Assembly: GCF_019972295.1 (NCBI RefSeq)
Contig: NZ_BLJA01000001.1
Location: 2,298,158-2,362,157 of the forward strand
Direction: 5' to 3'
DNA length: 64,000 nt
From: Geobacter sp. AOG2
GTDB taxonomy: Bacteria; Desulfobacterota; Desulfuromonadia; Geobacterales; Pseudopelobacteraceae
Shown here in pieces: positions 1 through 64,000 of the stretch (positions within the stretch are counted from its first letter, which is position 1; each line of letters starts with the position of its first letter). The translations under genes were made by a program, and so were the position numbers. The notes below the pieces were generated by a model that had not been told where the DNA came from, did not search any database, and saw nothing but the letters and a program-made list of their open reading frames with translations.

Positions 1-2
1 CA

Positions 3-1088
3 GCTTTCCTCTTCTGGATCACGGTCTCATCCCTCTGCTATCTTGCACTCCGTCAGGTAACCCGTTCCTTCAATGCCCTCATGCGCGGTCTGGAGTCCAT
101 GCAGGCAGGAAACTACGCCATCAGGATCGCCCCCGTCAGCAACGACGAACCGGGTCGGGCAGCCGTCGCCATCACGCTACTGGCAGCCTCTCTCCGGCAT
201 CGGGAAGAGGAAAACCATCGGTTGCAACAACAGTTGGTCGACGCCATGCGTCTTGAAGTCCAGAAGGAAAAGAAGCAGATCATGGCAAAGCTGATTCAGA
301 CCAACCGCATGACCTCCTTGGGACTCCTTGCCTCCAGCATGGCCCATGAAATCAACACGCCCAACGGCGCCATCAAACTTGCAGGACAGCAGGTTGCCAA
401 AACATGGAAAAGCGCGATCCCCATACTTGAACGGGTTGCGGAGGAGGAAGGGGATTTCGTCCTTGGCGGAGCGGTATTCAGTCTGGTGCGGGATGAGGTG
501 ACCAAGGCCACGGAGGTCATTGCCCGATGTTCGGAACGGATTGAAAAAGTTGTCCAGGATATGAGGGACTACAACATCGGCGGACGGGGCGATGCCAGAG
601 ACCGTGTGAACCTCAACCAGGTGGTAATTGACGCACTTACCATTATCCGTGCCCATGGGCGCCACGGCACTATTGCGATTCAGAATGATCCGTATCCCGA
701 TCTGCCTGCGGTAACCGGCAACCGTTATCAGCTTGAACAGGTGGTTATCAACCTGATTCTGAACAGCATACAGGCCATGCCGGAATTGGGCAGCGGGATC
801 ATAACGATTGCATCAGGCTATAACAGTGCAGCTGAAGAGGTTTTCCTTACCGTAAAGGATAATGGAAAGGGGATTCAACCGGAGATCATGAGCCGCCTCA
901 TGGAGCCGTTTTTCTCTACCCGCATGGAAAGCGGCGGCAGCGGCCTTGGTCTGTACATATCAAACTTTATCGTGACCGAACATCACGGCCGACTGATATT
1001 TGAATCGAAGCCCGGCGAAGGTACTACCGTCAGTATAACTATTCCCATTGAACAGGGCACCTGCGACACGCCCGCACACCAGAGCTAG
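3..1088 (+). CDS. Sensor histidine kinase, C-terminal part (5' end outside window)
   Basis: The frame is open from the first base of the window, so the N-terminal sensor part is missing. The visible 361 residues begin with a hydrophobic stretch (about 1-18), probably the last membrane span, then a HAMP-like linker and a coiled coil rich in Glu, Gln and Lys. A HisKA-like dimerisation segment carries the phospho-accepting His in AHEINTP (about residue 115). The ATPase domain shows an N box (QVVINLILNSIQAMP), a G1 box (DNGKGI) and a G2 box (GSGLGL). It should autophosphorylate in response to an unknown signal. It converges on the sigma-54 response regulator that ends 20 bases away, which is the likely partner by proximity. 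Confidence 0.9.
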   Translation, partial: AFLFWITVSSLCYLALRQVTRSFNALMRGLESMQAGNYAIRIAPVSNDEPGRAAVAITLLAASLRHREEENHRLQQQLVDAMRLEVQKEKKQIMAKLIQTNRMTSLGLLASSMAHEINTPNGAIKLAGQQVAKTWKSAIPILERVAEEEGDFVLGGAVFSLVRDEVTKATEVIARCSERIEKVVQDMRDYNIGGRGDARDRVNLNQVVIDALTIIRAHGRHGTIAIQNDPYPDLPAVTGNRYQLEQVVINLILNSIQAMPELGSGIITIASGYNSAAEEVFLTVKDNGKGIQPEIMSRLMEPFFSTRMESGGSGLGLYISNFIVTEHHGRLIFESKPGEGTTVSITIPIEQGTCDTPAHQS

Positions 1089-1107
1089 ACCCGCCAGCAC
1101 CTTCAAA

Positions 1108-2538
1108 TCATTTTTCCAGTTCGGTGAGTTTTTTCTGCACCGTCTGTCGGCACACGCCGAGCAGGTCGGCCGCCGGTCCCTTCTTGCCCCCCGTAACCTT
1201 CAAGGCCTCTTCGAACATCAATTTCTCGATTTGCCCCATGGAAGGAAATGAAGGGAAAACCACATGCAGGCTGAACTGGCTGTTTGCAGCCTTGGCCCCT
1301 GCATCGATCATGGTTCTGGCCCTGATCACCATATCCGGGAAATCGCTCTGTACCAAGAGCCCGGTTTTATTGACCACAACGGCGCTGCTGACCTTATTGA
1401 TGAGTTCGCGGACGTTACCGGGATAATCATAGTCTTCCAGCAGCCAGCGTAATTCGGTCGCGATCCTGGGCGGTTTTTTCCCCACGCTCTTCGCCGCCGC
1501 GTTGATATAATGGTTAACCAGCGGCAAAATATCCTCCCGCCGCTCCCGCAAGGGAGGTATATGCAGCCTGTGGTAACAAATCCGGTGATAGAGGTCTTCC
1601 CGAAACTGATTCTCGGCAACCAGCTTTTTGAAGTCCCGATTGGATGCCACGATGACCCGTGCGTCACTTTTCAGTAAAACATCCGAACCCAACCGATAAT
1701 ATTCGTTTTCCTGCAGGAGCCGCAGCAACTTTATCTGGGATTCAGGTGACAGATCTCCAATCTCGTCCAGGAATAGCGTTCCTCCCTGGGCCTTGGCAAT
1801 CAACCCCTGCCGCAGCTCGCTCGCTCCGGTGAAAGAACCTTTTTTATGGCCGAAGAGTGTATCCTCAAACATATGCGCATCGAGCCCCGCAACATTCAGG
1901 GGGATAAAATTGCCCTGCAGGCCGCTGGCTTTGTGGATGGCGCGGGCGATCAACTCTTTGCCGACTCCGGTTTCGCCGGTGATCAGGACCGGGTAACGGG
2001 AAGGTGCTATGGTTTCGACCAGTTTGAAGATGGACAGCATCTTTTCACTACGGGTCAGGATATCCTTGAAAGCGTCCGGTTGGGCAATCGGGTCGCCCAG
2101 GAGATAGTTTTGGAGTTGTTGGTTCTGGTTTGATAACTCGAGGATTTTGAATGCGTTGTTGATGCTGGATATGAGCCTCGATGAATCGAGGGGTTTGGTG
2201 ATATAGTCCATAGCCCCCTGTTTCATGCAACTTACCACTGTCTCCACATCGCTTACGCCGGTCATGATTATGACCGGTATATTCGGAAATTTCTGAGCGA
2301 TGACCGGCAGAAGATCGACACCCGATACGCCCGGCATAATCCAGTCGAGAAAAATGGCCGAATAGATTCCTTTATCCAGTTCCGTCAACACCTGGTTGCT
2401 GTCGGTGAGGGTCACGATCTCGCAAATCGAATTGGAAAGGAGTACGAAACGAATCTCTTCCAGAAAATCGGCATTATCGTCCACGAACAGAACCAGCGGG
2501 ACCTTGCCGTTTTTTTGCACTTTTTGTATGTCGGTCAT
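1108..2538 (-). CDS. NtrC-family sigma-54-dependent response regulator
   Basis: A 476-residue regulator with three domains. The N-terminal receiver has the acidic pair VDD and the phospho-acceptor Asp in FLDWIMPG (about residue 65). The AAA+ sigma-54 interaction domain has Walker A GETGVGKE (about 188-195), Walker B FLDEIG, and GSFTGA (about 234-239) in place of the usual GAFTGA loop. A short Fis-type helix-turn-helix forms the C-terminus. It should activate RNA polymerase carrying sigma-54 after phosphorylation. I chose the ATG after a strong GGAGG; a GTG one codon upstream is also possible. The convergent neighbouring histidine kinase is the obvious cognate kinase, though this is inferred from position only. 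Confidence 0.93.
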   Translation of the reverse strand: MTDIQKVQKNGKVPLVLFVDDNADFLEEIRFVLLSNSICEIVTLTDSNQVLTELDKGIYSAIFLDWIMPGVSGVDLLPVIAQKFPNIPVIIMTGVSDVETVVSCMKQGAMDYITKPLDSSRLISSINNAFKILELSNQNQQLQNYLLGDPIAQPDAFKDILTRSEKMLSIFKLVETIAPSRYPVLITGETGVGKELIARAIHKASGLQGNFIPLNVAGLDAHMFEDTLFGHKKGSFTGASELRQGLIAKAQGGTLFLDEIGDLSPESQIKLLRLLQENEYYRLGSDVLLKSDARVIVASNRDFKKLVAENQFREDLYHRICYHRLHIPPLRERREDILPLVNHYINAAAKSVGKKPPRIATELRWLLEDYDYPGNVRELINKVSSAVVVNKTGLLVQSDFPDMVIRARTMIDAGAKAANSQFSLHVVFPSFPSMGQIEKLMFEEALKVTGGKKGPAADLLGVCRQTVQKKLTELEK

Positions 2539-2784
2539 CACTATTCCCTCCTGCCGCGGAATAATGCAAAATTATCGCCTAAAAGGCTCTATAACAACAA
2601 AAAACGCATCATCCAGCGAAGGAAGTTGCCAAACAGGATGTTTTTAGGGGTCTGAGACTTCTACTCAAGGGAAGTGGGCGGAAAGGCCCGGCGGGGATTC
2701 GGACCCTGGGCGGCACGTTAGAGACAAGGTGTCCATAAAAAAATGAAGCGCTACAGAACGGGGCTCTGGAAAAGCACATCCTAC

Positions 2785-3723
2785 CTAGCGCGTCAACTCA
2801 TCCGCCACCCTGACAAGATTGGGCAAGTCTGGTTTGGTTAGAATATAGTTGGCCCCAAGCCCGATCCACTTGCGTTTATTGTCCTCAGAGGCGAGGGATG
2901 AGAAAATCACGACCGGCAACGTCTTCAACGTTTCTTCCTTGCGAACGCACGAGGTCAGATGCAGGCCGTCCATCTGCGGCATCTCCACATCGGTAATCAA
3001 CATGCTGATGTGGGATCTGAAATCGCTGCTGTCCTGGGCGCACTGAGTCACCCTGTTCTGGATGATGTCCCAAGCCTCGGCTCCGTTCTCCGCTTCGGTA
3101 ACATTATAGCCGGCCGAACGCAGGGCATGACACAATGTGTTGCGGATAAACAGGGAATCGTCGGCAACCAATACCGTCTTGTGTGAACGGTCCACGTCTT
3201 CCGATGACAGCAGGGCGCTATCCTCGATCGGCCTGAGTGCACTCTCCGAACACAACTCCCCCACTATCTTCTCAAAGTCCAGTACCAAGATGATGCGGTC
3301 ATCCATCTTGACAAGGCCGGTAACCTGATCACTGTGCACCGAATGGGCCGGTGGCTCGACGTTTTTCCAGGAGATACGGTAAATGCGGGAGACGGAATGA
3401 ACCAAAACCCCAACCATCAGGTTGTTGAACTCGAGCACCACTACCCGGTCCGCCACCAAATCTCCCGTATCCTTGCCAAGCACCTGCGCAAGATTAATGA
3501 CCGTGATGACTTTGTCCCGAAGCTTGATCATTCCTTCGACGCCCGGCTTGGCATTGACCACCCGAGACATTTGGGGAAGGCGGATAATCTCCCTAACCTT
3601 GGCCACATTGACGCCGTAATGGCAAGGCACCAGATTATTGCGGGCATCCATTTCATCGATCCTGAATTCAACGATCTCAAGTTCGTTGGTGTCGCTCTCC
3701 AGTAATATGTTGGTCTGTTTCAT
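2785..3723 (-). CDS. cheV: Chemotaxis coupling protein CheV (CheW domain + receiver)
   Basis: A 312-residue protein with an N-terminal CheW-like domain (about 10-155) and a C-terminal receiver (about 185-310). The receiver shows VADDS for the acidic pocket, the phospho-acceptor in ITDVEMPQMDG and the conserved Lys in TKPD. CheV proteins couple chemoreceptors to CheA and are thought to aid adaptation through phosphorylation. The frame continues 50 codons upstream, but homology starts at MKQTN, so that ATG was chosen; its ribosome site is weak (AAGGGTCC). It lies apart from the main che cluster at 46-60 kb and is transcribed divergently from trpE across a 177-base gap. Confidence 0.9.
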   Translation of the reverse strand: MKQTNILLESDTNELEIVEFRIDEMDARNNLVPCHYGVNVAKVREIIRLPQMSRVVNAKPGVEGMIKLRDKVITVINLAQVLGKDTGDLVADRVVVLEFNNLMVGVLVHSVSRIYRISWKNVEPPAHSVHSDQVTGLVKMDDRIILVLDFEKIVGELCSESALRPIEDSALLSSEDVDRSHKTVLVADDSLFIRNTLCHALRSAGYNVTEAENGAEAWDIIQNRVTQCAQDSSDFRSHISMLITDVEMPQMDGLHLTSCVRKEETLKTLPVVIFSSLASEDNKRKWIGLGANYILTKPDLPNLVRVADELTR

Positions 3724-3834
3724 ATCAGGACCCTTTGCGATGTTTTTTGAACTGGGCAGGCAGTATAGCAATGAATATGAGTGAAGGGAAGAACTTAAAA
3801 AAACAAACCCGGCAACGGCACAAACCCACTGAAC

Positions 3835-3863
3835 TTGACTCTCCTCAGTGCCTGTGCTAGTTT
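3835..3863 (+). promoter_or_regulatory. Probable sigma-70-type promoter of trpE-trpG
   Basis: TTGACT and TAGTTT are separated by exactly 17 bases, ending 37 bases before the trpE ATG. An inverted repeat CACTGA-N12-TCAGTG (3827-3850) overlaps the -35 element and could be an operator. No attenuator-like leader peptide fits in the short leader. Confidence 0.5.
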
Positions 3864-3900
3864 TTTCAATCACCCTGATTCATTTATCGGAGCCACGCAC

Positions 3901-5376
3901 ATGTTTTTTCCCCCAATCGAAACCTTCTGTAGCCTGTCCCAAAAAGGCAACCTGATTCCGGTCTACCGGGAAATCATGGCTGATATGGATACGCCGGTCA
4001 CCGCCTTCAAGAAACTCGACGACGGGCGTTTTTCCTTTCTGCTCGAAAGTATTGAGGGCGGTGAGAAATGGGGTCGCTACTCCTTTCTCGGCTCCAGCCC
4101 TTCACGCATCATCCGCTCCAAGGGCAACACCGTCGAGATCCTCGAGGACAACGTCACGACGACCGTCACCACCGATGATCCGTTAGATTCCATCCGCACC
4201 CTGCTGGCCCGTTTTTCCCCTGTGGAAGTCGAAGGGTTGCCACGCTTTTTCGGCGGCGCTGTCGGCTATCTGGGATACGACATGGTGCGCCATTTCGAAC
4301 ATCTGCCCACGGAAAAACCAGCCGCGCTGGATGCCTATGAAGCCTACTTTCTGGTGACCGACACTATCGTCATCTTCGACACCATGAGTCAAAAGATCAA
4401 GGTGGTCTCCAATGCTCATCTGGATGGCGACATAACCCCTGAAGAGGCATACCGGCAGGCGATGGATAAGATCGAGACCATCATCAGCAGGTTGCGCACC
4501 CCCCTATCACCGACTGCGACCATCACCTCTTGCGAGCCTGTTGAACTTCGCTCCAACGTCACTCGCGAGAATTACGAGGCCGCAGTGGAAAAGGCCAAGG
4601 AGTATGTCCGGGCCGGCGATATCATCCAGGTGGTTCCCTCCCAGCGTTTCAGCGGGCGGCTCTCAGCTGAACCGTTCGACGTCTACCGCGTGCTGCGTAC
4701 CCTCAACCCCTCCCCCTATATGTTCTTTCTGAGATTGGACGATACGGTCATTGCCGGTGCGTCACCCGAGGTCATGGTGCGCAAGGAGGGAAACCGGGTC
4801 GAACTCCGCCCCATTGCCGGCACTCGCCCCCGCGGCGCCACGCCCCAAGAGGATGCGCGACTGGCCGAGGAATTGCTGGACGACCCTAAGGAGCGGGCCG
4901 AACATGTCATGCTGGTGGACCTGGGACGAAACGATCTGGGCAGAGTCTGCTCCACCGGGTCGGTCAGCGTTTCGGAACTGATGGTCATCGAGCGCTACTC
5001 CCACGTCATGCACATCGTGTCCAACGTGCAGGGCCGGTTGGACGAAGGCCATGATGCCTTCGATGTCGTGCGGGCTACGTTTCCGGCCGGTACCCTCTCC
5101 GGGGCACCGAAGATCAGGGCCATGGAGATCATCGACGAATTGGAACCGGTTCGCCGCGAAATCTACGGTGGCGCCGTGGGGTACTTCTCCTTTTCCGGCA
5201 ACATGGACTTGGCCATCACCATCCGCACCTTGGTCATAAAGGACGGCATGGTGCACCTCCAGGCTGGAGGCGGAGTTGTGGCCGACTCCGACCCGGCGGC
5301 AGAATGGCAGGAGACAGTCAACAAGGCCATGGCCGCCCGGCGGGCGATCGAGATTGCCGAGAAAGGGCTTGAATAA
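3901..5376 (+). CDS. trpE: Anthranilate synthase component I
   Basis: A 491-residue chorismate-utilising enzyme that makes anthranilate from chorismate and ammonia, the first committed step of tryptophan synthesis. The N-terminal region holds LLES (residues 47-50), the element that binds tryptophan for feedback inhibition in this family. The catalytic domain shows [30 protein letters not shown] and [11 protein letters not shown] chose the ATG preceded by GGAG; the open frame extends 22 codons further without homology. trpG begins two bases after the stop, so the two subunits are translationally close. No other trp gene follows in the window. Confidence 0.96.
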
Positions 5377-5377
5377 C

Positions 5378-5950
5378 ATGCTGCTGATGATCGACAACTA
5401 CGATTCCTTCACGTTTAATATCGTCCAGTATTTCGGCCAATTGGGCGAGGATGTACGCATCTTTCGCAACGACAAGATCACCCTGGAAGAGATCGAGGCC
5501 CTCCAACCGGGACGGCTGGTAATCTCTCCCGGCCCCTGTTCCCCCAGTGAAGCGGGCATATCGGTACGCGCGATCAAGCACTTCGCCGGCCGGATTCCGA
5601 TTTTGGGCGTCTGCCTCGGCCATCAGGCCATCGGGGAGGCATTTGGGGGAAACGTGGTCCGCAGTGTTTCCCTGATGCATGGCAAGACTTCGCCGATCAT
5701 CCACGATGGCCGGGAACTCTTTGCCGGTCTGCCGAACCCTTTTCAGGCCACCCGCTACCACTCCTTGGTGGTGGAGCGCAGCAGCTTACCCGACTGCCTT
5801 GAGGTCACCGCATGGGTTGAAAATGGCGAGATTATGGGGATGCGGCACCAAACCTTCCCTATCTGGGGTGTGCAGTTCCATCCCGAGTCGATTCTTACCG
5901 AAGGCGGGATGAAACTGCTGGAGAACTTCCTGAAGATAAGCCGCCAGTAA
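5378..5950 (+). CDS. trpG: Anthranilate synthase component II (glutamine amidotransferase)
   Basis: A 190-residue class I glutamine amidotransferase that feeds ammonia to TrpE. The catalytic Cys lies in GVCLGHQ (Cys79), and the His and Glu of the triad in [12 protein letters not shown] near the C-terminus. The N-terminal [10 protein letters not shown] is typical of TrpG/PabA. A PabA role in folate synthesis is also possible, since many bacteria use one subunit for both. The gene starts immediately after trpE and is followed by an inverted-repeat element rather than trpD. Confidence 0.95.
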
Positions 5951-5970
5951 AGACAATCGGCAAAGACACA

Positions 5971-6103
5971 TCTGCCACAGAGACACGGAGACACAGAGAA
6001 AAACAAAAGACTCCAACAGGCTGAAAACTGGATTCGAGTTATTCTCTCTTGAAGTCGTTACGCCTTTCTCTGAGTACCTCTGTGTCCCCGTGTCTCTGTG
6101 GCA
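5971..6103. repeat. Dispersed inverted-repeat element, CCACAGAGACACGGAG type, copy 1
   Basis: The left arm at 5975-5998 and the reverse complement of the right arm at 6078-6101 match over 24 bases with one mismatch, around about 80 bases of unrelated sequence. Both arms carry CCACAGAGACACGG. It lies just after the trpG stop. A second copy follows pth at 31361-31474, and the similarity between copies extends outward into CGGCAAAGA. It could form a long hairpin in RNA or be a non-autonomous mobile repeat. There is no coding capacity. Confidence 0.85.
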
Positions 6104-6121
6104 AATTATGGTATTTTTATC

Positions 6122-6160
6122 ACAAAAAAGCCCACCGGAAAGAATCCGGCGGGCTTTTGT
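6122..6160 (-). terminator. Intrinsic terminator of the rpsF-rplI operon
   Basis: Read on the minus strand, GCCCGCCGGA and TCCGGTGGGC form a stem around a five-base loop, followed by a run of T. It lies 21 bases beyond the rplI stop. The A-rich opposite flank could make it work weakly in both directions. Confidence 0.85.
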
Positions 6161-6181
6161 TGTTTTACGATGAATCAGGAC

Positions 6182-6625
6182 TTAGGCAGCCTTCACGGTT
6201 ACCTTGAGGTTAGCAACGATTTCGGGGTGGATCTTGACTGGAACACTGACCTCGCCTACCTGTTTGATCGGCTCGGCAAGAACGATCTTTTTACGGTCGA
6301 TATCAAAGCCTTTTCCCGTGAGGAATGCGGCGATCTCCATATTGGTAACGGAACCGAAGAGTTTCCCTTCCTCGCCAGCCTGGTGGACTAGATCAATGGC
6401 GAGCCCTTCCAGCTTGGCAGCCAGGGCACGGGCGGATTCCAGGGCTTTGTTCTTCTTGTAGGCCAACTGACGCTTGGCGTGCTCAAGCGCCTTGGCGTTC
6501 TTCTCGGTGGCCTCTATGGCGAAGCCCTTGGGGACCAAATAGTTGCGGGCATAGCCGGGGGCAACCTTGACGATGTCGCCGATGTGACCGAGGGTTTCGA
6601 TGTTCTCCTTCAGAATGACCTTCAT
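6182..6625 (-). CDS. rplI: 50S ribosomal protein bL9
   Basis: A 147-residue ribosomal protein L9. The N-terminal RNA-binding domain starts MKVILKENIETLGHIGDIV and includes GYARNYLVPKGFA. A long charged connecting helix (about 45-75) precedes the C-terminal domain. I placed the start at the conserved MKVIL; a GAAAGGAG ribosome site lies just upstream. It is the last gene of the rpsF-rpsR-DUF2232-rplI operon and ends at an intrinsic terminator. Confidence 0.97.
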   Translation of the reverse strand: MKVILKENIETLGHIGDIVKVAPGYARNYLVPKGFAIEATEKNAKALEHAKRQLAYKKNKALESARALAAKLEGLAIDLVHQAGEEGKLFGSVTNMEIAAFLTGKGFDIDRKKIVLAEPIKQVGEVSVPVKIHPEIVANLKVTVKAA

Positions 6626-6650
6626 ACTTCTCTCCTTTCGAGCCTGATTA

Positions 6651-7610
6651 TTACAGGTTTTCCTGTTTTTTGGGGGTGCGGAAGTCTCCCCAGATATCAA
6701 ATATACCGATGGCGGCAACAAAGGCCGCAAGATACGGTTGAACGAGCAGCATCACCCAAAGAAACACACGTATGATGCCGGTAAAGGCCTGCCGGGCAAT
6801 AATCGCCAGAATTACTGCCAGACCCTGCAAAAAATAGAGTGTTGTCATTATTACCAGCAGATTGAGAGCCGGTATCGTGACAAGCAGACTGGGAACCAGC
6901 ATGGCAAAGCCAGCGACAATCAGAACCCAGACTAGTGGTTCCGGTAGCCGAAGTTCCCTGAAGTCGCCCAACTGGAAGCGGTACCCCATCAGGAAGGCCG
7001 GCCGGCGTATCAGAGCCAGATTGCATCCTGCCACGATCCCCAGCAGAATCGTCACCAATGACGGATAGATTCTGATAACCAGGGCGGCGGCCAAATCCAT
7101 GGACTGCTTAACCATGGACAAATCTTCCCCTTTGACGCCGCTCTTTTCATACAGGGCCAGCGCCCGGGAGATACTCGTTGAGATCTCGCCGGAAAGGGAT
7201 TGATGCAGATTCAGTCCGCTGACCTGGGTAAAAATAAAAGCGGCAGCGGCCAAGACCGCCACACTGACACCTGTTGTCCAGGCAATGGTCCGGGCTGCGC
7301 CATAACCCCGCAACAGCAATTCCGGCAGCACCAGGGCGATAATCCCGCACTGCAACAGATATACTGCCGCCGCATTGACCCCGAATACCGCCGTCAAAGC
7401 GGTAACAGCGGTCAGAAGGATGATGAGCGCAATGCTACGCCCATGGCGCAAACGGAAATACATCACCGGGAACGGTGCCAGAATCCCCGAAAAGAAACCG
7501 ACGGGCGGTATCACGAAAGACGCCGCAAACAACGCGAACGTTCCTGCGGCGCCCACCAAAACTGCTGTAAGCCGTGCCATGACGGAACCGGCCCTTGTGC
7601 TCAAGTCCAT
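6651..7610 (-). CDS. DUF2232 (YybS-like) multi-pass membrane protein
   Basis: A 319-residue hydrophobic protein with about eight predicted membrane spans. It belongs by composition and position to the DUF2232/YybS family, which in Geobacter relatives commonly lies between rpsR and rplI. The function is not established; some members resemble S components of ECF-type transporters, which is a family-level suggestion only. It starts 7 bases after rpsR ends, and rplI follows within 26 bases, so it is almost certainly cotranscribed with ribosomal proteins. An alternative start lies ten codons downstream (MARLTAV). Confidence 0.85.
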   Translation of the reverse strand: MDLSTRAGSVMARLTAVLVGAAGTFALFAASFVIPPVGFFSGILAPFPVMYFRLRHGRSIALIILLTAVTALTAVFGVNAAAVYLLQCGIIALVLPELLLRGYGAARTIAWTTGVSVAVLAAAAFIFTQVSGLNLHQSLSGEISTSISRALALYEKSGVKGEDLSMVKQSMDLAAALVIRIYPSLVTILLGIVAGCNLALIRRPAFLMGYRFQLGDFRELRLPEPLVWVLIVAGFAMLVPSLLVTIPALNLLVIMTTLYFLQGLAVILAIIARQAFTGIIRVFLWVMLLVQPYLAAFVAAIGIFDIWGDFRTPKKQENL

Positions 7611-7617
7611 TCAGCCC

Positions 7618-7941
7618 CTAGGACAGCGCATGGTTTGAGGCAATCGGCAAGAGCGCCAGGTTACGGGCGCGCTTGATGGCCTCGGTAATTTCCCTCTGGT
7701 GCTTCGCGCAATTACCGGAAATACGACGGGGAACGATCTTGCCGCGCTCCGAGATAAAGTAGCGGAGGGTACGAGGTTCTTTGTAATCAATGGTCAGGTT
7801 CTTCTCGGCGCAGAAACGGCAAACCTTCCTGCGCTGAAACGGACGACGCTTGCGGGGGCCGCCGGGGCCGCCGGAGGGGCGCTGACCGCCGGAGCCGCCT
7901 GCCGGACGCTGATATGGGGTGCTGGGTCTTTCGTCGCTCAT
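7618..7941 (-). CDS. rpsR: 30S ribosomal protein bS18
   Basis: A 107-residue S18. The conserved core begins near [10 protein letters not shown] and includes [16 protein letters not shown] and the [16 protein letters not shown] helix. Cys residues in CRFC and NCAKH suggest a zinc-binding form. A Gly/Pro/Arg-rich N-terminal extension of about 30 residues precedes the core, longer than in E. coli. The start ATG follows a good GGAGG. It sits between rpsF and the DUF2232 gene. Confidence 0.97.
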
Positions 7942-7962
7942 GATAGTATATCCTCCAGGAAA

Positions 7963-8349
7963 TTATTCGTTTGCCGCTTCAACGACAACAGCTGCCTCTT
8001 CAACAGCCTCGACCGTTTCAGCTTCAGCCACGGGAGCCTTCTTCTCGACAGCCTTCTCGGGCTCCCCGGTAATGTTGACGCTTTGGTACCGGAGCACCTT
8101 TTCGTTAAGCCTGAGACGCCGTTCCAACTCGGCGATCATCTCCGGCCCACCATCAAAGCGCAGGTAGTAGTAGCGCCCCCTGGCAAACTTCCTGATGGGG
8201 TATGCCAGTTTCCTGACACCCCAGTCGTCCAGCCTGAAGCACTCGCCATTGTACGACGAGATGACCTCTTGAATCTTGGCGCCGATGTTTTTTATCTCGT
8301 CTTCGCCAAGTTCCGGCTGGAGGATGAAAATGGTTTCATACTTCCTCAT
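7963..8349 (-). CDS. rpsF: 30S ribosomal protein bS6
   Basis: A 128-residue S6 that starts at the conserved MRKYETIFIL and shows WGVRKLAYPIRKF and GRYYYLRF. The C-terminal tail (about 100-128) is rich in Glu, Ala and Val, as is usual for S6 modification tails. It is the first gene of the operon; the 188 bases upstream, to the DUF2156 gene, should hold its promoter. Confidence 0.97.
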   Translation of the reverse strand: MRKYETIFILQPELGEDEIKNIGAKIQEVISSYNGECFRLDDWGVRKLAYPIRKFARGRYYYLRFDGGPEMIAELERRLRLNEKVLRYQSVNITGEPEKAVEKKAPVAEAETVEAVEEAAVVVEAANE

Positions 8350-8537
8350 GTGATTATTCCTCCTCACGGTTTTCGAGCCCCGGTCCTGCCCGGAGCAAGG
8401 AGATGCGGCACGGATGCCGTCTTTTAAAGAACAGGTTATATACAATATTTTCCTGGTGATTGCAAACTATTTATCAAAAACCGAACCAGTTCGAGTCACC
8501 TCCCCAGCGGGGGAAGGCTGGAGTAGGGGAAAACACT

Positions 8538-9419
8538 TCATACTGCCCGTCGAACCCGAATTTTTTTGATTAACTCGACCGGATGATAGGACAGTTTGGC
8601 ATTACGCAACCCGGCATCCCCCAGGTCCTGTTCGCGGTTCACGAATCGACAGTCCTCAAACAAGAGACGGCTGAACTCACGGTTGATAAGCTGTGACAGA
8701 CCTTCCATGAAGGGATCGGTTTTTTCAAAATGACACACCGCAGTATCGGTGTTGAGCCGCTCCCCAAGGCTAAAAGCCTTGACCTCCCCGTCAACGGTTA
8801 CTACTACTCCTTCCAGTCCCAGCAGTTCCGCCTTTTCCACAGCCTCGGCGGTGGCCTCGACCTCCAGTCCGAAAGAGGGTTTCTCCTCCCCGGCAACCAT
8901 GCCCCTCCATACTTCCAGCAGGTTACGGCACCCAACCCGATACTGTTCCGAGAATGGCACCACATCGTAATCGTGGCGGATGGCAAAATAGTTGATACGA
9001 TTCTTTTTCTTATGGAAGCGATTACCCGGCAGGGTGGCCAGTTCTTCCCGCAAGTAGAGATAATCGAACGCATCCCGCTCCTCGACCGCGACCACCCCTC
9101 CCCGCTTCAGGCACCGCTCCGCGAGTGTTTCATCTGCACCATAGAGATCCAAGTTGTCGCCCCACATCGCCTCAAGAGCCTCTTCCACGTCACCCCCCAG
9201 AGGCGGCATGCAGTATCGCTCGCCCGAATAGCCGCGCCCCAGCACCACCAGGGATTCCCCCACCATGGTCAACCGGTAGTCATGGGCGGCACGAAACAAG
9301 TACAAGCCCGCAAAGGTCAACTCGGATACGCGGGGCTGAAGAATGGAGAATTTAACGTCCAGCAAGGCCTTGTCGGCAAGATCGAGCGGCTTCGACTCGG
9401 GGTAGGACGGAATTTCCAT
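8538..9419 (-). CDS. DUF2156 domain protein (GNAT-fold, LPG-synthase C-terminal-like)
   Basis: A 293-residue soluble protein that matches the DUF2156 pattern: an N-terminal half with the YLYLREELATLPGNRFHKKKNRINYF segment and a C-terminal half with LEGVVVTVDGEVKAFSLGE and HFEKTD. The family has a double acetyltransferase-like fold related to the aminoacyl-transfer domain of lysylphosphatidylglycerol synthase, but lacks membrane spans here. Substrate is unknown. A GGAG ribosome site precedes the ATG. It stands alone, divergent from the aminotransferase gene. Confidence 0.75.
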   Translation of the reverse strand: MEIPSYPESKPLDLADKALLDVKFSILQPRVSELTFAGLYLFRAAHDYRLTMVGESLVVLGRGYSGERYCMPPLGGDVEEALEAMWGDNLDLYGADETLAERCLKRGGVVAVEERDAFDYLYLREELATLPGNRFHKKKNRINYFAIRHDYDVVPFSEQYRVGCRNLLEVWRGMVAGEEKPSFGLEVEATAEAVEKAELLGLEGVVVTVDGEVKAFSLGERLNTDTAVCHFEKTDPFMEGLSQLINREFSRLLFEDCRFVNREQDLGDAGLRNAKLSYHPVELIKKIRVRRAV

Positions 9420-9493
9420 TGAGTTCTCCAGAATGGTTGTAGTAATAATATCAGGATAATCTTACCAGAAAAGGCACCAGGGAGGAAACAACC

Positions 9494-10687
9494 ATGGCAA
9501 TCGCCACCAAAATCGCCGGATTCATCTCACGCTCATCCTGGATTCGCAAGATGTTCGAGGAGGGAGAAGTCCTGCGCGAGGAATACGGTGCCGACAACGT
9601 CTACGATTTCACCTTGGGAAACCCGGATGTGGACCCGCCCGAAGCCTTCAACCGCGAGTTATTGACCTTGGCGCAGCATCCCCTGCCCGGCATGCACAGC
9701 TACATGAACAATGCAGGGTACGCTGAAACCCGGGCCGCCGTGGCTGCGAAACTGGCCAGGGATTCCGGGCTGCCGGTCACAGCCTCCCACGTTGTAATGA
9801 CCTGCGGCGCGGGAGGGGCGCTCAACGTGGTGCTCAAGACCATCCTCAATCCGGGGGAAGAGGTCATCATTCTGGCCCCTTATTTTGTGGAATACAAATT
9901 CTATATCGACAATCACGGCGGAATTCCGGTGGAGGTCTGGACCGACCGCGCCACCTTCCAACTCGACATCGGCGCCATTGAGAAGGCGCTCACACTAAAG
10001 ACGCGGGCAATCATCATTTGCTCACCCAACAACCCGACCGGGGTTGTCTACTCGGCGGAAAGCCTGCGCCAACTCGGCGAACTTCTGCAAAAGGCCCAAC
10101 AGAAGACCAGCCACCACATCTATGTTATTTCCGATGAACCCTATGCCCGCATCTCCTATGACGGCAGACATGTCCCCAATATTTTCCCTCTGGTGGAAAA
10201 CGCCGTCATCGTCACATCCCACAGCAAGGATCTGGCCCTGCCAGGGGAGCGGATCGGCTACCTGGCCATCAACCCCACCATGGCCACCGCCATGCAATTC
10301 ATGGAAGGCGCCATCTTCAGCAATCGGGTGCTGGGTTTTGTCAATGCGCCAGCCCTCATGCAGCGCTTGGTGGCTAAATTACAGGACGAATCGGTGGATA
10401 TCGGCCTGTATCAGACAAAACGCGATCTTCTGGTCAACGAACTGACGTCAATGGGGTTCGAACTAGTCAAACCGGACGGCGCCTTTTATCTTTTTCCCGT
10501 CTCACCGCTGGCTGATGACGTGGCATTCATCAAACTGGCCCAGAAACACCGCATCCTCCTGGTGCCGGGAAGCGGATTCGGGGCACCGGGCTTTTTCAGG
10601 ATCGCCTACTGCGTGGACAAAGGGATGATCGAACGGAGCCTGCCGGCTTGGCGCGCGCTGGCCAAAGAGGTGGGATTGCGAGGGTAG
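9494..10687 (+). CDS. PLP-dependent class I/II aminotransferase
   Basis: A 397-residue fold-type I aminotransferase. Visible features include YDFTLGNPDVDPP near the N-terminus, CSPNNPTG with the conserved Asn and Pro, VISDEPYARISYDG, and SHSKDLALPGERIGY, whose Lys should form the Schiff base with pyridoxal phosphate. The substrate is not clear; aspartate- or alanine-type enzymes are the nearest families. A strong GGAGG lies before the ATG. It is monocistronic and ends just before a 124-base hairpin repeat. Confidence 0.88.
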   Translation: MAIATKIAGFISRSSWIRKMFEEGEVLREEYGADNVYDFTLGNPDVDPPEAFNRELLTLAQHPLPGMHSYMNNAGYAETRAAVAAKLARDSGLPVTASHVVMTCGAGGALNVVLKTILNPGEEVIILAPYFVEYKFYIDNHGGIPVEVWTDRATFQLDIGAIEKALTLKTRAIIICSPNNPTGVVYSAESLRQLGELLQKAQQKTSHHIYVISDEPYARISYDGRHVPNIFPLVENAVIVTSHSKDLALPGERIGYLAINPTMATAMQFMEGAIFSNRVLGFVNAPALMQRLVAKLQDESVDIGLYQTKRDLLVNELTSMGFELVKPDGAFYLFPVSPLADDVAFIKLAQKHRILLVPGSGFGAPGFFRIAYCVDKGMIERSLPAWRALAKEVGLRG

Positions 10688-10726
10688 ACTCTTACGGAAA
10701 AATTATCAACCTCCTGATGAAACACC

Positions 10727-10850
10727 AAGGTTGTTCAAAAATAATCAGATCGTCGCACTCGCAGAATGCCCCGAGGAGGCGTAGCAGAGCTACGCCTCAC
10801 GAAAGAGCGTTCGAGGACGGCGGCGAGATGGCTGTTTTTCAACAACCTTT
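10727..10850. repeat. 124-base hairpin repeat element with internal palindrome
   Basis: Outer arms AAGGTTGTTCAAAAA and its near reverse complement TTTTTCAACAACCTT bound the element. Similarity between the arms continues inward for about 30 bases. In the centre, GAGGCGTAG and CTACGCCTC form a perfect 9-base stem with a CAGAG loop (10776-10798). The whole unit could fold into a long cruciform. It resembles the small non-autonomous repeats (MITE-like) found in many Geobacter genomes; that comparison is from memory. It abuts the 3' end of aguB. Confidence 0.8.
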
Positions 10851-11735
10851 TTAATCCCGGTAACGCTTCAACAGATCCCCATAGGCGTCGATACGCCGGT
10901 CGCGCAGAAACGGCCAGATGCGCCGCACGGTCTCGCTCCGTCCCAGATCCAGGTCCACCAACAGAATTTCCTCGTTCTCCCGTGAAGCCTCGGCCAGCAG
11001 TTCCCCCTGTGGCCCGGCTGCAAAGCTGCTCCCCCAAAATTTGATCCCGGTCTCGGGATGAAGGGGCGACGGTTCGAACCCGACCCGGTTGACGGCCAGA
11101 AGCGGCAAACCGTTGGCCACGGCATGGCCGCGCTGGACGGTGATCCAAGCGTCACGCTGGCGCTCCTGCTCCGCCGTACTGTCGGCCGGGTCCCAACCGA
11201 TGGCGGTTGGGTAGATCAGAAGGTCGGCCCCGGCCAGGGCCATCAATCGGGCCGCCTCGGGATACCACTGATCCCAGCAGACCAGAACCCCGAGCGTCCC
11301 GACCGAGGTCTTCACCGGATTGAATCCCAGGTCGCCGGGGGTAAAATAAAACTTTTCGTAAAAACCGGGATCGTCAGGGATATGCATCTTGCGGTAAACG
11401 CCGGCCGTGGAGCCGTCGTTTTCAAAGACCACGGCGGTGTTGTGGTACAGTCCGGGAGCGCGGCGTTCGAAGAGCGAGGCCACAATGACCACTCCCAGCT
11501 CGCCGGCCAGGCCGGCAATGACGCGACTGTCGGCGCCGGGGATCGTCTCTGCCATGTCGAACAGGTCTGGATCCTCGACCTGGCAGAAGTATGGGCCGGC
11601 ATGTAATTCCTGCAGAACCACCAGGAGCGCCCCGTCGGCTACAGCCCGCCTGATCATGGCGCAGGTCTTGCCCAAGGTTGCGTCCTTGTCGTTGCTGCAT
11701 GTCTGCTGGATCAACGCCGTTCTGAGGGACCTCAC
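10851..11735 (-). CDS. aguB: N-carbamoylputrescine amidase
   Basis: A 294-residue carbon-nitrogen hydrolase that should convert N-carbamoylputrescine to putrescine, CO2 and ammonia. The nitrilase-type triad is visible as Glu43 (LQELH), Lys116 (YRKMHIP) and Cys153 (VCWDQWYPE). I chose the GTG whose bases overlap the aguA stop codon (GTGA) and which follows AGGGGGTG; the frame is open further upstream inside aguA but lacks homology there. The overlap with aguA supports the pathway assignment. Confidence 0.92.
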   Translation of the reverse strand: MRSLRTALIQQTCSNDKDATLGKTCAMIRRAVADGALLVVLQELHAGPYFCQVEDPDLFDMAETIPGADSRVIAGLAGELGVVIVASLFERRAPGLYHNTAVVFENDGSTAGVYRKMHIPDDPGFYEKFYFTPGDLGFNPVKTSVGTLGVLVCWDQWYPEAARLMALAGADLLIYPTAIGWDPADSTAEQERQRDAWITVQRGHAVANGLPLLAVNRVGFEPSPLHPETGIKFWGSSFAAGPQGELLAEASRENEEILLVDLDLGRSETVRRIWPFLRDRRIDAYGDLLKRYRD

Positions 11736-12757
11736 GGCAACACCCCCTGAGGTAACTGCATGGTCACGCAGTGCAGCGAACCGTGCTGCTCCAGGAGCGG
11801 CAGACAGTCGATGCCGATGACCTCCCGGCCGGGAAAGGCTTGGCCTATGCATTCCATGGCGAGCCCATCCTTTTCCTCATCCCGGTAGGCAGGGACCAGC
11901 ACGGCACCGTTGATCACCAGGAAATTAGCATAGGTAGCCGGCAAACGGTGGGCTTGGTCGTCGAAACGAGCCTTGGGCCAGGGAAGCGGGATCAAGCGAT
12001 AAGGGGAGCCGTCCGGGGCCCGGAAGGCCGCCAATTCTCCCTCCATCAGCTTCAGTGCTTGGTAGTGTTCGTCCCGTGGGTCGTCACATGCTGTGTAGAC
12101 GATGGTATTGCCCGGACAGATACGCGCCAGGGTGTCGATATGGGAGTCAGTATCGTCTCCGGCCAAAAAGCCGTGATTGAGCCACAGTACGCGCCGTGCC
12201 CCCAGAAGGGCGGCCAGAGCCTGCTCAACCTCGCTCTTATCCAGTTGTGGGTTGCGGTTGGGCGAAAGAAGGCATTCGGTGGTAGTCAGGATGGTCCCGA
12301 GGCCGTCGCTCTCAATGCTGCCCCCTTCCAGAATCAGGCCCACGGTTTTGAGATTGGGGGTGAGCGCGCCCAACTCCTTGAGCCGCTTGGAAATCAGGTT
12401 ATCGTGATTGGCGGCGAACTTGAGCCCCCAGCCGTTGAAACCGAAGTCCAGAAGCACTGGTTTGCCGTTGAAGATCACCGTGATGGGGCCAAAGTCCCGC
12501 GCCCAGGTATCATTGGTGGGCAGTTCGCAGATAACCACCCTTTCCAGGTCGATGCCGGAACCGGCCAGGTAGTTGCGGGCAGAAGCGGCACTGGGCGCGA
12601 CCAACACCACTCGCTCAAAGCGGGTAATCCGGAGGATAATCTCCGCAAAAACCGGACGGACGTCGTCCAGCATATAGGCCCAATCGGTGTCCTCATGGGG
12701 CCAGGCCAGCAGGACGCCGTCCTGCACTTCCCACTCGGCGGATAATCTCGGATTCAC
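11732..12757 (-). CDS. aguA: Agmatine deiminase
   Basis: A 341-residue guanidino-group modifying enzyme of the agmatine deiminase family, converting agmatine to N-carbamoylputrescine. Recognisable are LAWPHEDTDW, NDTWARDFGP, FGFNGWG, LEGGSIESDG, GDDTDSHIDTLAR and the catalytic Cys in SLHCVTMQLPQG (about Cys330). I chose GTG preceded by AGGAGATG at the right spacing; an ATG ten codons upstream is an alternative. With aguB it forms a two-gene putrescine route from agmatine. No arginine decarboxylase is visible in the window. Confidence 0.92.
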   Translation of the reverse strand: MNPRLSAEWEVQDGVLLAWPHEDTDWAYMLDDVRPVFAEIILRITRFERVVLVAPSAASARNYLAGSGIDLERVVICELPTNDTWARDFGPITVIFNGKPVLLDFGFNGWGLKFAANHDNLISKRLKELGALTPNLKTVGLILEGGSIESDGLGTILTTTECLLSPNRNPQLDKSEVEQALAALLGARRVLWLNHGFLAGDDTDSHIDTLARICPGNTIVYTACDDPRDEHYQALKLMEGELAAFRAPDGSPYRLIPLPWPKARFDDQAHRLPATYANFLVINGAVLVPAYRDEEKDGLAMECIGQAFPGREVIGIDCLPLLEQHGSLHCVTMQLPQGVLP

Positions 12758-13027
12758 GGTCTCATCTCCTGTTGAGGTAAGTCTCATCCTTGTTTGCCAG
12801 GACGGTGGACAGTATAGTATGGTGAAACCTCACCACGCAAGCCCACTTTTTCTCCGGCGGGGAAAACCAGCCGGAACGCCTTTGTTTTGACTCATGCACT
12901 CCAAGAAAGTCCTTCAGCAAAAAACGACTATTTTCTTTCATCTTAAGTCGTGGTAATTATAAAAGCTGCCAAGTTCGGCACTCACAAGTTAATAAAGAAA
13001 TTCAATATATATAAACAAAGGCCGCTA

Positions 13028-14512
13028 ATGGTCAGCCTCGTCATTATCTCCAACAGCCCAAAAACAGCACATATCAAGCAATATCTCCAAGCAACGATCA
13101 AGGTTACGGTCGACGTGGTGGCCGATATCGACCAAGCGCTGCAGGATATTTTCGTAAAACGTCCGACTGTCGTCTGCATCCAGAACCGACTCTCGGATAT
13201 CAATGCCGATGAAATTGCCCGGCATATCCAGATGCTGTTCAGAAAAGATGCGCCCTCCTTCATTCTGATGCACGAGGGGGACGACAACGCCAAACCGGTC
13301 GCCGGACTGTTCGAGCACCTGCTCGACCTGACACTGCCCGAGACGAAACTGGCCAAGACCCTTGGTGCCGCCCTCAAATCGATTCTCGGCACCCAGTGGG
13401 AAGACACCTGCTTGTCACCGCCCCCTCCTAAGGGCAAGCAGCCTCAAACAGCCGGTATCACACTGAATCGCCCCCGGGAATATTCCGCTGTCGAAGAACA
13501 TGACGCATTCGTACTCGTAAACTCGTTGGATGAATTCATGACAACCATGCCCGAGGCCCAGGTCAGGGGACTGGAGAACGGCGTTCACCCGGATCAAGAA
13601 CCGGCGGCTGCCTCCCCCGCCACGAAGCCTCTCGACACTGCCCCCCGCAAAAACACTCCGTCCCGACAATTACCCGTCGAACACGAGAAAACGGCCAAAC
13701 AGATGGGGCATGAAACCTCTTTTCCAGAAGAAACAGTGATTCCGTCCAGGACCATCGCGCCCTCACCCCCGCTTTCAGTGCGCCCAACTTCACCCCCCCT
13801 GCCGGCAGCCCCCCCACCCCCTGTGGCCAAGGCAGTACCACAAGACCATCGCCCAGTGTCGAAGCCTGCGGTTTCGCCCCCGTCTATCACAACGCCGCCG
13901 GGTGATTTCCGCATTACCGCGGCGGCTACAGCAGCAGCCGGGCGGGAACAGAGTGATATAGCCCCGTTCATTGAGAGCTTTGAACTGCCGGACAGGAGAT
14001 GGAGGCGCCGTGTGGGTATCGCCCTGGCCATGGCGACCTGTGCCGTTGCCTGGTATCTGCTGCGGCAGAAACCGGGGGCGGCAACGAAGCTGCAAAAGCC
14101 GGCGCCCGTCGCGGTAGCCATTCAAAAGACTGCTTCGAGCGTGCACCATCCCATCGGAAATACGGATGCCCCTCTGCCGGCATTTATTCCTGCTGATGGC
14201 CGTGACAACGTCTATACAGCCCGGCACCCGGGCTGGGAACGTTATGCGGGAGCAGATTACGAATGCCGGATATTCCGGGAAAACAACCGCATCAAGGCTG
14301 TCCAGGTGTTGCCGGCTAAACGGCAAAGCCTCGATGAGGAGTTTCTGAAAAAAGTGCTGACAGAACTGGTGGGCAACGACCATTTCCGGGTGACCTCACG
14401 GGAGAACGTACAGGATTACCTGATAGAGCGTGGCAGTGTGGCCGACAAGGCAGACCTGATGCTCTACATTCGAAAATCGAAATTGCACGCCTTTGTCGTA
14501 TCCCTGATTTAA
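13028..14512 (+). CDS. Pseudo-receiver / Pro-rich / single-span membrane protein, paralogue A
   Basis: A 494-residue protein I do not recognise. Residues 1-122 resemble a response-regulator receiver, but the acidic pair is replaced by SNS and the phospho-acceptor position by Gln (CIQNRL, 50-55). A long low-complexity linker rich in Pro, Ala and Ser spans about 130-320. One membrane span lies at about 329-346 (GIALAMATCAVAWYLL). The C-terminal domain (about 385-494) contains HPGWERY, RIKAVQVLPA and YIRKSKLHAFVVSL. A paralogue with the same order lies at 44540-45679. The start was set by that comparison and an AAAGG site. The N-terminus is likely cytoplasmic and the C-terminal domain periplasmic. 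The LysM and GspE-type genes follow. Confidence 0.85.
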   Translation: MVSLVIISNSPKTAHIKQYLQATIKVTVDVVADIDQALQDIFVKRPTVVCIQNRLSDINADEIARHIQMLFRKDAPSFILMHEGDDNAKPVAGLFEHLLDLTLPETKLAKTLGAALKSILGTQWEDTCLSPPPPKGKQPQTAGITLNRPREYSAVEEHDAFVLVNSLDEFMTTMPEAQVRGLENGVHPDQEPAAASPATKPLDTAPRKNTPSRQLPVEHEKTAKQMGHETSFPEETVIPSRTIAPSPPLSVRPTSPPLPAAPPPPVAKAVPQDHRPVSKPAVSPPSITTPPGDFRITAAATAAAGREQSDIAPFIESFELPDRRWRRRVGIALAMATCAVAWYLLRQKPGAATKLQKPAPVAVAIQKTASSVHHPIGNTDAPLPAFIPADGRDNVYTARHPGWERYAGADYECRIFRENNRIKAVQVLPAKRQSLDEEFLKKVLTELVGNDHFRVTSRENVQDYLIERGSVADKADLMLYIRKSKLHAFVVSLI

Positions 14513-14613
14513 AACAACCGTCACATTTTTTCAACCTTGCTGGATTTATACATTTGTCGGCCTTGGCCCCTGAGCGGGCTCGACTTTGATCAGAGGCCGA
14601 CCATGGAGATGCA

Positions 14614-16149
14614 ATGTTCTCATCATATGTCCGTACCACGCTGGTTTTCCTACTCATCATTGCCGCTTCGATAACCGCACAACCCTTGCACGCCGCCATG
14701 GACCCGCGTTTCGAACTGAGCCCCCAGACACTTGAGGCTACCACGACCCGCAAGCCTGCGGCCAAAAGCGGCAGGCATGCCGCCCGGCCACGCTCCCGCC
14801 AACTGCCGCAAAATGGCACAATCTATACCATAAAAGCCGGCGACAATCTTCACAAGGTCCTGGTACGACATTTCGGCATAAAAGATAATGAGACAGAAAC
14901 ACTGATCGAAAAAATCTGCCGCAAGAACAATATCAGGGATATCAGACGCCTGAAGGTCGGCCAACGTATAGTGATTCCTGCCTTTGACCGCAAGGCGGAA
15001 GGTGCGGCCACGGTGTACGAGACGGACAGGGTTGCTTCGGCCACACCCGACGTAGACGCGCCTGAAGCCACGGGGAGGGCATTTAGCCTGACGCCCCCCT
15101 CTGTGCCTGCACTTGATGGGCAGGAAACCCTTCGGCAGATCAAAAGTGTCTGGGATCGGGTCGTGCCCTCGAAGAGCGAGTTGAGCAAGCCGCTCACGCT
15201 TCATTCGCCCACATTCACCCTGACCCTCGATCCTCAGCGTTATCCCATGTACGCCACCATGGATGGCGGCCGGATCTTGGTGGACCGTAAAAAGACCATC
15301 CCTCCCCTGATCAAATCGCTGATTGAAGAAAAGGAGCCGTCGGTCCATATCGTATCCGAATCGCCGGCAGACACCAGGCAGCTTTTGGCCACCATGCTTG
15401 AAGCGGCCGGATTCTATTCGGTGGAGGAAAACTTCAACATGGAGTTCGGAGTCGACCCTAAGGTAACCGTCCACTCCGATTTCAAGATAGAAAAGGCGGC
15501 CGACAGCCTGGTCAATCAGGATGTCGTTTTGTTGAACAACGGACGGCAGCCCCTGCCAACCACCTTGCGGGGGGTGCTTAAAAAAGAAGGCTTTACGGTC
15601 TACGAACCGTTTGCCGCGCCCGGACCGCTCATCGTTCGCCCGGCCCGCAACATCGGACAGATAGGGATCTCCACTCAACCCAAAATGGTGGATGCCATCC
15701 TGGCGTCTTTGGCGGTATCACCCGAACGTGATCGATCCCTAGACGTCTTTGGGGCGGACGACAACGGCATCTCCCTTTCCGTCAGGGCCGACCGGTCATT
15801 CGTCCGCGGCGGACAAAAGTACGTCATCACCCGCTTTGACGGCGATGCGGTCACCTACACCCTCTTCCGTATCCTGGAAACCAAGGGGTATCGGGTCATT
15901 ACCCTCGACAGACAGGACGATTTCCGCAAGAGCACGGAAAAAATCCTCGCGGGAATGAAGATCCGGAACACCTATGGCCGACATGACCTGATCCGCGAGG
16001 AAGGACTCCCCTATTCGGTACAGATGTCGGGGTTCTGGTTGGACGACCCTTCCCTGCCCGGCGGCAGTCTGTTCCTTACCGATCTGGCCATTGACCAGGT
16101 CGTACGCAGCCTTCTGTTGGAAAACGGTTTCAACATTTACACAAAATAA
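14614..16149 (+). CDS. LysM-domain exported protein of unknown function
   Basis: A 511-residue protein with an N-terminal signal peptide (residues 1-28, core TLVFLLIIAASITA, cleavage near LHAAM). A LysM domain at about 69-128 begins YTIKAGDNLHKVLVRHFG and ends LKVGQRIVIP, implying binding to peptidoglycan. The remaining 380 residues match nothing I recognise; they contain several alpha/beta-like units and no membrane span. It starts 101 bases after the pseudo-receiver gene, and 14 bases separate its stop from the GspE-type ATPase, so the latter two are surely cotranscribed. A role as a cell-wall-associated part of a pilus or secretion machine is inference from context. Confidence 0.85.
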   Translation: MFSSYVRTTLVFLLIIAASITAQPLHAAMDPRFELSPQTLEATTTRKPAAKSGRHAARPRSRQLPQNGTIYTIKAGDNLHKVLVRHFGIKDNETETLIEKICRKNNIRDIRRLKVGQRIVIPAFDRKAEGAATVYETDRVASATPDVDAPEATGRAFSLTPPSVPALDGQETLRQIKSVWDRVVPSKSELSKPLTLHSPTFTLTLDPQRYPMYATMDGGRILVDRKKTIPPLIKSLIEEKEPSVHIVSESPADTRQLLATMLEAAGFYSVEENFNMEFGVDPKVTVHSDFKIEKAADSLVNQDVVLLNNGRQPLPTTLRGVLKKEGFTVYEPFAAPGPLIVRPARNIGQIGISTQPKMVDAILASLAVSPERDRSLDVFGADDNGISLSVRADRSFVRGGQKYVITRFDGDAVTYTLFRILETKGYRVITLDRQDDFRKSTEKILAGMKIRNTYGRHDLIREEGLPYSVQMSGFWLDDPSLPGGSLFLTDLAIDQVVRSLLLENGFNIYTK

Positions 16150-16163
16150 AGGTATACGAACGC

Positions 16164-18101
16164 ATGATCGTGAAAAAAGTTGGTGAAATATTAATCGAGC
16201 AGGAGCTGATTACCCAGGAGCAGCTCCAACAGGCGCTCGAACTGCAAAAAAACATTCCCGACCAGACGATCGGGCAACTGCTCTGCAAACTCGGATTCAT
16301 ACGGGAAAGCGACCTGCGTTTCGTGCTCGACCAGAAAAACAAGCGGCCGGAGCTGGTCGATATCCTCATGAGGGACGGCCTGCTGGATCAACCGAAGATA
16401 CGGCACGCCCGGGAGATCGGTAAACAACACAACATCCCTCTTGAGAAGGCGCTGATCAAGTTACGTTATATCGATGAAGAACAACTCGCCCAAGCGGTGG
16501 CAACACAATATGACCTGCCGTATGTCACCATAAACTGCCGGGATCTGGATGTGGTCCTCTCCCAGTACATCAGCGTCGTCTACGCCCAAAAACACCGCAT
16601 CGCTCCCATCTCCAAGATCGGCAATACACTGACACTGGCCATGAGCGCCCCCCTCAGGCAGATTGACATCAGGGAACTGGAAGACAGCATCCGCCTGAGG
16701 ATCATTGCCGTAATCGCCACTGAAAGTGATATCCGGGTGGCACACCAGCAACTTTACAACGTCGCAAACGCAGGAACAACGACCAGCGCCAGTGACGAGG
16801 TAAATCTGGACATCCTGCCGGACAGTATCGTCGATCTGCTCAGCAAGACATCCCTCGGCGACGAGCCCGACATAGAGGAAGAGACCAAAAAGGTCACAGA
16901 GAAGGATAGCGTCATCGTCAAACTGGTCAACAAGATCATCTACGACGCCTATGTCAAAAAAGCCTCCGACATCCACATCGAACCCTACCCCGGCAAAAAG
17001 GACGTCGTGGTACGCACCCGCATCGACGGCCAGTGTTCCATCTACCAGAAGATCCCATACAAATATAAGTTTGCAATCCCTTCCCGCCTCAAGATCATGG
17101 CCGACCTGGATATCGCAGAACGACGCAAGCCCCAGGACGGCAAGATCGAATTCAAAAAATTCGGACCGTTGGACATCGAACTGCGTGTGGCAACCATGCC
17201 GACGGTCGGCGGACTGGAAGACATTGTCATCCGTGTCTTGTCCAGCGGCGAACCGATCGGTTTCAAGGACTTGGGTCTGTCCGACCGAAACATGCATGTC
17301 TTCGAAGAGGCTCTCAAGAGTCCCCACGGCCTGGTCCTGGTCGTTGGCCCGACCGGTTCCGGCAAAACCACAACTCTGCATTCTGCCCTGGCCACGATCA
17401 ACCAGCCCACCCGCAAGATCTGGACGGCAGAGGACCCGGTGGAGATCACCCAGCCGGGCCTGCGTCAAGTGCAGGTAAATGCGCGCATCGGCTTCACTTT
17501 CGCCACCGCCCTGCGTTCATTCCTGCGGCTCGACCCGGATGTCATCATGGTCGGCGAGATGCGCGACGAGGAAACAGCTGGTATTGCCATTGAGGCCTCG
17601 CTGACCGGCCACCTGGTATTTTCAACGCTGCACACCAATTCAGCACCCGAGACGGTTACCCGACTTCTGGAAATGGGGCTCGATCCTTACGGCTTTTCTG
17701 ACTCACTGCTCTGCGTCCTGGCCCAACGACTGGCTCGTCGACTCTGCCCCGACTGCAAGGAGAGCTATCAGCCTACAGAACCCGAAATCGGTGAGTACAT
17801 CGACGAGTACGGTCAGGAGGATTTCACCCTGAGCGGCATAAAACGGGAGGGACTGACCCTCTATCGTGCAGTGGGTTGCGAACGCTGCGGGCACAGTGGT
17901 TATCGCGGGCGGCTCGGCATTCACGAGGTACTGGACTGCACCTCTCAGTTGAAGAGCCTGATCAAGCGCCGGGCGCATACGGATTCAATCTATGAGCAGG
18001 CGGTGACAGACGGCATGACCAGTCTCAAACAGGACGGCATCATAAAGGTGCTGCAGGGGCTGACCGACATCCACGAGGTGCGACGGGTTTGCATCAAATA
18101 G
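16164..18101 (+). CDS. GspE/PilB-type secretion or pilus assembly ATPase
   Basis: A 645-residue type II secretion / type IV pilus ATPase. The N-terminus holds GspE-N/MshEN-like repeats: VGEILIEQELITQEQLQQAL, IGQLLCKLGFIRESDL, and a second more divergent pair up to about residue 115. The ATPase core has Walker A GPTGSGKTTT (about 394-403), the Asp-box and Walker B region around RLDPDVIMVGEMRD, and the His box HTNSAP. Two CxxC pairs (CPDC, CERC) form the usual zinc element. The N-terminal repeats lack the Arg of the c-di-GMP-binding MshEN consensus. No other pilus or secretion gene is adjacent, so the system it powers is unknown. Confidence 0.9.
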   Translation: MIVKKVGEILIEQELITQEQLQQALELQKNIPDQTIGQLLCKLGFIRESDLRFVLDQKNKRPELVDILMRDGLLDQPKIRHAREIGKQHNIPLEKALIKLRYIDEEQLAQAVATQYDLPYVTINCRDLDVVLSQYISVVYAQKHRIAPISKIGNTLTLAMSAPLRQIDIRELEDSIRLRIIAVIATESDIRVAHQQLYNVANAGTTTSASDEVNLDILPDSIVDLLSKTSLGDEPDIEEETKKVTEKDSVIVKLVNKIIYDAYVKKASDIHIEPYPGKKDVVVRTRIDGQCSIYQKIPYKYKFAIPSRLKIMADLDIAERRKPQDGKIEFKKFGPLDIELRVATMPTVGGLEDIVIRVLSSGEPIGFKDLGLSDRNMHVFEEALKSPHGLVLVVGPTGSGKTTTLHSALATINQPTRKIWTAEDPVEITQPGLRQVQVNARIGFTFATALRSFLRLDPDVIMVGEMRDEETAGIAIEASLTGHLVFSTLHTNSAPETVTRLLEMGLDPYGFSDSLLCVLAQRLARRLCPDCKESYQPTEPEIGEYIDEYGQEDFTLSGIKREGLTLYRAVGCERCGHSGYRGRLGIHEVLDCTSQLKSLIKRRAHTDSIYEQAVTDGMTSLKQDGIIKVLQGLTDIHEVRRVCIK

Positions 18102-18224
18102 GTCGCGAAACCACGCCGGGGCTCACTTTGGGCTTGCCTTTCGAACTGTTCTTGCGGTAAGTAACAGCATCCCGGTTTCGACCGGCATCACTACGGGAAT
18201 ATGACCCGCGAAAATGGAGTGTCC

Positions 18225-19067
18225 GTGAAGAGCCTGACGTTGCAAGCCCCTGCCAAGGTCAACTACCGCCTGGACGTGATCCGCCGGAGGCCTGATGGAT
18301 ATCACGACCTGCGCATGGTCATGCAGCGGGTAAACCTGTGCGATATAATTACCTTGACCCTGACCAAGACCCCCGGCATCAGCGTAACCTGTGGTAAAAA
18401 AGGCGTACCCGACGGGCCTGGGAACATCGCCTGGAAAGCGGCAAAAATCCTGCTCGATTTGGCAAATCAGGGGCAGGGAGCAATCATCGACATCGTCAAG
18501 AATATCCCGGTCGCCGCCGGACTAGGCGGTGGCAGTAGTGATGCCGCCTCGGTCCTGATGGGCATGAACGAGTTGATGGGGCTGGGGCTCTCGGATGAGC
18601 GTCTGATGGAGATCGGCGTTACACTGGGTGCCGACGTGCCTTTCTTCATCTTCCGGAAAACTGCCCTGGCGGAGGGCATCGGCGAACAACTCACCCCTAT
18701 GCCGGCCATGCCTGCCGCATGGGTGTTGCTGGTAAATCCGGGTGTGCATGTCTCTACGGCTTGGGTTTATAGAAGTTTACAGTTGACAAACCGGGAAGGT
18801 CTGGCTAAACTCCCCGAGCTTTTTCGGAGTATTGAGGACATCTGTTCGATCTTTTCAAACGACCTCGAATCGGTGACCGTTCCCTCTTTTCCCGTCATCG
18901 CCGAGATCAAGGAAACTATGCTCCGCGAAGGTGCGGCAGGAGCCATGATGTCCGGCAGCGGTCCGACAGTCTTTGGCCTTTTCCGGGACCGAGAAAGTGC
19001 GGAACGGGCCGGCACCGTTCTGACCGACGGCACGGGCTGGTTCGCAGCCGTTGCCGAAACCATCTGA
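18225..19067 (+). CDS. ispE: 4-diphosphocytidyl-2-C-methyl-D-erythritol kinase
   Basis: A 280-residue GHMP kinase that phosphorylates CDP-methylerythritol in the MEP route to isoprenoids. The N-terminal [11 protein letters not shown], the substrate motif [14 protein letters not shown], the ATP-binding [15 protein letters not shown] (about 96-110) and the C-terminal [13 protein letters not shown] are all present. I chose a GTG preceded by GGAG because conservation starts at [10 protein letters not shown]; an ATG eight codons upstream is possible. tRNA-Gln follows 23 bases after the stop. Confidence 0.94.
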
Positions 19068-19090
19068 TACGATCATTCCTCTTTACCTGT

Positions 19091-19165
19091 TGGGGCGTCG
19101 CCAAGCGGTAAGGCACCGGATTTTGATTCCGGCATTCCCAGGTTCGATCCCTGGCGCCCCAGCCA
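19091..19165 (+). tRNA. tRNA-Gln (anticodon TTG)
   Basis: A complete cloverleaf. The acceptor TGGGGCG pairs with CGCCCCA, the anticodon stem CCGGA/TCCGG encloses TTTTGAT with anticodon TTG at 19123-19125, the T loop is GGTTCGATCCC, and the CCA end is encoded. It may be transcribed together with ispE, since I see no clear promoter in the short gap. Confidence 0.97.
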
Positions 19166-19173
19166 TCCTTCTT

Positions 19174-19212
19174 AAAAGGGTTTGCAGAACATTCTGCAAA
19201 CCCTTTTTTTTT
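19174..19212 (+). terminator. Intrinsic terminator after tRNA-Gln
   Basis: A long stem GGGTTTGCAGA / TCTGCAAACCC around a short loop, flanked by A and followed by nine T. This is a strong Rho-independent terminator and ends the ispE-tRNA transcript. Confidence 0.95.
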
Positions 19213-19323
19213 GCCCTTCATTTCCACACCACTCACTACTCATTTATCTATTTTCCCCAAAATAAGTATATCATAAAGGTAAATTAGTGAGACAGACAAC
19301 ACATCCCGAGAGGAGGATTAGTC

Positions 19324-19479
19324 ATGACACGAAAAAGTGCAAAAATATGCGCGGTTGTCGATACCCGGCAGCGCGTTACGTTAAGCAGCGAACCTGAATT
19401 CTATTGTTCCAGATGCGGGGCCAAAAGCCACAGTAGCGCCAGTGTCTGCGATCCGGTACCGCTCGAGCCGGATCATTGA
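19324..19479 (+). CDS. Small Cys-containing protein (51 residues)
   Basis: A 51-codon frame with an excellent ribosome site (GAGGAGG, 8 bases before ATG). The product is basic at its N-terminus (MTRKSAKICAVVD) and carries a single knuckle-like YCSRCGAKSHSSASVC near the C-terminus. Three Cys plus a His could bind zinc. I recognise no family. It opens the block between the tRNA-Gln terminator and the flagellar genes; a stem-loop follows it at 19512. Confidence 0.6.
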   Translation: MTRKSAKICAVVDTRQRVTLSSEPEFYCSRCGAKSHSSASVCDPVPLEPDH

Positions 19480-19511
19480 ATCCCCTGAATGGCCGTCAGA
19501 ACGGAATTACC

Positions 19512-19564
19512 GTCAAAAGCGGAGAGGCATTTTCATCGACCGATGGAGATGCCTTTCCGCTTTT
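19512..19564. other. Strong stem-loop after the small Cys protein gene
   Basis: TCAAAAGCGGA and TCCGCTTTTGA are perfectly complementary, and the stem continues as AGGCAT/ATGCCT around an 18-base loop. There is no T run after it on the plus strand, so it may be a weak terminator, a processed 3' end or another RNA structure. Confidence 0.7.
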
Positions 19565-19602
19565 GAGAGCGCCCCCTCTACGCAAAATATCGCAAACTTC
19601 CT

Positions 19603-19640
19603 CATTTTGACCACACTTCTTCCACATTTAAAACCGATAG
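19603..19640 (+). promoter_or_regulatory. Motif shared with the flagellin upstream region, copy 1
   Basis: A 38-base segment ending ACCGATAG closely matches 21137-21173 upstream of flagellin. ACCGATAG resembles the -10 element of flagellar sigma-28 promoters (GCCGATAA), but the expected TAAA -35 box is absent at the usual spacing. It ends 89 bases before the start codon of the TPR/Ig-like gene. Confidence 0.5.
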
Positions 19641-19729
19641 AGTAATAAATTCGATACAAAATGTCTTTAACTGCACCTTCTCTACCAAATCGTGGCGACA
19701 ATGTGCAGAAAACACACAGGGAGAAGCCT

Positions 19730-20941
19730 ATGGCATCGGTCATTGGTTCAGACAGCCTCAGTTCCATTTTCGCCGCCATGGTGGATACAACAAACCGCCA
19801 GAGTGCGTCCAATACCGCGTTGAACAACGGCTTGACCTTTTATCAAAACGGCAAGTACCAGCAGGCGGTTAACGCTTTCAGGATGTCCATCTCATACAAC
19901 GCCGACGATGGCACCGGAAACAATAAGACCGCCTACAATTATCTGGCTAAGGCCTATGCGGCCCTTGGCAAGGACAAGGAGGCGATTGCCGCCTACAAGC
20001 AATCCCTCAAGTTGGACAACACCCAGGACGATATCCATGTGGCCCTGGCGAATATTTATATCCAGGACGGCAAGAATGCCGAAGCCGAAAAGGAATTGAA
20101 GGCGGCCATGACGGCCGACCCGCAGAATGTCGTCGCACCCTATACCCTCGGGCAACTCCTCACCAAGGAAGGCAAACCGCAAGAGGCGGAAAGCTACTTC
20201 AGAACCGCCGTCAAACTCTCACCCACAGACGGCAACGCCTACTACGGCCTTGGACTAAGCCTTGACGAACAGGGCAAGACAAGCGATGCCATCCCGGTGC
20301 TGAAAAAGGCTGTCTCGCTCAAGTCAGACTTCGCTGCGGCAATCTACGAACTCGGCAACGCCTACTACAAAAGCGGCCAGAAGGATCAGGTAACATCCCA
20401 GATTTCGGCACTGGAAAATATTGATACCACCGAATCCAATACCTATGCCACCGACCTGACGAATATGATCAGCCAGCCCAAAATTACTACCATCGATACA
20501 ACGAAAAGCACATTTAACACAACCCTCGGAGCAGTGCCGCTCCTGGCCATCGATACGGACTTTGTCCAGGCTGATTCCTCAAAAGAGGTTTCGGTGACCT
20601 TCCTGTTTGACTCGGAGATGGACGCCGGGTCGGTAATGAATATCGGCAACTGGAGCATCACCAAGGCCCAGGGTGCAACCATCAACAAAGATACCGGACT
20701 ATACGACAACGGTGCCTACCGTTCCACGGACACTGTAGTGTCGCCCATTCCTTCCAGGGTAATGTACGATGCGACCACCCATGAGGCAACGATCTATTTT
20801 TCTCTCAGGCAGAACGATTCGTCGACAGGAACCATAGATACTTCCAGGATCATTTTCAGTTTCAACGGCACGGATGCCAGCGGTAAATCAATGGATTCCA
20901 GCGGCAACCAGATCGACGGTTTTTCAGGCGAATCATTTTGA
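19730..20941 (+). CDS. TPR-repeat protein with C-terminal Ig-like domain, putative flagellar-regulon member
   Basis: A 403-residue protein without signal peptide or membrane span. After a flexible N-terminal segment rich in Ser, Asn and Thr come about six tetratricopeptide repeats (about 32-240), for example GLTFYQNGKYQQAVNAF and YYGLGLSLDEQGKTSDA. The C-terminal part (about 275-403) is beta-rich and resembles bacterial Ig-like domains (VSVTFLFDSEMD, HEATIYFSL, IIFSFNGTDASG). The start follows AGGGAGA. It shares an upstream motif with flagellin. Cytoplasmic scaffold or substrate of flagellar export are both possible; the function is unknown. Confidence 0.85.
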   Translation: MASVIGSDSLSSIFAAMVDTTNRQSASNTALNNGLTFYQNGKYQQAVNAFRMSISYNADDGTGNNKTAYNYLAKAYAALGKDKEAIAAYKQSLKLDNTQDDIHVALANIYIQDGKNAEAEKELKAAMTADPQNVVAPYTLGQLLTKEGKPQEAESYFRTAVKLSPTDGNAYYGLGLSLDEQGKTSDAIPVLKKAVSLKSDFAAAIYELGNAYYKSGQKDQVTSQISALENIDTTESNTYATDLTNMISQPKITTIDTTKSTFNTTLGAVPLLAIDTDFVQADSSKEVSVTFLFDSEMDAGSVMNIGNWSITKAQGATINKDTGLYDNGAYRSTDTVVSPIPSRVMYDATTHEATIYFSLRQNDSSTGTIDTSRIIFSFNGTDASGKSMDSSGNQIDGFSGESF

Positions 20942-21401
20942 CCGGTCTTTCCGCCTGTTGTTTTGCCCGCCAAGTCATCAGCCTGTCATGCTAACGGGTA
21001 TCCCGTCACAGCAAAACCATACAAGTGTGTTCCACTGGCTGCGTTTAATTGTGAATAAAATGCCTACATAATCGTATATTAATAAAATGTATTACAAATA
21101 AGTTCTGGATTATTTACCAATATTTTACGTTTCCTTATTTTAATCACATTTATTCCATATTTAATACCGATAGGTAAATAAAATCGCACTTAAACGCTAC
21201 CTGACCTCCCTGCTTTTTGGGATATTTATGTAGCTGGTAAAATGGCATATTGGTGTCAAGATTATGCCAACTATTTCGAAAGGAGGTGGATTACAATATA
21301 TTCATCTTAAGAATAACTAGCAACGAACAATGGCAACAAACTACTTTGTATGTTATGTGCGGTAAGAAATACCGCAAAAACCCCAGAAAGGAGTAGCACA
21401 C
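20942..21401 (+). other. 460-base gene-free region with the flagellin promoter and leader
   Basis: An AT-rich segment. It holds the shared motif at 21137-21173, an inverted repeat TGGCATA/TATGCCA (21243-21269), a near-perfect extended Shine-Dalgarno sequence AAAGGAGGTGG at about 21279 with no ATG behind it, and a small stem GCGGTA/TACCGC (21359-21375) just before the true flagellin ribosome site AAAGGAG. If transcription starts after the motif, the flagellin leader is about 220 bases long. Confidence 0.6.
21137..21173 (+). promoter_or_regulatory. Motif shared with the TPR-gene upstream region, copy 2 (flagellin promoter candidate)
   Basis: Aligned with 19603-19640, about three quarters of positions agree, including a common ATTTT start, CACA, TTCCA-ATTTAA and the identical ACCGATAG. 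It is followed by an AT-rich stretch in both copies. Its position 228 bases before the flagellin ATG fits a promoter with a long leader. The sigma factor is not certain because only the -10-like part resembles sigma-28 sites. Confidence 0.5.
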
Positions 21402-22247
21402 ATGGCAATCAACGACATCTCCCTTACCAGCGGCATGAGGAACAACCTGTTGTCCCTCCAGAACACTACCACCCTCATCAACCGGACCCAGACCCGTCTG
21501 TCCACCGGCAAGTCGGTCAACACCGCTCTCGACAACCCGACCAACTTCTTTGCCGCCCAGACCGCAACAGCCCGCGCCACCGACCTGTCCAACCGCAAGG
21601 ATGGCATGAGCGAGGCCGTGCAGATGGTTTCCGCAGCCAACGCGGGCATCACCGGCATCACCTCTTTGATCGAGTCCGCCCAAGGTGTCGCCCAGGCTGC
21701 ACTGGCCACCACCAGCGTCACCGACCGTGCCAGCTACGAAACCACCTTCAACACCCTGATGACTCAGATCACCGAGTTGGCCAGCGATTCCGGCTACCGC
21801 GGCACCAACTTCCTCAACAGCCAGAACCAGACTGTTGAATTCGCTCCCGCAACCGGCGGCGCTACGCTGCAGATCCAGGGTTTCGACGCCACTGCAACCG
21901 GCCTGGGCCTGAGCACGGCAGGAACGGGAAGCGGAAGTATCGACTGGGCGGATTCCACCACCGGCACCGCCGGTATTCAGTCTTCGGCAACCCAGCTCGA
22001 AAACGCGCTCAACACCTTGCGCAGCCAGTCTTCAACGCTGTCCGCAAACCTTAGTGTCGTCACGTCACGCCAGACCTTTACCGACAACATGGTCAGCACA
22101 CTCCAGACCGGTGCCGACAACCTGACCCTGGCCGATACCAACCAGGAAGGCGCCAACCTGCTGATGCTGCAGACCCGCCAGAGCCTGGGTATCACCTCCT
22201 TGAGCCTGGCTTCGCAGGCAGCTCAGGCAGTTCTGAAACTGTTCTAA
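21402..22247 (+). CDS. fliC: Flagellin
   Basis: A 281-residue filament subunit. The N-terminal D0/D1 region (about 1-130) is conserved: LLSLQNTTTLINRTQTRLSTG and LDNPTNFFAAQ. The C-terminal D1/D0 region (about 205-281) ends with SLGITSLSLASQAAQAVLKLF. The central variable part is very short, so this is a compact flagellin with little surface domain. A good AAAGGAG precedes the ATG. A terminator follows, then flbT, a post-transcriptional regulator of flagellin in Alphaproteobacteria. Confidence 0.96.
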   Translation: MAINDISLTSGMRNNLLSLQNTTTLINRTQTRLSTGKSVNTALDNPTNFFAAQTATARATDLSNRKDGMSEAVQMVSAANAGITGITSLIESAQGVAQAALATTSVTDRASYETTFNTLMTQITELASDSGYRGTNFLNSQNQTVEFAPATGGATLQIQGFDATATGLGLSTAGTGSGSIDWADSTTGTAGIQSSATQLENALNTLRSQSSTLSANLSVVTSRQTFTDNMVSTLQTGADNLTLADTNQEGANLLMLQTRQSLGITSLSLASQAAQAVLKLF

Positions 22248-22264
22248 ACAAACTTTAAAACAGA

Positions 22265-22297
22265 AAAATGTGGGGGAGTCTATCTCCCCTCCATTTT
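22265..22297 (+). terminator. Intrinsic terminator after flagellin
   Basis: AAAATG-GGGGAG and CTCCCC-CCATTTT form a stem around TCTAT, followed by a T-rich tail. It should uncouple the abundant flagellin message from flbT. Confidence 0.75.
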
Positions 22298-22334
22298 CAA
22301 TTTTCAAGCCACTAACGACAAGCAAGGTTGCCCA

Positions 22335-22787
22335 ATGTCACTGAAACTACATCTCAAACCGCATGAAAAGATCATCCTGGGCGGTGCCGTAATCAAGTGT
22401 GGAAACAATCCCGTCAACTTTTTTGTGGAAAACAACAGCGTCGCCATCCTGCGTCAGAAAGATATCATGACGGAAGCAGGTGCCACCACCCCGGCGAGGC
22501 GGGTCTATTTTGTGTTGCAACTCATGTACATCGATAATGACTCAAACAATTCAAAATTTTTTGAGCGGTTCGAGGGGCTGGAACAGGAGATGATTACTGC
22601 CGCTCCAAGCAGCCGGCGCTATTTTGTCGAGATCAGGGATTGTATCACATCAGGCGGGCTTTATCGGGCACTTAAAACAGCCCGTGAATTGATTGACTAT
22701 GAAGAACAACTTGTCGAGCAGGCGAATATTAGGCTGCCCATCAAACTGCCGCAAGTGAGTGGACTGACCGAGGCAGGCTCCCCTTAA
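22335..22787 (+). CDS. flbT: Flagellar biosynthesis regulator FlbT
   Basis: A 150-residue protein that begins MSLKLHLKPHEKIILGGAVI, the hallmark of FlbT, and includes TPARRVYFVLQLMYID and an all-helical C-terminal half. In Caulobacter, FlbT acts with the flagellin mRNA leader to control message stability and translation. Here it lies directly downstream of flagellin, whose leader appears long and structured, so the same kind of control is plausible. No flaF gene is visible nearby. Confidence 0.9.
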   Translation: MSLKLHLKPHEKIILGGAVIKCGNNPVNFFVENNSVAILRQKDIMTEAGATTPARRVYFVLQLMYIDNDSNNSKFFERFEGLEQEMITAAPSSRRYFVEIRDCITSGGLYRALKTARELIDYEEQLVEQANIRLPIKLPQVSGLTEAGSP

Positions 22788-22845
22788 ATAACCTCTAAAA
22801 AAACACCGTCACAAAGGCAGGAACAGACCACCACAAATCAAGGCA

Positions 22846-23757
22846 CTACAGGTAGTCCAAAAGAGACATGGATGATATCTTGGCCGTCGCGGCCAATGCC
22901 GCTTCGTATGCCGTCTGTTGCTGGCTCAATTCAACACCGACCGTCGTCAAGTCAACACTCTGAATATCGCTGACCACATTTTCCAGGGTTGTCTTATTAT
23001 TGGTGTTCATCGTGGACATCGTGTCAAGACGCTTCAACCGCGCGGCGACATCTATCTGTGCGTTGTTTATCTGAGTGGCACCTGCTTCGAGATCTTTAGC
23101 CCCTTGCTGTATGGCCGCGGCATCGCTCGCGGTGGTACTATCCCCAACCGCACTGATCAGGTCGTCGAGCGTCTTGAGTATATCAGTGGAGCCGTAGCTG
23201 GGATTTGAACCACTACCCTTTAACAGTCGGTCACCGGTTATGTTGACCGTTTGGTACGAGTTTTCGGTGATCTCCACCTTGGACTGATTGCTATCGCCGT
23301 TATACGTATTGCTTGTTGAACTGAACGGGGCCGTGGAGTTGCTGGTGCCGCCGAACACATAAGTATCACCCGACTGAGTATTGGCATAATCGATGATCTG
23401 CTGTTTCAGAGCAACCAACTGATCATGCGCACTCTGCCGGTCCGACGCGCTGTCGCTGCCATTCGAAATGGAATCGACGAGCGATTTGGCTTGCGTGATG
23501 GTGTCCGATATCCCGGTCAAGGCGTTGCTCGTGACGTTAAGTAAAGTCGTAGCCTTGGTTATATTGGTCGAATACTGGTTGATCGCGTTCAGGGAATCGC
23601 TGATATTCAACAGGATGCTTGTCGATGTGGGGTTATCGCTCGGCCGATTGATATTCTGATCCGATGTGCTCAGTTCGGTCAGTTTGTTAAGGGTCGTCTG
23701 CCCCTTCTGAAGGTTGTAGATAGCGTTAAGAGCCGACGTGTTCGATGAAATTCTCAT
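22846..23757 (-). CDS. flgL: Flagellar hook-associated protein 3 (FlgL)
   Basis: A 303-residue flagellin-like junction protein. The N-terminus MRISSNTSALNAIYNLQKGQ and LSTSDQNINRPSDNPT, and a C-terminus with TTVGVELSQQQTAYEAALAATAKISSMSLLDYL, are typical of FlgL. It joins hook and filament together with FlgK. It is the last gene of the flgN-flgK-flgL transcript on the minus strand and converges on flbT with a 58-base gap. Confidence 0.94.
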   Translation of the reverse strand: MRISSNTSALNAIYNLQKGQTTLNKLTELSTSDQNINRPSDNPTSTSILLNISDSLNAINQYSTNITKATTLLNVTSNALTGISDTITQAKSLVDSISNGSDSASDRQSAHDQLVALKQQIIDYANTQSGDTYVFGGTSNSTAPFSSTSNTYNGDSNQSKVEITENSYQTVNITGDRLLKGSGSNPSYGSTDILKTLDDLISAVGDSTTASDAAAIQQGAKDLEAGATQINNAQIDVAARLKRLDTMSTMNTNNKTTLENVVSDIQSVDLTTVGVELSQQQTAYEAALAATAKISSMSLLDYL

Positions 23758-23776
23758 ATCAGATATCCTTTTCAGA

Positions 23777-25165
23777 TCAGCTTATAAGCCCCAGGACCGT
23801 GTCCATCATATCGGTCACCGTCGTGATCAGCTTGGCCGAGGCCTGGTACGACTTCTGGTATTTGGTGAGATTGACGAGTTCTTCGTCCAGGGAGACACCC
23901 GAGTTCGATTCACGGAGCGTGCTCAACTGGTTGCTATAGGCCGTGTTCTGGGTGACGTTGTTTTTACTTGTCGCGACATCCTGGCCGACCTGGGTAACCA
24001 TGCTGGTATAGTAGTCGCTAAACGTGGACCCCGACATGGTCGTGGTATCATTGGCCAGATCCGCCATCGCCAGGGCGTTGCTGCCGTCGCCCGTACTGGA
24101 AGCGTTTGATGATGCCGCAACCAGGTTGGTGCCGGTAATGGCGGAATTAACCGCTATCGTCGCGGCACTCGTCCCGGGATTGAACAGAGCGATCCCGGCC
24201 GTGCCGTTCAGGTCATAGCCGGCCTGTTGCTGCGCATTGACCTTCGTTGCAATGGTCGTTGCCAGCGTATCGAGTTGACTTTGGTAGCCCGGAATGACGG
24301 TGTCACGCAGCTCCAGAGTTGCGCCGAGCGTTCCCGTCGTCGGAGATACCGTAGCGGCGGTTGTGTCTCCGGCCGCAGTCAGGTTGACATCGTAGAGCCC
24401 TGTCGTGGTGTTTGTCGTCAGCGAAAAGGACCCGGCCTGCGACCCGGTGACCAGTGCGGCGCCGCTATCGGCGTATTGGACATCCGTCGTACCGTCGCTG
24501 TTTTCCGTATAGGTTATGCCGAGTTGCTGTGCAAGATCCTGTATCTTCTGGTCGCGCTGGTCTTTGAGTTCATTGGAGTTGCCACCCGACTGGTCGATCA
24601 CCTTGATCTGGCTGTTGAGTTCGGCAATGCTTTTCAGATTCTCGTTGATGCTGTCCGTAGTGGTAACAAGTGACGTGTTTTGAGCGGTGATAGTGTCCGA
24701 AAGGGTCTGGCTGACGGAATTGAAGTTATCCGTCAGGTTCTGAGCAGCAGTCAACACCGCCTGCCGTTCAGCCGTGCCGGTTGGGTTGCTGGTCAAATCC
24801 TGCCAGGAATTAAAAAAATCGCTGATTGCCGTCCCCAGGCCATCGGTGGAAACCTCATTGAAAGAAGGTTCAATCTCCTGAAGTACGGTGGATTTAGTGG
24901 TATCATACCCTTCTTCCGTTTGGGCGTTCGCAAGTTCTTTTTGCAGAACTGCGTCATATGAGCGTTGTATGGAGGTGACACTCACGCCGTTCCCCAAGGA
25001 CAAGCCACCGGAAGACGTTGACTGGGGTGCCGTTTCGAGCACCGCTGTCTGGCGGGAATAGCCGGCGGTATTGACATTGGAGATGTTTTCGCCGGTTACG
25101 CTGATGGCGGTCTGGTATGCGCTGAGACCGCTCACTCCTATTTGCAGTACCGAATTAAGGCTCAT
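23777..25165 (-). CDS. flgK: Flagellar hook-associated protein 1 (FlgK)
   Basis: A 462-residue junction protein. The N-terminal rod-like motif GLSAYQTAISVTGENISNVNTAGYSRQ and the C-terminal segment around GVSLDEELVNLTKYQKSYQASAKLITTVTDMMDTVL are characteristic. The centre is Thr/Ser-rich and variable. It begins one base before the flgN stop in the reading direction and is followed by flgL after 19 bases, so the three form one operon. Confidence 0.95.
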   Translation of the reverse strand: MSLNSVLQIGVSGLSAYQTAISVTGENISNVNTAGYSRQTAVLETAPQSTSSGGLSLGNGVSVTSIQRSYDAVLQKELANAQTEEGYDTTKSTVLQEIEPSFNEVSTDGLGTAISDFFNSWQDLTSNPTGTAERQAVLTAAQNLTDNFNSVSQTLSDTITAQNTSLVTTTDSINENLKSIAELNSQIKVIDQSGGNSNELKDQRDQKIQDLAQQLGITYTENSDGTTDVQYADSGAALVTGSQAGSFSLTTNTTTGLYDVNLTAAGDTTAATVSPTTGTLGATLELRDTVIPGYQSQLDTLATTIATKVNAQQQAGYDLNGTAGIALFNPGTSAATIAVNSAITGTNLVAASSNASSTGDGSNALAMADLANDTTTMSGSTFSDYYTSMVTQVGQDVATSKNNVTQNTAYSNQLSTLRESNSGVSLDEELVNLTKYQKSYQASAKLITTVTDMMDTVLGLIS

Positions 25166-25166
25166 A

Positions 25167-25655
25167 TCATGCCTCCCGATTAATCATGACTGATACGGAT
25201 GATTTCTGCAGATAGCCGCCGGATGCCCCATAGACGCTTGGCCGATTGATCAGGCTGCCCAGGAACCCCAGCGTCATACCCGCTGTTTTGGCAAAGCGCT
25301 CCGAAATCGCACAATTTACGGCGGCAGTTTCCCGCACTAGCTGTGCCGCTGCCGCCAGTTTGTGACGGAACAGCAGGAGCCCCCCACCTTTTTTGCCGAT
25401 GGCAACGGCAACCGTACCGAGCGTGACGTCCGGCGCAAGCCCCAGTTCCGACGCAATTACGGCGATAATTCGGCGGAGGGAGTCATTATGTTCTCCGATA
25501 CGTCCGGAAAGTTCTTCCTTCTGCCGATTCATCTCCGCCATGGTCTCAAGGTTCATCCGTGCAAGCTCGTCGGTTTCCTGCTCAAGGAGCGTGCACAGTT
25601 TCTCGAAGAGCTGAAGCTGGCTCGAAAGCGTTTCTTCAAGTAATTTCACATCCAT
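25167..25655 (-). CDS. flgN: FlgN-family flagellar export chaperone
   Basis: A 162-residue, largely helical protein with a coiled-coil core (about 10-75: LLEQETDELARMN, EMNRQKEELSGRIGEHND) and an SVYGASGGY segment near the C-terminus, as in FlgN proteins. It should hold FlgK and FlgL ready for export. The start MDVKLLEE was chosen over an upstream extension because homology begins there. It heads the flgN-flgK-flgL operon. Confidence 0.85.
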   Translation of the reverse strand: MDVKLLEETLSSQLQLFEKLCTLLEQETDELARMNLETMAEMNRQKEELSGRIGEHNDSLRRIIAVIASELGLAPDVTLGTVAVAIGKKGGGLLLFRHKLAAAAQLVRETAAVNCAISERFAKTAGMTLGFLGSLINRPSVYGASGGYLQKSSVSVMINREA

Positions 25656-25830
25656 GGTTTTACGTCCCCTGCGCGCCTGTTCAGGTATCGAAAGAGGGCA
25701 CATGACGGGCAGTGCCACATACGACGATTCGGCATCGGGGTTAGGGTAAGGAAAAAATGTGAAGGAAATGCGAAGGAAATAAGGAAATGGGTACTACAAA
25801 AACTCGTGACACCGCCCAGTATCAGACAGC

Positions 25831-26151
25831 CTACGGCTTTTTATCAGCGTTTACGTGAAGTTGGCAATGGAGGCATTTGCGCAGATAAAGAAGGGTCATG
25901 CCATTGACATGAAAAAAGTTTCCACAGCGAGGGCAGACAGCAACGGCCGACCAGAACATGGTCACGATAAGGATAATGACCCATATGCCGATGGCGGTGC
26001 CCATTGTGCGATAGGTTGGGGAGATGGAGTGGATGATCCACATGGCTGGCACGTAAATGGCGACCGTTGCAAAAAAGAACCTGCGGCGCCTGCGTACCAA
26101 GGCGAGTCCGGGGCCGAATGTGGATACGTCGGGCGACTGATTGTCATCCAT
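25831..26151 (-). CDS. Small membrane protein with C-terminal zinc-ribbon motif
   Basis: A 106-residue protein with two predicted membrane spans (about 29-48 and 53-73) after an Arg-rich patch (RRRRR), then a cytoplasmic tail with CPRCGNFF and CLHC, two CxxC pairs that could bind zinc. I recognise no named family. The ATG follows AGGGAG. It lies between the flgN operon and the HU gene on the same strand; a role in motility is not shown. Confidence 0.7.
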   Translation of the reverse strand: MDDNQSPDVSTFGPGLALVRRRRRFFFATVAIYVPAMWIIHSISPTYRTMGTAIGIWVIILIVTMFWSAVAVCPRCGNFFHVNGMTLLYLRKCLHCQLHVNADKKP

Positions 26152-26197
26152 ACGCCGTTCTCCCTTTGTCTGCCGCAGTACGAGAAGATGAAGTTGC

Positions 26198-26227
26198 AAA
26201 GGCCGTTTTCTGATGAAAACGGCCTTT
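26198..26227 (-). terminator. Stem-loop after the HU gene, probable terminator
   Basis: A perfect 13-base stem AAAGGCCGTTTTC / GAAAACGGCCTTT with a four-base loop, between the HU gene and the next minus-strand gene. The trailing T run is short on either strand, so termination strength is uncertain. Confidence 0.65.
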
Positions 26228-26277
26228 GCTCGGCGGAGCGCCCGGCCATCCTGGCCCCGGGAAAGGCCGACCAGATA

Positions 26278-26625
26278 TTATTTTTTCTTAGCCTTTTTCG
26301 GAGCAGCTTTCTTGGGGGCCGCAGCTTTCTTGGGGGCGGCCTTCTTAGGTGCGGCAGCCTTAAGGTCTTTCAAGGGCTTGCCTGCGGAGAACTTGCCAAC
26401 GGTCTTGGCTGGAATCTTGAGGGCCTTCCCAGTTTGGGGATTCCTGCCGGTACGAGCTTTTCGCGTGACCGCGCTGAAGGTACCGAAGCCGATCAGGGTG
26501 ACTTTGTCGCCAGCTCTGAGTGCTGCGGTTGTAGCATCGATGAACCCCTTGAGGGCCTTTTCAGCCTGTGTCTTGGTGATTCCTGCAGCCTCTGCGATCT
26601 TTACTGCCAGCTCTGCCTTGGTCAT
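26278..26625 (-). CDS. hup: HU-family DNA-binding protein with Lys/Ala/Pro-rich tail
   Basis: A 115-residue nucleoid protein. Residues 1-90 are a normal HU: MTKAELAVKIAEAAGITK, IGFGTFSAVTRKARTGRNPQTG with the DNA-intercalating arm, and a C-terminal helix. Residues 91-115 are a tail built from repeated AAPKK units ending KAKKK, like eukaryotic histone H1 tails. Such tailed HU proteins are known in some bacteria. The tail adds strong positive charge and could condense DNA. The gene has a good GAAAGGAG site and its own upstream region. Confidence 0.93.
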   Translation of the reverse strand: MTKAELAVKIAEAAGITKTQAEKALKGFIDATTAALRAGDKVTLIGFGTFSAVTRKARTGRNPQTGKALKIPAKTVGKFSAGKPLKDLKAAAPKKAAPKKAAAPKKAAPKKAKKK

Positions 26626-27080
26626 TGTGCTCTCCTTTCGAGCTCTATGGATTGGCCTTCGTAATGAAGGCCTCTGAAAATGAATCAGAGCATTGCTTCC
26701 TATTTGTGTAGATCAGACTTGTGTAGCGTCTATCAGGTTCACCGTGCAATTTTTTACTATTTTTTAAATACATATCATAAATCGATTACTAATTGCCAAT
26801 AAAAATACCACTTGGCGCCCGCTAAGTATATTATTTTTACCGGTATCAGGGCGTATGTAGTGTAAACAATGACCGGGCGCACGGGGCGTTTCACAAGACA
26901 ACACTTCGAACATATTGATTTTGTTATTGACTTCAAACGAACCACGTAGTAGAAATTCCCCTATAAAGCAAGGATCATCATCGATCGGGTTAGCTGATTA
27001 AGCTAGCCCTTTTTCGTCATATCGCCAACAAAACACCTGCTTCCACCACTCGTCAAAGGCTCACGAAAGGATTCACACCC
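26626..27080. other. 455-base AT-rich region between HU and the radical SAM gene
   Basis: A divergent intergenic region. It must hold the HU promoter on the minus strand and that of the radical SAM gene on the plus strand. It contains A/T tracts around 26750-26840. I see no convincing -35/-10 pair, terminator, RNA gene or coding frame. Confidence 0.5.
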
Positions 27081-28928
27081 GTGCGCATCACCCTTGTCTC
27101 TCTCCATCCCGCCCCCTCCCCCCAGGCGATCCCCCTTGCCAACGCCTTTTTGAAGGGTTTTGCAGCTCAAACTTCTCTGGAAGTAGAACTGGTGGAATTT
27201 TTTACCGACGATGTCCCCCATGTGTGCGCCGAAAGGGTTGCGGAGGGCTTGCCGACGGCGATCGGTTTTTCCCTCTATCTATGGAACCGCGCCGCATGCC
27301 TGGCAATCGCGGACGACGTGCGCCGCCGTCTGCCGGAGGCGTTGATCTTCGCCGGCGGGCCTGAGGTAACGGCAGATCCACACGGCATACTCGACGGGTC
27401 CGCCCTGGACCTGGTCATCGTGGGCGAAGGCGAATACCCCTTCAACGTCCTCTGCAAACGACTGGCCAACAACCAAACCCTGGAAGATATTCCCGGCATA
27501 CTCATAAAAGGAGCGGCGACGCCATTTCTTCCCGCCCCCCCTCTGGTCGACCTGGACGCCATCCCCTCTCCCTACCTGGGTGGCATTCTGGACTGTGACC
27601 ACTATCCGGGCGTTCTGTGGCAACTTTCACGCGGGTGCGGCTTTACCTGCGACTTCTGCTTTGACTCCCGCGGCCAGCACGGCGTGCGGCGGTTCTCCCT
27701 GGAACGGATCGAGTCCGAGCTGCGTCATTTCGCCCAAAGCAGAGTTTCCCAAGTCTTTGTGCTCGATTCCACATTTAACCAGGACTTGAAAAGAGCCAAG
27801 GCTATCCTGAGGCTGATCAAAAAGATCGCGCCCGGTATCCATTTTCACTTTGAAGTCCGTAGCGAGTTCATCGACCCGGAACTGGCCCGACTCTTCGCCC
27901 AGATCACCTGCTCCTTGCAGATCGGCTTGCAAAGCTCCGACAGCCGGGTGCTGCAAGGGGTCGGACGCTCCTTTAGGACCGAAGACTTTGTCGGACGGAT
28001 CGATCACCTGAACCGAAGCGGCGCAACCTTCGGCTTCGATCTGATCTACGGCCTGCCCGACGACACCCTGACAGGTTTCCGTCGCAGCCTGGATTTTGCC
28101 CTGTCACTCTATCCTAACCACCTGGACATCTTCCCCCTGGCTGTGCTGCCCGGCACCGCACTTGCCGACCGGAGCGACGCCATCGGCCTTAACCACCTGC
28201 CCCGCCCCCCCTACACCCTGCTCTCCTCCCCCACTTTTCCAGCCGACGCCATGACTGCGGCGCAGCGCTTGGCAACGGCCTGCGACATCTTTTACACCCG
28301 TGGCAGGGCCGTGGCTTGGTTCAATGAGGTCGCCAAAGCCCTCAAGATGTTCCCCAGCGTTTTTTTGCACCGGTTTTCAGAATGGCTACTGACGGAGAGG
28401 GGCTCGCAAATCGATGAAAGCGACCTTGACGAGCAAGAGGTCTGGCAACTCCAACGGGGTTTTCTGAACAGTATGTTCAGCGGGCCGACACTGAAACGTT
28501 ATCTGCCGGTGGTTCTCGACCTTGTGGACTACCACTATCACTATGCCGCCGCGCTCCTGAGCCCGCTGGAACGCTCGCGGGGGCGGATACCGGACAAGGG
28601 CCGCCTCCTGCAATCTACTCTGCGATTGGCAGGTTCAGTCCGCTTGGCAAAATTCAACTACGAAATTCTGGAGATACTCGATGCCGGCATACCGGATATC
28701 CGCCGCCTGACAAACGCCCTGGTCCCCGTCGGTTCCTTTGCCGCCATCTATTCGAGCCACAACGGAGTCTGTACCGAGTCTCTGGCTAAGCCCTATTTCC
28801 ACCTTCTGGAGCGCTTGGACGGCAGGAGCCGGGCCGATGCCATTGCCGCAGGCCTTGGCCTTCAACCCGACGATGCCGGTAACTTCCTTCTCTTCGCCCT
28901 GGATGAAGGGATCGTGCTGCGGAACTGA
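27081..28928 (+). CDS. B12-binding-domain radical SAM protein
   Basis: A 615-residue enzyme. Residues 1-140 form a cobalamin-binding-type Rossmann domain (IGFSLYLWNR, IFAGGPEVTADP, VIVGEGEYPF) without a DxHxxG signature. The radical SAM core has the cluster-binding Cys186, Cys190 and Cys193 in RGCGFTCDFC, followed by QIGLQSSDSRVLQGVGR and FDLIYGLPDDTLTGF. The C-terminal 230 residues resemble DUF4080. Substrate unknown. The start is GTG after GAAAGG. It stands alone between HU and prs. Confidence 0.88.
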   Translation: MRITLVSLHPAPSPQAIPLANAFLKGFAAQTSLEVELVEFFTDDVPHVCAERVAEGLPTAIGFSLYLWNRAACLAIADDVRRRLPEALIFAGGPEVTADPHGILDGSALDLVIVGEGEYPFNVLCKRLANNQTLEDIPGILIKGAATPFLPAPPLVDLDAIPSPYLGGILDCDHYPGVLWQLSRGCGFTCDFCFDSRGQHGVRRFSLERIESELRHFAQSRVSQVFVLDSTFNQDLKRAKAILRLIKKIAPGIHFHFEVRSEFIDPELARLFAQITCSLQIGLQSSDSRVLQGVGRSFRTEDFVGRIDHLNRSGATFGFDLIYGLPDDTLTGFRRSLDFALSLYPNHLDIFPLAVLPGTALADRSDAIGLNHLPRPPYTLLSSPTFPADAMTAAQRLATACDIFYTRGRAVAWFNEVAKALKMFPSVFLHRFSEWLLTERGSQIDESDLDEQEVWQLQRGFLNSMFSGPTLKRYLPVVLDLVDYHYHYAAALLSPLERSRGRIPDKGRLLQSTLRLAGSVRLAKFNYEILEILDAGIPDIRRLTNALVPVGSFAAIYSSHNGVCTESLAKPYFHLLERLDGRSRADAIAAGLGLQPDDAGNFLLFALDEGIVLRN

Positions 28929-29025
28929 TGGGTATAACCTCCCGGTAATCTTGATCGCGGCAACACCAGCCCACACCTGTTTTTTCTGCGCTTGACAGGA
29001 ATCAGCGACCCATGATCGAAAGAGG

Positions 29026-29087
29026 TTGCATTTTGGCGGCCATTTTAGTATATCTTTCATTTCCTTTTTGGAAATTCAGGGATTTCC
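29026..29087 (+). promoter_or_regulatory. Weak candidate promoter and leader inverted repeat of prs
   Basis: TTGCAT and TATATC lie 17 bases apart (29026-29054). Just downstream, GGAAAT and ATTTCC flank TCAGGG (29070-29087), which could be an operator or a small hairpin in the leader. The -35 match is poor, so the promoter call is tentative. Confidence 0.35.
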
Positions 29088-29137
29088 GCGCGTATAGCCC
29101 GGTTTGATCCTTTTCGGCTGAGAGGCAGACAATCCAT

Positions 29138-30082
29138 ATGCTCGACAAGATCAAAATCTTTTCCGGCAACTCCAACCCCACCCTTGCCCAGAAAATTTGT
29201 GAGGCCCTCACGGTGCCCCTAGGCGCGGCTCGTGTCCGCAGGTTTTCGGACGGCGAGGTCATGGTTGAAATCAATGAAAACGTTCGTGGCCGCGATGTGT
29301 ATGTCATCCAGTCCACCTGTGCCCCGACCAACGACAATCTGATGGAACTGTTGGTCATGACTGACGCCCTTAAGCGCGCCTCCGCAGCAACCATTACCGC
29401 TGTGGTTCCCTATTACGGATATGCCCGCCAGGACCGCAAGGCCGCACCGCGCACCCCGATCACCGCCAAGCTGGTGGCTGACCTGATCACCAAGGCCGGG
29501 ATCGACCGGGTGGTGACGGTAGACCTGCACGCCGGCCAGATCCAGGGTTTTTTCGACATCCCGGTGGACAATCTCTATGCTGCGCCCGTTATTCTCAATC
29601 ATCTGAAGAGCCGTTTCGACGGTCAACCGATCGTCATGGTGTCCCCGGATGCGGGCGGTACCGAGCGCGCCCGTGCTTTTGCCAAACGACTGGAATGCAC
29701 CCTGGCGGTGATCGACAAACGCCGCACCGGCCCCAACGTGGCCGAGGTCATGCACTTGATCGGCGATGTGCGTAACAAAATCGCCATCATTCTTGACGAT
29801 ATGATCGATACCGCCGGTACCCTTACCCAAGCGGCCAAGGCACTCAAAGAGAACGGCGCCACTGCCGTCTACGCCTGTGCCACCCACGGAGTGCTCTCCG
29901 GCCCGGCCATCGAACGTATCAATAACTCGGATATTGCCGAGGTAGTACTCACCGACACCATCCCGCTGGGAGATAAGGAAAACACGACATCCAAGATCAC
30001 GATGCTGTCCGTGTCGGGCCTTCTGGCGGAAGCTATCAGGCGTATCCATGAAGACGAGTCCGTCAGCTCACTTTTTGTCTAG
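29138..30082 (+). CDS. prs: Ribose-phosphate pyrophosphokinase
   Basis: A 314-residue PRPP synthetase, making PRPP from ribose 5-phosphate and ATP for nucleotide, histidine and tryptophan synthesis. Key segments are [31 protein letters not shown] (ATP site), [35 protein letters not shown] and the PRPP loop [11 protein letters not shown]. It heads prs-rplY-pth-ychF, an order common in Geobacter relatives. Confidence 0.97.
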
Positions 30083-30145
30083 AGACATATTTTTATAACT
30101 GTACAGAGGTGGGGGCAGCCCCATCACTACATTGGGAGGAACAGT

Positions 30146-30745
30146 ATGCAACAGAAACAGATGAACATCGAACTGAGATCGAAGACCGGCAAGGGTATAA
30201 GCCGCCAGTTGCGGAATGCCGACATGGTTCCCGGCGTCGTTTACGGCAAGGGAATGGATCCGGTTGCGGTAAGCATCAAATATCGCGATCTGCAGAATGC
30301 TCTTGCAGGAGAAGGCGGCCAAAACAACCTGATCACCCTGGTTGGAGGCGGCAGCCTGGACCAGAGCATGGCTATTATCGCCGATATGCAGCGCGATGCA
30401 CTTAGGGGCACCTACCGCCATATCGACCTCCATCGCATCAACATGAATGAAAAGTTGCGTGTTACCGTTCCGGTCATCCTGAAAGGCACCGCAGCAGGTG
30501 TCAAGGAAGGCGGCTTGCTGGACTTGGCCCATCACGAACTGCACGTGGAGTGTCTGCCGAACAACATCCCCGACCACATCGAGATTGACATCACCGACCT
30601 CCAGATCGCCCATTCGATCCACGTCAGCGAGATTCCTCTTCCGGAAGGGGTCAAACTGCTCGACAATCCCAAGACCCCTGTTGTCAGCGTCCTCGGCAGG
30701 GCCAAGGAAGAAGAGGCCGCCCCGGCTGCCGCCCCGGCCGCATAA
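30146..30745 (+). CDS. rplY: 50S ribosomal protein bL25 (CTC type)
   Basis: A 199-residue protein with an N-terminal 5S-rRNA-binding L25 domain (about 1-95; [20 protein letters not shown]) and the longer CTC-type C-terminal domain (about 100-185; [21 protein letters not shown]). The tail is rich in Ala, Glu and Pro. A GGGAGGA site lies before the ATG. pth follows in 18 bases, a classic pairing. Confidence 0.96.
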
Positions 30746-30763
30746 CCGGACCAGTTCTATTAC

Positions 30764-31345
30764 ATGAATACTTTACTCATAGCGGGGCTGGGCAATCCCG
30801 GCCCCACGTACCAATGGACCCGCCACAATGCGGGTTTCCTTTTTTTGGACCGTCTGGCTCACCTGGAAAACACATCCATAACCCGCAAGTCCTTTTCCGG
30901 GTTGGCAGGCGAATGGAGTCGCGGCGACAACCGCCTTATCCTGCTCAAACCCCAGACCTTCATGAATCTCTCCGGACGGTCGGTCATGCAGGCGCTTCAG
31001 TTTTACAAACTACCACTGTCGCACCTGATCGTTGTCCATGACGAGCTCGACCTGCCGTTCGGAACGGTACGTTTCAAGCAGGGTGGCGGCCACGGCGGGC
31101 ACAACGGCCTGCGCTCCATCATGGAACAACTCGGCAAGGGGGATTTCATCAGGCTGCGTATCGGCATCGGCAAACCGGTCCACGGCGATACGAGCAACTA
31201 TGTTCTGGGGCATATCCCGCCGGAGCAGATGGAAACGCTCTCCCGTGTGCTGGACGGCGGGTTGGACATGTTGGAGATGATGCTGGACGAGGGGTTGCCC
31301 AAGGCCATGAGCATGTTCAACAACCGCAACTTCGTGGAAAAGTAA
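30764..31345 (+). CDS. pth: Peptidyl-tRNA hydrolase
   Basis: A 193-residue enzyme that recycles tRNA from prematurely released peptidyl-tRNA. It shows IAGLGNPGPTYQWTRHNAGF with the catalytic His21, KPQTFMNLSGRSV, VVHDELDLPFGTVRFKQGGGHGGHNGLRS, and GDFIRLRIGIGKP. It is the third gene of the prs-rplY-pth run and is followed by the second copy of the dispersed inverted repeat. Confidence 0.97.
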   Translation: MNTLLIAGLGNPGPTYQWTRHNAGFLFLDRLAHLENTSITRKSFSGLAGEWSRGDNRLILLKPQTFMNLSGRSVMQALQFYKLPLSHLIVVHDELDLPFGTVRFKQGGGHGGHNGLRSIMEQLGKGDFIRLRIGIGKPVHGDTSNYVLGHIPPEQMETLSRVLDGGLDMLEMMLDEGLPKAMSMFNNRNFVEK

Positions 31346-31360
31346 ACGGCAAAGATAAGA

Positions 31361-31474
31361 TCTGCCACAGAGACACGGAGGTTCACAGAGAAAAGCGCTG
31401 ACAAAATATGAATCTTTTTTTGTTTATCGTACCCTGATTTTGGTTTTCTCTGAGTCTCTGTGGCTCCGTGGCAG
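31361..31474. repeat. Dispersed inverted-repeat element, CCACAGAGACACGGAG type, copy 2
   Basis: The left arm (31361-31394) begins TCTGCCACAGAGACACGGAG; the reverse complement of the right arm (31445-31474) begins TCTGCCACGGAGCCACAGAG. The inner 50 bases are AT-rich and unlike those of copy 1 at 5971. As in copy 1, the element begins within about 25 bases of a stop codon, and the flanking CGGCAAAGA is shared. Confidence 0.85.
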
Positions 31475-31518
31475 AATTGACGTTGACGTTTGAACAGTAA
31501 CTTATAAAAGGTGAACTC

Positions 31519-32613
31519 ATGGGTTTTAACTGCGGTATTGTCGGCCTTCCCAACGTGGGCAAGTCCACCATCTTCAACGCGCTGACCTCGGCCGGCGCCG
31601 AATCGGCAAATTACCCCTTCTGCACCATCGACCCCAACGTGGGAATCGTACAGGTGCCTGACCCGCGCATGGATCAGCTCTCGGCCATAGTCAAGCCGCA
31701 GAAGATCCAGCCAACCACCATCGAATTTGTGGACATTGCCGGCTTGGTCAAGGGGGCCAGTTCGGGAGAGGGCCTCGGCAACCAGTTCCTGGGGCACATT
31801 CGTAGCGTGGATGCCATCGTCCATGTAGTGCGCTGTTTCGACGACGATAACGTGGTGCATGTCAACGGCCGCGTCTCGCCGGCCGACGACATCGAGGTGA
31901 TCAACACCGAACTGGCCCTGGCCGATCTGGACACGGTGGATAAGAAGATCCAGCGAGCCGAAAAGATGGCACGTAGCGGGGATAAAAAAGCCAAGGATGA
32001 GGTCACCTTCTATCAGCGGGTCAAAGGGCTGCTGGAGCAGGTCAAAAAACTCCATGGCGTGGCAGAAAATGAGGATGAACGGCTTTGGCTGCGCGACCTG
32101 CACCTTTTGACCGACAAACCGGTCCTGTATGTGGCCAACGTGGCGGAGGACGACCTGAACGGCGAACATCCCTTTGTGGCCCAGGTCAGGGAGATCGCCG
32201 GAGCGGAAGGTGCCGGTGCGGTGGTGATCTGCGGCAAACTCGAAGCAGAGATATCGGAGTTGGACGGCGAGGAAAAACAGGCCTTTCTACATGACATGGG
32301 GCTGGAAGAGCCTGGCCTGGATCGCCTGATCCGCAGCGGCTACGAACTGTTGGGCCTGATCACCTATTTCACCGCCGGGGTCAAAGAGGTGCGGGCCTGG
32401 ACCATCGTCAACGGCACCAAAGCCCCCCAGGCTGCCGGGGTGATCCATTCTGACTTTGAAAAGGGATTTATCCGGGCCGAGGTGATCGCCTATACCGACT
32501 TCATCTCGTGCAACGGCGAAGCCGGGGCCAAGGAAAAGGGTCTCATGCGCCTGGAAGGCAAGGAATACGTGGTTAAGGACGGCGACGTGATGCATTTCCG
32601 CTTCAACGTCTGA
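31519..32613 (+). CDS. ychF: Redox-regulated ATPase YchF (Obg family)
   Basis: A 364-residue universally conserved P-loop protein. G1 is [14 protein letters not shown], the G3 region is [12 protein letters not shown], and the base-specificity element is NVAE rather than NKxD, which explains the ATP preference known for this family. A coiled-coil insert (about 130-180) and a C-terminal TGS domain complete it. It acts on ribosomes and in stress responses. Confidence 0.97.
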
Positions 32614-32679
32614 CCGTTTGCTGAAAATCTACCGCGGGGCCGCTCGCTCCAAAGCACAACGGCATACGAGGTTCGTACG

Positions 32680-34053
32680 ATGACACACGACACCCGAATC
32701 CTCCTGATCGACGACGACGACGCAGGGCGCGAAGCCCTGGAACTGCTCCTTAAATCAGTCGGGTACAGCGTTGCCTCGGCAGCCACCGGCGAGGCCGCCC
32801 TCGAACTCATGACTCAGGAGCCGTTCAAACTGATCGTCTCCGACCTCTTCCTGCCGGATAAAAACGGGATCGACATTCTGCAAAACGCCCGCATGCTCTC
32901 GCCTTCCACCGAGGTCATCGTCATCACCGGCCACGCCTCCGCTGAAACCGCAGTACGAGCTATGAAGGAAGGGGCGTTCGACTATATAACCAAGCCGGTC
33001 AACTTCGATGAGTTGAAGCTCGTCATCGGCAAGGCACTGGAGAAGCAGCAGCTTCTTTCCGAAAACATTTACCTGCGCAAGCAGCTCCAGAAGCGTTTCG
33101 AGTTCAGCAACATCATCGGCGGTTCCCCGTCCATGACCTTGGTCTTCGAACGAATGGGGCGTATCGTCAAGACCGACTCGACCGTGTTGATCACCGGAGA
33201 ATCGGGTACCGGCAAGGAGTTGGTCGCCCGGGCCCTCCATTACAACGGTAGCCGCCGGGATAAGCCGTTCATTGCCGTCAACTGCAGCGCCATACCGGAG
33301 GCCCTGCTGGAAAGCGAGCTGTTCGGCCATGTTCGTGGCGCTTTCACCGGTGCCATCAGGGACAAGGCCGGAAAATTCGAGGCGGCCAACCACGGGACCA
33401 TCTTCCTGGACGAGATCGGGACCATGCCCCTGCACCTGCAAACCAAACTGTTGCGCGTCATTCAGGAACAGGAGCTGGAACGAGTCGGCTCAAACAAACC
33501 GGTTAAACTCGATGTTCGAATCATCTCGGCCACCAACCTCGACCTGGAACAACAGGTCCGCCAGAACAAATTCCGCGAAGACCTCTTTTACCGGCTCAAC
33601 GTCATTCCCCTACACCTCCCCCCCCTGCGGGAGCGTCGAGACGACATCATGCCGTTGGTGGAACATTTCCTGGCAAAGTGCTGCCGGGTGATGTCGCGCT
33701 CGCCCATGACGATCAACAAACCCGCCCTGGAGGCGCTGGAGGAGTATGCCTGGCCGGGCAACGTGCGGGAGTTGGAAAACATGGTGGAACGGCTGACAGC
33801 ACTGACGGAGGGGAACGTCATCCGGTACGAAGACCTCCCGCCAGGCATTAGCGGCCAGAGGAGGACATCCGGCGACTCCTGCATCGAGCTGACCGAACAA
33901 GGGATCGACATGGTCGATTCACTGGCAGTGATCGAGAAATCGCTGATCGCCCAGGCTCTTGTCATGGCCGGAGGAGTGAAAGCCAAAGCGGCCTCACTGC
34001 TCGGTATCAACCGGACGACCCTGGTGGAAAAAATGAAACGCCTCGACATATAG
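32680..34053 (+). CDS. NtrC-family sigma-54-dependent response regulator
   Basis: A 457-residue regulator. The receiver has LIDDDD and phospho-acceptor Asp55 ([12 protein letters not shown]). The AAA+ domain carries Walker A GESGTGKE (173-180), canonical GAFTGA (220-225) and Walker B FLDEIG. The C-terminal Fis-type helix-turn-helix ends [21 protein letters not shown]. No histidine kinase is adjacent, so it is an orphan regulator here. It is a different protein from the regulator at 1108-2538. Confidence 0.94.
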
Positions 34054-34151
34054 AATTACTGTTATCACCAGATGTACCTGAAAAAATTGGTCCTGTGCTG
34101 CGGCGCCTTCCTTTCACGATAGGCCGCATCATGGAGCCCCAGGAGATCACA

Positions 34152-35159
34152 ATGAAACGCAAAGCACTGGCCCTCCTTTCAGGCGGACTCGATTCCACCC
34201 TGGCCGTCAAGTTGATGCTCGACCTCGGCATCGACGTAGAGGCCCTCAACTTCACCTCTCCCTTCTGCACCTGCACCGGCAAGAATGCCGGCTGTAAATC
34301 AGAAGCGGTCCGCGTGGCCGAAGAATTCAAAATCCCCATCAAGGTTATGAACAAAGGCCTCGACTACCTGGAAGTGGTCCGCAACCCGCGACATGGTTAC
34401 GGTAAGGGGATCAACCCCTGCATCGATTGCCGCATTTATCTGTTGCGCAAGGCAAAGGAATACATGGCCGAGAGCGGCGCCGACTTTGTCATCACCGGCG
34501 AGGTATTGGGCCAACGTCCCATGAGCCAACGCCGCGACGCCATGCGGGTGATTGAACGGGAGAGCGGCCTGGAAGGCTTGTTGCTCAGGCCGTTATCCGC
34601 CCAATTCTTCGCTCCGACGCTCCCCGAGCGGGAAGGATGGATCGACCGGGAGAAACTCCTCGCCATCCGGGGACGTTCCCGCAAGGAGCAGATTGAGCTT
34701 GCCTCCGAGATGGACGTAAGGGACTACCCCTGCCCCGCAGGCGGCTGCCTGTTGACCGAACTCTCCTTTGTCCCCAAGGTGCGGGATGTTCTGGACCACA
34801 GCGACGAACTCAGCCTGCGTGATTGTCGGTTGCTCAAAATCGGTCGACATTTCCGTATTGGGCGGCGTACCAAAGTCATCATCGGACGCAACGAGGCGGA
34901 TAACAACCTGCTGGAAAATGTCATGCAGGCGGGCGAAACCGCCCTTACCTGGATGGATGGCAATACGCCGGCAGGCGTCATAACCGGCGATCAGGACCCG
35001 GCAGGTATCGGGCTGGCGGCGCGCATCCTCCTGCGCTACACCAAGGCCGAGCAGGCGACACCGTGCCGGATCAAGGTTCGTTGCAATGGCAGTGAAGAGA
35101 CCATCACCGTTATGAACGATCTGGATGAGGCGGCCGTTACCCCCTACCTGATAGCGTGA
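34152..35159 (+). CDS. PP-loop ATP pyrophosphatase, ThiI/MnmA-like (probable tRNA sulfur-transfer protein)
   Basis: A 335-residue protein. The N-terminal PP-loop reads LLSGGLDSTLAVKLML and should adenylate its substrate. Cys residues recur: FCTCTGKNAGC, NPCIDC and YPCPAGGC, suggesting sulfur relay or an iron-sulfur cluster. The C-terminal part (about 225-335) is a separate domain of unknown role. Such proteins are often annotated as tRNA thiouridine synthase-like, but the exact nucleotide is not established. The ATG was chosen for the AGGAG six bases upstream; the frame is open a further 19 codons. Confidence 0.75.
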   Translation: MKRKALALLSGGLDSTLAVKLMLDLGIDVEALNFTSPFCTCTGKNAGCKSEAVRVAEEFKIPIKVMNKGLDYLEVVRNPRHGYGKGINPCIDCRIYLLRKAKEYMAESGADFVITGEVLGQRPMSQRRDAMRVIERESGLEGLLLRPLSAQFFAPTLPEREGWIDREKLLAIRGRSRKEQIELASEMDVRDYPCPAGGCLLTELSFVPKVRDVLDHSDELSLRDCRLLKIGRHFRIGRRTKVIIGRNEADNNLLENVMQAGETALTWMDGNTPAGVITGDQDPAGIGLAARILLRYTKAEQATPCRIKVRCNGSEETITVMNDLDEAAVTPYLIA

Positions 35160-35210
35160 TTCAGAGAGACTGATGGGGCAGCCCCCCTGTCTCGCCAAGG
35201 AGCTAAACCC

Positions 35211-35657
35211 ATGAGTATCCTAACAAAATCATTCGTTGCCCTCATCGCTATTGCCGTGGCCATGCAACTGGTGCCCTACGGGAAAAATCACGTCAACCCG
35301 CCGGTCGTCCGTGAACCGGTCTGGGATAGTCCGGCCACGCGCAATCTTGTTAAACAGGCCTGTTTCGACTGCCATAGCAACGAAACCGTCTGGCCTTGGT
35401 ACTCACGGATTGCGCCGTTTTCCTGGCTGGTTTATCACGATGTGGCCGAGGCGCGGGAAGAATTAAATTTTTCCGATTGGCAGGGGGGCACGGGTAAAGC
35501 AGAGAAGCCTCAGAAGGTGGCTAAAGAGGTGCAGTCCGGCGATATGCCGCCGTTTCAGTACAAAATTGCCCATCCCGAGGCCCGGCTGGATGACGCGACG
35601 CGGAAGGCCCTGCTCGACGGGCTGACGGCGACCATGAACGCCGCAACCAAACGCTGA
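35211..35657 (+). CDS. Haem-binding domain (CxxCH) protein
   Basis: A 148-residue exported protein. A hydrophobic N-terminus (SFVALIAIAVAMQLVP) acts as signal or anchor. The haem-binding domain has CFDCHSNETVWPWYSRIAPFSWLVYHDV, the hallmark of the small mono-haem family found in electron-transfer-rich bacteria. DMPPFQYKIAHPEARL follows. It should face the periplasm. No partner oxidoreductase is adjacent. Confidence 0.85.
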   Translation: MSILTKSFVALIAIAVAMQLVPYGKNHVNPPVVREPVWDSPATRNLVKQACFDCHSNETVWPWYSRIAPFSWLVYHDVAEAREELNFSDWQGGTGKAEKPQKVAKEVQSGDMPPFQYKIAHPEARLDDATRKALLDGLTATMNAATKR

Positions 35658-35744
35658 TTCACAGAGATCCGGACGATTCGCAACAAAAAATGCGCTTGGC
35701 TTTTCTGCCGTGCGCGTTTTTTGTTTGCAGGACCCCAAAAAAAA

Positions 35745-36356
35745 TTACCCCAATCGCAACTCGTCCAGGGACAGCCGATAGCCGGGCAGGAACTTTTCCA
35801 CAAAGTAACGCACCTCGGGCAGCGGGCTGTTGGAGAGGGTTTCCAGATGTTCGGCTCCAGCCCGTCGGAACTCGAGGTTGCCAGATTTTTCCTCTTCGAT
35901 GCATTTGGCCAACGCGGCAATTTTATCGGCAGCCTTGACCAAGGCGGAGTATTCCTCGTCTCCCTCAAAAAAGAAGAGCGGTTCGTATTCCTTGGCCATC
36001 TCAGGCGGCAGCATCGCCAGGAGCTTGCGCCGGGCCCGGTCCTCCAACTGGTGGAACGATCGCTTGAAATTGGGGTTGAAATGCTTGACCGGGGTCGGCA
36101 TATCACCGGTAAAGATCTCGCTGGCATCATGAAAAATGCCGTAGAGCGCAGCCCGGGAGGGGTCCAGGCTACCGCCGAAATAGGTCTTGCGGATCATAGC
36201 CAAGGCGTGGGCGATCACCGCCACATCCAGGCTGTGTTCCTGAATATTCTCCGGTACGGTATTGCGCATCAGCCCCCAGCGGCTGATGTAGCGCATACGC
36301 GCCAGGAATGCGAAAAAATCGTAGGTCACGTCCTGTTTCTGTGCCTGCTGCGTCAT
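35745..36356 (-). CDS. yfbR: HD-domain 5'-deoxynucleotidase, YfbR-like
   Basis: A 203-residue HD-superfamily phosphohydrolase that removes phosphate from deoxynucleoside 5'-monophosphates. Metal ligands are visible in NIQEHSLDVAVIAH and IFHDASEIFTGD, and a later Asp in the ALVKAADKIAALAK helix. It starts 4 bases after the dgt stop, so the two dNTP/dNMP phosphohydrolases are coupled in one transcript. ATG codons 6 and 7 codons upstream are alternatives. Confidence 0.88.
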   Translation of the reverse strand: MTQQAQKQDVTYDFFAFLARMRYISRWGLMRNTVPENIQEHSLDVAVIAHALAMIRKTYFGGSLDPSRAALYGIFHDASEIFTGDMPTPVKHFNPNFKRSFHQLEDRARRKLLAMLPPEMAKEYEPLFFFEGDEEYSALVKAADKIAALAKCIEEEKSGNLEFRRAGAEHLETLSNSPLPEVRYFVEKFLPGYRLSLDELRLG

Positions 36357-36360
36357 GTAT

Positions 36361-37506
36361 TCAGCCCCGCTCATCATACGGCTCAAACAGCCGCTTGTAC
36401 TCATCCAGCGCAAAACGGTCGGTCATGCCGGCAATATAGTCGCAGACCACCCGTTCAAAACCCGAGCGGTCGAACCGGGCTTGGTATTTGGGCGGCAGCA
36501 GGTTCGGAAAACGAATATAGGTTTCAAACAATCGGGTGATGAATATCTCGGCCTTGACCCGCATCTTCTCAACCTTGTAATGGCGGTAGAGGTGTTCGAA
36601 CAGGAAACGTTTCAGTTCCATATTCTGAGCCGTAATGCCATCACTGAAATGCACCAGGGGGCGATTTACCCGTCGCAGGTCATCCAGCGAGGTGATGTCG
36701 TAGCGTACAAGGTTGGCGGCAACCGTGGCACATATATCGTTGATCAACAGGCCGATCAGGGCGCTGATGGTCTGGTACATCAGGCGCTTTGTGTCGATGG
36801 CAGGGTATTTCCGGCGGATACCGTCGCTAGCCTGGCGCCAGATATCTATATGTTCCAGCATCTCCAACGTGATATACCCGGATTTCAGACCATCGTCGAT
36901 ATCATGGTTGTTGTAGGCGATTTCGTCGGCATAATTGATAATCTGGGCTTCCAGCGAGGGAACAACGCCGGGCAGAAACCCGGTAATGATCTCCGCCGGG
37001 GTATCGTAAGGGCTGGAATGTTTAATGATCCCTTCTCGAAGTTCCCAAGTCAAGTTCAAACCGTTGAAACCGGGATAACGCTCCTCCAACTCATCCACGG
37101 TACGGAAGGATTGCAGGTTGTGTTCGAAACCGCCATGCCCCGTCATGAGCCGGTTCAACACGTCCTCGCCGGTATGCCCGAACGGGGTGTGGCCCAGGTC
37201 GTGGGCCAGGGCCAACGCTTCGGTCAACTCCTCGTTTAAACGCAGACGACGTGCGATGGCCCGACCGATTTGGGCCACTTCCAGTGAGTGGGTCAAGCGG
37301 GTGCGGTAATAGTCCCCTTCGTGGTTGACGAACACTTGGGTCTTGTACTCCAGGCGCCGGAAGGCGGCACAATGGATAATTCGGTCCCGGTCCCGCTCGA
37401 AGGCCGGGCGTTCGTCGCGAAACTCCTCGGCATGCTTCCGGCCGTGGGAGTTGGCACTGATGCAGGCATAGCCGGCCAGATCGGTACGTTCGGTGGATAC
37501 GAACAT
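36361..37506 (-). CDS. dgt: dGTP triphosphohydrolase-like HD protein
   Basis: A 381-residue dNTPase that hydrolyses dNTPs to nucleoside and triphosphate. The signature FRRLEYKTQVFVNHEGDYYRTRLTHSLEVAQ and the HD pair in HDLGHTPFGHTGE are clear; EIAYNNHDIDDG supplies further metal ligands. The length fits the shorter type-2 subfamily. yfbR follows. Transcription must start upstream, between this gene and the tRNA-Ala terminator. Confidence 0.94.
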   Translation of the reverse strand: MFVSTERTDLAGYACISANSHGRKHAEEFRDERPAFERDRDRIIHCAAFRRLEYKTQVFVNHEGDYYRTRLTHSLEVAQIGRAIARRLRLNEELTEALALAHDLGHTPFGHTGEDVLNRLMTGHGGFEHNLQSFRTVDELEERYPGFNGLNLTWELREGIIKHSSPYDTPAEIITGFLPGVVPSLEAQIINYADEIAYNNHDIDDGLKSGYITLEMLEHIDIWRQASDGIRRKYPAIDTKRLMYQTISALIGLLINDICATVAANLVRYDITSLDDLRRVNRPLVHFSDGITAQNMELKRFLFEHLYRHYKVEKMRVKAEIFITRLFETYIRFPNLLPPKYQARFDRSGFERVVCDYIAGMTDRFALDEYKRLFEPYDERG

Positions 37507-37560
37507 GGGGCTACCTCGTTGAAGATGTAGGGAAAGGTCGAACTACTGCGGTTGAAAGGG

Positions 37561-37596
37561 AAAAGAAAAAGCACCCACGAAATTTCGTGAGTGCTT
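37561..37596 (-). terminator. Intrinsic terminator of tRNA-Ala
   Basis: On the minus strand AGCACTCACGAAA pairs with TTTCGTGGGTGCT, followed by TTTTTCTTTT. It lies 7 bases beyond the tRNA 3' end. Confidence 0.93.
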
Positions 37597-37603
37597 GAAT
37601 TTC

Positions 37604-37679
<76 letters not shown>

Positions 37680-37697
37680 ATTGACTAAGGAAGTGAT

Positions 37698-37726
37698 TAA
37701 TTACCAGATGACGCCCTTCATGTCAA
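37698..37726 (-). promoter_or_regulatory. Promoter of tRNA-Ala
   Basis: A perfect TTGACA and TAATTA on the minus strand, 17 bases apart, about 20 bases before the mature tRNA 5' end. Confidence 0.75.
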
Positions 37727-37808
37727 TATTATTTTGGCAAATTTTACATGATTTTTTTGTGGCGCTCCCTCCCGACGCCCTGACTCAGTGAACAGTGGCT
37801 ATTTACCC

Positions 37809-37838
37809 TTGACGAGTGAGGGGTGGTTACAGTATAGT
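37809..37838 (+). promoter_or_regulatory. Promoter of tRNA-Leu
   Basis: TTGACG and TATAGT are 18 bases apart and end 10 bases before the tRNA-Leu 5' end, so the primary transcript would have a very short leader. Confidence 0.7.
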
Positions 37839-37848
37839 GCCAAGATCT

Positions 37849-37935
37849 GCCGGAGTGGTGAAATTGGTAGACGCACTGGACTCAAAATCCAGCATCCGCA
37901 AGGATATGCCGGTTCGACCCCGGCCTCCGGCACCA
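37849..37935 (+). tRNA. tRNA-Leu (anticodon CAA)
   Basis: A type II tRNA with a long variable arm. The acceptor GCCGGAG pairs with CTCCGGC, the anticodon stem CTGGA/TCCAG encloses CTCAAAA with anticodon CAA, the T loop is GGTTCGACCCC, and CCA is encoded. Confidence 0.97.
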
Positions 37936-37945
37936 TAGAAAAGAT

Positions 37946-37981
37946 AAGGCTTTGCGGGTTTTCCCGTTAAGCCTTTTTCTT
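37946..37981 (+). terminator. Intrinsic terminator after tRNA-Leu
   Basis: AAGGCTT-CGGG and CCCG-AAGCCTT form an interrupted stem around TTTT, followed by TTTCTTT. Confidence 0.88.
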
Positions 37982-38098
37982 TGGCAAATATTCGGTTTGG
38001 GCTATATTAGTGAGACTTCCCCATTTTCTGCCGCTGTTCGCAATACCATTCTGGAGCGCACGGAAAGTGTGTCAATTTTATGCCCTGCCACTCTCCCA

Positions 38099-39208
38099 TC
38101 AATCCCCAAAACAAGTATGTACACTGCGGGCGCTCTTGATCCAATCATGATCCAATGGCACGGTTTTGCGCTTGCCGACAACGTCCTTGAGCGCTATCGG
38201 CTTGACACCATCGCCCCGAGCGGCCACCATAACGCCGAATTCGCCTTTATTGATGAGGTCGGCACAGGCCGTACCCAAGCGTGTGGCCAACAGACGGTCT
38301 CCCGCCGAAGGCGTTCCCCCGCGCTGCAAGTAACCCAGGATCGTGAGGCGTGATTCCAGACCGGTGAGCTCTTCGAGTCGTCGGGCCAGATGCAGACTAT
38401 TGCCCGGTTTGCTGTCTGCACACCTTTCCTGGGCCTGCTGTTTTTGCTCTTTCTTCTTTTTGTCCTTGCTTTTGCCGCTTTCGGCCAGCTTGGCGGCATC
38501 TTCCCGTGAAACGGCGCCTTCGGCCACGGCAACGATACTGAACCCCTGTCCACTATGACTACGGCGCATTATTGCCGCGGCAACCTGCTTTACATCATAC
38601 GGTATTTCCGGAATTAAAATGACATCGGCTCCGCCGGCAATACCGGCCCCCAAGGCCAGCCAGCCCGCCTTGTTGCCCATCAGCTCCAGGACGAGGATGC
38701 GATGATGGCTATGGGCAGTACTGTGTAAGCGGTCTACCGCCTCCGTGGCAATTCCGAGAGCGGTGTCGTAGCCAAAGGATACATCGGTCTTGACCACGTC
38801 ATTATCGATCGTCTTGGGCAGGGTAATCACATTCAGACCTTGCCTCATCAGATGATAGGCGTTCTTTTGCGTACCGCCACCCCCCAGGCAAACTAACGCG
38901 TCCAGATGGTGCTTGCGGTAATTTTCGACAATGACGTCGGTCATATCCCTCAGCTTGCCGGCAACAGGCATGGCGTAGGGCTTGTCACGGCTCGTTCCCA
39001 GAATTGTGCCGCCTAACGTAAGAATGCCAGAGAGCGCGGCAGAATCCAACAGTTGCGTCCGGTTTTCCATCATGCCACGGAATCCGTCACGAAAGCCTAT
39101 TACCTTCATCCCATATTGCCCCAGAAGTGCCTTGCCGACCCCCCGGATTGCTGCATTCAGTCCCGGACTGTCGCCGCCGGAAGTCAGGATACCAATCATT
39201 TTACTCAT
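38099..39208 (-). CDS. pfkA: 6-phosphofructokinase (group III-like)
   Basis: A 369-residue PFK of glycolysis. It shows [18 protein letters not shown], a nucleotide loop [10 protein letters not shown] and the catalytic LPKTIDNDV. Gly at the position equal to E. coli 104 indicates ATP use, while Lys in PKTIDND (equal to 124) is usual in PPi-dependent or group III enzymes. The Asp that normally precedes Gly104 (GGDGS) is Gly here. A Lys/Gln-rich insert lies near residues 240-265. The start follows GGAAAGG. Substrate preference cannot be settled from sequence. Confidence 0.92.
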
Positions 39209-39668
39209 GGTTTGTTGACCTTTCCAATATGAATCTCTATGATCCATATTCCTTGCTACATTCGTTCTTGACCAGTTCGCGTACCTGAACCGGTGATCTA
39301 CCCAAATGGGATAGTCCGTTCATATGTACGGTATTATGTACCTCCCTGCTATACCACAGCATTTTTGTATTACAAGCCCTGTTCCAGCTTGCAGGCCTTG
39401 TGTTCACCCTATCGAATGTTCCACCAAAGGGCGGCTCCTCTCAGAAAACATTTATGCAACAAAGGCTTACAGAGTTTATCCGTAAGCCTTTGATTTGTTT
39501 GCGGTACAAAAACGATTCTCGCCTCCGCTCCTCTCCTTGGAAGGCAAAAAGCCATTATGTTCCGATCATACACAAGGTTGCCCGGATAGCACGAGCAGAC
39601 ACAAAACGCCACCTATTGAACTCCGGCATTCCCCTGATATAATCGGAAGATAAAAACGAGGGGGCGTT
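39209..39668. other. 460-base region between pfkA and the lipoprotein gene
   Basis: It contains the pfkA upstream region, a perfect 11-base stem CAAAGGCTTAC / GTAAGCCTTTG around a 10-base loop (39460-39491), and the promoter of the lipoprotein gene at 39616. I see no convincing gene; short frames here lack ribosome sites. Confidence 0.6.
39616..39643 (+). promoter_or_regulatory. Sigma-70-type promoter of the lipoprotein gene
   Basis: TTGAAC, 16 bases, then a perfect TATAAT. The start codon is 26 bases downstream, with GAGGGGG as the ribosome site. Confidence 0.8.
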
Positions 39669-40025
39669 ATGCGTCACATAGTATCCCTACTACTATTGGC
39701 GGCGACTATGTTTCTCAGTGGTTGTCTCCATAAAATCATCCCGGAAACGGTCGGACAGGAAATCATCTCAGGAAAAACAACCAAGAAAGAGGTTCTAAAA
39801 CTCTATGGCCGCCCTTACCTCAGATATAAAACACCCGGCATGTCCATCGTCTCCGGCGATAAGAAGGTAGTGCTTCACAAGGGGGGCGAGGTATGGTTTT
39901 ATTACGTTCACTACCTGGGAGCACTTGACCTCATGGAACAAGAGACGCTACGCATACTTTTCAACGACCAGGGCATCGTATCTTCCTATACCATCACCAA
40001 CGCCCCGCCGGACGACCCTTTGTAG
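39669..40025 (+). CDS. Small lipoprotein, SmpA/BamE-like
   Basis: A 118-residue protein with a lipoprotein signal (MRHIVSLLLLAATMFLSGC; lipobox LSGC, lipidated Cys19). The mature part reads IISGKTTKKEVLKLYGRP, the pattern of SmpA/OmlA-type domains, then an aromatic segment EVWFYYVHYLG. It is probably anchored in the outer membrane, since the residue after Cys is Leu rather than Asp. Function unknown; BamE identity is not implied. Confidence 0.8.
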   Translation: MRHIVSLLLLAATMFLSGCLHKIIPETVGQEIISGKTTKKEVLKLYGRPYLRYKTPGMSIVSGDKKVVLHKGGEVWFYYVHYLGALDLMEQETLRILFNDQGIVSSYTITNAPPDDPL

Positions 40026-40059
40026 TAGCGCCGCGCCGTCTCCCACCTGCTCCGATTTT

Positions 40060-40074
40060 CCCGCGCATCGCGGG
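40060..40074. other. Hairpin between convergent genes
   Basis: CCCGCG and CGCGGG flank a CAT loop between two convergent stop codons. The T-rich flank is short, so this may be a weak bidirectional terminator. Confidence 0.4.
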
Positions 40075-40076
40075 CA

Positions 40077-40319
40077 TTACCGTTTTCGCCCGGCATACCA
40101 TTTCCAGTAAAACAGGATCGATATCATGGGAATGGCAATCATGGCCGCAATGATATAGGGTACGACAATATCGAGATTCGTATCGAAAAACATGCTGCGC
40201 AGATAGGGTGAACAAGAGGGAACCAGACAGATGGTCGAGAGACAGAAACCGATGCACATGGTGATGATGGAGTTTAAAATCAACCAAAAAAATATGGTTC
40301 TGTATTTATCGGATTTCAT
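40077..40319 (-). CDS. Small two-span membrane protein (80 residues)
   Basis: Residues 11-33 and 50-72 are strongly hydrophobic and should span the membrane, with a basic tail WKWYAGRKR. The start ATG follows AAAGGTAGG. I recognise no family. It is monocistronic and converges on the lipoprotein gene. Confidence 0.6.
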   Translation of the reverse strand: MKSDKYRTIFFWLILNSIITMCIGFCLSTICLVPSCSPYLRSMFFDTNLDIVVPYIIAAMIAIPMISILFYWKWYAGRKR

Positions 40320-40708
40320 TGTCGTACCTACCTTTACATCCGTAGTAGCATCAATGAATATCGCCGCACGCTTCTTTCCCCTCTCGCCGTGATGCTTCTA
40401 CTTCATGAGAAGCATTTGACATGCCAATCACTCCTCACGAACACCATATGACTTTAAGAACCCTATATTACTGATATAATTATTTTCGACCTCTGTTTTG
40501 ACCCATAGGCACTGAATAGCCAATAAATACCCATTAAATCGATCAAGAACAAATAACGGCGCATAGTTGCAAGGCTTTTACGAATGCCCTCTGATCTGGG
40601 AACTGTATAAAACAATTCTCACCATCACCAGCGGGTGCAGACCCCTACCATGTTTTTCACGTTTGCACCAGAGTTGCGAATACATCGAAAAATCAAATAG
40701 TGAACACA
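40320..40708. other. Gene-free stretch upstream of the two-span protein
   Basis: About 390 AT-rich bases up to the tRNA-His terminator. They should include the promoter of the minus-strand small membrane protein. I find no convincing gene, RNA or repeat in it. Confidence 0.5.
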
Positions 40709-40758
40709 AAAAACCCTCAATGAGAAGGCCGCATACTGTCGGCATGTCATTGAGGGTT
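40709..40758 (-). terminator. Intrinsic terminator of tRNA-His
   Basis: On the minus strand AACCCTCAATGA pairs perfectly with TCATTGAGGGTT, enclosing a smaller inner hairpin (GCCG/CGGC), followed by TTTTGTG. It is 40 bases beyond the tRNA. Confidence 0.85.
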
Positions 40759-40797
40759 GATTTTATCCTGTCGTTTAGCGGCAGGTTGGGTTATAAA

Positions 40798-40874
40798 TGG
40801 GGTGGCTAGTGGGATTTGAACCCACGTATGTACGAGTCACAGTCGTAAGTGTTAACCGCTTCACCATAGCCACC
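40798..40874 (-). tRNA. tRNA-His (anticodon GTG)
   Basis: On the minus strand the acceptor GTGGCTA pairs with TAGCCAC, the anticodon stem TACGA/TCGTA encloses CTGTGAC with anticodon GTG, and CCA is encoded. The extra 5' G (G-1) typical of tRNA-His is also encoded, opposite the C discriminator. Confidence 0.96.
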
Positions 40875-40888
40875 ACAAAGAGTCTTTT

Positions 40889-40917
40889 TATATATCCTGA
40901 AACAGGGAATCCGTCAA
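40889..40917 (-). promoter_or_regulatory. Promoter of tRNA-His
   Basis: TTGACG and TATATA on the minus strand are 17 bases apart and end 15 bases before the tRNA. The ResB-like gene starts 12 bases beyond on the plus strand, so its own promoter must overlap this site or lie within the tRNA region. Confidence 0.75.
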
Positions 40918-40928
40918 GCTTAAAAAAT

Positions 40929-41666
40929 ATGAGATCGTGCTGGCGCTTGTGCATATCACTCGAACTTTGTCTGGGACTGCTCGCCCTGATCTGCGGCGCC
41001 ATGGCGGCAGGATCGTTCCGGCTCTCAGGGGACTACGCCGCGGCCATCAATGCCGTGCCGCTCTTTTCATGGATGCGCCAGACGCCGCTCCCGATTTCCT
41101 GGTGGCTCTGGCTGTCCATGGCACTCATCGCCTTGCTGGCCGTTAATACCGTACTCTGCTCCGTCAGCACCCTCGGAACGCGCTGGAGGCGGGCGGGATT
41201 GATGCCGCTCCTTGCGCCCCAGATGATGCATACCGGTTTCTTACTGATTATTGCCGCCCACCTGCTGAGTTCGACCGGCGGCTTTATGGAACAGGTCGTG
41301 GCAATTGAAGGGACTGTAATCCGCCTACCGGACGGACGGCCATTTGCCGTGGACAGCATCGGAGTCGTCACGTCCCCCATGGGGATGCCGACTGCCATCA
41401 GCAGCGAACTGACGACCGGCGGAAACGACAACGCTCCCAAACGGGTTTCCATCAGCCCCAACCACCCGTGGCTGGCCGACGGCTATGGCGTCTACATCAA
41501 GCAGGCCGAGGAATACCCCTACCGGCGGGCGTTGCTGGAGATCCACCGTGAGCCGGGTGCGGCAGTGGCCTTGGCCGGAGCGCTGCTTTTCGTCGCCGGA
41601 AACCTGGTGCTGCTTTACCTGCGAAGCAACGTCAGGGAGAGGGTATCGCCGGAGGTTGACACGTAA
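40929..41666 (+). CDS. ResB-like cytochrome c biogenesis membrane protein
   Basis: A 245-residue protein with about four membrane spans (near 9-29, 55-75, 92-112 and 210-230) and a periplasmic loop in between. The arrangement and the segments LLAPQMMHTGFLLIIAAHLLSS and HPWLADGYGVYIKQAEEYPY fit the short ResB-like proteins that assist haem attachment in system II cytochrome c maturation. The family call is moderate. The start lacks a clear ribosome site. No ccsA/resC partner is adjacent. Confidence 0.65.
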   Translation: MRSCWRLCISLELCLGLLALICGAMAAGSFRLSGDYAAAINAVPLFSWMRQTPLPISWWLWLSMALIALLAVNTVLCSVSTLGTRWRRAGLMPLLAPQMMHTGFLLIIAAHLLSSTGGFMEQVVAIEGTVIRLPDGRPFAVDSIGVVTSPMGMPTAISSELTTGGNDNAPKRVSISPNHPWLADGYGVYIKQAEEYPYRRALLEIHREPGAAVALAGALLFVAGNLVLLYLRSNVRERVSPEVDT

Positions 41667-41796
41667 TCTCACGTAGGAAATAATCCCGAGGCATGCGTCA
41701 ACCACCGGCGTTACGATGAATTTCTGATCTGACGGCGGGATTTTTTTGTGGTACGCTTGCCTGAACTACTTACCCAGATCATGCTACGAGGAATAC

Positions 41797-44490
41797 ATGG
41801 CAAAAGAGTTCATCTCCAACCTGTCCGGACCTTGGCTCGAATCCCTTTATGTAACCTGGCAACAGGACAGCACCTCAGTGCCGGAGGAGTGGCAGCGCTT
41901 TTTCAGCGGTTTCGAACTCGGCAGACAGGACGATGCCGTTCCCGGCTCGAGCGCAATGGATGAGTCCTTGGCCCTGAAACAGTCCGGCGTTCAATCGCTC
42001 ATCTACCGGTATCGAAATATCGGCCACCTGCTGGCCTGTACCGACCCTCTCTCCCCCTGCCTGCTGGAGCATCCCCTGCTAATGCTTTCCGAGTTCGGCC
42101 TGGGGGAAGACGACCTGGAGACGGTCTTCAGCGCACGCCGATTCATTAAGCAGAGTGCATCCCTGCGCGAGATCGTCGAAACCCTTCGGGAAACCTATTG
42201 CCGGGAAATCGGCGTCGAGTTCATGCACATCCAGGAACCGGCCGAGCGGCAATGGCTGATCAACCGCATGGAGCCACACCGCAACAAGCCGGAACTGCCT
42301 CGCGAGGAGCAGCTCCATATCCTGAAAAAACTCCACGAAGCGGCGCTGTTCGAGTCGTTCCTCCAACGACGCTTTCCCGGCCAGAAACGTTTTTCCCTCG
42401 AAGGCGGCGAGGTACTGATCCCGGTATTGGATACCATCAGGCAGGCCTGTCCGTCCGCCGGCATCAGCGACATGATACTGGGCATGGCGCACCGCGGCAG
42501 GCTAAACGTATTGGCCCATATTTTCGGAAAACCTTACGAGAACATCTTCGCCGAATTTCGCGACACCCTGGAATTCGGCTTCGAGGGTGATGGTGACGTA
42601 AAATACCACAAGGGATACTCGGCAGAGATCGACGTGTCCGGCACCAGGCTGCACCTGACGCTCTGTCCCAATCCAAGCCACCTGGAAGCGGTCAACCCTG
42701 TGGTGGAGGGCAAGAGCCGCGCCCGGCAGGACCGATACGGTGCTGATGGGACACAGCGGGTGCTGCCGCTGCTAATCCACGGCGACGCAGCCTTTGCGGG
42801 ACAGGGCAGCATCATGGAAGTGCTCAATATGTCCCAACTTGAGGGGTATGGGACCGGCGGTACCGTCCACGTAGTGCTCAACAATCAGATCGGCTTCACC
42901 ACCCTCCCCAAGGACGCCCGCTCGACCCGGTATGCCACGGATGTGGCCAAGATGTTGGCCTGCCCAATCTTTCACGTGCAGGGCGAAGCCCCGGAGTCCG
43001 CCGTCCACGCCACCCGACTGGCCATGGAATACCGGCAGACATTCGGCCGCGACGTGGTGATCGAACTGATCTGCTATCGCCGCCATGGCCATAACGAAGG
43101 GGATGAACCGGCCTTCACCCAACCGCTCATGTACCGCCAGATCACAACCCGTCCCCCGGTTAATAGGATCTACGCCGATACGCTGGCAGAGGCAGGGGTG
43201 GACGCGACGGAATTGGCAGGCATTGAACAGGGAATAGCGAGCCGCCTCGATAAAGCTCTAGAGACTGAACCGCAAGCGATGAAAATCGGTTTTCATCAAC
43301 AGTGGAGCGACATCGGCCGCGAGTATCGCCCTTTCGACGACGAAACCGGCGTTCCGGCGGAAAAACTCTTGAGCCTTGCCCGCACCCTGGTGGAACTGCC
43401 GACCGGCTTCACCCCCCACGCCAAGATCCTGACTTTGATCAAAAAACGCCTTGAAGCGGTAGTAAATGGAAGCGGCCTGGACTGGGGCAATGCCGAAACA
43501 CTGGCGTATGCCACGCTGCTTGACGAGGGCATACCGGTGCGCCTCTCGGGCCAGGATTCACGGCGCGGAACCTTCAACCACCGCCATTGCGTATTGCACG
43601 ACGTCACCACCGGCGCCTCTCATACGCCTTTGATGGCGACGGCACGGGAGGGGGCGACATTCCAGGCCTGGGACAGCCTCCTGTCGGAGTTTGGCGTGCT
43701 CGGCTTCGAGTACGGTTACTCCCTGGAGACTCCCAACGGCCTGAACATCTGGGAGGCCCAGTTCGGTGATTTCGCCAATGGCGCCCAGGTCATTATAGAC
43801 CAGTTCATCACCAGCGGAGAAACCAAGTGGAACCGGGCCAGTGGGCTGGTCATGCTGCTTCCCCACGGTTACGAAGGCCAGGGAGCCGAGCACTCCAGCG
43901 CGCGCATCGAGCGTTACCTGCAACAGTGCGCCCGGGAAAACATGGTGGTGGTCACCCCCTCCACGCCGGCCCAAATGTTCCACTTGCTGCGCCGCCAGCT
44001 CAAACAACCCTTCCGAAAACCCTTGATCGTCTTTACGCCCAAAAGCCTGCTGCGTCACCCGACTTGCGTCTCCTCCCTCGACGATTTGACATACGGGCAC
44101 TTCAGGGAGGTGATAATGAATAGCACCGATACCAACGGCGTCACTCGGGTGCTTCTCTGCAGCGGCAAGATCTATTATGAACTGACCGAGGAATGCGAAC
44201 GACAGGGGCGCAGCAACACCGCCATCATCAGGATCGAGCAGGTCTACCCGCTCCGCAGGGACCTGCTCGAGGAGATAGTCGGGGCGTTCCCGGCGGGAGT
44301 ACGATTTACCTGGGTTCAGGAAGAACCGGAGAACATGGGGGCGTGGCCCTATCTGCGCCGTCATCTGACCGAACTGATGGAATCCATACGGTATGTTGGC
44401 CGCCCGGAAGATAGCTGCCCCGCCGTCGGCTCCCACAGAATTCATGCCGACGAGCAAAGCGCCATCATCCGCGCTGCATTCGAAGACTGA
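41797..44490 (+). CDS. sucA: 2-oxoglutarate dehydrogenase E1 component
   Basis: An 897-residue thiamine-diphosphate enzyme that decarboxylates 2-oxoglutarate for the TCA cycle. The N-terminal FISNLSGPWLESLYVTWQQD, the active-site region HRGRLNVLAHIFGKP, the diphosphate-binding GDAAFAGQGS through LNNQIGFTT, and the C-terminal YPLRRDLLEEIV are standard. The ATG follows GAGG. The usual partners sucB and lpd do not follow; the next gene is a pseudo-receiver membrane protein. Length matches the full-size enzyme. Confidence 0.96.
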   Translation: MAKEFISNLSGPWLESLYVTWQQDSTSVPEEWQRFFSGFELGRQDDAVPGSSAMDESLALKQSGVQSLIYRYRNIGHLLACTDPLSPCLLEHPLLMLSEFGLGEDDLETVFSARRFIKQSASLREIVETLRETYCREIGVEFMHIQEPAERQWLINRMEPHRNKPELPREEQLHILKKLHEAALFESFLQRRFPGQKRFSLEGGEVLIPVLDTIRQACPSAGISDMILGMAHRGRLNVLAHIFGKPYENIFAEFRDTLEFGFEGDGDVKYHKGYSAEIDVSGTRLHLTLCPNPSHLEAVNPVVEGKSRARQDRYGADGTQRVLPLLIHGDAAFAGQGSIMEVLNMSQLEGYGTGGTVHVVLNNQIGFTTLPKDARSTRYATDVAKMLACPIFHVQGEAPESAVHATRLAMEYRQTFGRDVVIELICYRRHGHNEGDEPAFTQPLMYRQITTRPPVNRIYADTLAEAGVDATELAGIEQGIASRLDKALETEPQAMKIGFHQQWSDIGREYRPFDDETGVPAEKLLSLARTLVELPTGFTPHAKILTLIKKRLEAVVNGSGLDWGNAETLAYATLLDEGIPVRLSGQDSRRGTFNHRHCVLHDVTTGASHTPLMATAREGATFQAWDSLLSEFGVLGFEYGYSLETPNGLNIWEAQFGDFANGAQVIIDQFITSGETKWNRASGLVMLLPHGYEGQGAEHSSARIERYLQQCARENMVVVTPSTPAQMFHLLRRQLKQPFRKPLIVFTPKSLLRHPTCVSSLDDLTYGHFREVIMNSTDTNGVTRVLLCSGKIYYELTEECERQGRSNTAIIRIEQVYPLRRDLLEEIVGAFPAGVRFTWVQEEPENMGAWPYLRRHLTELMESIRYVGRPEDSCPAVGSHRIHADEQSAIIRAAFED

Positions 44491-44539
44491 GCGCAACCAC
44501 TCACAGCACACATCACCAGATCAATTATTCAGGGATTTT

Positions 44540-45679
44540 ATGCCAGATTTGCTATTCATATCCGATAACCCCAAACTGGAACAGGTCAAGGCCCTGCTTC
44601 AGCCGATGCTCAAACTTGAAATTGTCGCGACGGCAGACTACGAACGCGCCCTGAAGGACATCTCCGGCCATCTTCCCCCCGTCATCTGTATCCAGGATCG
44701 GTTGGCAGGGACAGAGGCCGGGGAGATTGCCGGACGGGTCCGGGCAATACCGGCAAGCAAGGAGCCCTTGTTTGTCCTTCTGCATGAGGGTGACAGCACC
44801 AACGTGCCGCCCGAACAGCCCTTTGGACATGTCATTGACCTGAACCAACCCGTGGAACAGATTGCCGAGATCATCCTCCACGTAGTTCTCCGGCCAGCCT
44901 TCCAGCTCCACTGGAACGAGATTTACATCCCTCATGGTTGGAACGAAATAGTAACGACTGTCCCCGGTCAGAAAGAGCCAGAGCCTGCCGAAGCAAACGC
45001 AACGCCACCCAAAGTCCAGATCCCGGCCGAGCTGTTGAAGGCGTTCGAACACAACTACCACTCCCGGCACCGCAACAGATGGATAAAATATGCTGCCGTC
45101 TCGCTGACGGCATGTCTGGCCGTTTTAGGCTGGTACGCAACCTCCGCCAGATACGAGCGAAGCGGCAGCGTCCCCCCAACAGCCCTGCCGCGCCCAGTGG
45201 TGCCGGTGCCGGTAGCCGCCCCGGCCCCGCAGTCCAAGAGAAGCATCCCCCCAACACCGGTACCTTCGGCGGCTGCTGTTGTCCAGAAGGCACCCTCGGC
45301 CGCGCACAAGCCCATCGCCAACAAAACAACGATTGCGAGGCTGCCGTCGTTTATCCCGGAAAGGGGTCGGGACAGCGCCTATTCCCGCCAGAAACCAGGT
45401 TGGGAGCGTTATACCAATACAAACTACGAGTTCCGCATCCTCAGGTCAGGCAGCCGCATCAAGGCTATCCAAGTACTGGCTGCCACACAACATGCCATCA
45501 GCGAGGCCTTTGTGAAATCTGTCCTTAATGAGCTTACCGGGAGCAGCACCTACCGGGAAACCTCACAGACGGAAGAGCAGGGATTTCTGATCAAGCGAGG
45601 CAGCGCAAGGGCCGGCGTAACCATTCTAATTTACACTCAAAAGTCCCGAATTAGGGCCTTTGTGATCTCTATCAGTTGA
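44540..45679 (+). CDS. Pseudo-receiver / Pro-rich / single-span membrane protein, paralogue B
   Basis: A 379-residue paralogue of the protein at 13028-14512. Residues 1-120 are receiver-like, with SDN at the acidic-pair position and CIQDRL (50-55) around the phospho-site, so the Asp is shifted by one. A membrane span lies at about 184-202, next a Pro/Ala/Val-rich linker to about 265. The C-terminal domain (about 270-379) shares FIPERGRDSAY, KPGWERY, RIKAIQVLA and IYTQKSRIRAFVISIS with paralogue A. The linker is on the other side of the membrane span compared with most of that in A. The start follows AGGGA, 49 bases after sucA. Confidence 0.85.
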   Translation: MPDLLFISDNPKLEQVKALLQPMLKLEIVATADYERALKDISGHLPPVICIQDRLAGTEAGEIAGRVRAIPASKEPLFVLLHEGDSTNVPPEQPFGHVIDLNQPVEQIAEIILHVVLRPAFQLHWNEIYIPHGWNEIVTTVPGQKEPEPAEANATPPKVQIPAELLKAFEHNYHSRHRNRWIKYAAVSLTACLAVLGWYATSARYERSGSVPPTALPRPVVPVPVAAPAPQSKRSIPPTPVPSAAAVVQKAPSAAHKPIANKTTIARLPSFIPERGRDSAYSRQKPGWERYTNTNYEFRILRSGSRIKAIQVLAATQHAISEAFVKSVLNELTGSSTYRETSQTEEQGFLIKRGSARAGVTILIYTQKSRIRAFVISIS

Positions 45680-46159
45680 TTGCATAAGACAGTAATAGGG
45701 GAAGACTGCGAGTGTGAACAAGGTACCAAATTTCTTGATGGAGGGCGGTACTGGCGCGGTATCGACACAGAGTTCCCCCTGGAACTTGTGGCGGCAAAAC
45801 AACGCCTGACACAGATGGTGACACACATGTGTAGCACGCCGCACCACTTTTGTGTGCTATTGACTCCTCCGCTCTCCATCCCGAATGCTTCACATGCCCT
45901 TTAGCACAAAAAATGTTTATGCAGTTCGCCCAATCCCAGTGCATGCACGATTAAGACCATCGCTCAGACATCTGTATGGCATGTTCTTTGGATGGTATCC
46001 TGTAACTGCGCGGCTTCTGCGACATGGTCCTGCAGGATGGGTATCACGAACACGGGGACGCCTCTTGCCGAATCAATTGCGGACACGTTTCAGCATGTAC
46101 TAAATGCATTAATTATGCTAAATTATGTTACACTAATACCATTCAGGAGCCATAAATCT
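45680..46159. other. 480-base gene-free stretch before the P460-like gene
   Basis: No convincing gene. It contains the palindrome ACACATGTGT (about 45822) and an AT-rich area with the inverted repeat GCATTAATTATGC (46107-46119) just before the downstream gene, which may belong to its promoter. Neither a riboswitch nor a terminator is evident. Confidence 0.5.
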
Positions 46160-46633
46160 ATGAACCGAATCGTAGCGATCACACTCATGCTCGTCATTTC
46201 TCTGCCGGCTGCCTTGGGGGCTGCTTCCTCCCCTTCCCTGCCCAAGTCATACCATTCCTGGCAAAAAAGCGCCCGCAAAGTCGTCACCGACAAGAGCTCC
46301 CTGTTCTACGGGATCCACTACATTTACGCTGACAAAAAGGCCATGAATGGCTATAGGGCCGGCAACAGGTTTGCCGAGGGGAGTTCGATCATCATCGAGC
46401 ATTTCAATATCAAGGAAGGCTCCGGCTCTCCTGCCGAGGGCTCCAAAAACATGATCGTGCTGATGCGTAAGGACAAACGCATGAAAACGACCGGTGGCTG
46501 GCTATTCGCCGGATACGGCGCCGACGGTGCCCCAAGCGGGCTTGACCCTGTGAGCACCTGCTTCGGCTGCCACCAAAAGGACGCCGCCCAAAGGGATTAT
46601 GTCATCTCCACCATAAGTGATTTCAAAAAGTAA
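46160..46633 (+). CDS. Cytochrome P460-like mono-haem protein
   Basis: A 157-residue exported protein with a signal peptide (residues 1-21, ending PAALGAA). The domain matches the cytochrome P460 pattern: YGIHYIYADKKAMNGYRAGNRFAEGSSIIIEHF, GGWLFAGYG and a C-terminal CFGCHQKDAAQRDYVIST haem site. P460 proteins oxidise hydroxylamine-like substrates or detoxify nitrogen oxides, but many homologues are uncharacterised. A clean CAGGAGC ribosome site precedes it. A hybrid kinase gene follows after 42 bases. Confidence 0.82.
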   Translation: MNRIVAITLMLVISLPAALGAASSPSLPKSYHSWQKSARKVVTDKSSLFYGIHYIYADKKAMNGYRAGNRFAEGSSIIIEHFNIKEGSGSPAEGSKNMIVLMRKDKRMKTTGGWLFAGYGADGAPSGLDPVSTCFGCHQKDAAQRDYVISTISDFKK

Positions 46634-46675
46634 CCAGGCAACAATCCTACATAAAGATTAATTCATCGGGCAAAT

Positions 46676-47887
46676 ATGATTTCATCACCAGAACAGTTTG
46701 ATCGCCGCCTCCCCCATATCCTCGTCATTGACGACGAAGAGGAAATCTTGCGTCTGATTTCTTTTAGCCTCGAAAAATTCGGGTTCAGGGCCAGTACCGT
46801 CAAAAACACTGCCGGAGCCCAACGGTTGTTGGAAGGTGACGAATTCGATGCCGTTCTTACCGATGTGATGATGCCTGACGGAGACGGCATCACCTTCCTT
46901 GCGGACGTTCACCGGTGCCGACCGGGGCTACCTATCATCATCATGACCGGTTTCGCCCAGTTCCAGGTGGCTGTCGACGCCATCAAGAACGGCGCGTTCG
47001 ACTTTATCTCCAAGCCTTTTGACCTGCTCCACCTGCGTAATGTCGTCACCAAGGCCGTCAATTACTCGAAACTGCTTCGCATGGAAGTGAATTACCGTGC
47101 CGAACTCGAAGCGGCGGTCGCTGCCCGGACTGCGGAATTAAAGAACGCTCTGGCGGAACTGGAAAAAACTCGAACGGCCTTTTTCAGGGCAACAAACGAG
47201 AAAAGCGAATTCATGGCGACCATCACCCACGAAATGCGCACCCCCATGAATGGCGTGATCGGTGCCCTCGATCTTCTTGCGGATACGGAGCCTGTAGGTT
47301 CTCAGAAGGAATACCTTCAAATGGCCCGCCACTCTGCCGAGAAAATGCTGGAGCTTATCGACAGGGTCCTCTCGTTCGGGAATGGATTCGGCAAAACGGC
47401 GGCTGTCAAACGAGAACATCTTGATCTACCGGCAACAATGGAACGACTGATTCAGGAACACCGCGAGCAGTTTACCGAGAAAAAACTCCGCCTTGAGGTC
47501 ACCCTGGCACCGGATGTACCGCAAACAATCATCTGTGATGGCGAACAACTATGCCGACTGCTGGGCATCTTGCTGGAGAATGCCCTCAAATTTACCGAGA
47601 CCGGATGGGTGCGTTTTGAGGTTGCCGTTGCCCCCCCTGATGATTCTTGCGTATGCTTCACCGTGCGCGATAGCGGTATCGGTATTCCCGATTCCATGTT
47701 AAAACGGATTTTTGAGCCCTTCGTACAAGTGGACAGCTCTTTAACGCGGCGCTTCGGTGGAGCGGGACTCGGCCTAAGTATTGCAAAGCAAATTGCGATC
47801 CTTCTGGGTGGACATCTATGGGCCGAAAACTCTCCCGGTGCCGGGTGCAGTTTCCATTTTTGCTTAAAACAGATATTTTGTACGTGA
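46676..47887 (+). CDS. Receiver-histidine kinase (response regulator fused to HisKA-HATPase)
   Basis: A 403-residue soluble protein. The N-terminal receiver (about 12-130) has VIDDEEE and phospho-acceptor Asp in LTDVMMPDGDG. A coiled coil (about 145-180) leads to HisKA with THEMRTPMNGVIG, then the ATPase domain: N box LLENALKFTE, G1 DSGIGIP, G2 GGAGLGLSIA. No membrane span or sensor domain, so input comes through the receiver. It is followed closely by a single-domain response regulator and the chemotaxis genes, suggesting a phosphorelay feeding that system. Confidence 0.92.
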   Translation: MISSPEQFDRRLPHILVIDDEEEILRLISFSLEKFGFRASTVKNTAGAQRLLEGDEFDAVLTDVMMPDGDGITFLADVHRCRPGLPIIIMTGFAQFQVAVDAIKNGAFDFISKPFDLLHLRNVVTKAVNYSKLLRMEVNYRAELEAAVAARTAELKNALAELEKTRTAFFRATNEKSEFMATITHEMRTPMNGVIGALDLLADTEPVGSQKEYLQMARHSAEKMLELIDRVLSFGNGFGKTAAVKREHLDLPATMERLIQEHREQFTEKKLRLEVTLAPDVPQTIICDGEQLCRLLGILLENALKFTETGWVRFEVAVAPPDDSCVCFTVRDSGIGIPDSMLKRIFEPFVQVDSSLTRRFGGAGLGLSIAKQIAILLGGHLWAENSPGAGCSFHFCLKQIFCT

Positions 47888-47902
47888 TTAAAGGAGCCCC
47901 TT

Positions 47903-48298
47903 GTGAAATGCCTTATTGTTGAAGACGACTTCATTTCCCGCCGGATCCTTAAAGAGATGTTGTCACAACATTTCGACTGTGACATCGCCATTAACGGAGA
48001 AGAAGCAATAACATCCTTCCGACTGGCGCATGAAGGCAAACACCCTTACGATTTGATCTGCATGGACATCATGATGCCGGGAGTCAACGGTCAGGAAGCG
48101 CTGAGACGTATCCGGGAACTGGAGCGGTCACTCGATATCCCCCCCCATCTGGAAGCCAAGGTGATCATGACCACGGCGCTGGATGATCCCAAAACTGTCG
48201 TGCAGGCGTTCTACCAAGGCGGCGCAACGTCGTACATCGTCAAACCGGTCAGCAAGCAAAAACTGATGAACGAGTTGCGGGCACTCAGCCTGTTATAA
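47903..48298 (+). CDS. Single-domain response regulator
   Basis: A 131-residue CheY-like receiver: IVEDD acidic pair, phospho-acceptor Asp55 in ICMDIMMPGVNG, and the Lys in VKPVSK. The start is GTG after AAAGGAG. It lies 15 bases after the hybrid kinase, which is the likely phosphodonor, and 35 bases before a soluble MCP-like gene. It has no output domain, so it probably acts by protein contact. Confidence 0.92.
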   Translation: MKCLIVEDDFISRRILKEMLSQHFDCDIAINGEEAITSFRLAHEGKHPYDLICMDIMMPGVNGQEALRRIRELERSLDIPPHLEAKVIMTTALDDPKTVVQAFYQGGATSYIVKPVSKQKLMNELRALSLL

Positions 48299-48333
48299 AA
48301 TCCCTCCGTCCCATCACAAGAAGGAAAAATTCG

Positions 48334-50190
48334 ATGGTATCTGCTGCGCCGCACATCTCCATAACCAGAACAGGATCGAACGACGAATCGGCGATTACCG
48401 GATGGTGCGCCGACATGCTGCCTTCAATCGATGCGCTTAGAAAGCTGGCAGGCACGACTGAAGACGAATTCCTGCGGATCGGCGCCCGGATGCAGGACTT
48501 TTACCAGCGTTCGCAGGAAATCACGTCAATGGCCAACCAGTTGATTGACGCCGTCTCCGGCCCCCAGACCCGAATGGTAATCGAGCGCTTACGCCAGATA
48601 ATGGGAGACATGGAGGCCTATCTTTCGAGTACTCGCTCACAGAGTCGTGAAAATTGCGACATGCTGGAACGCATTCTGGAACTTCTCTCCCGCCTGTCGG
48701 AGCCTCTTGAGGGCTTTCAGAAGATGTACAAGATTTTGCGGATGCTGAGTACCTCCACCAAGATAGAGAGTTCCCGACTGGGCGAGCTGGGGTCCGGGTT
48801 CCAGACCCTGGCAATGGATGTGGAAAGACTCTCCCATATGGTTAACGAGAAATCGGCCAGCATACTGGGCGAGCGGCAGATGCTGTTCAGCATGATCAGC
48901 GAGAATCTGCAAACCGTCCGTAGCAGTGAGGCATCTCAGGACGCCGAGTTGAGCACGACGCTTGCAGGCACTTCCCGCACCCTGGAAGAACTGATCTCCG
49001 TCAACGATCGCTGCACCAATTTCGCGGCACTGATTTCATCCATCTCCTGCGAGGTGTCCGGCAATATAAGCGAAGTGGTTTCCTCCCTGCAGATGCATGA
49101 CATGACCCGCCAGCAGGTTGAACATATCGTGGAAGCTCTGGAAGGCCTTACCTCCAGGTTACAGGCTCTTGGCACCACGGTCCGGGATGACGCGGATCAC
49201 CGCAAACTGATCATAGAAACCGGCGACGTGTGCGAACTACAGTCGGCTCAACTCCGTCATGCCGCATCCGAGCTTTGCGGAGCGGTTCGCTCCATCGTCG
49301 AAAACCTTCGCGATGTGGCAGGCAAACAGACCCGAATGACATCAGAAACCCTGAATACGGCCGGCATCGCCGATTCCGCCACCGGCGGCTCGTTTGTGGG
49401 GGCTATCAGAAACGGCATGACGGCGGTAACCGCGGTATTGGCCAAATGTGCCCTTTCCGATCAGGAAATGTCCACCACCTTGAAGAAGGTTGCCGATACG
49501 ATGCAGGAAGTAACCGGATTTGTAACAGACATTGAGGATATCGGTTCGGAGATCGACCTGATCGCCCTCAACTCCCAGGTCAAAGCCGTCCATACCGGCC
49601 GTGAGGGCGCAGCCCTGGGGGTGCTTGCTGAGGCGATCAAACGGCTTTCGGTTGACGCTGTGACCCAGACCGAGGCCGTTTCGGAAGCCTTGCAGCAGAT
49701 CAACCATGTCACAGGACGCCTCTTCAGCGAGGCGACTCAGGAACGGGAACACTTGGGAACAAAGGTTGCCAGCATTGAAGAGGAGACCAAACAGATCCTG
49801 GGAGCGCTCGGCTCCATGAACAGCGATCTGGTTTCCTTGCTTGCCGGCCTCGATCTCAAGGTTAAGGGCCTGACTGATGAAATTGAAAAAGCCACTGGAA
49901 GCATGGATGTTCATGAACGGGTCTCAAACATTACCGAAGAAGTCATGGCCTGCCTCGACAGGATCGTCGGGGAAGCGCGGGAGTTCGAGCCGGCCAGCAC
50001 GGAATTCAAGGACAATCTGCGCCATATGGAAGAGCGCTATACCATGCAGAGCGAACGCCACATCCACGAAGCCATTGCCCGCAAACGCGGCACACCCACC
50101 GGCAATGCGGAACCTGAAACCATCGCATCCAAAGAGTCGCCAAGTGGGAGCACTGATTCGGAATTCGGCGACAATGTAGACCTCTTCTAG
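48334..50190 (+). CDS. Soluble MCP-like coiled-coil protein with divergent signalling tip
   Basis: A 618-residue protein predicted to be almost entirely helical, without membrane spans. The region at about 405-440 (IDLIALNSQVKAVHTGREG) aligns with the hairpin tip of chemoreceptors (normally [17 protein letters not shown]), but several positions that contact CheA and CheW differ. Flanking segments look like the long antiparallel coiled coil. The N-terminal 250 residues may form a helical sensing module. It could be a cytoplasmic receptor or a receptor-like partner that does not signal to CheA. STAS-cheY-cheA follow. Confidence 0.8.
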   Translation: MVSAAPHISITRTGSNDESAITGWCADMLPSIDALRKLAGTTEDEFLRIGARMQDFYQRSQEITSMANQLIDAVSGPQTRMVIERLRQIMGDMEAYLSSTRSQSRENCDMLERILELLSRLSEPLEGFQKMYKILRMLSTSTKIESSRLGELGSGFQTLAMDVERLSHMVNEKSASILGERQMLFSMISENLQTVRSSEASQDAELSTTLAGTSRTLEELISVNDRCTNFAALISSISCEVSGNISEVVSSLQMHDMTRQQVEHIVEALEGLTSRLQALGTTVRDDADHRKLIIETGDVCELQSAQLRHAASELCGAVRSIVENLRDVAGKQTRMTSETLNTAGIADSATGGSFVGAIRNGMTAVTAVLAKCALSDQEMSTTLKKVADTMQEVTGFVTDIEDIGSEIDLIALNSQVKAVHTGREGAALGVLAEAIKRLSVDAVTQTEAVSEALQQINHVTGRLFSEATQEREHLGTKVASIEEETKQILGALGSMNSDLVSLLAGLDLKVKGLTDEIEKATGSMDVHERVSNITEEVMACLDRIVGEAREFEPASTEFKDNLRHMEERYTMQSERHIHEAIARKRGTPTGNAEPETIASKESPSGSTDSEFGDNVDLF

Positions 50191-50251
50191 TTGAACGACT
50201 GCCCCTGTCGTCACGACAGGAATCCTACAAAAACAAGCGGAGGAATGCGGC

Positions 50252-50626
50252 ATGGAAGGACAACAAACAGATAACCCGAAAGAACCGTCAGATGCTTCGG
50301 CGGTCACAGTGGCCGTCAGCGGGGCATTGACCATCGAGCGAAGCGGAGAATTTCGCCAAACCCTTATCGATGCTCTCTCCGGGGCGCAGCGGGTTGTTCT
50401 GAACATCGAGCAATTGCACGACATCGACATACCGGCCTTACAACTTATTTGTTCCGCATGCAAGACGGCAGCAGCCGCAAACAAGATATTGACCTTTGCG
50501 GGTTCTCCACCCGATTGCCTGATGGCCCTGAAAAACGGGATCGGAATATGCCAAAATAGCCCGTGCAGTCAAAATGGAAACGCATCCTGCATTTTGTTTG
50601 GAGGTACAAAATCATGGCAAAACTGA
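50252..50626 (+). CDS. STAS-domain protein without the usual phosphorylatable residue
   Basis: A 124-residue protein with a STAS fold (about 18-105): VAVSGALTIERSGEFRQTL and VVLNIEQLHDIDIPALQLI. Anti-anti-sigma factors carry Ser or Thr after the Asp of DS/TxG; here the motif is DIPA, so regulation by phosphorylation seems absent. The tail contains several Cys. Its last 13 bases overlap cheY, which indicates translational coupling. STAS-cheY-cheA clusters are common in chemotaxis-like systems. Confidence 0.82.
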   Translation: MEGQQTDNPKEPSDASAVTVAVSGALTIERSGEFRQTLIDALSGAQRVVLNIEQLHDIDIPALQLICSACKTAAAANKILTFAGSPPDCLMALKNGIGICQNSPCSQNGNASCILFGGTKSWQN

Positions 50627-50979
50627 TAATGACGGCCGACGATTCGGCCAGTGTCCGGCAGATGGTCAGCTTTACCCTCAAGCAGAACGGTTATGACGTC
50701 CTTGAAGCGGTAGATGGTAAGGATGCCCTGTCCAAACTTTCTGCGCAAAAGGTTGATATGCTCATCACTGACCTGAACATGCCGAACATTGACGGATTGG
50801 GTTTGATCAGGGGCGTTCGGGCCGGGACGCTCAACAAGTTCATCCCGATCATCATGTTGACTACCGAATCGCAGGATGGAAAAAAAGCGGAAGGCAAGGC
50901 CGCCGGGGCAACCGGCTGGATCGTGAAGCCCTTCAAACCCGAGCAGCTCATTGCCGTCATCAAGAAGGTTCTCGGGTAA
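50614..50979 (+). CDS. cheY: Chemotaxis response regulator CheY
   Basis: A 121-residue receiver with TADDS, phospho-acceptor Asp53 (LITDLNMPNIDG), Thr in MLTTES and Lys in VKPFKPEQL, all standard for CheY. The start follows a strong GGAGGT inside the end of the STAS gene. It directly precedes cheA, which should phosphorylate it. Confidence 0.94.
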   Translation: MAKLIMTADDSASVRQMVSFTLKQNGYDVLEAVDGKDALSKLSAQKVDMLITDLNMPNIDGLGLIRGVRAGTLNKFIPIIMLTTESQDGKKAEGKAAGATGWIVKPFKPEQLIAVIKKVLG

Positions 50980-51024
50980 CCGCGCTGCCATGATACACAC
51001 CCTATCCGTGCGAGGTCCTTCATC

Positions 51025-53133
51025 ATGATCGAACAACATATAGTCACCTACCGGGAAGAGGCCAATGAACTGTTGACGGAATTGGAAACGTCGCTTCTCG
51101 AACTGGAAGAAAATCCCACCGATGAAGAACTGATCAGCAGGGTGTTCCGCGCCATGCACACCATCAAGGGCTCGGGCGCTATGTTCGGTTTCGACGAAAT
51201 CGCCGGGTTTACCCACGAGGTGGAAACGGTCTTCGACTTGGTGCGTAATGGTAAAATGACCGTTTCGAAGCTGCTTCTGGATCTCACCCTGCGCGCCCGT
51301 GACCACATCAAATGCCTGCTGGACGTATCGGTTTCCGGAGAAGAGATCGATCATGCCGCCGGCGAATCGATTATTGCCGGACTTAAGCAACTTGTCCCGA
51401 CATCCTCGGACGAAAATGTCCAACAGGCCGTCCAGAATATTTCTACCCCGGCCACCGAGTCTGAGGCGCTGAAAACCTGGCGCATCCGTTTCAAGCCGTT
51501 CCCGGAAATCTTTATGTCCGGCGCCAATCCACTGGGACTTATCAACGAACTGAAGGAATTGGGGGCCTGCCATGTGGTGGCGCACACCGCCAATATTCCT
51601 CCGCTCGATGAAATCAACCCGGAACTGTGTTACCTCTATTGGGATATCGTCATGACCACCACGCGGGATATTGACGCCATAAAGGATGTATTTATCTTTA
51701 TTGAAGATGATTGTGAGTTGAAGATAGATCTTATAGATGACGGTGCCGCCGCCGATACGGATCAGGATTATAAGAAGCTGGGAGACATCCTGGTGGAACG
51801 CGGCGATCTGAGCCCGATTGAAATGCAAAAGATTCTCGGCCTGCAGAAGCGCTTCGGAGAACTGGCGGTTGCCGCCGGGGCGCTGACACCCGACAAGGTC
51901 CAGTCGGCACTCGTGGAGCAGCAGCACGTCAAAAACCTGCGCCAGGAACGGGCCAGCCAAGAGTCGGCCTCCAGTATCCGCGTGCCTGCCGAGAAGCTTG
52001 ATCTGCTGGTCAACCTAGTGGGCGAACTGGTCACGGTCCAGGCACATCTCAGCCAGACCGCGGCGCTTCAGGGCAATGCCGATTTTGCCTCCATTGCCGA
52101 AGAGGTTGAGCGCCTGACCAACGATCTTCGCGACACTGCCCTCAATATCCGCATGCTCCCCATCGGCACCACCTTCAGCAAATTCAAGCGTCTGGTGCGC
52201 GACCTTTCCCAGGAGTTGGGCAAGGAGATCGAGATGGAAACCGAAGGGGCGGAAACCGAACTGGACAAGACTGTTATCGAGCGGCTCAATGACCCCATGG
52301 TGCACCTGATCCGCAACAGTATCGACCACGGTATCGAAACACCCGAGGTGCGTATGGCGGCGGGCAAGCCGGTCCAGGGGACCGTGCATCTGGGCGCGGT
52401 GCACTCGGGGGATAGCGTGCTCATCACCATCCGCGACGACGGTGCCGGACTCAACAAGGATGCCATCCGTGCCAAAGCGGTCGAACGGGGCCTGATACCG
52501 GCCAACGCCGAGTTGACGGAGAAGGAGATCTATAACCTGATCTTTGCGCCCGGTTTCTCCACAGCTGCCAAGGTGACCAACGTCTCTGGCCGCGGCGTGG
52601 GCATGGATGTGGTTAAAAAGGCTATCGAAGCGCTTCGCGGCAGTATCGATATCAACAGTGCACAGGGGACGGGAAGCACCATTACGCTCAAGATCCCCCT
52701 GACCTTGGCTATCATCGAAAGCCTGCTGGTGCGCATCGGCCAGAGTTATTTCGTCATGCCGCTCTCATCGGTCGAGGAATGCGTAGAACTCACCCGAGAC
52801 AACATCAAGGAGTCCCACGGCCGCAACCTGGCCAACGTACGCGGCGACATTGTCCCCTACATCCCACTGCGGGACCGGTTTTGCATCACCGACAACCGGC
52901 CCGACATCGAGCAGATCGTCATAACGAATATTCACGGCACCAAGGTTGGGTTCGTCGTGGACAGTGTCATCGGCGAACACCAGACGGTCATCAAATCCTT
53001 GGGGAGACTGTACCGGGACGTCAAGGGGATTTCCGGCGCCACGATCCTGGGAGACGGCACCGTGGCCTTGATCCTCGATATGGGACTCCTGTTGCAATCG
53101 GTCGAAGCCCTTGAACAGGAGGGGCGGGCCTGA
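51025..53133 (+). CDS. cheA: Chemotaxis histidine kinase CheA with GspE-N/MshEN-like linker
   Basis: A 702-residue kinase. P1 has the phospho-accepting His45 in MHTIKGSGAMFGF. A P2-like domain follows (about 150-245; WRIRFKPFPEIFMSGANPLG, DVFIFIEDD). Residues about 251-300 are two tandem repeats, LGDILVERGDLSPIEMQKI and FGELAVAAGALTPDKVQSAL, resembling the GspE N-terminal/MshEN motif. Then come P3 dimerisation (VNLVGELVTVQAHLSQ), P4 ATPase (HLIRNSIDHGIE, DDGAGL, GRGVGMDVV) and P5, which binds CheW and receptors. It is the hub of the cluster. Confidence 0.95.
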   Translation: MIEQHIVTYREEANELLTELETSLLELEENPTDEELISRVFRAMHTIKGSGAMFGFDEIAGFTHEVETVFDLVRNGKMTVSKLLLDLTLRARDHIKCLLDVSVSGEEIDHAAGESIIAGLKQLVPTSSDENVQQAVQNISTPATESEALKTWRIRFKPFPEIFMSGANPLGLINELKELGACHVVAHTANIPPLDEINPELCYLYWDIVMTTTRDIDAIKDVFIFIEDDCELKIDLIDDGAAADTDQDYKKLGDILVERGDLSPIEMQKILGLQKRFGELAVAAGALTPDKVQSALVEQQHVKNLRQERASQESASSIRVPAEKLDLLVNLVGELVTVQAHLSQTAALQGNADFASIAEEVERLTNDLRDTALNIRMLPIGTTFSKFKRLVRDLSQELGKEIEMETEGAETELDKTVIERLNDPMVHLIRNSIDHGIETPEVRMAAGKPVQGTVHLGAVHSGDSVLITIRDDGAGLNKDAIRAKAVERGLIPANAELTEKEIYNLIFAPGFSTAAKVTNVSGRGVGMDVVKKAIEALRGSIDINSAQGTGSTITLKIPLTLAIIESLLVRIGQSYFVMPLSSVEECVELTRDNIKESHGRNLANVRGDIVPYIPLRDRFCITDNRPDIEQIVITNIHGTKVGFVVDSVIGEHQTVIKSLGRLYRDVKGISGATILGDGTVALILDMGLLLQSVEALEQEGRA

Positions 53134-53254
53134 AGTCCGGACTTCACCCCAGAAGGTATTCCCAAATATAACAACCGAGTACCCCAAAACCTTTCACACC
53201 GGAGCGCTCGCATTTAAATGATATGGTACACAATACCACCAGGAGGAAACAGGT

Positions 53255-54922
53255 ATGCAATGGCTTGAGAATCTGAAGATCGGCAAACGGTTGGTTCTGG
53301 GATTTGGCCTAATTCTGGCTTTTTTTGCGGTAACGGTGACTACTTCGATCATAAAGCTCAAGCAAATCGAACATGAATCGAAGCAAGTTGCTGTGGAATC
53401 CATCCCATCGCTGATAGCGGCTTATGAGATGGATGTTGCCGTAGTCGAACTATCCGATGCATTGACCGATGTTGCAGCCACCCATCGACCTGATGGATTC
53501 AAGGAAGCCGAAAAGGCCGCAAAAAAGTTTAAAGAGCAACTTTCCGTTTTTCATGAAATGTTCAAAAAAGAAAATGATTCAAAAGGCGTCAAGGAGGTTG
53601 AAGACCTTGGTGCGGCATTCGACCGCTATAATGAAACCGGCACACGGATGGCCAATATCTACTTGAGCCAGGGATTGGAGGCGGGTAACAAGATAATGGT
53701 TGAGTATGACCATACTCGGGAAACCCTGACCACCTTGGTCGAGGCGTTTCAGAAAAGCCAGATTAATGAAGCCAAAGAGAACTCACTTGATACGGTTAAA
53801 GAGGTGGGTAATCTGATTTCGATCACATTCATCTTGGGCATATTGGCGGTGTTCTTTGCCATTGTCACATCGCGCCTTATCACAAAGGGCATCGTCACAC
53901 CTCTCAACGAGGCGGTGGCCGTTGCTAACTCGCTGGCTGCAGGCGATCTGACCGTAAATGTAGAGATCAAGAGCACTGACGAAACCGGTCAGATGATGGA
54001 AGCGATCAGGAACATGGTGGACAAGCTCAAACATGTGGTGGGCGACGTGATTTCGGCGGCCGACAACGTGGCCGCGGGCAGCCAGGAACTCTCCGCCACG
54101 GCCCAGCAACTCTCCCAGGGGGCCACCGAACAGGCGGCCAGCGCCGAGGAGATATCCTCCTCCATGGAGGAAATGACCTCCAGCATCAAGCAGAATGCCG
54201 ACAACTCCACCCAGACCGAGAAGATCGCCATCAAGAGCGCCACCGACGCCAAAGAGGGCGGCAAGGCTGTGACCGAAACCGTGGGCGCCATGAAGGAAAT
54301 CGCCACCAAAATCTCCATCATCGAGGAGATCGCACGCCAGACCAACCTACTGGCGCTGAACGCCGCAATTGAAGCTGCCAGGGCCGGAGAGCACGGCAAA
54401 GGATTTGCCGTGGTCGCTTCGGAGGTGCGGAAACTGGCCGAACGGAGCCAAGCTGCGGCCGGAGAGATCAGCGAGCTGTCCACCCGTAGCGTGCAGGTGG
54501 CTGAAACCGCCGGCGATATGCTACAGAAGATGCTGCCCGACATCCAGAAAACCGCCGAACTGGTGCAGGAGATTAGTGCATCCAGCAAAGAACAGGACAC
54601 AGGGGCCGAGCAAATCAACAAGGCAATCCAGCAACTGGACAGCGTCATCCAGCAGAACGCCTCTGCCAGTGAGGAGATGGCCTCCACTTCTGAAGAGCTC
54701 TCCGGTCAGGCCGAGCAGCTCAAGGACTCCATCAGCTTCTTCCGCATCGACACCAACCTGGTGCGTGGTTCACAAAGCTCCCGCCCCACCCGCAAAACCG
54801 CCCAGGTAGCCCATATCGTCCGGAATGCCTCCGTTCCGGCTGTCCGCAAGAGTAGCGGGATCAGCCTTGACATGGGAAGCCACGGGCCGGACCACCTTGA
54901 CGACGAATTCGAGAAGTTCTAG
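53255..54922 (+). CDS. Methyl-accepting chemotaxis protein
   Basis: A 555-residue membrane receptor. Span 1 is at about 12-33 and span 2 at about 188-210; between them is a four-helix-bundle periplasmic domain of about 150 residues. A HAMP domain (about 211-265) joins to the cytoplasmic hairpin with a canonical tip [37 protein letters not shown]. Glu/Gln-rich methylation regions flank it. The C-terminus has no CheR-binding pentapeptide. cheW follows in 10 bases. The ligand is unknown. Confidence 0.95.
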
Positions 54923-54932
54923 AGGGGGCGAT

Positions 54933-55415
54933 ATGAGTGCAACGGGCATTACCGCAACGGTCCAATACCTCACCTTCAAGCTCGACGAAGAAGTCTTTGC
55001 GCTCGATGTGGCTACGGTGCGGGAAATCCTTGAATACACCGGCATTACCAAGGTACCTCAAACCCCCGATTTCATGCGGGGTGTTATCAACCTGCGCGGT
55101 AGCGTGGTACCGGTCATCGACCTGCGCCTCAAGTTCGGCATGTCGACCACGCTGCAAACGGTCAACACCTGTATTGTTGTGGTCGAGGTAGATCTGGAAG
55201 ACGAGACCCTCGTTCTGGGCCTTCTGGCCGACTCGGTGCAGGAGGTTATCGAGATGGAGCCGGAGCAGATCGAGGCGGCACCACACATCGGCACGCGCCT
55301 GAACACCGCTTTTATCAAGGGCATGGGAAAATATGACAACCGATTCGTCATGATTCTCGATATTGATAATGTCTTTACCGGCGAAGAGTTGCACAAGGTC
55401 CAGGACTCTGGGTAG
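54933..55415 (+). CDS. cheW: Chemotaxis coupling protein CheW
   Basis: A 160-residue adaptor that links receptors to CheA. It shows YLTFKLDEEVFALDVATVREILEY, PDFMRGVINLRGSVVPVIDLR and GLLADSVQEVIE. The start ATG follows AGAGGGGG. It lies directly after the receptor gene and before the receiver-HPt gene. Confidence 0.95.
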   Translation: MSATGITATVQYLTFKLDEEVFALDVATVREILEYTGITKVPQTPDFMRGVINLRGSVVPVIDLRLKFGMSTTLQTVNTCIVVVEVDLEDETLVLGLLADSVQEVIEMEPEQIEAAPHIGTRLNTAFIKGMGKYDNRFVMILDIDNVFTGEELHKVQDSG

Positions 55416-55464
55416 CCGAGGTATCCGGCCCCTCGATTTCATCTATGACGAGGCATCGACGACC

Positions 55465-56292
55465 ATGCAGCACGAAGCAATAAAATATCAGGTATGGAGT
55501 TGTCCCAAGCATCCTCAATTGGCACCTTCGGGCGACAAAATGCCGCGGATTCTCCTGGCCGAAGACAACACCATCGACCAGGTTAACATTCGCAGACTTC
55601 TTGAAAAGGAAAAGCTGGAGGTCTGCTGTGTCGACAATGGGCGCGATGCCGTGGATGAAGCCCGGAGCGGAGGATATAGCCTTATTTTGATGGATATCCT
55701 CATGCCGGAAATCGACGGTTTTGTGGCGACCCTCAAGATCCGTGAGGAAGAACAAACTGAGGGTACCGGGGTGCCTATCATTGCGCTGACCGCATACTCA
55801 CTTAAAGCAATCCAGGATAAATGCCGTAACGTCGGCATGAATGGTTATCTTTCAAAACCGATGTCGGCCAGGGACTTGAGGACTGTCTGCGGCCTGTTTT
55901 GTGTCCTCCCTCCTCAGGAAACGGCAGAGCTTGAAACAGGCAAACGGCTGCCTATCCTCGACGAAGAAGAGGCGTTGGAAAGCCTGGGAGGGGTTCGCCC
56001 TCTCTATCACGAACTTATCGATTTGTTTATCAGCCAGGCCCCCCATTTGATTAGTCAACTTGTTGCTCTTGTCCAGTCCGGCGATACCGATCTAACTAAA
56101 AAATACCTCCGCAGGTTGATGGTCTCTGCCGACACCATAGGCGCCAAGCGTCTTGCACACCTGTGCGGCCACATTCAGTCAAGCCTTGATGGCGGCAATC
56201 TGGACGACTGTGCACAATGGGCCGCTCAACTGCCTCACGAGCTTGACCTTCTTATGGACAACATTTTTCTACTCGACAGGGACGGCATATGA
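55465..56292 (+). CDS. Receiver protein with degenerate HPt-like domain
   Basis: A 275-residue protein. The receiver (about 27-145) has LLAEDN and phospho-acceptor Asp77 in ILMDILMPEIDG and Lys in LSKPM. The C-terminal part (about 165-260) matches an HPt domain (DEEEALESLGG, ELIDLFISQAPHLISQL, TIGAKRLAHLCGHIQ), but the site where AHTLKG is expected reads LRRLMV, so the phospho-accepting His is Arg216. It can receive but not relay phosphate through the HPt. The start is uncertain; an ATG 25 codons later (MPRILL) is possible. The upstream gene is cheW. Confidence 0.82.
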   Translation: MQHEAIKYQVWSCPKHPQLAPSGDKMPRILLAEDNTIDQVNIRRLLEKEKLEVCCVDNGRDAVDEARSGGYSLILMDILMPEIDGFVATLKIREEEQTEGTGVPIIALTAYSLKAIQDKCRNVGMNGYLSKPMSARDLRTVCGLFCVLPPQETAELETGKRLPILDEEEALESLGGVRPLYHELIDLFISQAPHLISQLVALVQSGDTDLTKKYLRRLMVSADTIGAKRLAHLCGHIQSSLDGGNLDDCAQWAAQLPHELDLLMDNIFLLDRDGI

Positions 56293-56341
56293 TAACGCAA
56301 CCCATTCAGATTATTTTCCTTGCCTCCACCGGGACCGCTCC

Positions 56342-57211
56342 ATGAATCAACGTGCCGATTCCACCCATATGCCCGGCATCCCTGCAGTACTCAAGGACAA
56401 GGAATTTGTCAGGTTCAGCAGTTTTATCTACGATCAGGTCGGCATCAAGATGCCGGCTGCCAAGAAGACCATGTTGGAGGCCCGACTACAGAAACGGCTT
56501 AAAGCGCTTGGCCTCCGCACGTTCGAGGAGTACGCGGAGTATGTTTTCAGTGGCGCTGAGAAAAGCGATGAGCTGATTCATCTGATCGACGTGGTAACGA
56601 CCAACAAAACCGATTTCTTCCGTGAGCCCGCCCATTTTGACTATTTGCTGAAATCTGCGATACCTGCGTTAATAGAGGATCGGGAAGCAGGCTATAAATC
56701 GCCGTTCAAGATATGGAGCGCGGGGTGTTCCACCGGTGAGGAACCTTACACCCTGACCATGGTTATCTCAGAACTTATGGAAGCCTATCCCGGATTCCGG
56801 GCATCCATCCTGGCGACGGATATTTCGACAGCGGTACTGGAAAAGGCAAAAAACGCCATCTATGCCGAAGATCGTGTGGATACCATTCCTTTACAGATGA
56901 AGAGAAAATACCTGTTGCGAAGCCGTGACAGGTGCAAAGGGCTGGTTCGGGTTGTTCCCCAACTCCGCTCCATGGTCCAGTTCAGGCGTCTTAATTTCAT
57001 GGAGGATTTTGGGTTACAGGAGCAGATGGACGTCATCTTCTGCCGCAATGTCATCATCTATTTCGACAAATCCACCCAGGATCGGTTGTTGAACAAATTC
57101 TACCGGCAACTTGTCCCGGGCGGTTATCTATTTCTCGGTCATTCCGAAACTCTGAGCGGCCTGAATGTGCCCTTGACGCCGGTGGCCTCTACCGTGTACC
57201 GGAAGTTATGA
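56342..57211 (+). CDS. cheR: Chemotaxis protein methyltransferase CheR
   Basis: A 289-residue SAM-dependent enzyme that methylates receptor Glu residues. The N-terminal helical domain includes FIYDQVGIKMPAAKKTMLEARLQKRL; the catalytic domain has TDFFREPAHFD, WSAGCSTGEEPYTLTMV (SAM loop) and FCRNVIIYFDK. The last bases overlap cheD (ATGA). It adjusts receptor sensitivity together with CheB and CheD. Confidence 0.95.
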   Translation: MNQRADSTHMPGIPAVLKDKEFVRFSSFIYDQVGIKMPAAKKTMLEARLQKRLKALGLRTFEEYAEYVFSGAEKSDELIHLIDVVTTNKTDFFREPAHFDYLLKSAIPALIEDREAGYKSPFKIWSAGCSTGEEPYTLTMVISELMEAYPGFRASILATDISTAVLEKAKNAIYAEDRVDTIPLQMKRKYLLRSRDRCKGLVRVVPQLRSMVQFRRLNFMEDFGLQEQMDVIFCRNVIIYFDKSTQDRLLNKFYRQLVPGGYLFLGHSETLSGLNVPLTPVASTVYRKL

Positions 57212-57693
57212 GAAACCTGTTTGACCCCCACGCCAGCAATGTGTTTCTGAAGCCCGGAGAGGTCTTCGTTGCAAAACGCCCTGCCCTTGTCTCCACGGTG
57301 CTAGGTTCCTGTGTTTCGGTTGTTTTACATGTGCCCCGGACCGGCATGGGGGCCATCTGCCATGCCATGCTCCCTAGTGGAGCAAAGGACGATGACTTTC
57401 GGTATGTAGACAAGGCCGTCTCTTACCTGTATGACCGCCTGACCTCTATGTGCGGAGGGCCAAGCGGCATCGAAGCCAAACTCTTCGGGGGAGCGGATAT
57501 GCTCAACTCCGGCGTCCGCAACGAAGATGTCTCTTCGGTCGGACGTCAGAATGTCGAAGCCGCCTTGCAGGTGCTCGACACACTCGGCCTCAAGGTGTCC
57601 GCGGCTGACACCAGGGGCAGCCAAGGCAGAAAACTGTTTTTCTATTCCCAAAGCGGCGAGGTTTTTGTACGTCAGGTACGGAAATCGTTCTGA
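57208..57693 (+). CDS. cheD: Chemoreceptor glutamine deamidase CheD
   Basis: A 161-residue enzyme that deamidates Gln in receptors so that CheR can methylate them. The catalytic Cys34 lies in LGSCVSV and the His52 in GAICHAMLP; KLFGGADML is also typical. Translation is coupled to cheR by a 4-base overlap. In many bacteria CheD is also bound by CheC, but no cheC is visible here. Confidence 0.95.
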   Translation: MRNLFDPHASNVFLKPGEVFVAKRPALVSTVLGSCVSVVLHVPRTGMGAICHAMLPSGAKDDDFRYVDKAVSYLYDRLTSMCGGPSGIEAKLFGGADMLNSGVRNEDVSSVGRQNVEAALQVLDTLGLKVSAADTRGSQGRKLFFYSQSGEVFVRQVRKSF

Positions 57694-58796
<1,103 letters not shown>

Positions 58797-58797
<1 letters not shown>

Positions 58798-60047
58798 TGG
58801 ATTCTCATATGGGCCAAAACAATGAAAATTTTTTCCTGGGCAGGCAACCGATCCTCAATCGAAAGCAGGAGATCGTGGGCTACGAGTTGCTCTTCCGCGC
58901 CACCACCGCGAATCGCGCGGAATTCGAAAGCTATTCTCAAGCCAGTACCAGCGTCATCACCAGTGCCCTGTCGAACTTTGGCCTCCATGAGGTCCTGGGG
59001 GGAAAATTCGGTTTCATCAACGTCTATCTCGGTTTGTTTCTCTCGGAATTACTCGAATTGCTCCCCATCGGGCAATCGGTCCTCGAACTGTTGGAAACCA
59101 TCAAACTGGACGGCCATATTGCCGAACGTTGCCGTGAGCTGAAAAAGCTCGGTTTCAAACTGGCCCTGGACGACCATGTGTACAGCCCCGAATATCACGA
59201 ATTCTATTCTGTCGTCGATTACGTCAAGATCGATATTCTGGAAACCGACGCAGAACAGCTCCCCGAGATCGTCGGCAAGTTGCGCCAATGGCCAGTGAAG
59301 CTCCTGGCGGAAAAGGTCGAGACAGTCGATCAGTTCGAGACCTGCGCCGCCTTGGGCTTCGATTACTTTCAGGGGTACTTTTTCGAACGGCCGGTGGTGC
59401 TCAACAAGAAGCGGCTCGATGTTTCGGGCAGGGCCATGTTGAAGTTGCTCCAACAGCTTACCATGGACGCCCCCCTCGAAGAGATCGAACAAACCTTCAA
59501 GGAAAATCCGAGCCTCTCCTATAACCTGTTGCGATTGGTCAACTCGGTCGCACTTGGCACGCGTGAAAAGATCAAAACCCTCCGGCACGCCATCCTCATG
59601 CTGGGAACCAACCACCTGCGGCGCTGGATACAACTGTCCCTGTTCTCAGGCAATGACGCGCGGGGGATCGAAAATCCCCTCCTGGAGATGGCGGCGGTAC
59701 GGGGACGCCTGATGGAAACGCTGGTGCTCCAGAAACTGCAACAATCAGCTTCCTCCGAACAATCTGAGGAAGCCTTCATGACCGGCATCCTGTCGCTTCT
59801 CGATGTACTGTTCGAAACCCCCATGGACGAGATCATCTCACACCTCAACCTCAACGAAGAAATATACAGCGCCCTGCTCGACCGCTCAGGACGCCTCGGC
59901 GACCTGCTCTCTCTTGCAGAAAAGCTGGAAATAACCGATTTCGATGCCGTCATGTTGTTGCTTGATCAGTGCAACATCACGCTCGACGAACTGCTGGCGG
60001 CGCAACTCGAGGCATTCAACTGGCGTTCCGGCATCATGTCCCACTGA
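58797..60047 (+). CDS. EAL-like / HDOD signalling protein (YuxH type)
   Basis: A 416-residue protein. The N-terminal EAL-related domain (about 12-205) has YELLFR in place of the catalytic EAL triad, plus KLALDD, VKIDIL and EKVETVDQF; c-di-GMP hydrolysis is therefore doubtful. The C-terminal HDOD domain (about 210-400; ENPSLSYNLLRLVNSVALGTREKIKTLRHAILMLG) lacks HD-type metal ligands. Proteins of this type act as signalling adaptors. Translation is coupled to cheB through TAATG; an ATG four codons later is an alternative start. Confidence 0.88.
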
Positions 60048-60067
60048 CAGTTCCAGCCTTTCCATCC

Positions 60068-60096
60068 TTGACACCCCTCGCCTTTTGAGGTAGCCT
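60068..60096 (+). promoter_or_regulatory. Candidate promoter of kdsB-pyrG-kdsA
   Basis: A perfect TTGACA and TAGCCT are separated by 17 bases, about 180 bases before kdsB. The long leader has no obvious structure. Confidence 0.5.
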
Positions 60097-60274
60097 ATCA
60101 CGTCCTACCATAGGACATGCCTGATTTCGGGGCGCATTCAAATACCAAACTTGCAGGCTTCCTGGCGGTTTCAGCGTACGCGCGGTACGACGAGACCTCG
60201 TTCCTGTTTGCCTGTTTTCCTTTGGGTTCGCCCCTTGGCACACCATTCGAGATTTCTTGCAAGGTCATGTCGGT

Positions 60275-61039
60275 ATGAAAATCACAGCTATCATCCCTGC
60301 CCGTTACGCATCCACCCGCTTTCCCGGTAAGGCCCTGGCCGATATCGGGGGCAGACCGATGATTCAACACGTCTACGAGCGGGCGTGCGAGGCGGCCCTG
60401 GTGTCACGGGTCATCGTAGCAACGGACGACACGCGCATCGCCGCCGCCATACACCAGATCGGCGGTGAGGCGGTCATGACTTCAACCGGCCATGAAACCG
60501 GTACTGACCGCTTGGCCGAGGTGGCGGGCGGTCTGGACACGGAGATCATCGTTAATGTGCAGGGGGACGAACCGCTCATCTCCCCGGAGATGATCGACCA
60601 GGCTATCGAGCCGTTCCTCGATGACCCTGCTTTGCAAATGGGGACTTTAAAGACCCGCATCAAGTCATTGCACGACTTTCTGAGCCCGAATGTTGTCAAG
60701 GTGGTCACCGGGGCGGATGGCTGTGCATTGTATTTTTCCCGTTCGCCGCTGCCGTTTTTTCGCGACAAGTGGCAGGACTTGAAGGACGAGTCCTTTGCCA
60801 ACGGTAAACTGCTCTGTTACAAGCATGTCGGCCTCTATGTCTACCGCCGGGACTTTTTGCTCGAGTACGCTGCAATGCCGCAGACCTTTTTGGAGATCTC
60901 GGAAAAACTGGAGCAATTGCGGGCCATAGAGAACGGAACACGTATCCGCGTGGTCGAAACAGAATTCGAATCCATCGGTGTTGACACCCCTGATGATCTG
61001 GCAAAGGCTCAGGAGCGCTACCGGATATTGACGCAATAA
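60275..61039 (+). CDS. kdsB: 3-deoxy-manno-octulosonate cytidylyltransferase
   Basis: A 254-residue enzyme that activates Kdo as CMP-Kdo for lipid A-core synthesis. [19 protein letters not shown] at the N-terminus, [33 protein letters not shown] and [12 protein letters not shown] are diagnostic. The start at [10 protein letters not shown] was chosen for homology, with AAGG upstream. It heads kdsB-pyrG-kdsA. Confidence 0.96.
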
Positions 61040-61070
61040 TCTTCAAACCGACCCAACAGGAGCAGATTTC

Positions 61071-62675
61071 ATGAAAACCAAGTTCATCTTTATCACCGGC
61101 GGGGTTGTCTCGTCCATCGGCAAAGGGCTGGCAGCCGCCTCGCTGGGCGCATTGCTGGAGGCACGCGGCCTGCGCGTCACCATGCAGAAGCTCGACCCCT
61201 ATATCAACGTGGACCCCGGCACCATGTCACCCTTCCAGCACGGCGAGGTCTTTGTCACCGACGACGGAGCGGAAACCGACCTCGACCTGGGGCATTACGA
61301 ACGCTACACCAACGCCCGCCTCTCCAAAAAAAGCAACTTCACCACCGGCCAGGTCTATTTCTCCGTTATCGACAAGGAACGGCGCGGAGACTATCTGGGA
61401 GGGACGGTGCAGGTCATCCCCCATATCACCGACGAGATCAAGAGCAAGATCATCGAAAACGCCAAAGGTGCCGACGTCGCCATCGTAGAGGTCGGCGGTA
61501 CCGTTGGCGATATCGAATCCCTTCCTTTCCTGGAGGCGATCCGTCAGTTCCGTTACGACCGGGGACACGGCAATACGCTGTACGTCCACGTTACCTTGGT
61601 GCCCTACATCCGTACCGCAGGCGAACTTAAGACCAAACCCACCCAGCACTCGGTTATGGAACTGCGCAAGATCGGTATCCAGCCCGATATCCTGCTCTGC
61701 CGTTGCGATCGTGAACTTCCTCAGGAAATGAAGAAAAAAATTGCCCTGTTCTGTAACGTCGAAGAGAAAGACGTCATACAGGTGGTGGACTCGGAGCACA
61801 TCTATGCCGTACCCCAGGCGCTCAGCAAGGAACGGTTGGACGAACAGGTGGTGGATAAACTCAACATCTGGACCAAGGACCCCGACCTGACCCCATGGCA
61901 GGATGTGGTTGAGACCCTGCGCCACCCCAGCCACGGCGAGGTACGCATCGCCGTCGTCGGCAAATACGTCAACCTGACCGAGTCCTACAAGTCTCTGGCC
62001 GAGGCCCTGACCCATGGCGGCATCGCAAACGACTGCCGGGTGTACCTGAAGTACGTCGATTCGGAAAAGATTGAACGGGACGGTGTTGATGGCCATCTTG
62101 ACGATGTGGACGGCATCCTGGTGCCGGGAGGATTCGGGGAGCGCGGGACCGAAGGTAAAATTACCGCCATCCAGTTCGCCCGCACGGCAAATATCCCCTT
62201 TTTCGGTATCTGCCTGGGATTACAGATGGCGGTCATCGAATTTTCCCGCAACGTCTGCGACATCCAGGATGCCTGTTCAAGCGAGTTCACGGACTGCGGT
62301 TCACCTCTCATCCACCTGATGGAGGAACAAAAAACCGTCAGCAAAAAGGGAGGGACCATGAGGCTCGGTGCCTATCCCTGTTCCGTCGCCAAAGGGACCC
62401 TTGCCCATGCTGCATACAACGCAACGGAAATCTCCGAGCGGCATCGCCACCGGTACGAATTCAACAACAAATTCCGCTCCGTCCTCACTGAGAAGGGCAT
62501 GATCCTGTCCGGTATTTACAAGGACAAGGATTTGGTGGAGATTATCGAACTCCCCAACCATCCCTGGTTCCTGGGATGCCAGTTCCATCCCGAATTCAAA
62601 TCCAAGCCGCTCCAGCCCCATCCGCTTTTCCGGGCTTTTATTGGTGCAGCGCTTACATACCGCAATACGAGGTAG
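61071..62675 (+). CDS. pyrG: CTP synthase
   Basis: A 534-residue enzyme that makes CTP from UTP, ATP and glutamine. The N-terminal synthetase domain has [49 protein letters not shown] and [12 protein letters not shown]. The C-terminal glutamine amidotransferase domain carries PGGFGERG, the Cys nucleophile in [14 protein letters not shown] and the His/Glu in CQFHPEF. CTP is needed by KdsB, which fits the operon. Confidence 0.98.
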
Positions 62676-62678
62676 ACC

Positions 62679-63497
62679 ATGACCCGCGAGATCACTATCA
62701 ACGGTGTGAAGATCGGCGCGGGCAGGCCGCTGGTGCTGGTGGCCGGTCCTTGCGTCATCGAGTCTGAGGCGGCAACGCTACGTCACGCTGAGCGGCTCAT
62801 GACCATCTGCAACGGCTTGGCCATGCCGCTCATCTTCAAAGCCTCCTATGACAAGGCTAACCGCACCTCTATCGGCGGTTTCCGGGGACCGGGGATGAGG
62901 GATGGCTTGAAGATCCTTGCCAAGGTTAAGGATTCCCTCGGGCTGCCGGTGCTCTCGGATATCCACTCCATTGAACAGGTGGCGCCGGCTGCAGAGGTGC
63001 TGGACGTACTGCAGATACCGGCCTTTCTCTGTCGCCAGACCGATCTCATCATCGCGGCGGCCCAAAGCGGTCGGGTGATCAACGTCAAAAAGGGACAGTT
63101 CCTGGCCCCCTGGGACATGAAAAATGTTGCCGCCAAGGCGGTGGCTGCCGGCAATGAGAACGTCATCCTGACCGAGCGGGGAGCCTCCTTCGGCTACAAC
63201 AACCTCGTGGTGGACATGCGTACGTTCCCGATCATGCGCGCCACCGGTTTTCCGGTCATATTCGACGCAACCCACAGCGTACAACTCCCCGGAGGCCAGG
63301 GGGAGAGTTCCGGCGGCCAGCGGGAGTTCGTGGAGTATCTCTCACGGGCTGCTGTGGCAGCAGGTATCGACGGCATCTTCATGGAGGTGCACGAAGACCC
63401 GGACAAGGCGCTCTGCGATGGTCCCAACTCCATCCCCCTGAACGACTTGCCGACGCTTCTGAAGACGCTCAAGTCGATTGACGCCCTGGTCAAGTAG
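62679..63497 (+). CDS. kdsA: 3-deoxy-8-phosphooctulonate synthase
   Basis: A 272-residue enzyme that condenses phosphoenolpyruvate with arabinose 5-phosphate to give Kdo-8-phosphate. Visible motifs are [54 protein letters not shown] and [12 protein letters not shown]. The Cys in VAGPC is the metal ligand of the metal-dependent class. It starts 3 bases after the pyrG stop. Confidence 0.97.
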
Positions 63498-63535
63498 ACC
63501 GGTGTCCCGTATCAACACTACCTTGAAGGATGTGC

Positions 63536-64000
63536 ATGCAGAACTTTCCCTATATCATTACCATTTCTTCCGAAAAGGGTGGGGTCGGCAAGACCACCCT
63601 GGCCACCAACCTGGCCATCTACCTGAAGGCCATGCGGGACGATCTGCCGGTCACGATCTTCTCCTTCGATAATCACTTCACCATTGACCGGATGTTTGAA
63701 CTGCCGGGACAACAGTTGAGGGGTACGGTCCATGAGCTGCTGAAGGGTGTTCCGGCACGGGAACTGGTACATGTGGGACAGTACGGCGTCGGCTATATCC
63801 CCTCCTCCACCGAACTGGGAGAGATTAACGAAAGCTTCCGAGGCCCCATGAGCCTGACGCGCATGTTCGCCGAGTGCGGGTTTGGCGGTATCGTCATCAT
63901 CGATACCCGCCCGGATCTGAATATCCTGACCCAGAACGCCCTGTATGCCGCCGACCGGGTCCTGATCCCGGTCAAGGACATGCCAAGTCTGGAAAATTGC
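63536..64000 (+). CDS. ParA/MinD-type ATPase (3' end outside window)
   Basis: The first 155 residues of a P-loop ATPase. The deviant Walker A is EKGGVGKTTLATNLA (about 13-27), followed by TIFSFDNHFTID (switch I region) and GIVIIDTRPDLNILTQNAL (Walker B and switch II), then ADRVLIPVKDM. Such proteins position chromosomes, plasmids, flagella or receptor arrays. The role is open because the neighbour genes downstream are cut off. It begins 38 bases after kdsA with GAAGG as ribosome site. Confidence 0.88.
   Translation, partial: MQNFPYIITISSEKGGVGKTTLATNLAIYLKAMRDDLPVTIFSFDNHFTIDRMFELPGQQLRGTVHELLKGVPARELVHVGQYGVGYIPSSTELGEINESFRGPMSLTRMFAECGFGGIVIIDTRPDLNILTQNALYAADRVLIPVKDMPSLENC

Follow-up and report, generated by a model that had tools for sequence, protein, structure and literature searches.

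A 64,000-nucleotide stretch of Geobacter sp. AOG2 DNA (the window) encodes two members, P0001 and P0002, of an undescribed protein family that is nearly confined to Geobacterales. By profile comparison, the N-terminal domain of the family is a degenerate receiver; a single membrane span separates it from a C-terminal domain that is itself undescribed, without a Pfam or NCBIfam family. P0001 is encoded first in a three-gene unit, followed by a periplasmic LysM protein and a GspE/PilB-type ATPase. We tentatively propose that the family members are envelope-anchored bitopic inner-membrane adaptors that fix a cytoplasmic machine, in the case of P0001 an orphan GspE-type ATPase, at a cell-wall site.

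P0001 (494 aa) is encoded at 13028..14512 and P0002 (379 aa) at 44540..45679, directly 3' of the 2-oxoglutarate dehydrogenase E1 gene (sucA); coordinates without a prefix are those of the window, and all features placed by them lie on its + strand. The start Met of P0001 is the same as in most orthologues, which give no support to an upstream GTG at 12950 as the start. BLASTP aligned the two proteins in two separate blocks, one N-terminal (residues 1-130, 34% identity, E 2e-21) and one C-terminal (residues 358-493, 139 aa aligned, 47% identity, E 5e-39). Homology at both ends had been claimed in the sequence-only reading on the strength of shared motifs, and CIQ(N/D)RL, FIP, PGWERY, RIKA(V/I)QVL and a hydrophobic C terminus are indeed present in both proteins. 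A likeness carried by the low-complexity linker alone, one of the two outcomes that the sequence-only reading had named as refuting it, was ruled out, since the end blocks align separately and linker matches stay at chance level. Neither protein matched any Pfam family. A third paralogue is found in the same genome ~0.94 Mb away (G000:C1:3255143-3256531); in the family tree, P0001 and P0002 are sisters (SH-aLRT 84, not starred) in one clade, and the third copy falls in another.

The pseudo-receiver occupies residues 1-122 of P0001 (13028..13393) and 44540..44905 in P0002. When a profile of 77 family N termini was compared with a profile of 34 receivers taken from non-family proteins, the two matched with a probability of 89% (hhalign, E 2.2e-6, 71 columns); in controls, 20 column-permuted profiles gave at most 3% and a reversed profile 0.2%. 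A receiver profile that included family members inflated the support and was replaced by this one, which is free of them. A smaller profile, built from 11 close sequences only, gave no receiver match. Pfam Response_reg matched 3 of 27 relatives (best E-value 1.4e-4) and was the sole Pfam family to appear among them with any weight. The earlier reading that neither protein has an intact phospho-acceptor pocket holds well beyond the pair: of 77 aligned members, 76 have Gln in place of the phospho-acceptor Asp, P0001 and P0002 (Gln52 in each) among them. Such a fixed Gln at the acceptor site suggests selection rather than decay.

A Pro-rich low-complexity linker of little conservation, predicted to be cytoplasmic, follows in P0001 (13394..14011) and leads, through RRWRRR, into the membrane span (residues 329-345, VGIALAMATCAVAWYLL, 14012..14062); alignment places the span of P0002 at residues 184-200 (45089..45139). 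At 17 residues, both segments are just under the 19-residue threshold used for transmembrane calls. The single span proposed from the sequence is borne out by the relatives, 36 of 38 of which have one transmembrane segment at the homologous place. By the positive-inside rule, P0001 is predicted to be oriented N-in, with its C-terminal domain in the periplasm.

That domain covers residues 383-494 of P0001 (14174..14509), as judged from the alignment and an AlphaFold model, and residues 268-379 of P0002 (45341..45676), as judged from BLASTP and the alignment. D, PGW, RY, Q, Y and V are invariant in the final alignment. The AlphaFold model (pLDDT 91.9, pTM 0.83) consists of strands, one helix and four strands. 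The domain matched no Pfam, NCBIfam or PDB family; a match to a characterised family, the other refuting outcome named in the sequence-only reading, thus did not turn up. The layout, for which that reading knew of no described family, is still without one. Foldseek returned nothing at E <=0.001 among solved structures. In a second structural comparison the best matches were small domains such as YjgB, YpeB, YycH/YycI, PsbP and CAP-associated SAV1118, all of them weak (Z <=6.4, identity ~10% or less; YycI 2o3o, Z 5.3 over 85 residues), and these values may reflect no more than a common arrangement. No GspL-type structure was among the matches; such a likeness may still be present.

Both end domains are kept in 82 of 83 collected full-length family proteins, a collection that includes a few near-duplicate loci from the same organism. 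The C-terminal domain was found in 122 of the 277 genomes of the class, all but one of them in Geobacterales, and an even draw of 395 genomes across the phylum yielded eight genomes with the domain, again all in Geobacterales. When 27 relatives were searched against NCBIfam, only scattered sub-threshold matches appeared; those to GspB-like and GltJ-like models were judged to be driven by the linker. Five distinct members are giants of 1000-1634 aa (giant forms were noted at loci L074, L075 and L107-L111). They keep the dead receiver and the C-terminal domain; one to three intact receivers, accompanied in some giants by a long coiled coil, are inserted after the dead receiver and ahead of the membrane span. 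The sequence-only reading had suggested independence from phosphorylation. This is not universal, as the subclade with the inserted receivers shows. ParA-family genes lie beside all four giant-form loci checked, and hybrid kinases beside both of the two checked. The end domains are constant and a LysM neighbour recurs in many copies; what varies is the middle of the protein and whether GspE or ParA is the cytoplasmic neighbour. Such a pattern would suit a platform that is anchored in the envelope and serves different machines.

In most relatives within the taxonomic family of the window's genome, the gene order is sucA, the family gene, LysM protein, GspE ATPase, rimP, nusA, ylxR, infB, rbfA. 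In the window this row is split in two: the P0001-LysM-GspE trio occupies 13.0-18.1 kb, and sucA lies with P0002 at 41.7-45.7 kb. The split, together with the sister relationship in the tree, is best explained by a duplication within the genus and relocation of the trio, P0002 being the duplicate of P0001 that remained beside sucA. Among the 150 family matches listed, at least 78 have a LysM gene within 2.5 kb downstream, which makes the LysM protein a more constant companion of the family than GspE. A LysM gene is directly upstream of the GspE orthologue in at least 72 of the 76 cases listed (median gap 99.5 bp), and the triad is intact in at least 49 genomes among the matches listed. A LysM neighbour is absent at P0002 and at the giant forms, and clade B copies often have other LysM proteins and a TPR/DUF11 protein as neighbours. 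Next to the third copy (L006:3934-8029) are a LysM-TPR protein and a TPR/DUF11 protein of 1084 aa, a neighbourhood that recurs across Geobacterales. The stretch downstream of P0002 (45992-50979) encodes cytochrome P460, a hybrid histidine kinase and receiver proteins. Two other genomes of the genus (L122, L123) retain this gene order in part.

Two genomes of the same genus, G002 and G005, both rated complete, keep P0002 and lack the LysM protein and the ATPase. Between the homologues of ispE and the agmatine-deiminase gene, these genomes have 257-259 bp, where the window and G003 have 5.4 kb; G002 and G005 lack exactly the P0001-LysM-GspE trio as a block, with the flanking genes intact. Membership of P0002 in the ATPase unit was ruled out, since both sister genomes retain it without LysM or GspE. 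In an outlier outside Geobacterales, G187, the family gene, LysM and GspE are contiguous (G187:C3:51220-54980, L112). The likely cause is joint transfer of the three genes, or contamination. Conserved co-occurrence with the ATPase had been named in the sequence-only reading as support for a joint system. For P0001, the co-occurrence and the absence of the trio as a block agree with this; as a general rule it fails, because GspE does not adjoin P0002, the third copy or most Geobacteraceae copies. Synteny and co-loss show that the trio is linked, not that its products are in contact. A literature search on this gene set returned nothing relevant.

The LysM partner (14614..16149, 511 aa) begins 101 bp after P0001 and was assigned by a Pfam LysM match (E 7.9e-6) and by co-occurrence; it has a signal peptide, called by eye and hydropathy, a LysM domain and a conserved C-terminal part. 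Its whole model has a pLDDT of 73.6. Within it, residues 353-451 (15670..15966) adopt a predicted PD-(D/E)XK/Vsr-like fold (VIA-align against 3r3p: Z 10.9, rmsd 2.4, 85 aligned), which is odd in a periplasmic protein with a signal peptide and LysM. That the partner is an active nuclease was thought unlikely: its catalytic residues are apparently lost, the catalytic Glu expected before the conserved Asp-Gly being variable in the sequences.

The ATPase (16164..18101, 645 aa) was assigned by Pfam T2SSE (E 2.9e-120) and by its motifs; the Walker and related motifs are intact, with GPTGSGKTTT, GEMRD and STLHTN present and conserved. MshEN ATPases bind c-di-GMP through tandem 24-residue motifs (PMC5013675). 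A relaxed form of this motif gave no match in 28 of 32 sequences, the window ATPase included, and with the motifs degenerate, c-di-GMP control of the window ATPase was judged unlikely. The genome encodes six GspE/PilB ATPases and three GspF/PilC proteins. None of the GspF/PilC genes is near the window ATPase, which is therefore an orphan, and pilin, secretin and GspF genes are absent from the cassette. Two more GspE/PilB-type ATPases without an adjacent GspF/PilC are encoded at G000:C1:1073176-1074336 and 1087971-1089104. A second ATPase type of ~770-800 aa, which shares close to 70% identity with residues 220-645 of the window ATPase, is widespread in the class (e.g., G009:C1:32536-33810); at the threshold used it was not found in the window's genome. 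One GspE orthologue (G042:C38:84250-86160) contains an in-frame TAG and is possibly a pseudogene or a sequence error.

How might these parts work together? According to the adaptor reading, which we prefer but hold only tentatively, the periplasmic C-terminal domain would bind the LysM protein, the LysM protein would fix the pair to peptidoglycan, and the pseudo-receiver with its linker would keep a cytoplasmic machine at this peptidoglycan-fixed place. The cargo of P0001 would be the orphan GspE-type ATPase encoded with it; lacking a GspF/PilC gene of its own, this ATPase would need a pilus or secretion machine that is already in place to act on. Cargo would differ among the other copies, and for the giant forms next to parA genes it may be a ParA system controlled by phosphorelay. 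We consider doubtful the further-reaching proposal of a compact envelope module that uses none of the known components of pili or secretion systems. In such a module, the dead receiver, fused to a new periplasmic domain, would place and gate an orphan GspE-type motor where LysM is anchored to peptidoglycan, and some lineages would have regained phosphorelay control through inserted live receivers. The family links one of the three GspE/PilB ATPases of this genome that have no neighbouring GspF/PilC gene with a candidate envelope anchor, and so opens the role of this ATPase to testing.

Three other explanations must be weighed against the adaptor. Instead, the periplasmic domain and its LysM partner could sense the state of the cell wall, and the pseudo-receiver could relay the signal to a kinase or regulator that it binds, in the manner of YycH/YycI and WalK. 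In favour of a sensor, the weak structural matches of the C-terminal domain include YycI and WalK-YycH, hybrid kinase and receiver genes lie downstream of P0002, and hybrid kinases adjoin the giant forms. However, the YycI and WalK-YycH matches have Z ~5, below the level called meaningful, the common forms have no conserved kinase neighbour, and a sensor leaves the linkage to the ATPase unexplained; we regard it as rather unlikely. P0001, bitopic like GspL and sharing an operon with a GspE-type ATPase whose catalytic motifs are intact, could also serve as docking subunit, in place of GspL or PilM/N for this ATPase, in a T2SS/T4P-like system that is complete but has its genes scattered. Three GspF/PilC genes do lie elsewhere in the genome, but no GspL, GspB or pilus domain was found in P0001 or P0002, many family copies are without any GspE, and the cassette holds no pilin, secretin or GspF, which leaves this reading less probable than the sensor. 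We give least credence to the view that the trio are neighbours through shared transcription alone, and that the family does housekeeping work in the envelope that has nothing to do with the ATPase. The relatives' cassette does sit between sucA and the rimP-nusA-infB housekeeping genes, and GspE is absent from most clade B copies; against this, the trio is missing as a block in two genomes, is contiguous in the outlier G187 and was relocated as a unit in the window's genus.

If the family members are adaptors, they would work like the FimV/HubP landmarks or the GspL/GspB docking proteins, to which they are not homologous. FimV, HubP and TspA are envelope-spanning inner-membrane polar landmarks that have a periplasmic LysM and a cytoplasmic docking part and are tied to type IV pilus machines (PMC12918733). 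By analogy, the family would likewise pair a LysM function in the periplasm with a cytoplasmic docking part, but here LysM is on a separate soluble protein and none is found in the P0001 or P0002 chains, a pseudo-receiver rather than TPR/FimV would lie in the cytoplasm, the chain order is reversed and the C-terminal domain is unique. No TPR or FimV domain was matched in 27 family members (Pfam, NCBIfam). FimV/HubP landmarks are also tied to ParA-type ATPases. The docking proteins GspL and PilM-PilN recruit the GspE/PilB-type ATPase of T2SS and T4P to the membrane. P0001, bitopic and a putative recruiter of such an ATPase, would resemble them; in contrast to them, it has no detected GspL domain and its cassette is without GspF, pilin and secretin genes. 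The GspB/OutB scaffold is an inner-membrane protein whose periplasmic part links the machine to the cell wall (PMC9239104), an arrangement that the predicted periplasmic part and putative cell-wall link of the family may parallel. Neither a GspL nor a GspB domain was matched in P0001 or P0002 (Pfam) or in P0001 (NCBIfam), and one relative matched GspB at E 0.0099. FrzS and NblR are pseudo-receivers, with a receiver fold and no working phospho-acceptor pocket. The family would share this kind of domain, as judged from its sequences, but couples it to a span and to a domain predicted to be periplasmic, and shows a uniform Asp-to-Gln replacement family-wide. With a dead receiver kept under a fixed substitution and one branch adding live receivers, the family offers a natural experiment in phosphorelay loss and regain.
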